The translations under genes and the position numbers were made by a program. DNA of 64,000 nucleotides from Sporodiniella umbellata (Eukaryota > Mucoromycota > Mucoromycetes > Mucorales > Rhizopodaceae): assembly GCA_025677835.1 (NCBI GenBank), contig JAIXMR010000062.1, forward strand, positions 62,001 to 126,000, written 5' to 3'. This document shows, in pieces, positions 1-64,000 of the stretch; positions within the stretch are counted from its first letter, which is position 1; each line of letters begins with the position of its first letter. The notes beneath the pieces are model-generated. The model was not told the origin of the DNA, did not search any database, and was given only the letters and a program-made list of their open reading frames with translations.

Positions 1-992
1 TTGACAACAAATATCTTGGATAACAAATCGATACATTCTAAAGCACTGGAGTAAATAAGGAGCTCTTTTTCTTATTGTTTTAATGTACCTTTGCCAAGAC
101 TATCAGGAAACGGATCTACTTGACCTGATTTGATTCTTTCATGAAGCGCAGGTAGATTGATATCATCAAAAGGCACGCGGCCACAAACCAAGACGTAGAG
201 AACCACACCAAAACTCCAGATGTCTACCTCAGGCCCTACATACTCCTTAGCCTGGAGCAACTCTGGAGCAGCAAAATAGAGAGATCCACAAAAGGTATCC
301 AGCTGTCGATTAGGAGAGTAGACGTTGGACAGACCAAAGTCAATGATTTTGATTTGCTCTGAGCGGGTGATGAGTATGTTCTCAATCTTCAAGTCTGACA
401 AAGTCAATGAGGTGGAAAGGCTAGCATTCCAATTTACCTCTATGAACAATCGAATTCCGATGGCAGTAATCGAGCGCACTTACAATCTGGCGAGAAAATT
501 TCCTGGCTTGCTTTTCTTTTAGCTTACCATGTTGCACTATATAATCCAATAGCTGACCACCATCGATGTATTCCAAAAACATGTAATAGTTTTCTCCTGC
601 AGCTAGATATTCTTTCAACTGACAGATATTGGGGTGCCTCAAGAGTCGCATGATGGCCATTTCTCGAATTGTTCTTTGTTCACGTTCTTGTGGTGTATCC
701 TTGGGGTCTTTGCTTTCATTGTTGCTCTGTCTTTCCAAGTCTATCTTTGGCATGATCTTTACTGCATACTTTTTATTTCCCCGCATAAATACACTATTTT
801 TTTAGTCTTAATGCAAAAAAAAACAAGGGCTTTTCTTTTTACTTTGTGTTTTTGATTTTCTGTTAAACATTCCGCTATTTTCACCTTTCCCATAGACCCT
901 GCACCAATTGTCTTTTGATAAATCACATAGTTCTGTATTTGCGTCACTTGATGACGCTCGGAGGGTTGTCTACTCAATTTTTGTGTGCTCAT
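1..992 (-). CDS. KIN1: KIN1/KIN2/MARK-type Ser/Thr protein kinase, 5' part (runs off left edge)
   Basis: Cell-polarity/exocytosis kinase family. Exons (minus strand): 992-843, 768-438, 394-89, 37-1; the 3' end lies outside the window. About 274 residues are visible. The only in-frame ATG upstream of the domain is at 992. Seen in the sequence: glycine loop GAGSMGKV (about 30-37), catalytic Lys in YAVKIM (54), HRDLKIEN (about 159-166, completed across a 43-nt intron), IIDFGLSN, a T-loop with [13 protein letters not shown], and [22 protein letters not shown]. After the last complete intron the frame resumes as ECIDLLSK, as in Kin1. Known for the family: membrane-associated kinases acting in polarised secretion. 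The KA1 tail cannot be seen. MARK/Par-1 naming would be an equally good label. The subfamily call rests on the GAGSMGKV context and the [11 protein letters not shown] loop. Confidence 0.88.
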
Positions 993-1064
993 CGAAGACA
1001 AAAGGAAAAAAAAAAAAATAAGAGGGAAAGAAATATAAAAAAAGAATAAGGGAAAAAAAGACAA

Positions 1065-1246
1065 TTAGAAAGATTTACACAAGTGTGTATTGTGTAACCT
1101 ATTGGAATTCCTTTTGGAAAGAGTGAACATACACATTTATATATAGTTGAAAAAAAAAAAAAAAAAAAGGCAAAACAGAATAGCAGTAGTAATAGTAATG
1201 GTAGTATAGTAATTATATCAGCAGTAGCTGGGGCGGTGATAATAAC

Positions 1247-1286
<40 letters not shown>

Positions 1287-1306
1287 AGCAGCGTTGTGTT
1301 CGATAT
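1065..1306. other. Intergenic gap with poly(A) and (GA)n tract
   Basis: This holds the upstream side of the KIN1-like gene and the 3' side of the NATD1-like gene. It contains an A18-type run near 1150-1168 and a GA dinucleotide repeat at 1250-1282. No gene is seen. A promoter role for the GA tract is only inferred. Confidence 0.6.
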
Positions 1307-1874
1307 TTATACGTCAGTTTCCAGTCTTGTTGTTAAATATTTACGAACAAAAGAACAAGTGGGTATTACTGTTTTTTCTGAACTCTTTGCCCACTGAAAC
1401 GCTCGAGATAATAATAAATCACCTATTCCTTGGTGTCTGTACATTGTTGGTATTTCCTATGAACTCTTTAGGTTTCTGTGGGTGGTCTAAGCATTGTACA
1501 TGAACACTTACTGTGTGATAGAATTCGACTAAGCTTTGAGATCTAGTAGGCAAATAACACAATGCAGCTTTGTTTTGTTTTTGAATTGTTATTCAAGAAA
1601 GACAAAAAAAAAAAAAAGAAAGAGGGAAAAGTTAATTACCTATGCTTCCGTCCGTGTCCAACGGCAGCTTAAACATACAGTTTTCCTTGTCGTGGATAAT
1701 ATCCAGTGTGCTATACTTTGTAGACGATGCATTTTTCGAGGCCCCTTTCAGTGCAATCTTTAGATCTTGATGTGTTGCTCCGGCGCTCTTCTTTAAAATG
1801 GCTGTTTTTCTACGTTTGTGTCCTTCTAGTTCGGATAAAGATCCGGACAAGGTAATATGCGATTGGAGCGCCAA
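1307..1874 (-). CDS. NATD1/YidJ-like GNAT acetyltransferase domain protein (start unresolved)
   Basis: Exons (minus): about 1874-1640, 1528-1512 and 1456-1307. Joined at matching phases they read IIHDKENCMFKLPL, then DGSI-VEFYHT, then EIPTMYRHQGIGDLLLSRAF, and VIPTCSFVRKYL before the stop. These are the landmarks of the small NATD1/YidJ N-acetyltransferase family: an HD-F start, HTE(V/I)P, an R-x-G-I-G acetyl-CoA loop and a C-terminal CSFV-KY. The middle exon is only 17 nt. It uses acceptor AGCTTAG and a perfect GTAAGT donor. No ATG opens the first exon in frame, so either an upstream coding exon was missed or the gene is damaged. The low-complexity N-terminal stretch (about 60 residues before IIHDK) is not family sequence that I recognise. 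The substrate is unknown. Confidence 0.72.
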
Positions 1875-2022
1875 AACGAATATAAAAAAAAAAGTTGTAT
1901 ACGTCAGAATAGCGATTCAAATAGAGTACAAGAAGAAGGAAAAACCGTATTTAAAAAAAAACACTGAGTAAGAAACGGGAATCGGCAATTTCTTTCTAAA
2001 TAAAGAGAAAGAAAGAGGAAGA

Positions 2023-2054
<32 letters not shown>

Positions 2055-5000
2055 TAAAAGAGGCAATCTTTGCTGGATTTAAAATCTGATATAAGTTTTC
2101 TAAAAACAACCATACACTGGCTTGCGTTTGAAAATTCAATATTGATTTATTTTTATTTGCAAGAAAAAAAAGGCTCGAGCTTATTGTTTGAAGAAGACGA
2201 ATAAGAACAAAAAGAGTTCAATGACAGTTCCAAACTGTGGACCCATTGCCAAGAGAAAACAGTTTATATACTCCGAAGGCTTAAAGTATACTGTTTTTAG
2301 TATACAGTAGACTTGATGATATTAAAGAATCTAGACACAATCCAAATCAAGAAAATCTCGATTTAGAAGAACTCAATGGCTCTATCATTACTCCTTTTTT
2401 TTTTTTTTCATAAAAGAAAAAGAATATGCCCAAAGATTAACCTTACGCTAAATGCTTCAGGTTGGTAGAGAAATGTACAAGAAAAGGATGTATTTTTGTT
2501 GTCGTAACACTCGTCTTGTGAAAGATAGAGATTAATTCCTGCGGGCTTACATTTATAAATAATAATGTCGTGGACTTTGGGTTACAACGGTAAAATTAAC
2601 TTTTTTTTAAAAAAAAGGCAAGTGGACCAGTGTAAGCAAACAAACATAATAAATTAACTGAAAAAAAAGGCCCTTAAACGCCAAAAAAAAAAGAAAAAAA
2701 AGAAAAAGGTACCTCAACATATATGTTTGCACTCTGAATAAGAATGAGACAGAACAGTACTTTGTTCTGTTCTTTTAGACTTTTGTTTCTTTTTAAATGA
2801 GTAAAAACGCCACAACCAATATAGAGGCTTTCTAAAGCACAAACAAAAATTTAATTACTATTTTCGAAAAAAGCTAAAAATAATTTTTTTGTATAAAAGG
2901 ATGGTTAACAAAGTCGAGCTCCAAAAGCAAGTGTTTGTCTAACGAACCCGCCCTTTTCGAAAAAAACAACAACAAAGTATTGTGGGTGTCCCTAACCTTT
3001 TTAAAGCATTCAACAGAAATAATTAGTGCACCCCTAAAAACAGAGAACACCATTGCAAGCATCGGATACCCTTGTAGCAAACGTTACATTTTTTAAAGTT
3101 TTTTCTTTCTTCCATTCACTCTTGAATAAGGGGAGGGTAAATACAGCTGTGTCCACAGTTAATGATACACCTTTCTACATCAACATTTTTATTGATAGGG
3201 ACACTATTCATGACGATATAAAAGTCCTTTGTTCTGATCTAATATATTAGGGGTACTAGCAATAAAGTTAAAGTAATAGCCATCAACAGTACCTTGATTT
3301 TATCAGAGCAGTAGATATAGAGGCTGTAGACAGTATCTTTTGTAGCTCTCGTTCCTTTGAAACAAATTGGCAGAGTTTCCTTAGTTTCACTTTAACAATT
3401 TCATGAGGGGATAAATATGTGTCATTTATACATTTGTTACAGGCGTTTCAACGATGACTTCCCCCTTTTTTTTTTTAGACCAAGCCATATTCTTCTTAAG
3501 TTTGACATGAGATGCTTCCTTGTTCTTTAGTTTATTAAACAAACACTTATTGAAAAGTAAAATAAAGAAAGTAAGGGTACGAGAGTGAAAGCAAAACGTT
3601 TTTTCAAAGAAACAAAATCAAGCTTGAAATACTTTTCGTCATACTTTGTTCGAATCGTACGCGCAGGAACCTTGTACTCCTATAAAGAATCACATCAGGT
3701 TTCCTGAGCAGTATTTTATGACAGGCTTTCCAATTCGTCCTTTTTTGAGTTTTTTTTTAATTACTCAGCGAATTACCTAGCGATATCGTACTTTTGTTAA
3801 TCAAATAACCGAAGGGATGGTTTGGGGTTTCAACCACTGTTTGCATTATCTGGATCTTGATTACCGTCCTCTTCGAAACTTGTTTTTATTAATCAAATTC
3901 TTTAATTCCTTACTACGCTTGTTAATTGATCTCAGACAAGTGGGCTAGCCACTCGCTGGCGTCCGTTGTTTTTTTTGACAATCTTCCAATATGCAAAACT
4001 ACCTTTATAGTGATTTTAAAAATAAAAAAATTCTATCGAATATTACGAGAGTAATATATTGTAAGGTTCATAGGTTTGGGTAAACTTTATAGATATGTAA
4101 AGTAAAAGTAAAGCTTAAAGAACGTGATACTGCTTGGTATATTAATATGCTAAAAACGGCAAAATAAATACAATCGAATATCAGAATTATGATAGCACTA
4201 CAGCTGCAGAAGGCTATCCGAATTATGTAAAAGTGTCACTAAAAATTTAGTAGTGAAATGGAACTACAAAAGTCTTTTTTTTTATTTATATGTTGACCAA
4301 AAAAACAACGTGAAACACTTTGCTTGTACGCAAATTTTTTTTTACTGATTGTCTCTTCTTTTAAGTGGATTTTCTGTTATGCATACATTATATTTTCTTT
4401 ATTTTACCAGGTTTATAGACAAGCATACAAATATTTCTTTTTTTTTTTTTAAGAACCTTGGTCCATAGCGATACAATTCACAATTAGTTGCTAAAACAAA
4501 ATCAAGCCAATCAAAAAAAGTCCCTTGATAACGTTAGACTGTATCCATAAACAGTACTTTTGCGCTATTAACAAACCCGCCTCTTTTTTTTTGCTTTGCT
4601 TTGGCTGGTTCACATGGCCAGTATTTTAAAACAAAAAGGCACGTTCTAAACTATCCAACGCGTGTTAATATTTACTAGCCGTCGAAAAAGTCTAGACTAT
4701 TCTTTTTTTTTACTTTATCTTTTCTTCTACTGTATGCATCTAGTACATAACATGCCTTTTCTTTATTTCCCGTTTGATTACGTTGCTCTTCATATAAAAA
4801 CGAAGTTATCCAATTGAGGCAACTCAAGTTTCCTTCTAGAACAGCATGTATTTTACTATGTTCCTGGGTACAGCCTCTTTACTATAAATTTAAACATTAC
4901 AAGTCCAATGCAAAATACAGGCTTCTATAACAAGTACAGTCTTCCCTTCAGATAAGCCCTATAAATGTAAACTTGGAGATTATGTTTGTTGGCAGAAAAA

Positions 5001-5828
5001 ACTAAAATATCACAAAACAAAAGAAAAAACAGCGTAAAAATTAGAGTCAAGGTGCAATTTGCAAAAATGGTTTATAAATTAGCATATACCATATGGTTTT
5101 TCTTTGTATATAAAATCTTGTAGGCTATCGATATAGGTTCTCAGCTTAATGCGATATAAGTATATAGGGACACAGTGTAAGAAAGCGTCTATACAAGCCT
5201 CTGGAGCAATATTAAGCGTAAAGTATTAGTACTTGATGGCTGACTTATGCGCCTCAATAAAGCTAGAGTCTTTGACTGAGTTTCAGATATTGATTATAGA
5301 TCATATGGAGGCCATTATACGTGAAAACAAAAACGCAAGAATACAAACCTTAAATTTAAAATAAACAGCAAAAAATAAAGCCCGTATTGATGTAGGAGAG
5401 AGTCGCTCGCTTTGTTGCAAATGTATGCGACGACGGACTTTATAGACACCCCATTGCATAAATATACACGGGAATAATAATAAAAAAAGAGCTTATCATC
5501 TTATGCACCTTTTCCCGCCACTATGCACAGGCTCGCTTTTAGCAACAAGATTAAAAAAAAACGGCCATTTGGATTTATAAAACTTACTGTCTACATTTTT
5601 AACAAACTTCTTACATTGCCCCCGCAAAATGCAATCTGTAAAAAATGAAGAGACGATATATATATAAGCCTTTTTATAGTTGAAACTGTCGTCTATTGGA
5701 TGTTTTTGCAAGTGGTAAACGCGTTAAATGAGCTATGTATATAGGCATACATACCTTGTTCATTTAAACTCCTGGATAATTTTAATAAGGTTTTCAAGCT
5801 ATTTTCCTTTTTTTTCTTTCTCTTTTTA

Positions 5829-5859
<31 letters not shown>

Positions 5860-5887
5860 ACTCTTTTTAGAAACCTTTTTAAATCCG
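1875..5887. other. Gene-poor AT-rich stretch
   Basis: Four kilobases with many short poly(A)/poly(T) runs and no open frame with recognisable domain content on either strand. No tRNA, rRNA or repeat family is identifiable by eye. The last about 60 bases (5811-5860) are a long T-rich tract that precedes the HTH gene and may belong to its promoter or 5' leader. Confidence 0.5.
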
Positions 5888-6376
5888 ATGTCTGATAGAG
5901 ATCCGCCTAGATTTATAACAGGAAAAAATGCACATTTTCAGCCTGAAACATATTGGAAGGTCTTTGCTCTCTACCAAGAGAAATATTCTGCAGGGCGCAT
6001 TTCAAAGACCTTGAATTTAAATAGGTCAACAATATTGAATATATTTCAACGAATCAAAAAAACCGGACTTCCTTTACCCAAAAAAGGGCTTGGGCCATCA
6101 AAAAAACTCAATGAGGACGATATTGAGCAGCTCAATACGATCATAAGAAACGATCCCTACGCTTCTTATGCTAAAATAAGAGAGCAACTTCAAACGCACA
6201 GCATAGATATATGTGAACGTACCTTGGCGATTTACATCAAACAGCTCGGTTATCAGTACAACGTTATAAAGGGGGAACTCATGTCTTTTGAAGGAAGATA
6301 TATGTGGTCGAAAAGCAAGGCTAGTCTTAAAAAAAAGAAGAAAAAGAATGTTTATTCATCACCAATACTGGAGTAG
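5888..6376 (+). CDS. Orphan Tc1/mariner-type helix-turn-helix protein (162 aa, no DDE domain)
   Basis: Single open frame with a true ATG, preceded by a 30-nt T tract like that of the other genes here. Residues about 20-65 form a homeodomain-like HTH (ETYWKVFALYQEKYSAGRIS, then LNRSTILNIFQRIKKTGLP). Residues about 75-125 form a second HTH block (KLNEDDIEQLNTIIRNDP, ICERTLAIYIKQLGYQY). This is the bipartite DNA-binding layout of Tc1/mariner transposases. The frame ends after a lysine-rich tail exactly where the DDE catalytic domain should start. No DDE remnant follows in the next 2 kb, and no terminal inverted repeats were recognised. It could be a truncated transposase or a domesticated DNA-binding protein. 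The intact 162-codon frame favours the latter only weakly. Confidence 0.7.
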   Translation: MSDRDPPRFITGKNAHFQPETYWKVFALYQEKYSAGRISKTLNLNRSTILNIFQRIKKTGLPLPKKGLGPSKKLNEDDIEQLNTIIRNDPYASYAKIREQLQTHSIDICERTLAIYIKQLGYQYNVIKGELMSFEGRYMWSKSKASLKKKKKKNVYSSPILE

Positions 6377-6488
6377 ACTAATAAAGAAAAAAGAGTGACT
6401 ATATCTAAACTAAGTTTTTTCTTCTTCTTTATTTCTTGGTTTTGTTAGTCCCTCAATCAAAATATAAAAAGTGCGGTTTGGGAATGCC

Positions 6489-6520
<32 letters not shown>

Positions 6521-8447
6521 TTTGCTTAGCCCAGGTTATCTTGATATAAAAGTTTTGATAATTTTTTTTTTTCATGTCAAGATCAAGTCTAAAGCTTAGT
6601 AAAAAAAAAAAAAAAAAAAAAACTGAGAAACAGATTCTCCTGGTATTCAGATATAGGGCTTAGTTAAACGAAGAAACCCTCTATCTATATAAAGGCAACT
6701 AGTAATATTTTTTTCAGTGACTATTCAACATTTAGCTCCTCATGGTTTCGCAATTTTTAATTCTTAATGATGTTGACAAAAACTGCGTATTAAAATAATG
6801 TGTCAATGCAGTAGCCCTCCAGAGTTTTTTTTTTTTTGCATGTATTTCCCCCCTGTTTTGCTTGTTTGAAGAAAGATGCAACGGTCACTTTACGGACCTG
6901 TACAATCTTCATATGGTTTTTTCAATTCAAAAAAAAAAAAAGATCAAAAGAATTCTATAAAACTTCTCAACAAGCTATAATGTTTATTGGAGATCAATTC
7001 GGCTTTAACCTTACAGATATATGGTTCTTATTTCTGATAAATATATTATTTTCGCTCAGTGTGAAAATGCATCTAATTCACTGAGTCTTTACAAAAGCAG
7101 CATGAAAAGCAAAAAGTGGATCTTACTATTTTGTCAAAGGGACCCTTGATCTGAGGTGTCAACTGGAGGATGTTTCAGTACTGTAGTACAAATGCGTATA
7201 TCAATAAAAGTAACTGAAAAGCAAAATTCAAGATGTACGTTTTTGAGACCACCTATGCAAGAAACTGTAAAGCTTAAATAGATACATGCATATAAATAAT
7301 TTTGTTTCAGTAGCCAACGACCTCAGACCTTTTTTTTTTTTTAAAAAAAAAAAAAAAAACCTCTCCAAAACGCTTAACGAATGTAAGTTTTACATTGGTT
7401 TAGTCAATGAGAGGAAAAAAGGGTTTAATTCATAAGCCTACCACGTGTGTACTTGAGCAAAAATCGGATAGCGTAACATGAAGAGGGTGTTGTATATTTT
7501 TTGATTGGTTTTACAGATATAATTGCTGTAATTAAGCTTAGTAACAGATAAAGCATAGGGTGGTATATAATGTTGTGCCTACTTTTAAGGAGCAATCCAC
7601 ATATCGGGCTTTTTGTTTGTTTGTTATCAATCAGTAGATAAAAAAAACATCAGAGCCTATTCTTTAGATCGTTTAACAGAGTTGGGGAACCCAATCGGTT
7701 GACACAAGCTATAAACTGATGGACCGAATTAGCCCGTATTTTCGGACCTATTTATTTATTTTCCGCTGTTAATTGTACAAAAACCAAAAAAAAAAAACTT
7801 ACTTTATCCGATTGATTCTATAAATTTTTTTGCCGGTTTCTTCTCGATTATCACCCGTTGTCGTATTTCTTGTATCGTAAGTTTATTGTCAAGCACGACA
7901 TGCTAGTTTTGTGTTATATGAAAAAGTAATGGATTTTATGAAGTTTACTTAGTTCGTTACAAATAAGTCTTTAGCTGAAATAAGTACGTTTATAGTGGAT
8001 TTGCTTTTTAAGCAGTAAGATCGATTTGTAAGTTGGAGTAGCACTGAATCAAGGTTTTTTTTTTTTTGGGTTTGGCGGGAAATGGCTTCACTCTTTTTTA
8101 TTCGTCTTTTTTCATACTCTTTCCTATTGAATCCATCAAAAAGGACAACCTTCCATTGGTTGTTTTCATACTACGATGAACATACATGGAGAAAACCAAC
8201 ATAATTTCAAGTTGAGTAACACAAAAAAGATCTGATAAATACACCGAGTTACACTAGTGGGATAGAAGTATAAGAATATCAGATCTTGTGTAACATGTGG
8301 CAAGAATTATATAAACGAAAGTAGAATTTTCTGCTTGTGTGCATTTTTTACTCTTCCTTTTATCTTTTTTTTTTTTTTTTTTTTTTTTTGCTCTTTAAAA
8401 ATCATTTCTCAATTTTTATTGTGTTTGATCAAGACAATTTATAGCAA
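6377..8447. other. Intergenic stretch with long A/T homopolymers
   Basis: No supported gene. It includes poly(A) runs near 6491-6518 and 6602-6621 and a T-run at about 8366-8389 just upstream of the transporter start, probably part of its promoter or leader. Confidence 0.5.
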
Positions 8448-10443
8448 ATGTCGTTAAAAAACTCAGATATGGGGACAGAAGATATCCCTCACGACGATTC
8501 ATTCGAAAAATCTCTAGAAGGCAAGTCCTATGGTGTACAAAAAGTGATGTTGATGAAGAAACTGGGTAGAAAGTGGGACAAAGTTGCTGTTATTGCAGGG
8601 TAATAACAAAAAGATGATGTGTTGTTTTTATCTAACTATTATCTAGTATTGTTTTGATCGCTTGGGCAAAGAACTGGGAAGGCAACGTCGTCTATTCCTC
8701 TTCCACTTATATCTTTAGTGAATTCAATGCATTGAATTTGATCAGTTTAATCAACGTCGTTCTTTACATTGTCGAAACCGTCTTGCTACCTTTCTACGCT
8801 AAAATGGCAGATACAGTTGGTAGAACCGAGTCATTTGCAATTTCTATTTTCTTTTATATCCTTTCTGGTATCATTCAGGCCACAGCTTACAAAGTTGATA
8901 CATTGATCGTACGTTTTTTTTTTTGACATATATATATATATATGTACTTCTGCCTTTCATATTCTAACGTTGGTACGGTAGGGCGGTCAAGTAATTTACG
9001 CTTTGGGTGTAACAGGTGTGGGTATTTTGGGCCATGTTCTTATTGCAGGTAATACATAAAATAGGCATTAAAAAAGTAATCCCTTTTTTGAATTAACCAT
9101 CAATTTTTTTTTTTAAAAAAAAAAAACAGATATTACTACTGCCGCAAATCGTGGTTTATTTCAAGCCTTTTACGATTTACCAGCCATTATCAATATTTTT
9201 GTTGCAACTATTGTTGGCAACGAGCTAAAGAACTTGAATGCTTGGCGATGGGCCTATTCAATGATTAGTTTCTGTATTGCAGCCACAGCCATTCCTTTAA
9301 TTGTTGGCTTAGTTCGTCTGGAACGTACTATCGCAAAGTCGCCTTTGATGCCCAAAAGAAGCTCGGGTGAAAAAGAAGGCAGTCTCTGGAGCAAAATCAA
9401 ATGGTTCTTCCTTGAAATGGATATCATTGGCAGTCTTTTATTTGTGGGAGCACTCTGTATGATTCTTTTACCTCTTGTATTGGCCACAAGCTATTGGGGT
9501 GGCTGGCAATCCTCTACCACGATTGGTTCTCTGGTGGGTGGCGTTGTTTGCGCTGCCATCTTCTGTATTTGGGAATGGAAGATTGCCACTCGTCCTGTCA
9601 TCCCGTTGGGCCGTTGGGACTCTTGGACCCCTATTGCTGGTGTTCTTTGTTGTGCAACTGTCAGTGTGTTCCATGCTGCCAACTGGACTTACCATATCAC
9701 TTACCTTCAAGTTTCCCGTCGTGCTTCGCTTGTTGATGCCAACTATATCGATCGTAGTTACGATGCTATTTTCCTTGTAGCACAAATTCTTTCTGGTTTC
9801 TTAATGAAGCGATTCAAGGTCTATCGTCCTATTGTATTTGTCGGTCTCTCGCTCTTGATGATCGGTATTGGTCTCATGATTCCCTCGCGTTATCCCGATT
9901 CACCTTTGGGTTTTGTAATTATTACACAATTAATAGCAGGCTGCGGTGCTGGTTTTATCTACGTTCCTATCTTGGTTGCTGTTCAAAGTTCAGTACCAGC
10001 CCCTGGTAAATATTTTGAAAGAAAAATACATACATACATATGCCTTCTAACGCTTTTAAAAAGATCTTGCTATTGTCACTGCTCTTTTCCAAATTGGTGG
10101 TACTATTGCTACTAGCATCGGTTCTTCTATTGCAGGCGCCATCTGGAATGGTATGCTTCCTGGAGAGTTGGCTCAACACGTACCCGGAAAGTATGACCCT
10201 GTCTCCATCCTGGGCGATCTGAGTTATATCAACGCTCTCCCGGAAGATCAACATGCAGGCACAGTGACTGCTTATGCCAACGTCCAAAAGATTCTTTCAA
10301 TTGCCTCCTTGGGTATTGCTGTCCTGGCCTTTATCTTCTTCTTGGGCATGCGTGGATTCAGTCTGGCCGAGAAGGATGAGGAACGCACAGATATTCCTTT
10401 AGAGGAACACAATTCTACTGAAGCCATTACCGAAAAATCATAA
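8448..10443 (+). CDS. MFS siderophore-iron transporter (Sit1/Arn/Str family)
   Basis: Predicted proton-driven uptake of ferric siderophores across the plasma or vesicle membrane. Exons 8448-8599, 8647-8908, 8982-9048, 9130-10005 and 10064-10443; phases close exactly to 578 aa, a normal size for the family. Start ATG at 8448. Family landmarks: W-A-KNWEGNVVYSSSTY in TM1, the loop MADTVGRTESF, GGQVIYALGVTGVGILGHVL, and ADITTAANRGLFQAFYDLP, all typical of Arn/Sit transporters. About 12-14 hydrophobic segments can be seen. There is a hydrophilic N-terminus (about 45 residues) and an acidic C-terminal tail. It stands alone with no siderophore-synthesis genes beside it. The exact siderophore cannot be read from sequence. 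Mucorales make rhizoferrin, so that is a natural guess. Confidence 0.92.
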
Positions 10444-10540
10444 CTTTTTAATATCCTCTCTTTATAAAATCATATATTTATTTTAATAAAATACGAAAAA
10501 TTTAAACGCACTTTATTTTTTCTTGTTATTTCTTTTCAAC

Positions 10541-11885
10541 ATGTTTAAAAAATCATCTCGCACTAAAAACATTCGTCGAAAAGTTCATACCACAGAAGAC
10601 GACGCTACCACGGTAGAAGAAGGTTGCTACATTTTTTTTTTTTTTTTTTTATATATATTGAGAAACAAATTGACTCATGCTGAAATGAATAGTGGTTATA
10701 CAAAAGACAGCCACACTTGCTGATAAAAAGAAAAAAGTCAAAAAGACCACTCTCAGTTTTGAAGCCGAAGAAGAAGGAGACGATTCTTTCCGTATAAAAA
10801 AGAAGACCTTGGGGCCTGCAAGGTATTTCAAACGAAAACTTTTTTTTTTTTTTTTTTGGCAATTAAAATTGTCCATCTTTTAGCGATTGGGCTACTTTAG
10901 ATCCTGAAATGCCCTCAACCCGTTACGATATCGATACTTTGAATCAGCTTCGCCAAAATACACCTAGTATGTCAACCATGAAAACAGGCGATGCTTTACT
11001 TCACGAGAAGTTTCCTTCAACAGCCAATTCCACTGTACCCACCACCGGAATACCTGATGCCAGTGCGATCTTGGTAGCGAAAAAAAAAAGAGAACAACTG
11101 AGAAAAGGATTCGTAGTAACGGAGCAAGACGATGGGTTTATCGCTTTAGAAGACACTGAAGAAGTACTTTTTTTTTTTTTAAAAAAAAAACTTATGAATA
11201 TTTTAGGATAAAACAGGAGGCCGATTGGTCAGAGAAGAGGACGAAGACTTTGGTGATGACGGTGAAGCAGGTACCCTTTTTCAGAAGAAAAAAAAAAAAG
11301 TTGGCGTTTTTCTTAGTTTTTGTTTTTAGAATTGGACAAATATGTGGGAGGTTCATTCACTATTAACCAAGGAAAAGCAAAAAAGATCGACAAAGAGCGT
11401 AAAGAAGGATTACGTGAAATGATTCTAGAGGCAGAAGAGGATCTTTCAGATGCAGACGGTATGGGCAAATGGGAAGAAGATATGATCAAGCATGGAGGTG
11501 CCAAAACCCAAAAACAAGAAAACGACCCATTTGCTGTTCCTTCCAACTATAGACCTGCTCGAGGTATGAATATACAATTTGCATGGGCAGAAATACTTAA
11601 ACTTATAAAAACTACATCTATCAACAGTACCTGAGTCTACAGCATTACCTACATTGACAGACATCATGAGCTCTCTAAGTCTAGCTACCAACGACCTCAA
11701 TTTTTCCTCTCAGCAACGTCAACAGCATTTAGCTGAAACTCAGATGACGATGAACACACACCAATCTACAGAAAAAGATCTTGAGAAAGAAATAGAAAGG
11801 GCTAGCGGAAGATACACTTACTTTCAGGAATTGGCTCAGTATGTGAATGATTTGGGCGAGTGTTTAGATTCAAAGGTAAAGATAC

Positions 11886-11918
<33 letters not shown>

Positions 11919-13085
11919 AAGCTGTGCGTGTTAGTGCTAAGAGAAAAAAAATAAAAAGTTTCCTGAACTCGAAACATTAGAAGACAAAGTGCATGAGCTA
12001 TTTGTTTCTGAAACTGAGCTAGCGATAACACGCCATGAACAGGATTCGATGGATGATCTCCTTTTGTTTGCCAACATAAATCTAGAAGAAGAAGGCCAGG
12101 AAGAGGTGGACGAGTTTGGTAGAGTAAAAGAGTGGCGGTATTCGGAAAGTGCCAGTCGTCGCCGAAGAGAAGAAAGAAAGAAAAGAGCTGCACAACTTTT
12201 ACAGACCGAGGATCTCACAGCAGAAGAAGAGGCAGAACAACAAGGTTTGTGGACGGACGATGAGTTTGATGACGATGGAAAAAGAAGCGACCAGCTGAAT
12301 GCTATTGAAACTACTGAGATTGACAATTTGCTAAAAGAGATTGGGGACGAGTACAGGTCACTTGAGATGGTAAAATCCAAATTCGAAGCATGGAAAACAA
12401 CCTATTACGAAGACTATCAAAAGGCTTTTGGGAGTTTGAGTTTGCCTGGAGCGTTTGAATTTTTTATCCGCTTAGAGTTGCTTACCTGGAACCCTTTTTC
12501 GGTAAGTACAGGGGATCCAATCGAGAGCAACCCAGCACTGATTCGGTCTGCACATAGGATCCAATTGAGTTTGACAGTATGGAGTGGCACAAAACGTTAT
12601 CGGAATATGGTGTGTCTGCAGAGCATGAGGACCCTGACACGGAGATGTTGAACAAAGTAGTCGAGAAATGCATGACAAAGAAGATTAGAAGTTTACTGGA
12701 TACAGTCAACGGACGCTCATCAAGACAGATGAGATATGCTTCTCAAGTTCTAGAGCAGCTATCTTACTACATTGACACAAACGGCAAGGCATACAAGGTA
12801 ACTGATACAAAATAAGCTTACAGTCATAATAACCCAAGTTTTCAGGATCTTGCTCAAGAGTTTATTCAAATACTAGATAAACAGATCGACAGGATTGCAA
12901 AGGTGACCGAAACGATGTCATTAAAACCAGATCTTGACCCAGAAGCCAAGAAAGCCAAACAAAGATTATTCTCCAGTTATTGTAAATATTTAAAAACACT
13001 AGCACTTTTACGCCGCCAACTCCCAGAAGATCTGCTGCAGCCATTAAATCACAAGATATCCAGAGTCTCCAGCCGATTTTCTTGA
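10541..13085 (+). CDS. GCFC-domain protein (PAXBP1/ILP1/Ntr2-like, spliceosome-associated)
   Basis: Nine exons: 10541-10622, 10693-10822, 10884-11163, 11207-11270, 11330-11563, 11628-11875, 11959-12501, 12558-12797 and 12846-13085; phases close to 686 aa. The N-terminus (MFKK...KNIRRKV) matches the basic start of GCFC proteins. It is followed by KKKKVKKTTLSFE and the acidic low-complexity region. A coiled-coil stretch (about 260-340) holds YTYFQELAQYVNDLGECL, the usual GCFC signature. The C-terminal GCFC domain follows (from about FEAWKTTYYEDYQKAF). Known for the family: Ntr2/ILP1/PAXBP1-like proteins act with TFIP11/Ntr1 in spliceosome disassembly or in transcription. The intron at 11876-11958 carries a 30-nt A run. 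It is convergent with PHO85, with only 139 nt between the stop codons. Confidence 0.88.
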
Positions 13086-13224
13086 ATTGATATTCTTGTA
13101 AAAAAACTTTTTTTTTCTGCCCTTTAGCATAATCATTTGGTAGTTTATGGGAGGTTTTTTTTTTTTTTTTTTTTTTTTTGAGAGAGAGAGGAATAATAAA
13201 CATATTTTATTATTATTATTGTCA

Positions 13225-14163
13225 TTATTGATCTGTGGTATTATTCGCTCCATAAAGATATCTTACTTCATTAAAGTAAGCATGCTCAAGAGCGTCTTTC
13301 GCATTGACTCTCAATTGAGGCTGATATTGAAGCATTTGGTGTAGTAGGTCGATGCCGATAGGATCGATAGCAGTCAAGACCTGAGCAATATGTTGAGGAG
13401 GGTAAATGACCTGGGGAGGCTTATATTCGGGGAACTGAGAGATAGAAGGCCATGTCTGCTCAGTGGGAGTACCGAGTAGACGAAAGATTTTCTGTAGTTG
13501 GTCTTCGTTTGTCGTTCCAGGAAACAAAGGACGCCCAGTATACATCTCGGCCATAATGCATCCTGCAGACCAAATATCAATCGAAGTCGAGTACATGCGA
13601 GAGCCCAAAAGCACGTCGGGTGCACGGTACCAGAGAGTGACCACCTCGTTTGAAAATGTGTTTACGGGAATTCCAAATGCTCGAGCCAGACCAAAATCGC
13701 CCAGTTTGAGTTGTAAGTTTTTGTTGATCAACAGGTTTTGAGGCTTCAGGTCACGATGTAACACTCGGTTGTTGTGGCAGTATGCAATGCCGCTCAAGAG
13801 TTGGTACATGAACGACTTGATTCGGCTACTTTCCATAGCCCCTCGTGTGGCACGAGCTGTAGTTTCCATATATTTTTTCAAATCTTGGTCTAGGTATTCA
13901 AACACAAGCGTCAATTTACTCTCTGTATGAATAATGTCTTGAAGACGCATGATGTTTGGATGCTTTAGTTCCTTCATCAGCGAAATTTCTCGAATGGCTG
14001 TCGAGGGTGCGCCTTCTTCAGGGTCAAGATGAATCTCTTTGAGTGCCACAGTTTCCCCTGTCGCCCTACTCTTTCCTTTGTAAACCGTTGCATAAGTGCC
14101 TTCGCCTAATTTTTCTAGTCGCTTATAACGCTGATCGGGTGGGTAGTTGTTGTTGGAGGCCAT
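13225..14163 (-). CDS. PHO85: Cyclin-dependent kinase Pho85 (CDK5-like)
   Basis: Intronless, 312 aa, full length for the family (yeast Pho85 is about 305). Visible motifs: [12 protein letters not shown]-loop, VALKEIHLD with the catalytic Lys, the cyclin-binding PSTAIRE helix, [23 protein letters not shown], and a T-loop with [21 protein letters not shown], the Pho85/Cdk5-type loop with Ser instead of a phosphorylatable Thr. Role from the family: phosphate sensing, glycogen metabolism and polarity with several cyclins. Start ATG at 14163, chosen because the kinase core begins 15 residues later and no upstream in-frame Met exists. It converges on the GCFC gene. Confidence 0.95.
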
Positions 14164-14569
14164 AGCTATTCTTAGTTTTCTTCAATGAAACGGTTGCACA
14201 CGTATAATCTATTGAGGTTCTCGTGCGGCTGGGGTGGATATGATTTTCAATATATAAACACAGAAAGTCTATTGACACACAAGAGCAAGATAAAGTCCAA
14301 AAAAAAAAAAAAAAAAAAAAAAAAAATAATAATAATAATAGATATAACAAAAAAGAGAAAGGAAAAATAAAGTGATTTTTTTTTTAAGAGAGAATGAATG
14401 AGTAAGAGAGTAGGTGCGTGCAAGTGCGTAGAAGAGGAGATAGATACAGAAGAAAAGAGTGGAGCGATTTTATTTGTTGTTTTTGTTTTTTTTTTGTTTT
14501 TTTTTTTTTTTTTTTTTACACACGATACTATTTCGAATCCCGGTAGGAATAGCTGCCAGAGACGCTTCA
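14164..14569. other. PHO85 upstream region, homopolymer-rich
   Basis: This holds the PHO85 promoter side. It contains an A28 run at about 14299-14326 followed by (ATA)n, and T-runs at 14485-14517. No gene is supported here. The open frames in this stretch are poly-Phe/poly-Lys artefacts. Confidence 0.5.
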
Positions 14570-16860
14570 ATCAGTAGAACAAGCAATGATAGTCTTTCTT
14601 TGACAACAATTGTTTTGATGAAAACGTTAAATTTGATCACTTTGGGAAAATTAAATGTCCGTAGTTGAAAATGGTTGTTCCAAAAAAGAAACCATTCGTC
14701 CCTTTGCTTCTAACCTCTGCCGTATTGGTAGAACCGAAGCTTAAAGTATGTTGCAAGAAAAGTAACTGGACGTTTTTAAATAGGATGCTCTGCTCATTTT
14801 CTTTAGAAACAAGACGCTAAGCTCAATTACTTTGCCCATCTGTCGTACGGCTAAAAAGAACCCAGCTCAGTCTTATCTAAAGCTGAAAAAAATAAATAAA
14901 AAAATAAAATAAAACGCGGCCTGGACGAGAACGTACCCTCGTCTCTTACTAAGCGCCATCAGTCTAGAAGGCCAAAAAATTAAACTGCGAAGGAGTCCAA
15001 AGTAAATCTGGGCTTTTCCTTATCCATCCACCACTTGTTTAAAAAGGCATAACAGAAAGAAAATTGAGTATCAATTGCCGGTGGTATTTTTCATAGGGTA
15101 AAAAAAAAAAAAAAAGCTGCGGTCTTGGTCACCGTAGTACTGCGTATTGTAGGCTCTCTCAACCAAAAATGGCTTGCTTCTCTTAAGAATTCTCCAATGT
15201 GTTCCTGCCAAACTCTTGAGAGTAGATGGCATTTTGTGGAGCTAGAGCAGAAGTTAGGGACATCCTTATGACACTTGACAAGCATCAGCTTACAGACTTG
15301 TGTTGAAAAAAATCTGGTGCGTCATGTTTTTGGTATCCTCCAGACTTTCTCAAAGTAATAAAACATCAATGTAGACTAATTAGAAAACCCCCACGGTACC
15401 CGTTAGCGTGCTTTTAACTCTGAAAGGCAAATTTGATCATTTAATGAGCTATCTAATAGCTTGTACAACCTAATGATCTTCTTGCCTTGTATAAAATCTT
15501 GTCCGTGTCGAAAAACTCATTTGAAGGCAAAAATAACGCTTGAAAATGAAACAGGATACTGTCGATCATCAGGTTGGTTTTTCTTCTGTATTGCTACCTT
15601 GAGTTTTTCTTTTTTAAAAAAAAAAAAAAAAAAAGCGGAGGATAGTCAAGAGACAAACATGCTTTCAACTTTGTCAATAGACAGGCTACATTGATCCTAC
15701 AAAAACTCGGTCACTGATAGTCTAAAAGTATTTTTATACTAAAAAGGCCGCTTAATAGACTCTATCTATCCTTCGTACTGGGTATTCTTTTCTTGTTTAT
15801 CCTATGCAGTTCATTGCTTTGGTTTTCAACCCAATAACTGAGATATCTTTTAGCGTATTTCTTTAGTATTTTAAGATCTATTGAACGAGACATGGGCTAC
15901 TGTTCGCGGAAGGTTTTCAAATTTGGGATTTTATATACTGTTTGTAAAGGGGGAGGGGGAAAAGTAGTGTGGATAAACGAGAATGGTAAGCATAAACTTT
16001 ATTTTGATGCTTTAGAATCAACGAAAGAGTACCAAAGAATCGTATCAGTAATACGTTGGGTTCTTTTTTCCAAAAAAAAAAAAAAGAGGCTAATAGTAGC
16101 CTCAATACGACTCTTTATGAGCTGTTCTTAATAAAAGACACTTGAAACAAACTAAGGGAGTTTTTGTCAGCAATTATTCCTGTACACTATCAACACACAG
16201 ACCGTTACATAAAACGAGAAAGTAGAGTTGCTTTTTCTTTTTTTACAAAGTATTGCTTTGAAGCGTTTCCTCTCAAATTCAGCAAGTGCTCAGAAAGTTT
16301 CAAGAAGAATGTCAAACAAGAGTACACATATTCGTTGTCTTGCAAGGGTTACTTTTAAAACGTGTAAATCGAGCTGCGTTGTTGACAGTCGCCATTGTAA
16401 ACAAGGATTATATCCAAGCCATCCTTACTCAAACAAGTAATAGGACGTATGATGTTACGCTTCATGATGATTGAAGTGAATGCTTTCAGCAACAGGTTAT
16501 TGACAAGTGATTTGATTAGTTGTATAATCATATATACAGCTTTTTTTTTTTTTTTTTTTTTTTGAGGGGACACGTTCCTTCAGCTACATTAGACTTTGAT
16601 ATACAACAGCCAGTTGTAGTAGGAAACTTCAATCTTAACCTACATATGCCAGCTCATCGTACTTTGGAATGGCTCCACCGATACTGACAATTTTTTTTTG
16701 AGACAAAGGATGGGAGTGTTATGGGCTGTGAAAAAAAACTCAACCGTTGGCTGGAACAATGTATTTGATAACGTCTTTTTCTCGTCCAACGAAACTGTTG
16801 CTGCTAGAGTCTTTTTTAAAAGATGATTCCTAGTGAAAACAAGACAAAGCAAAACGGATG
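14570..16860 (+). mobile_element. Decayed non-LTR retrotransposon (LINE) endonuclease region
   Basis: Broken plus-strand frames carry LINE ORF2 endonuclease traces. Near 14618-14668 the frame reads LNLITLGKLNVRS, the typical 'LNVRS' opening of an APE-type endonuclease. Near 16570-16686 it reads VPSATLDFDIQQ followed by VVVGNFNLNLHMPAHRT, matching the G-D-F-N active-site strand with D changed to N. Between them, fragments such as 16286-16474 are coding-like but interrupted by stops and frameshifts. No reverse transcriptase domain, target-site duplication or terminal poly(A) could be assigned. The element is non-functional by inspection. Boundaries are approximate. Confidence 0.55.
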
Positions 16861-16968
16861 TTGTTTTGACTTGTAATTTTAGAAGGCTCCTCTATCGATA
16901 AATGAATAAAGCATGTATAAAAAAAGAAAAAGAAAGAGAGAGAGAGAGAGACAGAGGTATTAAAGAGG

Positions 16969-16989
16969 AGAGCTACGAGCCGTAGCTCT
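16969..16989. repeat. Perfect 9-bp stem, 3-nt loop hairpin
   Basis: AGAGCTACG, then AGC, then CGTAGCTCT. It lies about 350 bp upstream of the AGC kinase start and just after a (GA)n run (16936-16951). Function unknown. Confidence 0.6.
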
Positions 16990-17082
16990 GACAGTTTCCA
17001 AGACGTCGTGTTATTTTTAGGCTCAATTCTATTTATTGTTTCACTTTCCATATGAAGGAGTTTGTTTACATCTTTTTAATTA

Positions 17083-17119
<37 letters not shown>

Positions 17120-17340
17120 GGGCTACAAATGATATGCCATGTGAATCCAAATAATTTACTATTATCTTTGGGCAATAATTCCATGAATCAGTCGAAATGT
17201 AAACAAAAAGGCAAGTTGTTGATGTGATTGAGAAAATAAGAAAGAGAGAGAGAGAGAGAGCTATAAAATAGAAACTCCGAGGCCCAAAAGTATTTTGCTC
17301 CTTTCTTTTCTCAATCCATATTTTAATACCTACAAGCAAT

Positions 17341-18349
17341 ATGAACTTTGCTTTGAACAACAAAGAAGCACTTTTGGACGCATTGTATGTGTTATACGAA
17401 CAGTCGAGAGAAGATAAAAGAGAGAACGTGCAACGATTTATAGAACTATGTAAGGATTCTAGGGGGAAAAAAAAAAAAAAAAAAAAAAGGCCACTCAACC
17501 TGTTCTTAGATAAGCCGATCTATGAAAAAGAATTAGAGCACAGGATGTCTATTCAGGATTTCAAAGTGGTTCATAAAGATGCGTTTGCCAGAGGAGCCTT
17601 TGGCAAAGTGACACTTGTGAAGCATCAAGGGCAGATCTATGCGATGAAGATTCTGAATAAATCCTACCTGATCACCCAAATCGACCGTTCGTCCCCTATG
17701 GAAGAAAAGTTGATTCTGTCTGGATCGCATGAGTGGTTACCCAGCCTCTATTGCTCTTTTCAGGACGCAAGGAACCTTTATCTGGTGATGGAGTATGCTC
17801 CTGGAGGCGATTTACAGGGCTTGATGGAACGAAGGGACTTTCGGTTTACGGAAGAGGAAGCCAGATTTTATATAGCTGAGTTGACCTTGGCTTTGGAAAG
17901 TGTGCATAGGCTAGGTTATATGCATAGAGATATCAAACCAGGCAACATCTTGATCGGCCTTGATGGACATATCAAGCTGGGTGATCTGGGGTCCTGTATT
18001 GCCATTGATACCAAGGTAAGCCAATATGGGATGGACCCTTTGTTGCTCATCGTACTGTTTTAGAATCCACTTTTTATGGTGGGCACCATGGCTTACGTGT
18101 CACCCGAAATGTGCAATTCAGAGGGAAGCGATCCTTCAAAAGGACAGGCGTATGGGATAGCCTCTGACTGGTGGTCTGTAGGTGTCGTACTTTATGAGTT
18201 GCTTTATGGCACGCCCCCTTTTACTGGTAAAGATATACAGATCCAGATGAAGCTACTGGATCCAACTTTTAATATTGAGCTTGACTCTTCGATTTCTGAT
18301 GTTGCAAATGACTTAATAGCAAAGTAAAAGTAAAAATACAAGAAAAAAA

Positions 18350-18380
<31 letters not shown>

Positions 18381-19277
18381 CACTTGGAGATACATTCTAC
18401 ACCCAACCCAAAACCGTTCACTAAACAAAAAGTCTATCTTAGGCTGTTACACAAGTCAAGTACCCATCGCTTGGATGTTTCTGGTGTACGATCCCATCCT
18501 TTCTTTAAAGGGGTGGTATGGGACACGTTGCATAGTTCAAGCACACCACCGTTTGTGCCGGTACTTTCATCACTCGAAGACTTTACTTTCTTTTCAGCGA
18601 CACCCGATGAGGAAGAGGAGGAAGAAGAAGAAGAGGAAGTTGGCAAAGACGGGGACTTTCTGTTTATTGGTTATACGTTTAGCTCAAGACAGAACCAAGG
18701 ACCGGCCGACCATGGCTTACAAGCCAAACTAGCCGAATACGAACAACAGACAGCGGCGTTGATCCAGACCGACATCGAAAAACAGGCGCGGATCGAGGGA
18801 CTGGAAAGAGCGCTTACGTCGAGGGATGAAGCGAGCCAGACTGTGAATGAGGTGAGGTGCAATAGCCAAGGGATTCCAAAGACAGAAAGCCGTGGGGGCA
18901 AGTCCCGGATTCTGACGGCGTTATGGCAAAGGGACCGAGAGCACCTTCATGAGGTCCAACAGGCACTCGCGTCCTCCGAGAGTCAGTTGGCTCATCTCAG
19001 ACGCGAGGTGACGCGCCTGAACCGAGAGATCAAGGCCTCACCCACCAAGCTACCGCCCTCGTCTTACCCCAAAGGCCCCAAAAATAACACCCAACGCACC
19101 CACCTGCTCCGGCCACTCTTTAGTGAACAAGAATCCATCGCCAGTACCCAACACACCCTCACTGCACGCGCTCGGCTCTCTCGCGTCAAATCAGAGTTGG
19201 ATCCAGCATTACAAAACAATATCGATCGCTCTCAACCTAACGTTGATTCACTTCAAAAGCAAATAAAGTCTATTTAA
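17341..19277 (+). CDS. AGC protein kinase, DMPK/MRCK/citron-like, with short coiled-coil tail
   Basis: Exons 17341-17449, 17510-18015, 18064-18323 and 18443-19277; 569 aa. The N-terminal helix region (LLDALYVLYEQS, then NVQRFIELYKPI) is the capping segment found before DMPK/ROCK/MRCK kinase domains. Kinase core: RGAFGKVTLV, YAMKIL, MEEKLIL, MHRDIKPGNIL, GDLGSC, VGTMAYVSPEM, DWWSVGVVLYELLYG, HRLDVSGVRSHPFF and the AGC tail element FLFIGYTFS. After about residue 380 an acidic Glu run leads into coiled-coil heptads (about 420-540). Odd points: the DFG motif is DLG, and the tail lacks the PH/CNH domains of animal MRCK. The family links Rho-GTPase signals to actin and growth. It converges on the AMPK beta gene across 120 bp. 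Confidence 0.88.
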
Positions 19278-19296
19278 CATCCAACGTTATCGATAC

Positions 19297-19297
<1 letters not shown>

Positions 19298-19330
<33 letters not shown>
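19298..19330. repeat. (AAT)n microsatellite between two stop codons
   Basis: About 11 units of AAT, followed by a (GT)n tract at 19369-19385. Both sit in the 120-bp gap between the convergent AGC kinase and AMPK beta genes, so they lie in both 3' UTR regions. Confidence 0.85.
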
Positions 19331-19397
19331 GTAAAAAAAAGGTGGGACTTTGTCAAGGCTTTTTTTTGTGTGTGTGTGTGTGTGTTTTTAGTGATGA

Positions 19398-20596
19398 TTA
19401 TTCATGTTTGGGAGAGACGGGGCGATAGTACATGGTGGTGACATACTAAGTAGGGATGAGTATACAGAGGTGTGTTTGAGAAAGGCTTACCTTTTGACGA
19501 TAGCGTGTGGTGGTGGCCAAAGCAAGGACGTTATCTTTGATGGAGCATGCGTAGAGATGATTCAAGGTGACGTGGTTAGGCTCAATCAGCACCGAGTTAT
19601 CTTCCTCACTCAGGGTATGAGAGTTCAACAAGACTTTGTCCAGGTGCGGGGGTAAGATGGGAGGCTGTGGCTGTTTCTTTTCCCAATCGATCATCCATTG
19701 GCTCTGGGTTTCGCCTGCTTCAGAAGCCTCTGCCATCTTTAGAAACTCGGGTGGGATCGTGCTCGTATAATACGCATCCTGTGTGGATCCGACCGTCAGA
19801 TCATCCTCGTCTTCTTCCTCATCTTCTTCTTCCTCCCCGTCCATGACCTGTAAATAATTGACAAGATTGCCGTCTGGGTCGGTGGCCGTATCAAAATCGT
19901 TGGAACATTTCCATTCATCGTCGACAATAAACTTGAGTCGATGGGTGCCCGGCGGCAGGTCCAGGACAGCATTAAAGTCATGTGTGCTGTGGGCAAAAAG
20001 GTAAGAGAAAAAAAAAAAAAAGTGCCGGCAGAGACAGCCTGCGGGATGATTTACCTCTTGACTAGCTTGATTTTGTTCTTCCAGTCGTTGAACGTGCCCG
20101 TCACATAGACGTTATTTCCTCCCTGCGTCCAGGTGATGATGGTAGGTATGCCTAAAAGATAAGCTGGGGCGTTCTGGAGATATAAAAAAGATAGCTTACC
20201 TTGTGTCGCCTGGCTGCCTGCAGGCGTCTGATGACTGACGGCCAGCGAGGGCTCTTCGTCTGCTTCCGAATCGCGAGTGACGCTCAGGCCTCGCGCACGA
20301 TAATAAGGCCCGCTAATGGACGCTCGATGGGGATGGTAAGAAGAAGTAGAAGACGATAAAGAGTTGAACCAAGGACTCGCTCCTCCTGTCGTACTTGACA
20401 CCCAACCTGATTTGCCCGTAGACACAGGTACCGCCTTGGGAACTGGCTTCTCTTCGGCTTTTTCTTCCATCGCTACCTTCTGCTGCCTATCTTGATGCTT
20501 GCTATCTACTAATAATGTCTCTGCAATACCGGCAGAAGAGCTGGCTTGGCTTTTGTGTTGATGAATGTTGGATTCGCTTGAATTCGTATTTCCCAT
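19398..20596 (-). CDS. AMPK/SNF1 complex beta subunit (Sip2/Gal83-like)
   Basis: Exons (minus) 20596-20200, 20151-20055, 19986-19491 and 19445-19398; phases close to 345 aa. The start MGNTNSS is a good N-myristoylation signal (Gly2, Ser6). The carbohydrate-binding module (CBM48), about residues 135-215, contains ITWTQGGNNVYVTGTFNDW, LPPGTHRLKFIVDDEW and the D-x-DG-N-VNYLQV end. An acidic spacer follows, then the AMPKBI/ASC domain (IPPEFLKM, PPHLDKVLLNS, NHLYACSIKDNVLALATT, and after the last intron YVTTMYYRP). Role: scaffold holding the Snf1 and gamma subunits and directing their location in glucose and energy sensing. The last exon of 48 nt is short but family-conserved. Confidence 0.94.
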
Positions 20597-21468
20597 TCTC
20601 TCTCTCTCTCTTTTTTTTTTTTTTTTTTGGACAGGAAAAAAAAAAAAAAAAAAACTGGAAATGAAAATGATGATGAAAATTTCTTTTTTATCTTTTCAAA
20701 AACAAAACGCTGTCATAAAAGGAAAGAAATTATATGCTGTGTTTTTTTTTTTTTTGGTGAAGCCAATTGAAATATAAATCTTAAATATGAATGTATCTGC
20801 ATTGATAGCTGGTATTGGATCTGAGATGAGTGAAAGTAAGCCCAATCGATTTGTGAACGGAGCATCTGATTGGCTTTTATCAAAAGAGGAGGTCCAATAG
20901 GGGTAGCGCTACTCTTTCTGGAAAATAACTCTGTCAACCTTTATCCATCAAACCATCGATTCATCCAGCAATGATGTACGTCGATGTATAACCAGTTGCA
21001 AGTCCTCTCTAAATTCAAAAATGCACAAAGACACACATAGAGCGTCTTTACTCAGCCTTTTGCAGGTGACCATCAAAGAAAGAGAGATACGTTTGCTCAA
21101 GGCTACTAAAGTGAGCTACAAGAAAGGCTCGTTTCTTTTTTGTACGGTTGGAATACATGTCAGTTCAAAATAAGGGATGTTACAGGAGAGCTCTTGCGAA
21201 AACAAATCGTTTCTAATGCATTCAACACACATACAAACCCCTCCCCATCATCCAATGTACTCCGTAATAACAAAAAAAAAAAATAGTATGTGATCTTGGT
21301 TCGAATACAAATAAGTCCATTAGAGTATTGACCGAAAAGCTTTTTAAGTTTTGTTTTTAAGTTTTGTTTGTTTTTTTTTCTGCTTTTTCTTTCTATCCAC
21401 CCACACACTATGGTAATAGAGAGAAAATAGCCACGGTCCAGAGATTAATGATGGATCTAATATAGACG
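20597..21468. other. Intergenic region with unresolved coding-like segments
   Basis: A (CT)n/T tract immediately upstream of AMPK beta (20596-20630) probably belongs to its leader. On the plus strand an ATG near 20788 opens 37 codons (MNVSALIAGIGSEMSESK...). A separate frame near 20900-21170 reads coding-like (...VTIKEREIRLLKATKVSYKK...). I could not join these into a convincing gene, and the minus strand is also partly open. Treated as unresolved. Confidence 0.35.
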
Positions 21469-22082
21469 ATGTCTGAAGCTGAAATCAACTATTACAAGAA
21501 GAAATTCAATGCGTTGACTCAAGGTCATGGCATAAGCGTGGATGTTTTAAAGGAGATTTACAAGGTGGCTCAAATCCAAGTGTCTGATGAAGAGATCCAA
21601 GCACAGGTAGTGTTAAAGAAAAACGTCCCAAAGGGAAGCCTCTTTAACGACCCAACAAACAGATCCAATCCATTGACTCGAAAAGTCATGGTAAAGTAGA
21701 ATTGGAAGACTTTTTGTCTGCTATGGATAAAGTAAGTACACAAAAACACCAAGAAACTCAGCTTATGCATACGTTGTTAGCAACACGAATTGGACGCAGA
21801 AGACAGTATATCCAAAGTGTTCAAAATGCTAGACACCGACAACGATGGCCAGATTAACGGTGACGATCTAAAGAGGGGTGTTTCGCTCTTTGGTAATAAC
21901 CTATCCGAAGAGGAAGTAAAGGAAATGCTTTCCTCTGCTGATATCGATGGGGATGGACTCATCAACTATGAAGAGTTTGTGAAAATCATGGCAAGTACCT
22001 ACATCTTTGATAGAACATCACATCACTCATCAACCTCTTTCTCTAGACGCCTTCCAAAGTAAACGGTCAATCTTTCCTCTAA
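21469..22082 (+). CDS. Calmodulin-like EF-hand protein (two intact C-terminal EF-hands)
   Basis: Exons 21469-21606, 21663-21731, 21781-21990 and 22047-22082; 150 aa, calmodulin-sized. The C-lobe loops DTDNDGQINGDD (EF3) and DIDGDGLINYEE (EF4) keep the calcium-ligand pattern. The N-lobe loops are degenerate: EF1 is short (ALTQGHGISV) and EF2 reads DSKSHGKVELED. It should bind about two calcium ions and act as a calmodulin or myosin-light-chain-like regulator rather than calmodulin itself. The last intron uses a GC donor (ATG|GCAAGT at 21991). With it the protein ends TPSKVNGQSFL; a GT donor three bases on would read into long nonsense. Partner unknown. Confidence 0.85.
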
Positions 22083-22417
22083 ATAAAGTGGGCCTCTCCC
22101 TTTTTTTTTTTTTTTTTTTTTCAACCTTTTGTCTCTCCTTGGCCGATTTAAAATTAGTTCGCTTACACGTTTACAATCCTTAGTGTCAATCTACAGCCTC
22201 ATTGAGCTCTGGTCTTTACAGAAACCATACGCATACCCTCTTTCTCGGTTTTTATCTTTTTGGTTCTTGTTTTTTGCTTTAGACGCTTACAGTCCATACG
22301 TAGATCGGCCTTTGAAAACTCTTTTTTTGATTCTTAAACTGAGTTTTCTCTGTGCTTACCCTCCCCCCCTTTCTCTTTTTCCTCTATTTTTTTTAAAAAA
22401 AAATTTCCAATTTTTCT

Positions 22418-22972
22418 ATGACTCAAGTAGAACAAAGCGCACTTTTACTTCAAAGACAACTAAGAGGTAAGAGCGATTCATTCTATGACCACTGATTTCT
22501 ATTGAATTATTCTTAATAAAAAAAACCTTTATTTCAATACTTTAGATCTACAAAAGAACCCAGTAGATGGTTTTTCAGCTGGTCTTATTGAAGACAATGT
22601 TTATGAAGTACACCTAACACAAAACTGAAAGCTCTGTTTTTTTTTTTTTTATAAGAAAAAAGGGCTACCTTGACATAACTGTTTTACTAAGCATGTATCT
22701 ATCCTTTCTTTTCTAGTGGGAGATTCTCATTATCGGTGCACCTGAAACTATATAGTAAAATTGACAGGTGTCATTTATGCAGCTTTGTGTATCAATAACT
22801 TTCTGTTTTTAGTGAGGATGGATTCTTTAAGGCTCGTCTGTCTTTTCCAACCGTAAGTAATTTTCAAGAAAAAAAAAAAAAAAGAAAAAAACAGACATCT
22901 ATAAATCATAATAAAGGCCAAAGAGTTTTAGTACTTTGGTTTTCTTTAGAATCACTTTAAAAGCGGTCATAC

Positions 22973-23003
<31 letters not shown>

Positions 23004-23073
23004 CTAGAGTTACCCCATCGAACCACCTTCAATGGTTTTTCTCACAGAGATGTATCACCCAAACGGTAAGGGC

Positions 23074-23104
<31 letters not shown>

Positions 23105-23530
23105 TCCTTTCAGACACCCCTAAAAGCTGAGATTAAAACATACCACAGTTTATCCCGATGGCACTGTTTGTATCTCTATACTTGTAAGCAATTAAAACTG
23201 TGTAAAAACTTTTGAGTATTTAAACCGTCAATTCAGCATCCTCCTGGAGACGATAAGTATGGATATGAACAAGCGAGCGAACGCTGGTCGCCTGTACACA
23301 CAGTGGAAACAATCCTGCTCTCTGTTATTTCCATGTTATCAAGTCCAAACGTAGAGTCACCCGCCAATATCGAAGCAGCAGTAAAATAATACAAACCACA
23401 AACTCTTTTGCATTTAATTGACTTTTTTTTTTTTTTTTTTTGGGAATTATAGAAAGAATACCGCGACGATTACAGACAATTTAAAAAAAGAGTTCAGAAA
23501 TTAGTGAGACAATCGGCCGATATAGACTAA
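22418..23530 (+). CDS. UBC7: Ubiquitin-conjugating enzyme E2, Ubc7/UBE2G1 type
   Basis: Eight small exons: 22418-22466, 22546-22607, 22717-22754, 22813-22852, 23008-23065, 23149-23183, 23237-23380 and 23453-23530; 167 aa, normal for the family. Visible: [20 protein letters not shown], the HPN motif in EMYHPN, the catalytic Cys in [11 protein letters not shown], and the Ubc7/G-class acidic insertion just after it ([19 protein letters not shown]), then [14 protein letters not shown]. It lacks a transmembrane tail, as expected for Ubc7. Role: E2 for ER-associated degradation, recruited by Cue1-type proteins in yeast. Several introns are packed with poly(T)/poly(A) (for example 22978-23003 and 23070-23105). 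Confidence 0.94.
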
Positions 23531-23552
23531 AGTATGTGTGCTGAAAGATACC

Positions 23553-23591
<39 letters not shown>

Positions 23592-24171
23592 GATTGCTGT
23601 AAGACAAAAATAAAGCATGTCTGGCTAAGCAATGTTTAGAAAGTAGCCTTATCCCTCTTAATAGAGTGCACAGCGCGTCTGGTATTCAAAGCCATACCCT
23701 CTTAATACAGTGGTTTATCCTTTTGGTTGAACTAAACTCATCTATAAACCACAAGTATTAGATTGTACCACGCTCTGTTATTAGCAGTCTATCTCTTTAA
23801 ATAACCCTCTTGTTCTTCAAGTCGTCTTTATTCATCTATCTGGACACTGCAGTTTTTTTTTTTTCTTTTTTTTATTATACCCAAAAATGAAGTAAGCTTT
23901 CGCTGATCAATCCTCCAAAAAAAAAAAAAAAAAAAAAAACTCCGTAAAAGTCACGTTACGAGCGCGTGTGTACAAGCTCTATGAAACCCTGCGTTATTGT
24001 CGAGCTCATTGCCTTTCTTTTCACTTATTATTATTATTATTATTTTTTCTTGATTCCTTTCTTTTACTTTTATTTCTTTAGAAAAGAAAGAAAAAAAAAA
24101 AAAAAAAAGGAAACTCCAATAAAGCTTGTACTCCCTCTCTTTTTTTTTTTTTAAAAAAGACATTAAGCACC
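23531..24171. other. Intergenic gap with (ATT)n microsatellite
   Basis: An ATT repeat at 23552-23591 lies just after the UBC7 stop, with poly(T)/poly(A) runs around 23853-23939 and another (TTA)n near 24024-24044. No gene supported. The 3' half is the upstream region of SIN3. Confidence 0.6.
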
Positions 24172-26933
24172 ATGTCTGAAGAAAGGTAATTTTCAAAAGA
24201 AAGAAATAGAGTCAGCTAACACGTCTTAGTTATTCAACAGCTGAGCAAAGAGCGGAAGAGTTTCGACCTCTTAATGTGAAAGACGCTCTGACCTACCTTG
24301 ACCAAGTAAAAAACAAATTCAGTCATCAGCCAGACATATATAACCAGTTTTTGGACGTTATGAAAGACTTCAAAACACAACTGTAAATACTTCAACCATG
24401 ACTATTTCACGATAATAACCCATTGCTTTTTATTGTTATTGCTTTGCCTTCCAATAGTATTGATACGCCTGGTGTTATTGAACGCGTCTCTAGCCTATTT
24501 AAAGGAAACCCCTACTTGATATCGGGATTCAACACATTTCTTCCGCCTGGATATTCTATTGAATGCAGTGTGGATGAACAAGAGAGGAATATGATCAAAG
24601 TGATAACACCCTCAGGCACCACAACTATTTCGGATTCAGAACCTTTAAGCCTAAGGCAAGATGACACACCTAAAGAGACTGGACCTCTGGAAATCAATCA
24701 TGCCATTACCTATGTGCACAAGATCAAAAATCATTTTTCTAGCCAACCAGAAATTTACAAAAAGTTTTTGGAGATTCTTCAAACCTATCAAAAAGGAGAG
24801 AAACCGATACAAAAGGTATAGATATAGATATATATATAGATATATATATATATATATATTCTGTGAAAAAAAAAAAAAAAAAAAAAAACAAAGGCATGCA
24901 TTCGATACCTATTCTCTTTTATACATCTCTACAACTATATAGGTGTACGAAGAAGTCAAGGTTTTGTTTAACGGATCAAATGAGCTCTTGGATGAGTTCA
25001 AGCAGTTCTTGCCTGAGCCAAAACAAAGAAAGAAAAGGCTAGGAAATATTCCCTCTCTCAGTATATCCAAGGTAACCTATACATAGATACAAACATTCTT
25101 GGCTCATCTCTAGTAGAAAACAAAAACACATCATTACAAAGAAGAGGCAGATACATCCAACGTTCGATCGAGTGAAGAGGTGGATTACACCCAGCCGACA
25201 TTTTCCACTGAAGAAGCCGAGTTTTTTGAAAAAGCAAAGACTTATATTGGCAACAAGGTGACCTACAACGCCCTTTTAAAAGTACTCAACCTGTTTAGTC
25301 AGCAAATGGTAGATCAAAACGTACTTGTCAGCCGTGTAGAGAGTTTTATTGGAGGAAACAAGGAGCTGTTGGATCAATTCAAGGCCTTGGTGGGTTTTGA
25401 CGGTACTGACAAAGTGATCAAAAACATACCCATCACACAACCCAAAATCACCCTTCATGATGACAACAACACCCTTCACTGTGGGCCGAGTTATCGTTAC
25501 GTGTCCAAAGCATGGCAGAACAACGTTTGCTCTGGAAGAGACGCTCTCTGTTGGGACATCTTGAATGATACCTATATCTCACATCCTACTTGGGCAAGCG
25601 AAGACAGCAAGTCTGTTGCATCTAAAAAAAATCAACATGAAGAAGCATTAAATCGTGTAGAAGAAGAAAGGTATCTCTCTCTCAAAAAAAAAAAAAAAAA
25701 AAAAAAAACCTCCTCTGACAAAGATGGATACAGAACGCTTTTGGCTAATCTAGCTCTAGATATGATTATGATTTGAATATAGAAGCCAATCTCACTACGA
25801 TTGCTCTTCTGGAACCACTTGCCAAGAAAATCAATCTGATGAACTCTGAGGAAAAAGCCAGTTTCAAGCTTTCTTCTGACTTTGGTAATGCCACCAAGAC
25901 AGTCTATCAACGTATTCTCAAAAAGGTGTATGGTCCTCAGAACGGTCTGGAAATCATCCGTCTCTTACATGACAATCCTTCGCAGACGGTGCCCATTGTT
26001 CTTAAGCGTTTGAGGCAAAAGGACGACGAATGGAAACGGGCCCAGAGAGAATGGAACAAGATCTGGAGAGAGGTGGAGTCTAAAAACTATTGGAAGTCCT
26101 TAGACCATCAAGGCATCACGTTCAAATCCACCGACCGAAAATCGCTCACGACCAAATCGTTAGTGACTGAGGCCAGAGAGACGCAGATATTCAGTTATCT
26201 TATGGACGATGCCTCTGTTTTCAAAGACGTTTCCAGGCTCATCTATTTCTTCTTGGATCGTCAGCCGGTCTACAACTTGGACGACTGCAGCTCGATGCGT
26301 CGCTTTATGGATCGAGTGATTCCCATGCTATTCGATCTCCAGGATGTTGAGCCGTCCGTCATGACCACAGATGGCCTGGTCATGGAAGAGGCTGATAATG
26401 ACGAGTTTGATGACAAGTCCTCTGTACATTCACTGGATTCTATGCTGACCCATCAAAGAACCAAAAGGTTTTCTAACCTTCAGGCAAAAAGACCCAGAAG
26501 AAACCGGTTTGAGAGAAAGGATCGTTTGTTAAAGAACGTGTTGATGCGTAACGCCAAAACACAGTCTTCCTCAGACGAAGACGATGCTGACGATGAAGAC
26601 GAACAAGAACACTCCAGAAACGAATCTTCCGTCGAAGAACCACAGGACGAAACCGAGGACGAACACACAGAAAAGGCTGAAGAAGATCTACCTGAAGAAA
26701 TCGAAAAAGAAGTCTCGCCTGAACCAGAAAACCAAAAAGCATACTATTTTTTTGCAAACAATGGCTTCTATTGCTTCTTTCGATTGTACCAGGTGTTGTA
26801 TGACCGTCTGCACAAGATGAAAAAATTAGATGCAGAGTTTAGAAAAGATCAAGAAAAATCAAAAAAGGCTTGTAAAGAAGCACTCGATTTAGGCATCACT
26901 CCCCGGCGCTTTAAAGGTAACGGGTATAACAAA

Positions 26934-26973
<40 letters not shown>

Positions 26974-27911
26974 TACGCTCTATAGCTTTGAGAGTAGACA
27001 CTAAGCAGGGATACTATAATGTACTACTCGCACTCATCGACAAGCTGTTTGAAGGAGATATTGATCAACAGACATTTGAAGAAAGCGTTCGATACATTTT
27101 CGGAGCTGATGCATACACTTTGTTTACTATTGACAAGCTTGTATTATCGCTTGTTCGACACGTAAGCCAAAAAATAACCCTCCCCCCAGAGTTCTAATAG
27201 TTATCATTTCTATGATCGGTAGATTCACATCATCATTACTGATACCCAATCTCAAGAATTATTCGATATCTTTAGGACAGAGCATAGAGCTGAACAGTTG
27301 AACCAAGGAGATGTTACGACCTACAGAACAAAAATAGCAAGCATGGTTGACCCAGAAGACAACATATACCACATCACTTTTGTAATATTAAACCATATAG
27401 GATGTTGCTCTTGCTTACTTTTAAAAAAAAATGATAGAAAGTCAACACCAAAACATTGACAATTGAAATTATGGATAAAAACAGGCAGATAAAAAACACA
27501 CAGTCAAACAATGCTGATTATGACGATTATGTTGTAAACTATATCGACTGGGCAAAAGAAACAAAAGGTATCGACCAATCATTACTGACGCAGAGATTTT
27601 TAAAGAGGTAGGTTCGATTGATATCTTCTTGTCTATATAAACATGACCATCGTGTTAGAAATTTGAATGAGGAAAAAAAGCAGACAAAGGATATCACGGT
27701 TCACTCTGGTCTACAATATAAAATATGCAGCAGCACATACCATATGTTCTACATCATCGGTACTGAAGACGTCTTTGTTCATCGTCAGCTACCTAAAAAA
27801 CAAAAGAACGAGAACAGAAACAGGAATTGGAAAGCATGGCTCGATGGTTGCTGGGATACTACTATTGATAAATCGGAAGCTGAAGAAAAAGTGAAAAAGC
27901 AATTAAAATAA
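24172..27911 (+). CDS. SIN3: Sin3 transcriptional corepressor (PAH-domain scaffold)
   Basis: Ten exons: 24172-24185, 24230-24382, 24458-24815, 24943-25071, 25117-25670, 25760-26916, 26986-27161, 27223-27381, 27438-27607 and 27659-27911; phases close to 1,040 aa. Three paired amphipathic helix domains: PAH1 ([16 protein letters not shown] to [12 protein letters not shown]), PAH2 ([15 protein letters not shown] to FKQFLPEP) and PAH3 ([10 protein letters not shown] to [12 protein letters not shown]). The HDAC-interaction domain follows ([48 protein letters not shown]). The Sin3 C-terminal domain completes it. Role: nuclear scaffold of Rpd3-type deacetylase complexes. Odd: the first coding exon is only 14 nt, and one intron (26917-26985) is mostly a (CA)n repeat. 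It is shorter than yeast Sin3 (about 1,500 aa). Confidence 0.93.
26936..26970. repeat. (CA)n microsatellite inside a SIN3 intron
   Basis: About 17 CA units fill half of the 69-nt intron 26917-26985. CA-rich tracts can affect splicing, and length changes here would alter the intron size. Confidence 0.9.
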
Positions 27912-27935
27912 AAAAAAAAAAAACACCTTGACACA

Positions 27936-27966
<31 letters not shown>

Positions 27967-27995
27967 AAGATAGGTTTGTTTTATTTTCAAGTTAT

Positions 27996-28252
27996 TTACA
28001 AAATACCCCACAATTCTTCTAGAGAGCAGGCAATTTTACCACATGCAACCGAGGCCGACAATGAATATTCTGATATACCGATCTTATCATCCACATAAGA
28101 ATCAGCAAAATCATCTGTACCGTGAGCCATGGAACCAACAGCAACGACTATACTTTTGTCTTCAGGGATAGTAGGCATATATTCTGATAATTTGACAGTG
28201 GGGGAATCCCAAGAGAGAGCTACAATGTAAAACTGTCAGAAATCCGTTGACT

Positions 28253-28287
<35 letters not shown>

Positions 28288-28904
28288 AATTTTATGACTG
28301 TTGGTAGGCAAGTGCTTTTCTATGGGGTTTTCAATAATTCTTAATAATTTTTCGTTGCCGTTCACAGCACGGATACTGAGCTTGTGAAGTAACTGAACCA
28401 TCAAACCCGCAAAACGTTTGAAGGTTCTAGGAATTCTGATGTGTGGATTGACTTCAATAAGTACATTTTTTTGGGTATGAATATAAACTTGGAGTAAACC
28501 CGCCTTATTCAAAGGACTATCCAAAAGTGTCAAAAGGCACTTTAAAAAATGTGTCAAAAGTTCATTCAAGCAGTCTATTTTATTTTTTTTTTTTTTCTTA
28601 CTTGATGTGTAATATCTGGACGAGCTTCATATGTTTCTCTGTTGTTCTTTTTTAAAATGTGAAGGTGATCGTCTACGTTGAGTAATTGATAATGTCCCTC
28701 CTTGTTTTTTCCAATCTTCAATGTTTCCAAGGTAGCGCCTTCTAAAACGACGATCAATCGACGAGCATTGTCTTTCTCGGTTTTGGTCTTTGGGACCTTG
28801 GGTGCTTGCGGAACCATGTGTGCATCAACATTGCGAGCAGTTCCTACACGAATACGCTTGGGTTCGGTTTCGCTGGTTTCATGAGATCGTTTTTCTGCAG
28901 GCAT
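27996..28904 (-). CDS. EMG1: Emg1/Nep1 18S rRNA pseudouridine-N1 methyltransferase
   Basis: Exons (minus) 28904-28602, 28539-28287 and 28219-27996; 259 aa, full length (yeast Emg1 is 252). SPOUT-class enzyme that methylates a hypermodified pseudouridine of 18S rRNA and is needed for 40S assembly. Visible family motifs: [23 protein letters not shown] then [20 protein letters not shown] across the first intron, [36 protein letters not shown], and [16 protein letters not shown] in the knot. A basic, charged N-terminus (KRSHE...PKRIRV) looks like a nuclear/nucleolar signal. It converges on SIN3 with only 84 bp between the stop codons, much of it poly(T)/poly(A). Confidence 0.95.
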
Positions 28905-29461
28905 GGCGAAATTAGGATATTGGGTTCCAACAATAAAAAAAAAAAAAAAAAAACCCGACCAAGATGCGATAGGGTGTTTTTTTTTTTTTTAGGAAAAAGT
29001 CAAGCCACAATAGGAAAGAAATACAGTCAAACTGAAGCATGAAGCTGGTATTGAAAAAGCAAATGCATAAACATCAACTCTATAACAAAGCTTACCACAC
29101 TTATTTTTATCGGTCTAGTCACAGAACTCTAGACCCACAAAACCCTGAAACTGGGATACGGCTTATCATGATGTACTCAATAACTCTTTTAGACTAAAAA
29201 TAAAATGCACTGTTTCTAAAAAGCTTGCTGTCTGTAAACTTTTAGTACTTTGGAAGTTGCACGTACACTCTAGAACGCCGCATTTTCTTTCATTATATAT
29301 TAGAGTCTGCTTGGGCTGTCACCATCATATATAGATAGTTGAGTACAAAATAAGTAGGTTTTTGTGTATACAGTTTGAAATAATACAAAGTAGCAGCCTT
29401 CTGTGCCTGATTTAAATTTTTTTTTTTTTTTTTTTTTCTAGATCCCTTCTAATTTCTATCC
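28905..29461. other. Divergent promoter region (EMG1 / F-box gene)
   Basis: 557 bp between two divergently transcribed starts. It contains homopolymer runs at 28936-28953 and 28977-28990 and a T22 tract at 29418-29438 just before the F-box gene ATG. No gene is seen, and no binding site is claimed. Confidence 0.5.
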
Positions 29462-30160
29462 ATGTCAAAACGAAAGCAATCTTTTAAAGAAAAGTCATCA
29501 AAGAAAACAAAAAAACCGTGCGGGCTTACTTTGCTTCCATACGAACTTCTATCTACCGTTTTTGTACTATCTTCCAATTCAGAATTACCTACAACATGTC
29601 GAGCTTTATACCAACAACTCTATTACTGTCATAACAACCTCAAAATCTCCTTTCTTTTGCATCGTTGCAAATATAAGTCAAAAAATTTACTAGAAGAAGC
29701 TAGTCGGTTTCAATTCTTTAATCGTGCACTAGTCGAAAACATCGATCAGTTTGCTCAGCGCAAGTTGACCTTTTCTAAAAAAAAGATTCCGAGCCGCTTA
29801 TTTATGGAAGAAACCAATAAAGAGCACGAAGAACTGATTGCATTGTTGTTGGAACGAGGAGGGGATCCTAACCGACCGGAAGGGTTCCCTATATTCAAGT
29901 CCGTATCTTCAGGTAGAGTTCATTTGGTCAAGCTGCTGATCAGCTATGGCGCTACACCCCAAATAAAAAACAATCGAGCCCTGAAAGCATGCGTGGCGCG
30001 GAACAATTTTGAGATGGTCAATTACCTTTTGGATGAACTCAAAGTAGAACCTGATAGCGATACATTGGGCGTTTGTGTTAAAAAGAATCTTTGGGATATG
30101 TTCCAAGTATTAGTTGACCACGGTGCTGTACCAGACATGAATACTATATCTATCACTTGA
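29462..30160 (+). CDS. F-box-like / ankyrin-repeat protein (3' end uncertain)
   Basis: An open frame of 232 aa from ATG 29462. A basic N-terminus (KRKQSFKEKSSKKTKKP) is followed by an F-box-like segment, LTLLPYELLSTVFVLSSNS then LPTTCRALYQQL (about 22-55). Ankyrin-like repeats follow from about residue 120 (EELIALLLERGGDPNRP, VHLVKLLISYGATPQI, FEMVNYLLDELKVEPD, WDMFQVLVDHGAVPD). F-box/ankyrin proteins usually act as SCF substrate adaptors. The frame stops just after an ankyrin helix, but the next frame (30162-30410) continues with helical sequence and ends at a clean GTAAGC donor. So the true gene may continue via a missed intron or carry a frameshift. Substrate unknown. Confidence 0.72.
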   Translation: MSKRKQSFKEKSSKKTKKPCGLTLLPYELLSTVFVLSSNSELPTTCRALYQQLYYCHNNLKISFLLHRCKYKSKNLLEEASRFQFFNRALVENIDQFAQRKLTFSKKKIPSRLFMEETNKEHEELIALLLERGGDPNRPEGFPIFKSVSSGRVHLVKLLISYGATPQIKNNRALKACVARNNFEMVNYLLDELKVEPDSDTLGVCVKKNLWDMFQVLVDHGAVPDMNTISIT

Positions 30161-30528
30161 TATGGCTGGAATCAATTTTGAATTCAGCAATTCCTTGTTG
30201 GACTTTGTAAATACAAAAATCGAGTCATTACAACAAAATGCAAAGAGAGAAAACAATCCTATTTATCTGCAAAAAGAAAGAAAGAAAAAAAAAATCAGTC
30301 TTAATAAAGCTGCTTTAATGGCATTCAAAACTACTGACTTGAGTTTGATACAACATATCCAATGTGTAACAAAAAGGAAAAACCAATTGACCACACAGAC
30401 AATAAGGTAAGCAAAGAAAGATACCATGCTTTTTTCTTATAGGTCAGATACCTCTTTAAAAATGGATTATTTAAGCGTAATCCTTTATTTGATAAATTGT
30501 TATACACATTGCTTTTGTTCGCATAAAA

Positions 30529-31110
30529 TCAGAGATCGTAATACTGTCTGTTTTTTTGTTGTTTTTCTGGTTGTGACAAGATGTTTAACAAAGACTTTTT
30601 GTGAATCTCTCGTAAAACATCTTGCATAAACGACTTTTTTTGAGCTGTCTCGTTCATTTCCGGATGCAAACTTTCACGAGTAAAACCAGTGTCTTGAACA
30701 CGGCTTCTCCAAGAACAACCATCTTTGATTTTACTACAAACAAAACTAAACTTAACCGAGTCGCCAACTGTTTCTTCGAGCTTGACAGGCAATCTGCAGA
30801 AACACTCTGCGGCTTTTTCTGGAGTTTTGTTAAAAACGTTCGTAGCTTCCAGCATCACACAGCATGTAAGATTATATAAGGCGCATCTTTCAAGCTGTAA
30901 GGCAAGTTTGGCGGTTTCCTGAATCCCAGCTCTTTCTTCAGCAATATGAAATGACGATACATGAATATGAAATACACAAACATACTTTGTCTTGACAACA
31001 CTTTTATCATAAGTCTGAAACTGCCCACATTCAAATATATACCCATGGCCTTGTAGATATGTATAATTAGCAGGTATTCTACAAAAGCACAGAGAGTCTT
31101 TGGGTAGCAT
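30529..31110 (-). CDS. Cys-rich protein with two GRF-zinc-finger-like modules
   Basis: Not firmly recognised. From ATG 31110 the frame gives 193 aa. Two similar blocks are visible: LCFCRIPANYTY...GYIFECG...YVCVFHIH (about 8-50) and ECFCRLPVKLEE...FSFVCS...GCSWRSR (about 101-134). Both have a CxC(R)xP start, a central aromatic-x-C and a Cys-x-aromatic end. That resembles the GRF-type zinc finger of nucleic-acid-binding proteins, with residues differing from the consensus. The open frame extends 5' of this ATG without another ATG, so an upstream exon is possible. The 3' end overlaps a possible extra exon of the F-box gene on the other strand. Function unknown. Confidence 0.5.
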   Translation of the reverse strand: MLPKDSLCFCRIPANYTYLQGHGYIFECGQFQTYDKSVVKTKYVCVFHIHVSSFHIAEERAGIQETAKLALQLERCALYNLTCCVMLEATNVFNKTPEKAAECFCRLPVKLEETVGDSVKFSFVCSKIKDGCSWRSRVQDTGFTRESLHPEMNETAQKKSFMQDVLREIHKKSLLNILSQPEKQQKNRQYYDL

Positions 31111-31667
31111 TTCTTGTTGCTGTATTTCTTCACAAGTAACTTTAAATGTTTTTGGGTTCTCTTTTTTTTTTTTTAACAATATATACTTCAATCGATCCGA
31201 TACTGATAAAATAATAGAGGAATGACAAATAGGGCTCTACTATGGAATAGCGTTGATACTAACAGGCTATGTGTAGCACCAAGGAAAGAGAATAAAAGCA
31301 AAGATGTTTTTAAAGGTTCGAAAAAAATCAACAGTTGATTAATTTTTTTGATAAAGTTCTTATGAATAACAATGATAAAAACAGATACAATTGATACATT
31401 TTTATAAAGCTTATCATTACACAAAGGAAGAAGCATCAACTATCTGATTTATATGTATTGATATAAAGCGCTCCTTATTTTTATGAAAAAATAAAAAATA
31501 AAAAAGAGCGTTGACCTCATCGAAGGGTTTTCTATGTTAGCTAACAGCTTGTGGGGTTATGCAATGGACAGTTTGCAAATTTTTGTTCGTGACGTTTTTT
31601 TAATACATTTTCTGTGCCAAATGTATTTTTTTTCTTTTCCTAGAACATTAAAAAAAAAAAAAAAACA
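31111..31667. other. Intergenic / divergent upstream region of DENR
   Basis: About 560 bp between the Cys-rich gene and DENR starts. No gene supported. An A-rich run at 31650-31666 directly precedes the DENR ATG. Confidence 0.4.
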
Positions 31668-32496
31668 ATGGCCGTTGAACCTCGCGTAGTCTACTTATGT
31701 CACAGTAAGTAACATACATCAAGGCAATAAGAGCTGCACTTAACCTTTTCTTTTTTTTCTTTTTTCAAGTTTGCACCATGCCTTTGGAAGTAAATGGATC
31801 CCATACAGACTTTGACACAGTTTACTAAATAGTTTTTTTTTTTTTTTTTTTTTTTTTTTGCACCCATAAAAACACGCCTGTATATAGTATTGCGAGTTCA
31901 GCGGAACACAAGAAAAGTGTAAAGAATGGTTGAAGGAAAAGGACGAAGACAAGTATGCTGAAATCTATGGTATATAAACCAGCAACTACATCTTGATTGA
32001 TCCGGTAATTAACGGAACAATTAGGCCTTACAGAAGGAATAGAAGGAGTCACTTTAGAGGAAGGCGAAGGGGACAGCAAGCGAACTGTTGTCAAAGACAA
32101 GTCTGCTAAACTTGAAGCAAAAATGGAACGCGAAAATAAAAAGAAGATGGCATGTTTTTGTTTTTCGTTTTTATCTCAACAAACACCACTTACCTGTCAT
32201 ATTAGGCTTCACGCGTTATCATCAAACGTAACGAGAGAAACAAAAGAAAGTGTGTGACAACTATTTATGGACTGGATATATTTGGTGTTGATTTGAAGAA
32301 GGCAGCCAAGATGTTTGCCAACAGATTTGCTTGTGGCTCTTCAGTTGCCAAGAACAACCAGGGACAGGATGAAATTGTAGTTCAGGGCGACTTCAGTGAA
32401 GAATTACACAAACTCATTGTAGCCAACTGGCCCAATGTACCAGATGAGAACATTGATAAAGTGGAAGAGAAGAAGAAGAAGAAGACAGAGGCATAA
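31668..32496 (+). CDS. TMA22: DENR/Tma22 translation re-initiation and recycling factor (SUI1 domain)
   Basis: Exons 31668-31704, 31770-31789, 31888-31969, 32025-32149 and 32206-32496; 184 aa, typical size. N-terminal zinc-binding stretch: YLCHICTMPLEYC, then SGTQEKCKEWL. A basic linker follows. The SUI1 domain has CVTTIYGLDIFGVDLKKAAK and FACGSSVAKNNQGQDEIVVQ, and the tail is Lys-rich. Role: with its partner MCT-1/Tma20 it binds 40S subunits and ejects tRNA or promotes re-initiation. The fourth intron has a GC donor (ATG|GCATGT at 32150); no GT donor in the area keeps the SUI1 frame. Exon 2 is only 20 nt. It converges on the LIM gene with 119 bp between stop codons. Confidence 0.93.
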
Positions 32497-32615
32497 AGTA
32501 GAACAAATTGTTTTTATTATTATTATTTCTTTTTTTTAATACCTTATCTTTTTTTTAAAAAAAAAACTGAGCTTTTGTTACATAACTTTTTTTTTTTCTT
32601 TTTGCTCTTTTCTGA

Positions 32616-34342
32616 TCAAATTTGGCCAAACTGTGTTTTCATCTCCTCTACACGGACATTGTTTTGCAACTGCCGCTTTTTGATATGCGTTTCGCAATAA
32701 ATGCTTCTTTCAAACACATAATAAAAGTCAGCGACCGCACAATGACAGACCTAACTTAGTATAAATACAGTATTTAATCTAAAACGAGAGCCAATACTTA
32801 CACTACATTTCAGACAGGCCGGATGGAACCTCCAGTCTTTGTTTATTTGAGCACAAGGTCCCTCTATTGGCTCATCGCATGTTCTACAAAGCGATTTGTT
32901 TAGCTGGTGATAGTGTCTCTTGCAATAAGGTGAACTTTCATAAACATAAAATGTATTATCTGGAAATGGGCGATGGCATGTCTAAAAAAAAAAGAGGGGA
33001 GAGGCGAAGTATTTAGTCAGCTTTGAAGTCGCACTTGTATATATAACTGTGTGTCCTTGTTAGCTTTACACGGCAACCAAAACATTCTCGATGCCATTTC
33101 CCTTGTATTTTTCCGCCCATTGCTGATATAACTTCTTTTTTGATCAAGACGCCACAAGCTTTGCAACGAGGAATAAACAAAAGTTTGAAATCTTCTTTGC
33201 AGTAAACTTTATTTTGGTGTTCTTTCCAACCAGTATTTTTGTTTAAGGGCTGAAAACAGTGGTAACATTTTATATGATCTTGATGAAAGGCTTTACCTAA
33301 AACTTTGATGGGAAGGTTGAATGACGAGATAGTTTTGTTACTAAAAAAAAAAAAAGGCCCAAGTAGTGTAAATAAACGAAAATAAAGTTATTTTAATACG
33401 CCTAGATAAATTGCTCTACCAAGCACTTACCATTCAGAACATGTAAGACGAGACTTTATCACGTTAAAATCTCTTTCGCAGTATAGCCTACTCTCATGCT
33501 CAAAATGCCTTTGATTCTGATCGAAAGGCTCACAGCACAAATGGCAAGCAAAGCACTCTATGTGATAAGACTACTTTATATATTTAAAATCTTTACGCTT
33601 TTTTTTTTTTTTTTTTTTTTGCTTTGTTGTATTTTATGTTCAATTTTTGTGCCTACTTTTTTATCGACTTTTTTTATGTTATTCTCCAAGTCAAATCCTT
33701 TTTTACATGAATGACAATAGCTTTCTATAGAGGACAAAGAAGGCTGAAGCGAATCTTTTACTGATTTTATCAAACTAGCTATGGATTCAGCTTTTTCATT
33801 ACTAGCAACAGAATACAAGTTAGATGACGGTACGTCAAGGTCTCCTGTTGGGCTCTTTTTAATTCCTAAAACAGGCTGTATTTAATCAATTGCTTCTCCC
33901 CTTCTTTTTTCTCTCCTATGGCTTCATATATGCCTATATCTATAATACCGTATCGAGCATCATAAATAGGCATGTTATATCTAAAGAAAGAAATAGTTGA
34001 TAAATAAACATTATAAAAAAAGGCTTTTTTTTTTTTAAAAAAAAAAAAAAAAGACCTTTTTTTTGCACATCTAGGAGCATCGCTACAGCTTATTTCACTA
34101 TTAGGTAGTAGTGAAGTAAGTGAAAAGATCTGCTCATTGCTGCTGTGTAATCGGTTATCAGAAAGAATACTTGGAACGTAACGATCTGCTATAAAGTAAG
34201 CAAAAAGAGATTTGAAGTTGAGCTTTATACCAAATGGTTGACCTAAACACTGGTGGCTACCCAATCTATAGGTTTCTACGTCTTTTTTGCAATCAAAACA
34301 TCTTATGCAAGACAACATGGACGTGATTTGCTTTGAGTTCAT
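32616..34342 (-). CDS. Four-LIM-domain protein (paxillin/zyxin-like arrangement)
   Basis: Exons (minus) 34342-34056, 33980-33949, 33865-33657, 33570-33431, 33340-33070, 32981-32802 and 32750-32616; phases close to 417 aa. Four LIM domains lie in tandem from about residue 150 to the end: CHSC...YHIECFACHLC, CSEC...HIKCYHCFQPL, CKACGV...WHRECFGCRTCHRPF, and CRTCDE...FHPACLKCSVCHC. The N-terminal about 150 residues are unstructured apart from an SCIRCFDCKK cluster that looks like half a LIM module. The start is therefore uncertain: an upstream exon near 34490 (ATG, then donor GTAGAG) could add residues. LIM proteins of this layout organise actin and signalling at growth sites; a more exact role cannot be read. 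Confidence 0.85.
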
Positions 34343-37252
34343 ACTTTTATATATGTATGTATGTGTGTTTTGAATAGCTAGACAATGATAAAAAACAGAA
34401 AGAAACAAAGGAAAATCAAAAAGAAAAATTCTCTACTTGTTTTTGAACTGCTAAAGGGCAGATGTATATTTTCCTTATCAAAGGTTGAGAGCATGCTTTT
34501 TCTTTTTCTTTTTTTTTTTTTTTTTACAAAAGACAGTTTAGAAAGTTGTAACGTGTTAAACTCTACAAGAGCTATCTTTTTTTTTTATTCATTAATCCAA
34601 TTGTTGTTGTTTACAGAGATTACTATTGGTTCATTAACATTTCGCTCTACTTTTAGCACTTTTTTCATTCAGCCAAAAGTATTTTAGGAGAGTAGATAAT
34701 GCCTGTATTGACCATACTTGAGTTGGACCAGAATAGTATTGTATAGAGACAGTCAGACGTCTTCAGGGACTCTTAATGTATACAAAAAAACCGAAATAGT
34801 TCAAAGAACAGACAAGCCTAGTAATAGGGCTATGGACCTATTACGAGAGTAGTGGTTCAACCCTGTATAAAACGCGGTATTAAAAAAATACATCAAAGCT
34901 TCCCTTGTGCTTAATCAATGTAATTTACAAGAGATTTCATTTGGAACAAATTAATATCAAACATATTAAAAAGTCGTTTGCTCCCCATGCCGAGTTCGTT
35001 GATACTATTAAACCAAAGAAGCTTTGGATCGGGTAAATGCATGTGTCTTACTAAAAGAAAAAGTACAGCTGTGACTCTACTTCAAAGATGTAAAAAAAAA
35101 GCAGATAAACATTGATAGACGAAACTACGTACTATGAGGTATACTTAGGTTAAGCGAAGTAAATTGACACTTTTAAAGGAGACATAAAAAACGGAATCAT
35201 AGTTGTAGTGTTGGTTTAATATCGAACTTACTAAAGACAAAACATGACTGCAAAAAAGATAGACTACCAGCTGTAGTTTGCAGCTGATATACAAACGTCA
35301 GATTGTTTAGCCTCCTAAAATTTTGTTGTATATATTTCATAAAAAAAAAGTCTCTGTTGAAGCACTGATAAAATGAAACTATAAACTCGAGTTTGTTTGT
35401 TTGTTCCAAAACGACCAAATTGGGCTACAGAATGGTCTAAAAACTCACCAAAACAGCTACCAAACCTTATAGCTGTTGACAGTAGTTTAGTTATAGTCGA
35501 TTCTTCTCAAGCGAGACAGAAAAAGAGCAAATATATAGGGTACTTTATAAAATCTCTTGCAAAGAGTATATATAGATAGGTAGACAGATAAACAAAAAGA
35601 CACAACCGGATGATTTTCTTATGACTTAGAGAAAACAAGGATAAATCAAACATTTTGTAGAAAGAAAAAAGGGCAGCTAAAAACCCTCCTGCTATTGTTA
35701 ATCAGTTTGCGTTTATGCGGTCAAGATCGAATGACTGATCAAACGCATTTGAGTCCCAATAGACTATCAAAAATCAATTTCGAATACATATTGTAAAAAA
35801 GCAGACAGAGATTAGTAGCATTCATCCAAACTGTCTTGTTCTAGTACTTTTTAATTGTTCTGCATGTATGCAAGAGTTCTTTTACCTTATGTTAAAGTAT
35901 GCAGACTAAAGTACCAAGCGTAGTACTAATGCACACGCACTTTTCTTTGTGTTTTTCTGGGTTTTACTGATATATTACAAACACATGACGCGGAATGCTA
36001 AAGAGGCTCATGTTTTTTTTTTCTGGGGACAATATACAGAAGGAATAAATGATTCTATTGTTTAAAAAAAAACCGCCACTAGAATAACGCTAATTGTCTT
36101 CCAAAAGCAATTTAAATACCGCATTTTGTATGACGTCTCCTTTCCCTATTTGTTGAGAAATGCTTCTACTCTTTAAAAAAAAAAGTTGGGGTAAAGATTC
36201 AAACTCTTATTTATCTCAATAAGGGACCATGTTAAGACTTTTATTATTATTATTTTTTGAGGCAGATTTTTTTGTTGTTTAAATTTTAATGAATTGCTTA
36301 GTTTTTGCTACTTTCTGTTTCAAGCATAATGTAGGCACAACCTTAAAAGAGCATGAACTTTTGCTCTTTTTTTTTTTTTTTTTTGGACGAAATAAACAGC
36401 CGTCATAATAATTTCAATTACAGTGCCAATAATAGTGGCAAGTCTGCTATAAGAAAGAAGGAAATGTATTTGAGTGGTTTTGTGTCATGAATGTCAACTA
36501 AAGAACAAACCGGTTTATGTATGCAACTTTCTAGTTTGTGGTAGAGTATGTATGTGCGTTTGTGTGTGAGAGAAAGAATACTCTTAAAATACGGTATTGG
36601 TTATTACCGCGTTCTTTGCTTCTTCATTCTGATGCGCTTGTTATGTCGGTAATCCACTCACTTAAGCTGGCTTTGATTTGAAAAAGGCAGTAGTGAGACG
36701 TTTGTTCTTTCAGAAATCAGAGTTCTGTTACTGTTGTGATCACTTGTGTTATTGTTTTGTTTTAAATCATATATCTCTAGCACTTTTACAGCTTGTTTCT
36801 GCCTAAAGTTTTCAAAGGAGGGGATCTAAGACTGTGAAACCAAAGAGACATAAGTTTAGATACCAGTATTATACCAACAAAACAAAAAAGCGGCTGTAAG
36901 AGTGTTTTTGATGAATAATATGAGCTGCAGAATGATAAGAATATTTTCAAGAATAGAAAAACGCTCTAAAAAAAAGCCAGATTTCTACAGCAATGGTATG
37001 AATCAATTTTGTGATCTGCTTTAAACTGTACCCACTAAAATATAAAAAGATAGGCAGCAAAATATAGAGTGACAGATCATGTAACCAAAGTCACATTAGA
37101 ATGAACGATAGGGGCTATGTGTCGAATGATTTTTTTTTTTTTTTTTTTTTTGCAGGAAAATTGTTTCTTACTTGTTTTGCTTTATTTATTGAATTTTTTA
37201 TAATTTTCTTTTTTCTTTTTCTTTTTACATTTAAAATAAAACACATTTTCCA
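34343..37252. other. Intergenic stretch without supported genes
   Basis: 2.9 kb of AT-rich sequence. The only frames above 60 codons are poly-Phe/poly-Lys artefacts, or short and without domain content (for example 35397-35579). T-runs at 36367-36384 and 37131-37151 occur; the latter precedes the Ser-rich gene. Confidence 0.45.
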
Positions 37253-38077
37253 ATGGCCTTTATACACCAGAGACGCAGACCAGTACAAAGACTTCAAGAA
37301 ACAAACTCATATTCAGATGATGCGATTCCTTCTGTATCTGACTCAGACAACGACTGGCATGTTATTAGCTCAACCTTGACTTCTGCCAGTAACTCTTCTG
37401 TTCAGAGTGTTTCCGAAACCGAGTCTGTGTGCTCTTCTTATAAGCCGTTTTCAGATACGGACGATTCTTTTTCAGATATCGATCATTTACTGGAAGCCAC
37501 TTTGGGTGCCCTTCCTTCCCATGATGGCACAGGCACCTTTACCGCTCGCCAGGATAGTCTATCCCCTTCCCCTTCGGAAAGTCATGTGATGCCAGAATTT
37601 GTACCCACTCTTTCTGGTATTCGTTCACAAGAGTTAATACAAAGGGGGTCAGATAAGATCACCTTAGTTCCGACACCCCAGGATCTCGATAGGTAATGCT
37701 TGTATTCTAAGATAAAGAAAAAGCTCACTATCGTCTTAGTATTCCTATCCATCATCCTGCGGGTACAACCACGATTCTTTCCATCGTTTGGAGTAGTCTG
37801 GCGAGATTGAAAGATAACTGGATAGAAAACGAAGCCAGCACATTAGAAAGACTGAGTGCTATCATGTCTGAAGCAATACTGGAGGGGTGTATGCCCTTTA
37901 GCTCTCCTTTGCATATGGAAAGATCATTATTAGAAGGTAAATATTTACTATCAGCGTAGTTTCCATATGGAACATAATAAACATATATATATATATATAT
38001 ATATATATTGCTGGCTCCTATACATTTTTATTCATCACTTTCTCTTTTTCCCTTTTTTCTAAACCAAAGTTGAATAA
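37253..38077 (+). CDS. Ser-rich protein with candidate Atg8-interacting (AIM/LIR) motif
   Basis: Not recognised by family. Exons 37253-37692 and 37740-37936, then either read-through to a stop about 20 nt on or a third mini-exon (38070-38077, giving ...SLLEVE). About 212-220 aa. The N-terminal half is Ser/Asp-rich and likely disordered. Residues about 28-40 read SVSDSDNDWHVISS: W-x-x-I preceded by acidic and Ser residues, the form of an AIM/LIR motif. A C-terminal helical block (ILSIVWSSLARLKDNWIE, then ERLSAIMSEAILEG) may be a domain. The autophagy link is inference from a short motif only. Confidence 0.6.
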
Positions 38078-38710
38078 CACACGACAAACAACAGCAAGAA
38101 AAACACATACTTACATTCGATCCACTCATACACATATACATATATTCTCCAGCACAAACACACCCACTCTTCTTTTTACCTACAAATATAGATACCCACC
38201 TATCTGTCTATATCTGTAAGTAAAAAATAACGACTTTATCTATTTATCTATCTATAAACAAATATAAACATATATATTTGTATTTTATTACATACATATT
38301 ACAACCCCCCCCTTTTCTTTGTGATACTTTTCTTTTCTGTCCTCCTTTTTCTTGCCAATATTTTCTTTTTACAGAAATTTGACAAGAAAATGATGTATAA
38401 AAAAAAAAAAAAAAAAAAAACAACAACAATAAAAAGCCCAAATCACTCTGTGCTAGTTTTATTAATATCAACAACAGTCAAAACCTCTAATTTAAATACT
38501 AATACAACAAACACTATCAAAGGGAGGTCAACCGATGTCGTACTTTACTTTCATAGTTGCGTCATACGGATCATGCATCCACCCAATCTGTGGCTTGATC
38601 GTTCACCCTTTGAATCTACAGACACCCCAAGACCCAACGGACAATGAAAATACCGCAAGAGGGTCAATGAGCTGTCAAAAACTTTTTTTTCTTGTTGAAA
38701 TATTTTTTTA
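38078..38710. other. Intergenic, repeat-rich
   Basis: TA repeats (37983-38008 in the preceding intron region), TATC/TCTA-type repeats near 38200-38260, and A20 at about 38399-38420. The frame at 38321-38647 has biased composition and no domain. No gene supported. Confidence 0.45.
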
Positions 38711-39131
38711 ATGGGCTATCTTCACTACAAACAAAGCAAACAGAGATCAATTCAACCTATTTTGACACGGACGCAAATCCGGGATTTGGGAAAAATGATG
38801 GGCTACACTTCTTTTCGACAATCTGTAGAGTTTTTTATGGCAAGTGCGTTTATCATAATTAACAAAAAAAAAAAAGAAGGTTTTAGTTGATAGATGTTTT
38901 GGTTAGGATCCAGTGAATTATTTTAAATTGGGTAAAGTCAAGATGGATGAAATCCATCGTTATTTATTAGAGAAAGGAGTGACTTTTGAGAAATGTCCTC
39001 ATGTCCATCATACCCATCAACATGATCGTTCTCGACAGCTTGTGTCCATCTTATTTCCTGGTTATCCTATTATTAAAGCAAGTGATCAGTATTATCGTCA
39101 GATGAGAGAAAAGTAACTACCATTCCTCCCT

Positions 39132-39171
<40 letters not shown>

Positions 39172-40398
39172 AAAAAAAAAAAAAAATGGCTATGTGATTA
39201 TTTACCGTGAACTCGCGATAGTAAAAACCAAAGCAAGATCATCTCATTGGCCTATGATTTACTACCGACCAACGATAAATATGAACGACTCGAGGAGATG
39301 TTTAGGGCGCCGGTCGATTGGAGTTCTAAAACGTACGAGGTCAAGATTCCTTTGAAGCTTTTGAACCGAGCGCGTGTGGTAGAAGGGCATGCTTCTTCTG
39401 AACTGAACGTAAGACTATTTTTGAACTTTTGGTCTTCAGAGCGTGTGCCTTGGCACCCCCATAGTCTTTCTCGTATTTCTATTGAGGGCGAATGGCAACC
39501 CTTGACAGAGGCAGATCAAGCGATGCTTCACTATGGGTTTTTCCATCTGGACCTGACCGATAAATCCACCGCGATCACCCAAGCCAACCGGCGTACCCAG
39601 GGCGATGTCACGCTCGCCTTTGACTTTACTGAACCCCCCAGAACGCGCCATGTGTCTGTCTGTGCTGTTTGGGAAAAAAGTGTGGAGGAAATGACGAGCC
39701 AGGTGTATGTCCAGACCGCGTCACTCTATATCAGTCAGGCCATGGAACGCGCTTCGCGAAAACCGCTCGAGGTGGATGCGGTACAAAAACAGGTGGTGGA
39801 AGCTTTGAAAGAGTCAAGTCCGTCCAAGCTGGGTCTGATCAAAAAAGAAAATCTGTTGCTTTACTGTGGAAAAGCCTTTCGAGAAGCTTGGGACAGTAAG
39901 AAAAGCGCGAGTCTAAAAGCTTTTCTCACCCAAGTATGATAGGTCAAGAGCCAACGGATCTGGACGAGGCGGAAATAATAGCGGGAGACGAATACGTGTC
40001 CATCACAGACCCAATCCTTTTGTCGCCGATACAACATCCAGCAAGATGTACCTTCTGTACTCATCATGCTTGCTTTGATGCGATGGTCTTTTTGAAGTTT
40101 CAATCTACTTTTATGCAATGGAAGTGTCCTATCTGCAATATCAAAATAAGAGGCATTCAGGTACATACAGATACAATCCTCTTCAACAACCGTTGACATT
40201 CTAAACAAAAAGGACCTTTATATTGACTGTCAAGTCAAATGTGCTATCCAAGATAACCCAGGTCAAGATAGACTGTTGAAACAAGGAAATACTTATGTAG
40301 GCGTACAGGCTGTCCCCTCCTCACCTATCCAATCAAAGCGCGCTTACGATGTGATTCATATAGACGAAGAATCAGCCAAAAAAATTCAAAAAATCTAA
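38711..40398 (+). CDS. PIAS/Siz-type SUMO E3 ligase (PINIT + SP-RING + SIM)
   Basis: Exons 38711-38839, 38907-39112, 39234-39895, 39943-40160 and 40213-40398; about 466 aa (an alternative acceptor at 39222 would add 4). The first intron has a GC donor (ATG|GCAAGT). The 39896-39942 intron is only 47 nt and removes an in-frame stop. Domains: a PINIT-like region (about 70-320), then an SP-RING with HPARCTFCTHHACFDAMVF and QWKCPICNIKIRGIQ, then DLYID. Near the C-terminus VIHIDEES is a textbook SUMO-interacting motif. An N-terminal SAP domain is not obvious. Role: nuclear E3 that brings Ubc9~SUMO to substrates. The splice chain is supported by the domain staying continuous across every junction. 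Confidence 0.9.
39139..39168. repeat. (TA)n microsatellite in a PIAS-gene intron
   Basis: About 15 TA units followed by A16, within the intron 39113-39233. Confidence 0.85.
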
Positions 40399-40577
40399 AA
40401 AAAAAAAAAAAAAAAAAAAAAAGAGGCTAGATAAAAGCATGTGATTGTATATCTGTCTATAAAGAGTCTCACTTTTTATTCTTTTTCTTCTTTTTCTTTT
40501 CCTATTCATCTCTCTTTTTTTTTTTTTTTTTTTTCCTCACTCTTTTTTTTTCGAGCCAAAGGAAATCCAAGCCGCTA

Positions 40578-40775
40578 ATGAAGTGGTTTAAATCAACACA
40601 TGAGTATCGATATCAATGGAGTCTTGTATCAGCAGCCAACTGGCAGAAATACCCAAATGAGAATTGTACGCATGTAGCCCATGTAGACGTGTTAAGTCGT
40701 ACAGTGGATCAAGCTACAGGCATTCTGACCACAGAACGCCTGATCACTGTGAACCAGAACATACCCAGTTTGATC

Positions 40776-40816
<41 letters not shown>

Positions 40817-41259
40817 GCCAGCCACTTGAAAAATTTTCTAATGATTTACCAATGAAATTTTTTTTTTTTTTTTTTTTTAGATCCTTGGTGCCAATACAAC
40901 ACAGTATGTAAGAGAAGTATCTACGATTGATCCAAAGACCAAGACCTTAACCATGTACTCTGTGAATCTTACTATGGCTAATCTATTACAAGTACAAGAG
41001 ACAATTGTATATCAAGAACATCCTACAGACAAAACAAAGTAAAAGAAAAAAAAAAAAAAAAAAAAAAAACTAAACACACCTTTGTTTTAGAACGCTCTTT
41101 ACACAGCAAGCCTCTATTTCTGCTGGAAGTTTGGTTTCTGGCTGGTCCAATCAACTCCTTGAAGAGGTTTCGCTTCGTAGATTTCAACAAAATGCAGATA
41201 TTGGTCGTATAGGATTTAACAAGGTCCTAGAACGTTTTGTAGGGATGCAGCCACTGTAA
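40578..41259 (+). CDS. PRELI/MSF1-domain lipid transfer protein (Ups/PRELID3 type)
   Basis: Exons 40578-40781, 40881-41038 and 41091-41259; 176 aa, the normal single-domain size. Family landmarks: MKWFKSTHEYRYQWSLVSAANWQKYPN, read in two parts here, then HVDVLSRTVD, LIKRILGANTTQYVREVSTIDP across the first intron, and MYSVNLTMANLLQVQE. The end (ASISAGS...VLERFVG) fits PRELI C-termini. Role: with an Mdm35-type partner it moves phospholipids between mitochondrial membranes in the intermembrane space. The sequence looks closer to Ups2/PRELID3 (phosphatidylserine) than Ups1, but I cannot be sure by eye. Introns carry poly(A)/poly(T) of 20 nt or more. Confidence 0.9.
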
Positions 41260-41498
41260 GGTTTTTGGCTATGTGTCACACTGTCCTACGCTGAAAACAG
41301 AGGGTCTGATGAACGCTCCGCTTGATCTGTCCGATAAGGTCTGTTTTTTTTTTTTTTTTTTTTTGGATAAGAGTCTTTATTTGATCGATAAAAGGATCGA
41401 CCAAGACAATAAAAGGTGTATGTAATGTATGTATGTGTGTGTATCTATCTACAGTAGGATTTTGGAGAAAGGGGAGGAGGGGAAGAGGAGATGTTTTC

Positions 41499-42095
41499 TT
41501 AGTAATAGACCACATAGTCTGTGGCATAACTGATACCCGCAAGAACAATCCCCAGTTTCCAGAACCGAGCCCAAGTATTTTCTTTTTTATGACGAGGTAT
41601 CTCAGTATACCTCACGCCTTGTCTTTCAGCAGCCTGAGCCATACGCGTTCGACGTCTTTGCTCTTCAGCTTCATAATGACGCGTGTAATGCTCTCGATGG
41701 TTAAAATGACCCTCTTGTGTTCTTTGTTCTGCTTGGGCGCGGGCACTTGCCGAACCTGTGTTTCTGCTTGTGCGTCGTTTGAAATGCCAAGCATGGGCAT
41801 AATGACTCTGACTACGCTCTTCAGTCATGGGTGAATGAACTATACTGCCATGATCATATTGACGTCGATTGGCTTCATTACCCAAGATGGCATAGGCTTC
41901 ATTGATCTCTAAAAACTTTTGACGGGCCTCATCATTATTGGGATTCAAGTCTGGGTGGTACTTTTTAGACAATCGGTAATAATGATGCTTGATGAGCTTT
42001 TTGTCGGCTTGTGGGCTTATCTGCAATATTTGGTAATAGTCTTTGTGAGACTGGCGTAAAAAACCAGTGGAATGAAGTAAGCGTCGGGTAAACAT
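41499..42095 (-). CDS. Mitochondrial-type DnaJ (Hsp40) protein with C-terminal membrane helix
   Basis: Intronless, 198 aa from ATG 42095. The N-terminus MFTRRLLHSTGFLRQS is Arg/Ser-rich without acidic residues, a likely mitochondrial presequence. The J domain, about residues 18-82, reads DYYQILQISPQADKKLIKHH, then the HPD motif in KKYHPDLNPN, then EINEAYAILGNEANRRQYD. A charged Arg/Gln/His-rich middle follows. One hydrophobic segment near the C-terminus (FWKLGIVLAGISYATDYVVYY) could anchor it in the inner membrane. Layout resembles DNAJC4/DNAJC30-type proteins. Role: stimulates an Hsp70; the client is unknown. It converges on the PRELI gene (239 bp between stop codons). Confidence 0.9.
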   Translation of the reverse strand: MFTRRLLHSTGFLRQSHKDYYQILQISPQADKKLIKHHYYRLSKKYHPDLNPNNDEARQKFLEINEAYAILGNEANRRQYDHGSIVHSPMTEERSQSHYAHAWHFKRRTSRNTGSASARAQAEQRTQEGHFNHREHYTRHYEAEEQRRRTRMAQAAERQGVRYTEIPRHKKENTWARFWKLGIVLAGISYATDYVVYY

Positions 42096-42372
42096 CAAGA
42101 AAAAAACAAATCAAAAAAGAAACCTTTTCTATAAGTATATCTGTTTTCAGCCTATCTGCCTAGATCCCATGCGCTTTAACCCCCGCTCAATGATGTCAGT
42201 CCAAAAAAAAAAAAAAAAAAAAAAAAAAGGAGGCTTTAGGCAAAAAGAGGAGACACCGATAGAGCCGGCTGATTAGACTAGAATGATCGAAAATAGTCTA
42301 CAAGTAAAGAAAAGGTCTCGATTCTCAAGCCACCCTATAGAGTTCAACATCAAAAATCTGTCAAGGGGTTGG

Positions 42373-42413
<41 letters not shown>

Positions 42414-43906
42414 AAAAACAAAAACAACGCGTTTTCTGTTTTTGCTTGTGCTTTAATTTTTTTTTTTTTTTTTATGATTTAATTGAAACGTGGTGTCTTC
42501 TTTTAAGGGATTTGTACTCTCGAAAGTTTAAATTTGTCAAAACTTTAAAGAGAGAGAAATTGACTCTTTCTAATTACAGAAGCCAAGGAAAAGTAGTCTA
42601 TGAAGGATCGTACTTTAGAAAGGGAAACAAGTGCATGAGCATGGCTGCACGTGATAGGGTGATGACTCTGTAAAGTACAGGAAGATCCACGTTTTTTTTT
42701 TTTTTTTTCCATGTATTTTTGAGTCACGAAATCCTTTTGTTGGCTTTTTGCTCTTCTCCCCTCTTTTGCAGACAAGGAGAGTAAGGCAAGGCTCCTCTTT
42801 TTTGTGTGAAAGATAAGGTTGAGACTCAAATCGACGTTGGCTTTGTTTGTCAGTAAGGGTTGTGCCACATGCAAGTATGAAGGTCGCTTAGTCGGGGCAG
42901 TTTTTTTTAAAAAAAAAAAAAAAAAAAAACAAGCAAAACTTGACAAAGTGCAAGAAATAAGTGACAAAGGCTCAAGTGTAAGACACGCTATAAATATGAT
43001 TGACATTCACGTGCATTTAATCAATAAGAGATCATTTTCTTGTTGGCAGCACAAGAAAGCAGTCTTAACAAGAAAGGTAAAAATAGGACAAAATCTGTAG
43101 GTTTTTACATGTATTTGTTTTCTCTTTTTGGGGCCTTGCCTGTAGGACCAGGACACAAAGGCTCAATTGAAAGTTTAAAGCGTAATAGGTCGGGAAACGA
43201 AAAGAGCCGGAGTTTGCCCTTTTATAGGCACTCGAAAACTCATGGAAAAGATAATTAGCGTTCTTTCAAAACGGGCGCTCGGTTCTCGTAACGCAAGGAC
43301 AGGTTAACAAAGTATACAGACTTAAATCAAACTGGATACAGCCATAGCCTTTCTCTCTTACTATTTCGTTGCTGAGATGAATAAGGAGGAAAAAGGAAAC
43401 TTTATGTTTGTCATACATTGAGCCCTCTTCTCCTCTCCTCCCCTCCTCCCCCCTTTTTTTTTTTTTTTTTTTTTTATGCTCTGTTTTTACTGGACGCGTT
43501 GAACTAAATATATTTATGTGGTATCACCTTTCGCGGTTTCTTTTCTTTTTTCAGGGACAAAAAAGATAGCCAAAATAGAATATAAGACTTTGTGCCTAAC
43601 CCCACTGTACGAGTCAAATATGTAACCACTACGGAGTTTTCACTTTTCCGCAAAAGTCAAAAACAAGGCTTGTGGCCACTGATAAAATAATCCTGACCTT
43701 CTCCCGCCCTAAAAAAAAAAAAAAAAAAAAAATTTGAGTCTATAAAAGTATAGCTTTTTTTAAAATCTCTCTCTTTTTTTTTTTTTTTTTTTTCTTTTTT
43801 TTTTTCCCTTTTTGTTTTTCTCTGATTTATTTTATTTTTTTTTTCCCAAAAGAAAAAAAAAAAAAACTCTGTTGTCATCTTATTTTACTTTCTTATTTTG
43901 CCCTCA
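42096..43906. other. Intergenic with very long A/T runs
   Basis: A24 at 42204-42227, A36 at 42377-42412, and paired poly(A)/poly(T) tracts to 43860, including a pyrimidine-rich leader before the HSF gene. Frames at 42446-43258 on both strands lack domain content. One plus-strand stretch (42500-42670) looks coding-like but cannot be assigned. Confidence 0.45.
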
Positions 43907-45192
43907 ATGAACTACTCAGACATTTACGATGATATGTCCCATCATTCCAGCGATTTTCACCAATACCAGGTGATGGCAGACCCTTCCAGATGTATATCTC
44001 CTCTTGGGTTTCCTACCTCACCTGAACACAACAACACCAGTCTGATTCCCATCTATCCCTCTTCTTCTACCATCAGACAAGATCGGCCTTCTCCCAGCCT
44101 CGTTTCTCCCAGAGATATTTCGATTTCGCAAAGAGGTGTAGCCGGTTTTGTGTCGAAACTATACCAGTATGTTCTACCCAAGGCATAAGGTTTTTTTTTT
44201 TTTTTTTAACATCTACTTTCTAGATGTCTTCAGTCTACTGGTAACGAGCGAAAATACGCAAGATGGTGTAGTCATCAAGGCAAAGACATGTTTATTATTG
44301 AATGTATTCCAGGTTAGATAGAATGATTCATGTTTACTTTTGGGTCTAACTTTGTTTTTTTTTAAAAAAAAAAAAAAGAATTCACTCAACATGTATTACC
44401 ACTTTTGTTTAAGCATTGCAAATTTCAGTCCTTTGTGCGCCAGTTGAATGTAAATAGTAGTTTATTAAAAGAAAAAGATGTACTAAAAAAAAATAAAAAA
44501 AAAACCCTTAAAAGATTTACGGATTTCAACGTGATACAGACGCTAGAAAATCAAAGGACAGCAAAGACAAAGACTCTTGCCGTTGGTCTCATGAAGACTT
44601 CCATCCCGGCCGCCGCGACTTACTGCACAGAATCCGAAGAAAGCCGACAAAGTCGACCAGAAGAAGGGTTGTCAAAGTCGAAGATTCAGAAACGATTCTA
44701 AAGATGCAAGAGGAAGAAGATTCAGCCGACGATGACATGGACCAACGCCGCTCGTCTTCCTCTGCATCTTCTGTTCATGGTCTTGATTATGCCTCACCCT
44801 ATGAATCTCAATCCAACAGTCTGATTCATGTGACACTACCCAAACCTACCGCGCTTCCTGACGAGTTTGACTTTATGGGCGCAGAGTCTGAACGTGAAAT
44901 CGACCAAGACATTGCTTCAGAATTGATAACAGCCCAGCGACGCTTTGATGAGCTACAGGCCTTTTACAAATCTAGACTCGCAGAGCAACAGTTACGTATA
45001 CGTAACCTAGAAAACGCTCTCTGTTGTTACCCTGAAGTCAAGCAGCCTATGCTCACCTCAATGGCGGCTGAAACCTACTATGCACCTTACGATATGAATA
45101 TGCCTTTTGATAACACTCATAATAACACTATGAATCAGCCAGTGCAGCAATCTCACTGGATGCAGCCCAACAACTCTTCTTACACGCCTTGA
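43907..45192 (+). CDS. Heat-shock-factor-type transcription factor
   Basis: Exons 43907-44166, 44224-44312, 44379-44449 and 44515-45192; phases close to 365 aa. The HSF DNA-binding domain (about residues 75-190) is split over all four exons: FVSKLYQ, then FIIECIPEFTQHVLPLLFKH, then the recognition helix KFQSFVRQLNIYGFQR, then WSHEDFHPGRRDLLHRIRRK. A basic stretch (TKSTRRRVVK) may be a nuclear signal. An acidic/Ser segment and a helix with heptad character (ELITAQRRFDELQAFYKSRL, residues about 280-310) follow. The tail is Asn/Gln-rich. It lacks a long HR-A/B trimer coil, so Skn7/Sfl1/Hms2-like roles are as likely as classical Hsf1. Start ATG 43907 follows a T-rich leader. Confidence 0.9.
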
Positions 45193-45357
45193 TCGATGCA
45201 CAACGCCAAATAAGGAGCGTATTATTTTTACATATATGCATTCTGTTAAACTCTCCCTTTTCTCTCTCTCTCTCTATTATTAATTTTTTTTTTTTTTTTT
45301 GTATATTGGAATATGTATCTTCAGTTTTTTTTTTTTTTTATCTTATTCCTTACAAGA

Positions 45358-45360
<3 letters not shown>

Positions 45361-45406
<46 letters not shown>

Positions 45407-45447
45407 TACATAATACGCCATCTTTCTCACCTCTTTTCTTACTCCTA

Positions 45448-45499
<52 letters not shown>

Positions 45500-45514
45500 T
45501 ATTATTATTATTAT
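45361..45514. repeat. Compound microsatellite: (CA)n then (ATT)n
   Basis: CA repeat at 45361-45402 and an ATT repeat at about 45449-45514 with one imperfect unit, in the 3' flank of the HSF gene. All long frames here are His-Thr, Asn or Tyr/Leu homopolymer artefacts of these repeats. Confidence 0.95.
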
Positions 45515-48019
45515 CTTTATACACCCAATCTCTATACATACTCGTTTTTCCCACACCAATTCTTTGGCTTAATCTTCTACTCTTCCCTCCCCCCCCCTCT
45601 TCCCTTTATTTTCTTATCCCCTTCCCCCTTCACTAAGCATGACACTCAAACATAACACATTTCAATAAATATGCATTTTTTAATGACAGTCAAAAACATA
45701 GAACCAAAAAAAAAAAAAAAAAGCTGATCCGACCTGTAGTACAACATGGTAATGATGTACCTCAATGTTATACGTCTTTTTAAAACTCAATTCTGTACTT
45801 TGCAAGGGGCCGTTTACAACCGTGGGGGGCATGACTGAATTGCATGCAAATTGTCCGTGCCACTGGAAAATAATTTAAGCCGCCTGTTTTTTTTTTTTTT
45901 TTTTTTTTGATACGAGGCATTAGATGCCTCGTTTTGTAAGAGTCTCTTTTTTTTTTTTTTTTTTTGGGTTCAATATACCGAAAATAGATGCTTTCTGATA
46001 TAAGCAGCTCCTTATATCCCCTTTAGAAAGATGAGGTCAGAGCTGGTTTCTATCTAAAGAGGGGGCTTATTTTTATTGGCAAAGTAACAATTTATAATCT
46101 TTTCTAGAGATTCCTTTGACTAATTTTTTTTTTTTAATTGTCATTTCTTTTATGTAAGGGATTGTCGCTGGTGTAACTCGTATATAATCCTTTTGTCAGT
46201 TGTCTAAAGGGAGTTGTAAAAAAAAAAAATCTCAACCAAATCAGCCGTGTCAAGTACAGAAAAGATTTTTATTTTTATTTTTTGGGTTTATTGACCAAAG
46301 TACGAGCGTTTTTTATTTTGTAGACTGAGATGAAAATAAAAACGAGTTTACTCTGGTCTTCAATAGTTTTTCGGGGTGCCTTTTTTTTTTTTTAAACTGT
46401 CTGTACACAATTTGTTCTATATAGCTTAAACTACAAGGCGCGTTATTGTTTCTTTTGGAACAACCACATATATTTTGATTGACTGATGAGTCTTTTTTAG
46501 CCTACATACAAGAGAGTTTTATCGCTGGATTCTAAAATCTTCATAACTTCATACTATCGAATTATTTATTACTAATTTTGTGTCAAGAACTGTTCTTTTT
46601 TTTTCTCTTCAGGGTCAGACGACTCTTTTTTGATATTTTATAGGAGCGGGGGGAAGGAACAATCAAGAGGAGCATACAATTTCTTTTTTGGGGTGTTTAT
46701 GAACAAGTAAGATTTGGGGGGAAGGGATGACAAGTTCGAGAGCTTGACAGTTTAACAATCATTTAAAGGTCCTAAAGAGCTTTTTTGTGATACTTTTACT
46801 CAACAGCGCTCACATTGACCTCTTTCTTCCCCCCCCCATTCCTCTCTCTTTCTCCCCCCCTTTTTACTCAGGTCCAGTAACTAGGTCCCAGGCAGTCTAT
46901 CCTGAGGGGTGATATTTATTATTATTATTATTATGATTGATTACTTGAACATACAAAAAAAAAAAAAAGATATATATATATATGTACATATATGTATATA
47001 GCTTTTTTTTTTTTTTTTGATTCCGCAATGCTCTGTACCTTATCTCTATTACATTATTTACTGTTTTTTTAGCAATAGAGATCGATCTTCCGTTGAACTA
47101 AAAAAAGCCACTCAATGCAACCTGTACACACTCAGTTCCGTTTCTTGTATTGTTACTATTGCTACTATTCTTATTATTTTACACAGAAGCGATGTTTAAC
47201 TAAATAGATCGTTCTCTTATTATCTTTTTTATGAAAGGAGCAAACTTTCCCTTTTTTTTTTTTTCTTTTTACTCCTGTTACGCTTTTTGGGCTGAGACTA
47301 CGCATGAGAGTAGGTATTTGCGAGCCTGTGAATGTGTGAGAAAACTAAAAAAAAAAAAAAAAAAAAAAAGTACCAGTGGTGCGGTAATAGATGTAAATGG
47401 GTAAATAAAATATCGTTAGCTTCATCGACATAGCCAGAAATCTCTTGTAATGTGACAATTAATCGATTAGATGCTATAAATGGTATACTTCTTACCACAG
47501 AAAATCAAATCTATTAAAGACATTAAAGTCTTGTTCTTTTTCTTTTATTTTTTATTTTTTTTTGGTAAATACAAACTTGTAAAGAACTATGACTTTATTT
47601 TGAAACTCTTTCAAGTAAAAACAGCAAAAGTGTTTCCAAATATATACAAGATGGTACAACAAACTTAAGGGAATATTGTGTTTTAGTTTTTTTTTTTTGT
47701 AGTGTTTTCACTGTTATTATAATTGACAAGCACAAAAACCCATTTTAAAAAAGTAATACAACGTGTCTGTTTGGTTTCAGTAGAATAGTCAGGTCAGAAA
47801 GCAAGATACAAATTAATTCAATATGTACAGTAACACTTACTCCCTTTATTTATAGATCTACGTCAGTTGAATGCTCTAATATTTACCTTTATATATATAT
47901 ATATACAGAAAGGTGATTAAGCAAATGACATAACACTTCTCCTATCTTTACCATTCTCCTTGTTTGGTTTTTGTTTTTTTGATTCTCTTTACTCAGTATG
48001 TAGCTTAATGACTTGAAAT
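45515..48019. other. Gene desert leading into the inverted repeat
   Basis: 2.5 kb with poly(C), poly(T) and TA tracts. The only structured element seen is a hairpin at 45912-45932. No coding frame has supportable content. Confidence 0.5.
45912..45932. repeat. 9-bp stem, 3-nt loop hairpin between poly(T) tracts
   Basis: ACGAGGCAT, TAG, ATGCCTCGT. It is flanked by T-runs at about 45886-45908 and 45947-45965. Same stem and loop lengths as the hairpin at 16969-16989 but a different sequence. Confidence 0.6.
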
Positions 48020-48417
48020 TGTACTTTATTTCTTATAAACTAACGCTCAGACCCTTCTTTGTTACTCAATTGGTTAATTAAGCACAGATATACTATGTTT
48101 CTTTACAGACATACTTGCCCTTCTTCACAAGGAACAAGAAGTCAATCGTACTATCATTATCGACACAAACACCCACCCACCCCCAAATTGCAAGCCGAGA
48201 CACCGGATGATCAACTGGGAGTATGAGCGTGTGAGAATACACCATCAGACATTGTGCTAAAGAAGTTGAATCTAATTTCTCTTGAATACACTACAACTAT
48301 ATCTCTTCATCACCCCACCCCCTGTTATACATATACATATGCATATATATTTCTCGTTAGTTTATGAATCTATTTGGGAAGAATCGTAAACTTCCAGTAC
48401 TTTATTGTACGGAAAAA

Positions 48418-48460
<43 letters not shown>

Positions 48461-49715
48461 GACCCAAGTGGATATGAAACAAAACAGACCAATAGACTAT
48501 CTGAAATGAATGTCTATGTCAAGACTTTCTTGTTCAGTATAATAGGTCGGGGGAATACTAGGAAAGGTACTAAGCTCATCCTACGTATACTAGTTTTCTT
48601 TTTTTTTTTTTTTTTTTTGAAGTTTCTCAAGCTTTCTGTTAAAATTTATGCTGAACCATGAGTTTCTTGTCATTTGGTTTCTAGTATTCTTCTATCAAAT
48701 AAAAGATGTTGACACATGGTTTTTCTTTCTTTTTTTTTTTGGAGAAGCCCTGATAGTTTACTGTCATTTTGTCTTGCCCATGCCACAGATATATAATTAA
48801 TGTAGCAAAACTGCTATCCTCTTTTTTTTATTTATTTATTTTCTTGTATTCTTTTCATGTTTGACTATATAACTAAACAAGAAATGCCATGTACTTTTCT
48901 TCGTGTAATACATAAACTTGTCATTGAGCATGTGCAAGCAAAAGAAAAAGGAAGTTTGTTATAATACACAAGTAGCACATATTTCGTGTTGTAATCGGTA
49001 GCGCCCGGTAGGGTTCAGATAGGTCTTTTTATTGCTATTGCTGTTATTACTATCGTTTATTGATTTCTTTGTATTACAACATAATCTACTGTCCCTTTTT
49101 TTTTTTTGTGTGTGTGTTTCCCCAAGTGGTTAAGGCGTGTTTTTTTTTCTGGCGGGAGAAAGAGCAAGCAGAAAAAAAAAGAACACACACTACCAAAGAA
49201 GGTGTTCACAAAAAAAAATGAGTCAAATTACCATCGGTTTACTTATACTGTCTTTCAGAACACAAAAAACAAAAAAAAAAACAAAAAGGACTTCAGTACA
49301 CAGACTCTCAAGTCAAAAAAAAAAAAAAAAAAAAAATAGGCGCCTCAATATGTGGCGTTTGAGCTTTGTTTCTTTTTTCTTTTCTTTTTTTTTGAGGGGG
49401 GGCCATACCATCAAGCTAAAGCAAAACCAATCAACTAAGAATAACACAAGAATGCGTGTAGCTCAGCTCTGTTTTTTTTTTTTTTTTTTTTTTTTAGATG
49501 ACTAGCACTGTTACTGTTACTGTTGCTGTTACTACAGCTGCCACCACTTCGTTTTGGATAACTTACAAATTGCATCACAAATACAAAAAGGAAGGCAAGA
49601 AATGCTTGTTTGTTTGTTATAGTTTACTCCGCTTGCTTAGAAGAAAGCTTAAAAAAATATCACAAGTACAAGATGTACATACAGGAAGAAAGCCCAGTCA
49701 GCGTCTAACTACAAA
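48020..49715 (+). repeat. Left arm of a large inverted repeat (about 1.7 kb)
   Basis: This arm is nearly identical to the reverse complement of 51335-53012. I compared it segment by segment. Differences seen are almost all homopolymer lengths (for example A39 at 48420-48458 versus 24 in the other arm; T20 versus 19 near 48599-48618) plus a base substitution at 48964/52084. Outer edge: the shared sequence begins TGTACTTTATTTC. Inner edge: it ends CTAACTACAAA. The frames inside (for example 49498-49725) have no known domain. No matching target-site duplication flanks it. Confidence 0.95.
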
Positions 49716-51334
49716 TCAAAATTGAAGCAAAAGACACTACAGTACTACTTTTATTTAAATGCCGCTGATACTATATTATTTGAATATTACCAACATTAGT
49801 GCTTTCAAGCGAGCAATGTTTCAAATAGTGTACTATAAAGTTAGATAATATATAACAATTTTTGTTGTCTTATATTTTATACATACAAGTCCTGCGGCAA
49901 ACATTATTCGTGTTTGTACAAATAATTCTTGCCCCCTCATTTGCTCTTTTAGTATGAGTAAATAGATAACTGTCTAGATATGTTTTCAAAAGGCTTTACA
50001 TGATTTCAATTATAAAAGAGCATCACCATTTCTAACTAAAGCATCAAAGGTAGTCCAATTTTAAAATGAGAACAGTTTTACAGGTAAATGCCCGCGATTT
50101 ACAGAGTAAGATCATTTTTTAAAACACACGCACACAAAGCTTTGTAGCCATTAATCGTGGCATCTTAGATATCTTTTATATTGAAGCTTACTAATACTCG
50201 AATTCTACTGGAAGCTCAATTTAAGAAATAGGGTACATCAATAGAATCGTGTATTCAAACAATGCGCCATAAAAAAAGCAAAAAGAAAATTAAGTTTTTT
50301 TTTGTGTACTTGGTCAAAGTTTTGAAATACAAAACAAAAGCTTGTAAAGCGTATAACAAAAACGAAGCCCAAGAAGCTTATAAAAAATTTGCAAAATCGA
50401 TACCAGTTTCACTTAAGCATTCATAGGCGTTACCGATTTATATTTTCAATAAATATACACAACAGACAGGATATTCAAGTGCTTCATTGTGCTCTTGGTT
50501 TGACAAGCCTTTTTTTTTTGTTTAAGCTGAACGTTGAAAGAATGGTTGTATAGCTAAAATCTATTAAATCACATAAACAAGTCTAAAATAGCACATTTTA
50601 AGCAGTTGCTAATTATACATGTATCTGACCAAATGACTATAAAACAGACAAAAACCGTTTTAATAAAAGATTCAAACATTCTAATACGCAAGCTGTTAAC
50701 AAGAAAACTGATGATTTGAAATGTGCTCATACATACTAAACACAAACGAAAGAGCAACTCTGCCTAATATTGTAAAGCTCAATGGCAAAATTCATAGCCA
50801 CGCGCTATACCGTTTTAAGACCAATCAATAATGAGACAAAAAAAAACTAGTATCTGAGATTTATAAGAAAAATTAAAGAATATATATTGGGCCGCTTCAA
50901 AAAGCATATCATGTAGCACAGTTTGTCTAGAACAAGTCTCTGAGAGGACACGTAAGATAGTAAGAGAATCAAACGTTAAACTATTCTAAAGAGCAATAAC
51001 TCTAAACAAGAGTCTGTATAGAGCAGCATTTTTGTTTTTCGACTGTATCAACAATAAACGTAGTAGGTTTAGTATCCCTAAAGAATGACACAATCCTTCT
51101 GAATACTTTTTAGGAAAATGTGTATTTGCTTCTTTTCTGGCGCTTTTTTTTTGTAACAAACCAAAAGTCGCCTGGTTAACAGTACTAAAGAAATCAAGCG
51201 CTATTTATTTATAAGGGCGTTGCTAGAATAACGAGGGGTTCTACTGATTTGATATACTTACTGATAAAATGGGAAAGTTTGCAAACCCAGCTAACGGGTT
51301 CACAAAGGCGCCAACTGGAATACGTAAATCTTAG
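49716..51334. other. Spacer between the inverted repeat arms
   Basis: 1,619 bp, unique in this window, AT-rich, with no open frame above 62 codons and no RNA gene recognised. Confidence 0.7.
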
Positions 51335-53012
51335 TTTGTAGTTAGACGCTGACTGGGCTTTCTTCCTGTATGTACATCTTGTACTTGTGATATTTTTTTA
51401 AGCTTTCTTCTAAGCAAGCGGAGTAAACTATAACAAACAAACAAGCATTTCTTGCCTTCCTTTTTGTATTTGTGATGCAATTTGTAAGTTATCCAAAACG
51501 AAGTGGTGGCAGCTGTAGTAACAGCAACAGTAACAGTAACAGTGCTAGTCATCTAAAAAAAAAAAAAAAAAAAAAAACAGAGCTGAGCTACACGCATTCT
51601 TGTGTTATTCTTAGTTGATTGGTTTTGCTTTAGCTTGATGGTATGGCCCCCCCTCAAAAAAAAAGAAAAGAAAAAAGAAACAAAGCTCAAACGCCACATA
51701 TTGAGGCGCCTATTTTTTTTTTTTTTTTTTTTTTGACTTGAGAGTCTGTGTACTGAAGTCCTTTTTGTTTTTTTTTTGTTTTTTGTGTTCTGAAAGACAG
51801 TATAAGTAAACCGATGGTAATTTGACTCATTTTTTTTTGTGAACACCTTCTTTGGTAGTGTGTGTTCTTTTTTTTTCTGCTTGCTCTTTCTCCCGCCAGA
51901 AAAAAAAACACGCCTTAACCACTTGGGGAAACACACACACAAAAAAAAAAAAGGGACAGTAGATTATGTTGTAATACAAAGAAATCAATAAACGATAGTA
52001 ATAACAGCAATAGCAATAAAAAGACCTATCTGAACCCTACCGGGCGCTACCGATTACAACACGAAATATGTGCTACTTGTGTACTATAACAAACTTCCTT
52101 TTTCTTTTGCTTGCACATGCTCAATGACAAGTTTATGTATTACACGAAGAAAAGTACATGGCATTTCTTGTTTAGTTATATAGTCAAACATGAAAAGAAT
52201 ACAAGAAAATAAATAAATAAAAAAAAGAGGATAGCAGTTTTGCTACATTAATTATATATCTGTGGCATGGGCAAGACAAAATAACAGTAAACTATCAGGG
52301 CTTCTCCAAAAAAAAAAAGAAAGAAAAACCATGTGTCAACATCTTTTATTTGATAGAAGAATACTAGAAACCAAATGACAAGAAACTCATGGTTCAGCAT
52401 AAATTTTAACAGAAAGCTTGAGAAACTTCAAAAAAAAAAAAAAAAAAAGAAAACTAGTATACGTAGGATGAGCTTAGTACCTTTCCTAGTATTCCCCCGA
52501 CCTATTATACTGAACAAGAAAGTCTTGACATAGACATTCATTTCAGATAGTCTATTGGTCTGTTTTGTTTCATATCCACTTGGGTCACTTTTTTTTTTTT
52601 TTTTTTTTTTTTAGTTTTTCCGTACAATAAAGTACTGGAAGTTTACGATTCTTCCCAAATAGATTCATAAACTAACGAGAAATATATATGCATATGTATA
52701 TGTATAACAGGGGGTGGGGTGATGAAGAGATATAGTTGTAGTGTATTCAAGAGAAATTAGATTCAACTTCTTTAGCACAATGTCTGATGGTGTATTCTCA
52801 CACGCTCATACTCCCAGTTGATCATCCGGTGTCTCGGCTTGCAATTTGGGGGTGGGTGGGTGTTTGTGTCGATAATGATAGTACGATTGACTTCTTGTTC
52901 CTTGTGAAGAAGGGCAAGTATGTCTGTAAAGAAACATAGTATATCTGTGCTTAATTAACCAATTGAGTAACAAAGAAGGGTCTGAGCGTTAGTTTATAAG
53001 AAATAAAGTACA
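51335..53012 (-). repeat. Right arm of the large inverted repeat (about 1.7 kb)
   Basis: Inverted copy of 48020-49715 (1,678 versus 1,696 bp). The 18-bp length difference is explained mainly by one poly(A) tract. The arm stops at the first bases of a sequence that resembles the terminal repeat of a TA-inserting transposon (53011 onward). Confidence 0.95.
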
Positions 53013-53440
53013 GTGGCACTCTTATAATGTTATCCACTTGATATAATAGGTAGAGTTCTGAATAAACGGTAAAGCAGTGTTGTCTATAGAAGTTATTTTA
53101 TCTTACTATACCAAGCTAGATTGTTCTTTTGGGCAAAAACGATCTATTTTTTCATTATTATATGTAGTGTCCTGAGATGATAAAATGAAGCAATACCAGT
53201 AACATCTTACTCTGTTCTTGCTGATTCTAAAGACCTCTATACTGTACCCAAACGAATCGAAGCTTTTTCTAGTTTGTCCCAAAAAATCGATTATTTTTTT
53301 GCTAAACTTTTTAACTTTTGGCTTTGTACTTGCTCTACTGTCTATGAAAATGCAATCCAACACTTTGTAGCTGTGCTATTTGTAATTCTAAATTACTAGT
53401 GATCATTTCACTTCCTCGTCATAAGAGTGTTTTTACAGTG
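53011..53440. mobile_element. Candidate non-autonomous TA-inserting element (pogo-like ends)
   Basis: The left end, directly after TA, reads CAGTGGCACTCTTATAATG. The right end, read on the other strand, is CACTGTAAAAACACTCTTATGACG. They share CACTCTTAT and a similar CAxTG terminus, so they form an imperfect terminal inverted repeat about 430 bp apart. A coding-like frame of about 65 codons (53186-53392) lies between but matches nothing I know. Whether this is a MITE is uncertain. Confidence 0.35.
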
Positions 53441-53541
53441 AGGTATATAGTCACTAACACCATAATGATAACATTTTCTCAAAGTGTCTTTAAAGACTGC
53501 ATGTTTAATAGAGTGTTTATTTTTTGTTACAGAAAATTACA

Positions 53542-54009
53542 CTAGTAGAGAACAAAACTAGTCCATCCCATCTCACGATCTTCCCATTCAAAACCATGAA
53601 GCTGTATAACAATGCCTGAATCTCTTTGTGAGTCAAAACAATATTCTATCCAGCAAGGTGTGCCAGTTTGTCTTCCGCCGCCTTTCTTGTCAGGCTCTCC
53701 TAATAATGAGACAATTTGGTGTCCTAGCATGTCGCTTTGTAGACCACAAGGCATGTTCTGTTGGAAAGGTAGATATCCGTCACGGGTTTGTGAATTGTAA
53801 ACGTCAATTGAATCTAAAATCAATTCATCACTCTCATGAACAATAAAGCCTAATGATATCCCTAAAGATTTGTAGGCATGGTAAATGTATTTGGAAACTT
53901 TTTTCACTGTAGGGGGAACGTCTGTTTTCAGGTAAGACACAATATCCGCCGATTTGGGGGATTGTCCGAGTAACGTGTAAAGTGGGTGGGTGGGGGCTGC
54001 AATTGTCAT
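53542..54009 (-). CDS. Conserved-looking small protein of unknown function (155 aa)
   Basis: Intronless frame with ATG at 54009. Family not named with confidence. The sequence looks folded and conserved: HPLYTLLGQSPKSADIVSYL, VKKVSKYIYHAYKSLGISLGF, LILDSIDVYN, then MPCGLQSDMLGHQIVSLLG followed by EPDKKGGGRQTG and CWIEYCFDSQRDSGIVIQLH. The LGEPDKKGGG turn and the alternating strands suggest a compact alpha/beta domain. No signal peptide or membrane helix. Intragenomic neighbours give no functional hint: the inverted repeat lies on one side and the FAR1-like gene on the other. Confidence 0.75.
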   Translation of the reverse strand: MTIAAPTHPLYTLLGQSPKSADIVSYLKTDVPPTVKKVSKYIYHAYKSLGISLGFIVHESDELILDSIDVYNSQTRDGYLPFQQNMPCGLQSDMLGHQIVSLLGEPDKKGGGRQTGTPCWIEYCFDSQRDSGIVIQLHGFEWEDREMGWTSFVLY

Positions 54010-55385
54010 TCAATCAGGGCAAAAAGCACGGTAGCTTTATGACTTGTTTTATCTTATTTTAGCGGAGCGTCAACAGCAAAACATTTTTTTTGTCAACAAG
54101 TACTCTGTATACTATCTCAAGGCTTCAGCAAAAAGTAATACTAGCTTTTTCTATCAGAATAACTCTGCTGTTCTGGTTTTTTTTCGCTTTGAGAGAAGGA
54201 ACAAAAGTGAGCTTTTTTAAAGGATACAAAGAGTCGTTAGAAAAATGGATCAGATAAACGGTATTGTCTGTTTACATTACCAATTTGGCTATAAAGAAAG
54301 CCCCTTTTATCCTTTTCAGTATATATATGTACATATATACTTAAAGTGAAAAAAAAAAGCGTAGGTATTGCGTCTCTTGATTCGAAAAAAAAAGAGAGAA
54401 AAAGCGGGTAAGATGAGCGAGGTCATGCATGTATAAAAAAGGATGGCCTTCTCTTTCTAAACTGCTTATATATAGGTTTTGTACGCCAGTGAGAAGCTAA
54501 TGACGAAAGAACACTACTCATGTTTTCATGAGGGATATATCTTTGAGAAGGGGTAATACTTATACTTGACAAAAACGTATTAAAGAAGTAATAACAAGAG
54601 AATGCTAAGTAAAAGTACTGTGTTTCTCAAAAAGAGAGAAGCTACAGAAGACACACGTGATACGGTGAAAGCAACATGAATTTCGCTTTGCTTTTCTTAA
54701 GCGGTCAAAGCTTTAAAGCGTACTGGTGCTGGGGATGGAGGAGGGGGCAGTTTAGAGCTCGGTGGTACAATATACTTAACTCACTAACGTTATTATTGGA
54801 GAGGTTTCAAATATAAACGAAAAGATAGTTCAAGACTTACAACAGGAAGCACAGACGTAGTGATAAATTATTTTTTCTTCTTTCCCTCTTCCTTTCCGTT
54901 GTTTTTTATTACTACATATTTGACCAAAAGAACATCTTGAAAAAAAAAACGGCTTTGTCGAAAAGGCAAAAAAAAAAAAAAAACAATAGACTACGGCTAC
55001 TCTGAATTGGATAGATTTACGAAAAGTATTTCCAAGCATAAGGAACAGCCTCAGTGCGTTTTTGACACCCATATTACTAGTATCACTACGTGAGTAAAAA
55101 TAGATACACATTTTTTAGAGTTGTATTGCAGACGCTTATTTAGAGGCGTTTTTAAAGAAGGCCGTACTAATACGATGTGCGTATCCTTTGGATACTGTAT
55201 CAGCGTTCGTTTTTTTTTAAGATATCACAGTGTGTATAGTCAGATAAAATAGCTTTTATTTAGCATAGTCTTGTAGTGGAGATTTACTTGGGACCCAACA
55301 ACCATACCTCATTTTCAATTGTTTTGCGAAAATCTAAACATCTAGAATCCCATCCTTTCTGATTGTGTTTAATTGCATCATACCA
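54010..55385. other. Intergenic, upstream of the FAR1-like gene
   Basis: 1.4 kb with no supported gene. The minus frame 54830-55111 is Phe-rich and low complexity. This is also the 5' side of the divergent 53542-54009 gene. Confidence 0.45.
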
Positions 55386-57513
55386 ATGTCGAATCAAACA
55401 AGTGAAGCAAGCTCAAGTAGTATGTCACATCAATTTATTTCGCATGAAAAACAAGAGGAACAAACTTTGTTTGTAAATATAAAAAGTTTTCAACACTGCC
55501 GGATTTAAACAATTGTACTAACTGAGACTATTGTTTTTTATCTGCTTTTATACTCTAAAAACACTCTTGTAGCTTGAGCCATTTTATGATCTTTTGACAG
55601 GGAAGACTTTTGCAGAAAGCAAGACAGCTATCGAATACTGTAGAGAGTTGTGTGCAGAATACGGTTTTACAGTCAAGCAAGAAGCAAGTACACATAAAGT
55701 AAACCACATAAACAATCATCTTGAAAATCCAAAAAAATCAGACTACTCACTTTATTTTTTTTTTTTTACCTTTATCCGTTTCTTTTTATTTTATATATAT
55801 TTCTCTATATATTCTTAAACTTTCGCACAGAATATCTACGTGTACTGTTCACGAGAAGGACTACCTGATTCTCTGCGTAACCCAAAATCAAACCCTCAGC
55901 GCAAAAGACCATCAAAAAGATGCGATTGTAGATGGAGAGTTGTACTGTACATAAGTGGCGGACTTTGGGAATTTCGAAAATCACTAAATCCTGCAGCAGG
56001 AAAACACAATCATGAGCTGATGGACCCCGAAGAGATTGAACGCAATTGGCCTAAAGATGTTATCGATTATATATGCGAACTCGCTCGTCTGCGCATGGCA
56101 ACTCAGGAAATCAGAACGCGAGTACAAGCTCAGTTTCCGGATATTCACTGGAATGAACGCCGCTTTTATAATCGACTTTCCGAAGAGCGACAGAAAATCA
56201 AACAAAGAGACGCTACTGAGAGAACACGCGAGCTATTTCAAATTTGGAGCAAGATATGTACACTGGCAGCAGGAAGCGGTGAGCTATCTCAGTTTGTAAA
56301 AGCTGAGCTTAGCGACTTACACCAGACCCTTATTCAAACAACACAAGTGGATAATTCAACACTTCCTGATCCTGCTGTATTTAGTGACGATAGCACGGAA
56401 AACAAACTTGAAGTAGCGGGTGTGGAGGATGGCACTTGTACTCCCAGTGCACGCCAGTTGTCAAAACAAAACATTAGCAATGTTCCCAAAGGTTTCATAC
56501 AAGTGGAGGTTCCTAGACAAACATACTATATAAAATCTCAAACTCAGCGCCCAGTTCTAGAAGAAAGGCTGCCACGAGGTCAGAAAAGAGGTAGAGGGCT
56601 AGAGGATAATGGTATGACAACACCTGAGCCTACCCAAAAGCCGTTGAAAAAAGGGAAAAACAAACAACCATCTTTATTGCCCAATGAGGGACCACATCAA
56701 GAAAACACCTTTCAATGTAGGGGCCCTTATTCTGATAGTAGGTCAAAAGCATCACCAAATCCTCCAAGAATCAACACAGCTCCTATTATGAGAACTAATC
56801 CTTCCGCTCACTCTTCCAATCACCGCCAAAGCTCTCAATTGCAGCCAACCTCACTTGTGTACGCCTACGATAGCAACAGCATGTCTTTAGGATCACCACT
56901 TTCAGGATATGTACATACTTCGTTCTCAAATCCGTACCATATGAGCGCACCCCACAATCCACCTTCATTTGGCGAAAATGAAATGCAGTTTCAATTCGAT
57001 CCTTCTCAAACACCAATTGTACGCACCAATAGTCAGGCAAGCAATGCAAATAGCAATACTAACAGTGTGTCAGCTATCAACACAAATATGCAGCCTCACT
57101 CTATATCTAGTAAATTACCTCTTCTTCATTCAAGCTACCATCAGCAACAACCACAAACAACTCAAAATACACCCCAGCCCATCCCTGAAGCGAAAAACAA
57201 TCAGATGAGTGCAAAGACACAATGCATTTATTCGATGAACCCGTCGCCTATCATCTCCAACTCAAACATCAAACAAAATATGAATCAAATATCTACTTAC
57301 GATACTGTAACGCACAGGGGCTCTGTATCTGCCTCTTCGGTTGAAGATCAGCAACATCCAAGTGACTATAGCAATTCGGTATATCTACAGCAAAGCCATC
57401 GTCGTCAAGACGGGGGCATTATGCCAGTCTACAACCGAAAGTCATCACAAGCTCAACCCCCAAAAAACGATAACCATAGAGCAAATGTTGATCTTTCGTT
57501 ACAAAAGCAGTAG
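55386..57513 (+). CDS. FAR1-like zinc-binding DNA-binding protein with long Gln/Asn/Ser-rich tail
   Basis: Exons 55386-55472, 55573-55698 and 55831-57513; 631 aa. The N-terminal domain (about 30-135) has the FAR1/WRKY-GCM1 layout: TFAESKTAIEYCRELCAEYG, then NIYVYCSREG, KRCDCRWRV, LWEFRKSLN and the HNHEL end, i.e. C-x(n)-C...H-x-H zinc ligands. A helical region follows (WPKDVIDYICELARLRMATQ, ERRFYNRLSEERQKI, to about 230). Then comes a low-complexity Ser/Asn/Gln/Pro-rich tail with KRGRG and KPLKKGKNK nuclear-signal-like clusters. FAR1 domains come from Mutator-like transposases; no transposase core is present here, so it looks like a domesticated regulator. Targets unknown. Confidence 0.82.
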
Positions 57514-60500
57514 CCATCTGAACACTGTTATTTTCTCTCACCCCTCTCTTCCCAAAATACAAATGTATATTTGAGTGTATGCTGATCTCTATGACAAAGG
57601 TAAACGGAGCTAAGGCTTCTTTTAAAATATCTTAAAAACGTTCATTTCAGCTATAAATATTTATATATGTATACATATTTTATTCCTATTGTACATATGC
57701 CGCAAATTTACGATAAATAAAAGGTATTCTTTTTCTAAATACCCCTATTTTATATACTGTGTGGTTTCATACGGGTTAAGTAAATGCAGGACCAGGGTAA
57801 CTTAATCTTAGACGTTTCTGTTGATCTCAATCTAATATATCTTTTAATGCATGTATTCAAGTAGAAGCAAACATACATATATATATTTTTAAGGAGGGCC
57901 AAGACTGCATCTTCTTAACGATGGCTTTAAGATAAGCATTTTGAGAATACTTTGTGTTTTAATTCTCAAACTAAGCTCTCTTTCAAAATGTAGAACTACC
58001 CTGTTACGTCAGAAAGGTGTTACATGACAACCACATGTACATCGATTTTCATGTTTTCAAAATGAACTCCCTGAAAGACCCACGTACAAATACAACCTAT
58101 CATTCTAGATTCTTTTTAGAACTTGTGACACTTGGTAGGTGATTGCACATTTTTTAAAAATTCTTTTTTAGTTCTTTGTTTAACTTCATATAGAATTGTT
58201 TAACGCGTTTGGTTTTTACAAGTGCCTATATGTTCTTTTCTATTATTTTTTAAGTTCTTTCTACATGTGCTAAAAAGCGCCCTGTTTTTAAAAGATCTGA
58301 TTTTAAATATAGTATCAATTTCTTTCTTAAAAAATAATACAAAACAATAAAAGCATAAACGGATGTACTACTAGAATAAAACAAAATAAAGTAAGGCCAC
58401 AAAAGCTTTTTTTTTTCTTGAGTTACTAGGACTATAACACATAAAAGCGTACAAATATTTAGTCTCTTTAACCTAGTTACATCAATATATAATTTACTGA
58501 ATGAAACTGTGTTCATTTTGAGAATAGGCTTTTTATCTTAATTTAAAAAAATACTAAAATCAGAAAACATTTCTCTGCAACAAGTAACAACATAAAACAT
58601 ACTTGATACAAAAACACGTGTATTACCTGTAGAAAATGCTAAATAGAATAAGAGTAGATGAATAGACACGAAAATAGGAAAGGGCTGAAGTGTACCACCA
58701 AAGAAACTCGTGTGAGAGTTGAGATAGATTACTTGTCGAAATCCTACGTAGCTCAAAAATACACGTCAAAAAAATATACTATAGCACATAATAAGGTACA
58801 TCAGTGAATTTGTTTTGACTGGCCCTTGCAAACACAGTTATCGTTTCTCATTATCACGTGTTTTCTTTTATTTATTTATTTTTTGCTTTTTTTTTTGGTC
58901 TGTGATTAGCGGGATTTGCTATAAACAATATAAGCCTATTCTTTCGCAAAAGCACTTTTTTATTAACTATAGGCACCAAATGAATATACATCTTTGAGTT
59001 TTTAACGTTTATCAAGTAAAAAACTCATCTAATCAGAATAATGACTCTTTAGAGCCCGAAACATCTGTTTCTCCGAAACGAAACATAAATCTGGGACCCC
59101 CGAAATGACTGCGAACTAAATACTATAGACATTTTCAGTGCTTTTCATAGCTGGTACCCTGCGCCTTTTTAAAAATGCAAGGACCAGTAACCGTCCTCTT
59201 AACAAAAAGTATTTAAAAATGTTATTTTTTTACTTTATTTTTTTTGGTATGCAGTGTTACTAAGAAGCCAGACACATAAACGTAAACAAAAGTCTATAAG
59301 TATTTTGCGTTGTCAACAGTAAGAGTTAGAGCTGTTTCTTGTATATTTGAACATAGACCCTGAGTAAATCGAATCGGCTAAAAAAATAAACATTATATTA
59401 AAAATTAGTCATACTCTTACTTTTTTTTTTTTCGGCTTGTTGCATTTTTATTCGGCATAGAACTGGCCAAAACATTGTTTTTGTTTTGACTTTGTTTAAA
59501 AGCACAGAACCAAAGCTCTCTAAGAAAAGCCCAAAAGTATGGAAGTCACGACATTATTCAGCAAGTGCTTCCCAAGAAAGAAAACTAATTTTAAACAGCG
59601 CGTTCCATTCTTTCAAATTCAGATAATAAGCTGCATTATTTTTGTGCTCACAAAAAAGACTTTATTCAAGAAAAAAAAGGTTCTTGAAACGAGCCCAATT
59701 AACGATAAGTAGAATATGACGTTTAAAGAAGGTTTATGTTTGTTATTTTATTACAGAAAAATTGCTATTGGTCCTTTAATGTGGTGTTTAAGTATTTAAT
59801 TCCAATTCTTAGCTGTCATTTCGGAATATTATTTTTGTAGCTCTGGCCTATAAATTGAACTTCATTTGTTTATTATTATTTGTAGCGTAAAATACATCTT
59901 TAAATCGAGGATTAGGGCTTCTCTTTAAAAACTTTTTAAAACAAAACAAAAATGGAATCGGCGTTCGATTAGCTCACTTTGTCTTATGCAAGTTTTTCTT
60001 TTTGACAACTTTAATGTACGTAAACAGCTAAAAATCCCAATAAATTCGCCGCTTGCCCCTATATTCTGGATCAAAGATACCTAAAAAAAACAAGCTAAAA
60101 ATCCGCAATTCCAACACACACACTATTTAAGAAAAAAAAACCGTCTATGTCCATAAATTCTAATTTTTGTCAGCTCTGTTTTGTTTTATAAGCTTTTATT
60201 CACAGTTTTTTATTTTTTTTTAAAAAAACAAAGAAACAAAAGGTAAACAAACTTCATAAAAGGGTTTCTAAAAATAAAACCCGACCAAAAAAACAAAACG
60301 ATCGATTTTTTTAAAAATTGTTTTCCTAACGGATAAACGTTGTTTCTTTATTATAAACACACATTCTTTGTTTTCTCATATATTAAAAACTCAATACAAA
60401 AAGAACAGGAAGAAAAAGAGAAAAAGAGGCACAAGAAAAATGGTTTTATATCTATCTTTTTAATTGTTTTAATACTTTGACTTTTACTATGCCTTAATAC

Positions 60501-63500
60501 TTCAATGATTGTTATTTGCTGTCATTTTAATAAAAAATTTTATAACATTAAAAAAGCCGAAGACCAATGACCGTTATTCAAGGCTTTTTTCTCTTTTACT
60601 TTGACTATACGATGCTATAAGATAGATGAACCAACAAAAAAAAGCCTATAGATAAAATGCAGTACTGCAGCCTGTTTTTTTAAATAGTCATTTTGTGCCC
60701 TCTTACTGTTTTTTTTTCAAAGTTTTTTCCTCAAAAATGTGAAGATACTCATGATAATGTTAAGGTATATAGTTGGCTATTGAGATGTAAACATAAAATC
60801 AAGAGGCGGGTAGCTTTATTAAAAAACGGCACTTTAGCTTTCAAGAATTTTTGAAAATACTATGAACAATTTAACATATTGTCAAACTAAAACAAAAATT
60901 AATTTTGATTGCTGAAGAAGTTTTTGAAAAATATCAAATGTAGTTTTGATTTTTCAAATTGAATAAGTATAGATTATTTATAATATTTTTAGTTTTGTTT
61001 GGCTTTGTATATAAAATGAGTAGGCAAAGTAGATGTGTATAAAATACAATAAATGTGGCATCAACTCAAAAGTGAAAATAATTTCAAGCCACAATCAATC
61101 GACGTAAACACAAACGTTAAACAAAGGTACAATAAATTTTTTAATATATTGCAAAAAAGCGTAATTGATAAAAAAGTAGATGGCCAAAAAAAAAAAAAAA
61201 AAACAAATTTTAGGGATGCATCATGTAGTTTAGAGAAAAGCCGAGAATAATTTTTTTAAGTAAAGTGTAGGTATATTTTCTCAACTCTTAGTTTTAGTTT
61301 ATTTCACTCAACGCAGTATTTTACTAACCAGTTTTATATATATGTATATATATAAAGGAACTTCGAGCATTTCATTACAATATATATTTGGTTTTTGAAC
61401 CAAAAGTGATTAAAATACACTCTGCCGCTTAGTTTTCTATACGAAAATGAATGCGTTTAGCTATATATACATATATGCTTTTGAAAGTTCCTGCTCGAAT
61501 CAAACATAGAAAAATAAATCACAGGGTATGCTTCAAAAAGGTTTAAATTGATGGAAAGTAATGAAGGATTATAGAGTTTTTTTTTTAAAAAAAAAAAAGT
61601 ATTTAGGATACTTGATGTGGCATACAGAAATGCAAAAAACTTGAAAGGTAGTTTATTGAGAAAACACAGGTGACTAGCAGCTGAAATACCTTTTTCTTTT
61701 CTTTTCTTCCTTAAAAAATATTGAGCTACAATTGGTATTTTAGAGTTGTATTTGTTACAAAGCTATTCAATTCTTTTATACACTTGTATTAGTTATTCCA
61801 GGTAAAAAAAAACCGAAAGTAAAAAAAGTCGATAACACTTTTTTTAGTATGTTAACAAAAGATTGTAAAAGATAAAGTCTTGCTATTGGCTTGTTCTAAG
61901 AAGAAAAAGGATCTTCAGTTATTTGGCTGAATATATTTATTTATCAAAATTTAGAAGCTTTCCCCAGATACAATTATTTTGCTTAGAATTTTTTAGAAGG
62001 TATTGACCAAAAAAAAGTATAGACTTGCACAAAACAAACTTTAATATTCCTAGTGGCTAATAAAGTAATTGGCTTTTTCTTGTCTACCGGTATTGAAGCA
62101 AAACAAAACAAAACATAGTGGTATTAAGCATCAAACGTCAAAAACATAGAAGTATAACAGCCCTTAAATTTATTATAACACCAAAATCACATTTGACGCC
62201 AAACAAAAAGAATAGAATGGTAGCAAAACGTAAATTAAAGGCGAAAAAAAGTAGAAACAGACGATCAAACATAAGGTTTTATATAGTGTTGATAAATATA
62301 TAGTGTAATATAATGTATCTAACGTTATAGTTCTAAGAGAGTTGCAGATGACTGGCCATACTTATTTTGCAAGCTAGAAGAAATATATGTATCTATAAAT
62401 CGTCATAGAAACATCAAAAAACCACCAAAACTTTATGTTTGAAAATATAAACAAGAGAATAATAGAATATAATGAGACAGAAAAAAAAGCAGAAATCAAA
62501 AAAATAAGATCTTCATTGACCCTAATTTATGGCTTTGGATATAACAGAATAATATGCGGCACAGCATTACAATAAGTTTTTACTTTGTAAATACGAATAG
62601 TTTGAGATTCAAGCAGAAGTAAGGGTACCAAAAATTACGGAAGGCTGATAAAAATATAAATCATAGAAGAGAGGAATATGATGCCAATTTTTTGTAAGAA
62701 ACTTTCAATAGGCTAAAGCCCACAAGCACCACAAGCAAAGAAAGTTCGGAGACTTACTTGCAGTATTTGCTTGCATATATACAAAGGCAATGTAAAGAAC
62801 ATGTAAACAGTTTAAAGCCAGCGTGGTTAAAACAACTTTTTGCTAGTCTTTACTCAATTGTACCACAGACAGTCTATAACCCTTGGAGGACCTAGATAAT
62901 GTTTACCCAAAAAGAAAACCAACAAGCAAAGGGATCATTGAAGAATGCAAAACAAAAGGCGAGATTTATAAAAAACTTGCTACAATACTTCTATGACATG
63001 AGAAGAAGCTCTTTAACATATGAAACAAGCTTATTGATAGAAAGAAATAAGTTCGAGCCTTAAATGTACAGGAACCAACTTGAAGGCCAGCTCATCTTGT
63101 ATGGATTATGTACATTACCAAATTTCTCAGGTTCTAGGCGCTTTTAAAAACTGAGTGGCATTTTCTGTATAATACAGTTGCTTTAAAAGGCAGGAGGTTA
63201 GTTTACGGACAGTTTATAAGTTCTAACGAGAGAAAATTCTATTTTTTGATTATGGAGTTTAGATAAAAGTAGTTCAACTCTATGAGGACCCTTCTGTTTT
63301 TCTTTTAAAAAACGCTTCGTTTGCAAACGTCTAAAAAAATACACAAAATGCTTTCAGTAGCTTTTGGGGATTTTCTAGTTGCATTTCGGCTCGATGGGCC
63401 GTAATAAATGACAAAAAAAAAAACTTAGTAGAAAAACAAAGCCATTTACAGATCTCGGGGCATGCATTTTTTTTAGTTTATAAAATGAGGTAATAAAAGC

Positions 63501-64000
63501 GCAATTGGCAGTATTGTTCAACATGGATATATTTTTTTAAACGACTTCTATAAAAAAAAAAAAATAGTTGCTCATGCCTTTTAAAGAAGTAATGTATAGA
63601 TCCCCAAAAAAAAAACAGATCGGAAGCAATTGTGAGTTGTACATAATTTACTATTCAAGAGCCTACCCTGAGACAATACTTTTTTAACCAAGAGAAGTAC
63701 TTCCAAAACATTGGGTACCACAATGTGCTAAGACCGACGGATTTACCTAAAATAGCACTTATCTCCATTTGGTAAAACTATAATATCTTTTTTTGTTTCT
63801 ATTACTCTGGATTGCCACAGGACCTGTTGTTGTCGTAGTTCTAGTGCTACGAAGGAAGAAACTCAAAAGTTTCTATATATGTAGCCAGATTTTTTTGATG
63901 ATTAAGCCATATAATGCTAAACTCTTCAGCACATATCTGTGTTTAGAGCTTTTAGAATGTTACTTCAATCGTATTTATACTGATTTCTTTTAGACTAAAA
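57514..64000. other. 6.5-kb AT-rich gene desert at the right edge
   Basis: No frame above about 90 codons and none with domain content on either strand. Short homopolymers are fewer and shorter than elsewhere, and A/T-alternating runs are frequent (for example 61336-61356 and 61460-61475). No tandem array, tRNA, rRNA or transposon was recognised. Possibilities include regulatory DNA, very old repeats, or chromosome-structural DNA; the sequence alone does not decide. Confidence 0.5.

What the first reader, a model, noticed from the sequence alone, without database searches (positions are those of the whole stretch)
48020..53012. Five-kilobase near-perfect inverted repeat in a gene desert
Two arms of about 1.7 kb (48020-49715 and 51335-53012) are reverse complements that differ almost only in homopolymer length and at a base substitution (48964/52084), around a 1.6-kb unique spacer. 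No transposase, target-site duplication or known domain is present. If transcribed, this would fold into a very long hairpin RNA, a natural trigger for RNA interference, which is active in Mucorales. It could also be a recent inverted duplication, a foldback transposon, or an assembly chimera. Near identity means recent origin or ongoing gene conversion.
Basis: partly seen in the sequence, partly recalled or inferred. Interest (0 to 1): 0.85.

Follow-up and report, generated by a model that had tools for sequence, protein, structure and literature searches.

The report
Local inverted duplication with near-identical arms
A 1.7-kilobase stretch of non-coding DNA in an insect-associated mould sits next to an almost perfect mirror-image copy of itself; it looks like a local inverted duplication that is young or kept identical by DNA repair, and two more structures of this kind turned up in a small sample of the genome.

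Summary
Arms 48020-49715 and 51335-53012 are reverse complements: 2 substitutions in 1678 aligned bases, plus length differences at 4 of 14 homopolymers, around a 1619-base spacer. The window is Sporodiniella umbellata (Mucorales), contig C158. Beyond short matches, each arm matches only the other, and the spacer is single copy. The repeat lies in an 8.3-kb stretch without a recognised gene, between convergent genes. No abutting target-site duplication, no Pfam domain in 21 open frames tested and no further copies were found. Self-comparison of 256 kb gave two more private inverted pairs: an NAD(P)-binding gene pair on the same contig and a pair on C1. Both switch abruptly from diverged to near-identical homologous sequence, the mark of gene conversion; no direct pair of that size and identity was seen. 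Best reading: a local inverted duplication, recent or homogenised, no function shown. Homopolymer content suggests the left arm is native and the right arm the inserted copy. RNAi genes exist, but no transcription or target is shown. An inverted-repeat centromere is not excluded but unsupported.

The parts
48020..49715 (+). left arm of the inverted repeat (probably the native copy)
   Evidence: homopolymer-rich like the left flank
51335..53012 (-). right arm, reverse complement of the left arm (probably the inserted copy)
   Evidence: sits between homopolymer-poor spacer and right flank
49716..51334 (.). spacer, one match (itself) in the genome search, no recognised gene
48420..48458 (+). A39 run; the partner run at 52589-52612 has 24 bases (largest arm difference)
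43907..45192 (+). HSF-type transcription factor gene, four exons as I read them; its 3' end faces the repeat
53542..54009 (-). gene of a family found in many Mucorales (most relatives carry the precomputed label PF19929; this protein scores below that family's cut-off); its 3' end faces the repeat
55819..57513 (+). main open frame of a FAR1-type gene (BY458DRAFT_273514); consecutive locus tags put it next to the previous gene in Mucor bainieri as well
49498..49725 (+). 75-codon open frame ending just past the inner arm edge (73 codons in the right arm); no paralogue found; probably not a gene

Best explanation
A local (about 1.6 kb away) inverted segmental duplication of non-coding intergenic DNA, about 1.7 kb long, private to this locus. 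The two arms are nearly identical because the event is recent, because arm-to-arm gene conversion keeps them so, or both. Sister cases suggest that it is one case of a recurrent type in this genome. The likely history is that the left arm, continuous in composition with the DNA downstream of the HSF-type gene, is the original, and an inverted copy was placed between the spacer and the right flank by a break-repair or replication template-switch event. Shown here: the arms, their private two-copy state, the abrupt edges, and conversion-like tracts in two sister pairs. Inferred: the direction of copying, the mechanism of the event and any continuing homogenisation. No function is shown, and none is needed to explain it.
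For: Two substitutions in 1678 aligned bases. The arm gave 20 genomic matches: itself, its partner and 18 of 25-81 b. The spacer matched only itself. Similarity stops at the edges: outward 26-35% and inward 25-45% identity in steps of 20 to 200 b, null mean 28%, null 95th percentile for 20 b 45%. Left flank plus left arm hold 18 A/T runs of 12 or more in 4523 b; spacer plus right flank hold 0 in 2148 b, 8.5 expected, P about 2e-4. Sister pairs, cut points chosen after inspection: C158:45547-48855, 52 substitutions in 321 b then 2 in 412 b (Fisher 1e-17); C1:318697-326454, 61 in 224 b then 6 in 1881 b (8e-56). Each matches essentially only its partner in the genome.
Against: In the window no clear diverged homology remains beyond the arm edges, so gene conversion itself is not demonstrated here; a single recent event is enough. 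The homopolymer argument rests on one locus, the cut was chosen after seeing the data, and composition may change for other reasons; at a cut of 8 the contrast is weaker (27 against 4, P 0.004). Function of the spacer or arms cannot be excluded without expression or chromatin data.
Confidence: 0.78

Rival explanations
1. Natural hairpin-RNA locus: transcription through the 5 kb gives a long double-stranded RNA that Dicer cuts into small RNAs.
For: Arms would pair almost perfectly. The genome search gave one Piwi-domain match, eight RdRP matches on four contigs and one Dicer_dimer match; counts are lower bounds. In Mucor circinelloides one of three Argonaute genes serves transgene-induced and endogenous silencing (PMC3720535, abstract and section list seen).
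Against: No evidence of transcription was available. The arms have no other genomic match than 18 short ones (25-81 b), so small RNAs would have no evident target but themselves. The two sister inverted pairs are or include ordinary gene pairs.
Confidence: 0.06
2. Inverted-repeat centromere: a unique AT-rich core flanked by homogenised inverted repeats in an ORF-free region, as in Candida tropicalis.
For: No recognised gene, unique core of 32% GC with no homopolymers of 12 or more, near-identical inverted arms. C. tropicalis has 3-4 kb repeats around a ~3 kb core (PMC7292649, passages seen).
Against: Arms and spacer occur nowhere else in the genome search, whereas C. [quoted passage not shown] Mucor lusitanicus centromeres have retrotransposon-rich flanks (PMC10977804, passages seen); none of 17 RVT_1 matches lies on C158. 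Spacer GC (0.319) is within the range of other ORF-free gaps sampled (0.289-0.358). Similar inverted pairs occur elsewhere, including a second one on the same contig.
Confidence: 0.04
3. Foldback or other transposon with 1.7-kb terminal inverted repeats.
For: Geometry only: long inverted termini around a unique middle.
Against: Single locus in the genome search, no target-site duplication abutting the edges, no Pfam family in 21 open frames of arms, spacer and right flank.
Confidence: 0.04
4. Assembly chimera or false duplication.
For: Reads were not available, and near identity is what a false duplication would give.
Against: Four different sequences abut the four arm ends, which needs two independent false joins; arms differ at two bases and four homopolymers. 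Two sister pairs with mixed diverged and near-identical parts argue that such structures are real.
Confidence: 0.08

Closest known systems
Near-perfect inverted repeats of Caenorhabditis, including intergenic ones, proposed to be actively maintained (PMC1803023, part 1 of 4 of the text read)
   Same: Local inverted pairs of divergent or convergent paralogues and intergenic DNA with near-identical arms around a spacer; gene conversion is discussed as the cause.
   Different: There the arms flank or include clear gene pairs and the structure is traced through three species; here the arms hold no recognised gene and no relative could be compared.
Human Y-chromosome palindromes (PMC3723533, start of abstract in search listing)
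   Same: Inverted arms kept above 99.9% identical by arm-to-arm gene conversion.
   Different: Large, gene-bearing and in a male-specific region (size and gene content recalled); here 1.7 kb and non-coding.
Homogenised inverted-repeat centromeres of Candida tropicalis (PMC7292649, passages seen)
   Same: Core of a few kb flanked by near-identical inverted arms in an ORF-free region.
   Different: Arms and core here are private to one locus; no kinetochore evidence; different phylum.
Mosaic centromeres of Mucor lusitanicus (PMC10977804, passages seen)
   Same: Mucorales; AT-rich; no recognised gene here.
   Different: Described as having a centromere-specific motif and retrotransposon-rich flanks; the passages on Mucor name no inverted repeats; no reverse-transcriptase match on this contig. 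The motif was not tested.

Membership tests
Homogenised local inverted repeat (palindrome kept by gene conversion) | Two near-identical inverted arms at one locus | tested here: met
   2 substitutions in 1678 aligned bases; only two full copies
Homogenised local inverted repeat (palindrome kept by gene conversion) | Identical tract ends abruptly in diverged but homologous sequence | tested here: not met
   No clear diverged homology beyond the window arms; met in the two sister pairs on C158 and C1. So gene conversion is not shown for the window repeat
Homogenised local inverted repeat (palindrome kept by gene conversion) | Arms more alike within a species than between species | not testable with these tools
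   No DNA of a second Sporodiniella or Rhizopus was available (one search says the genome has no relatives here)
Foldback / terminal-inverted-repeat transposon | Target-site duplication | tested here: not met
   No direct repeat abuts the edges; a 6-mer and 5-mers shared at offset positions only
Foldback / terminal-inverted-repeat transposon | Several dispersed copies | tested here: not met
   Only the two arms in 25.9 Mb
Foldback / terminal-inverted-repeat transposon | Transposase, own or in trans | tested here: inconclusive
   No Pfam family in 21 open frames of arms, spacer and right flank; a source in trans was not sought
Hairpin-RNA locus | RNAi machinery in the genome | tested here: met
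   Piwi, RdRP and Dicer_dimer matches over cut-off
Hairpin-RNA locus | Transcription and small RNAs from the arms | not testable with these tools
   No expression data
Hairpin-RNA locus | A target elsewhere in the genome | tested here: inconclusive
   Other matches are 25-81 b at homopolymer-bearing places (one of them looked at); short targets and self-silencing not excluded
Inverted-repeat centromere (C. tropicalis type) | Inverted repeat around a unique core in an ORF-free region | tested here: met
Inverted-repeat centromere (C. tropicalis type) | Repeats and core shared between chromosomes | tested here: not met
Inverted-repeat centromere (C. tropicalis type) | Kinetochore binding | not testable with these tools
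   Needs ChIP
Mucor-type mosaic centromere | Retrotransposon-rich flanks | tested here: not met
   0 of 17 RVT_1 matches on C158
Mucor-type mosaic centromere | Centromere-specific sequence motif | not tested
   The motif was not given in the passages seen; the original paper is not held

The most novel reading that the evidence does not exclude
Sporodiniella umbellata makes, and keeps homogenised, short-range inverted duplications throughout its genome, of the order of one per 100 kb, covering promoters, gene starts and pure non-coding DNA, with inverted pairs strongly favoured over direct ones. The window's repeat would be the purely non-coding member of that class.
Probability: 0.35. Interest if true: 0.6.

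Novelty: new member of a known kind. Interest (0 to 1): 0.33.

Why it matters
On its own it is a local inverted duplication. What may matter is that three private inverted pairs with near-identical tracts (one of them the given finding) appeared in 256 kb of this Mucorales genome and no comparable direct pair. If that density holds, this fungus would be a good place to study how inverted repeats arise and are kept identical; such sites can also be breakage-prone and hard for assemblers (general knowledge).

Tried and rejected
Transposon: searched the genome for further arm and spacer copies and the edges for target-site duplications; none abutting. Non-coding RNA: Rfam at gathering score gave 0 matches in the window; at E up to 1 over 47000-53500, five matches far below gathering score (E 0.17-0.87), four of them being two mirrored pairs in the arms; rejected. 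Hidden gene in the arm: the frame 49498-49725 matched only its two places and no Pfam family; 20 further frames gave none. A homologous gene pair beyond the arm edges, as in the two sister pairs: not found. Against this, one search did list weak hits that I take as chance: blastp between translated outer flanks, best E 0.006; within the spacer, best non-trivial E 0.010 (that listing was cut at 1500 characters); blastn spacer against its reverse complement, 26 b at E 0.006. The 57.6-64.0 kb AT-rich stretch as a repeat-rich region: itself plus one match of about 50 b on C119. Left flank 45650-48019: itself plus 25 short matches. Retrotransposon-bearing contig C58 as a comparison: direct repeats of 135, 126 and 57 b only.

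Synteny: consecutive locus tags put the 53542-54009 gene and the FAR1-type gene side by side in Mucor bainieri (MBANPS3_004323/004324). An HSF-type relative lies on a contig of the same length as at least one of these two genes' relatives in Pilobolus, Apophysomyces ossiformis, Radiomyces, Zychaea, Absidia cylindrospora and Halteromyces, but not in Rhizopus stolonifer, Helicostylum, M. bainieri, Mucor lusitanicus, Choanephora, Fennellomyces and others. Equal contig length is only a proxy and orthology within the HSF family is uncertain, so I make no claim that the repeat interrupts an ancestral neighbourhood.

A larger sample to measure the density of inverted pairs was not possible (see below).
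Full report
What was checked. The window lies in contig C158 (152,232 b) of a 25.9-Mb, 198-contig genome. The main open frame of its FAR1-type gene is 100% identical, over 99% of the query, to BY458DRAFT_273514 of Sporodiniella umbellata, on a contig of the same length, so the organism is that Mucorales fungus; the next best named relatives are from Rhizopus.

The repeat. Arms 48020-49715 and 51335-53012 are reverse complements. Over 1678 aligned bases there are two substitutions, at 48765/52283 (C/T) and 48964/52084 (A/G). Of 14 homopolymers of seven or more bases, four differ in length: A39 against A24, and three by one base. The spacer is 1619 b. The structure is 4993 b in all, inside 8.35 kb with no recognised gene, between the convergent 3' ends of an HSF-type gene (exons within 43907-45192) and a 155-residue gene with relatives in many Mucorales (53542-54009; 37 proteins, several unnamed). 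ARAGORN found no tRNA and Rfam no family at gathering score. Of the open frames in arms, spacer and right flank, 21 were scanned against Pfam and none matched at E up to 0.1.

Uniqueness. In a search of the whole genome the arm gave 20 matches: its own place, its partner, and 18 of 25-81 b at arm positions that hold homopolymers, some of them within the arms themselves (I looked at one, on C101: a poly-A run plus T-rich DNA). The spacer gave only itself. The tool skips simple repeats and scores only the best candidates, so this is a strong but not absolute statement. No direct repeat abuts the arms or the whole; a 6-mer and 5-mers are shared at offset positions. This disfavours a transposon.

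Edges and direction. Beyond the arms, similarity falls to about chance level: 26-35% outward and 25-45% inward, null mean 28%; the 45% is the first 20 bases inward and equals the null's 95th percentile. One search lists only weak hits (E 0.006 at best). The left flank and arms are rich in long A/T runs, while the spacer and right flank lack them: 18 runs of 12 or more in 4523 b against 0 in 2148 b, 8.5 expected (P about 2e-4; cut-off chosen after inspection; at 8 or more, 27 against 4, P 0.004). This suggests that the left arm is in its native place and that the right arm was inserted between the spacer and the right flank. It is an inference from one locus.

Sister cases. Self-comparison of all of C158 (152,232 b), 60,000 b of C1, 30,000 b of C155 and 13,462 b of C58, together 255,694 b, gave three pairs of at least 700 b and at least 90% identity. 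All three are inverted and span less than 10 kb: the window repeat, C158:45547-46281/48123-48855 (92%) and C1:318697-320880/324295-326454 (95%). No direct pair reached that size and identity; direct repeats seen were a tandem array on C1 (offsets in multiples of 57 b), a tandem array of 66-79% identity on C155, and pairs of 135, 126 and 57 b on C58. The small loci of 2-10 kb brought in by other searches were also compared with themselves (five loci from the window repeat left out): no further inverted pair of that kind, one short tandem array. Lower-identity distant pairs were inverted too (C1, 83%, about 47 kb apart; C158, 74% and 72%, about 54 kb apart), as was a 73-b pair on C158. The C158 sister is a divergent pair of NAD(P)-binding genes (PF13460): 52 substitutions in 321 b of the 3' part, then 2 in 412 b of the 5' part and promoter. 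The C1 sister has 61 substitutions in 224 b, then 6 in 1881 b plus some gaps, covering the start of a small paralogous gene pair (no Pfam family) and its upstream non-coding DNA; the spacer holds an MBOAT gene. The cut points were set after inspection. Apart from three matches of 37 b inside the C1 repeat, each arm again matches only itself and its partner. Abrupt change from diverged to near-identical homologous sequence is the usual mark of gene conversion (general knowledge). One of the three pairs was the given finding, so the less biased count is two in 256 kb; the sample is small, C158 was not chosen at random, and C155 and C58 gave none.

Interpretation. The simplest account is a local inverted duplication of intergenic DNA, recent or homogenised by arm-to-arm conversion, as discussed for C. 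elegans inverted pairs including intergenic sequence (PMC1803023, part 1 of 4 read) and for Y-chromosome palindromes (PMC3723533, start of abstract in listing). In the window itself no diverged homologous border remains, so conversion is not shown there; youth alone suffices.

Rivals. RNAi genes are present: one Piwi match, eight RdRP matches on four contigs, one Dicer_dimer match. A hairpin transcript is therefore possible, but no expression data exist here and no target beyond the arms is evident. A C. tropicalis-like centromere is the most striking reading of the geometry, but such centromeres are described as highly identical to each other (PMC7292649, passages) and this repeat is private; Mucor centromeres are described as having retrotransposon-rich flanks (PMC10977804, passages) and none of 17 reverse-transcriptase matches lies on C158. 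The original paper on Mucor centromeres was not held, and its motif was not tested. An assembly error would need two false joins.

Literature. Searches for centromeres with inverted repeats in Mucorales (3 papers), S. umbellata genome, Mucor lusitanicus kinetochore and centromere, Rhizopus centromeres with Hi-C, palindromes and fungal genomes (204 found, 20 listed), inverted duplication in fungi, long inverted repeats and hairpin RNA in Mucor listed no paper whose title or start of abstract describes such repeats in Mucorales; only open-licence papers are held.

Verdict. Its recurrence in this genome is the more interesting lead.

Noticed in passing
C158:45547-48855 (L014:5547-8855), outside the window: Divergent pair of NAD(P)-binding (PF13460) genes as an inverted repeat; 5' parts and promoters nearly identical (2 substitutions in 412 b), 3' parts 16% different: looks like a gene-conversion tract.
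   Followed up: yes
C1:318697-326454 (L037-L038): Another large inverted repeat, near-identical 1.9-kb tract spanning non-coding DNA and the start of a small paralogous gene pair, with an MBOAT gene in the spacer.
   Followed up: yes
57600-64000: AT-rich, gene-poor stretch (27-32% GC in the 2-kb steps from 58 kb), single copy apart from one match of about 50 b on C119.
   Followed up: partly
49498-49725 and 51334-51552: A 73-75 codon frame after a T-run and AG in each arm, pointing inward and stopping just past the arm edge in both copies; no paralogue or Pfam family found.
   Followed up: partly
53542-54009: Small protein with relatives in many Mucorales, next to the FAR1-type gene in Mucor bainieri by locus tag; most relatives carry the precomputed label PF19929, but the window protein is below the cut-off (13.0 against 25.9 bits).
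   Followed up: partly
43907-45192: The closest database protein for this HSF-type gene, from S. umbellata itself, is only 273 residues and 90% identical over 71% of my four-exon reading, so its public gene model probably differs.
   Followed up: no
C155:225519-229428 (L044): Long tandem array of diverged repeat units (66-79% identity, offsets near 276 b).
   Followed up: no
C58:28001-41462 (L032, L033): Two reverse-transcriptase matches in opposite orientation about 7 kb apart on a 41-kb contig, with short identical direct repeats; a possible retrotransposon-rich contig.
   Followed up: partly
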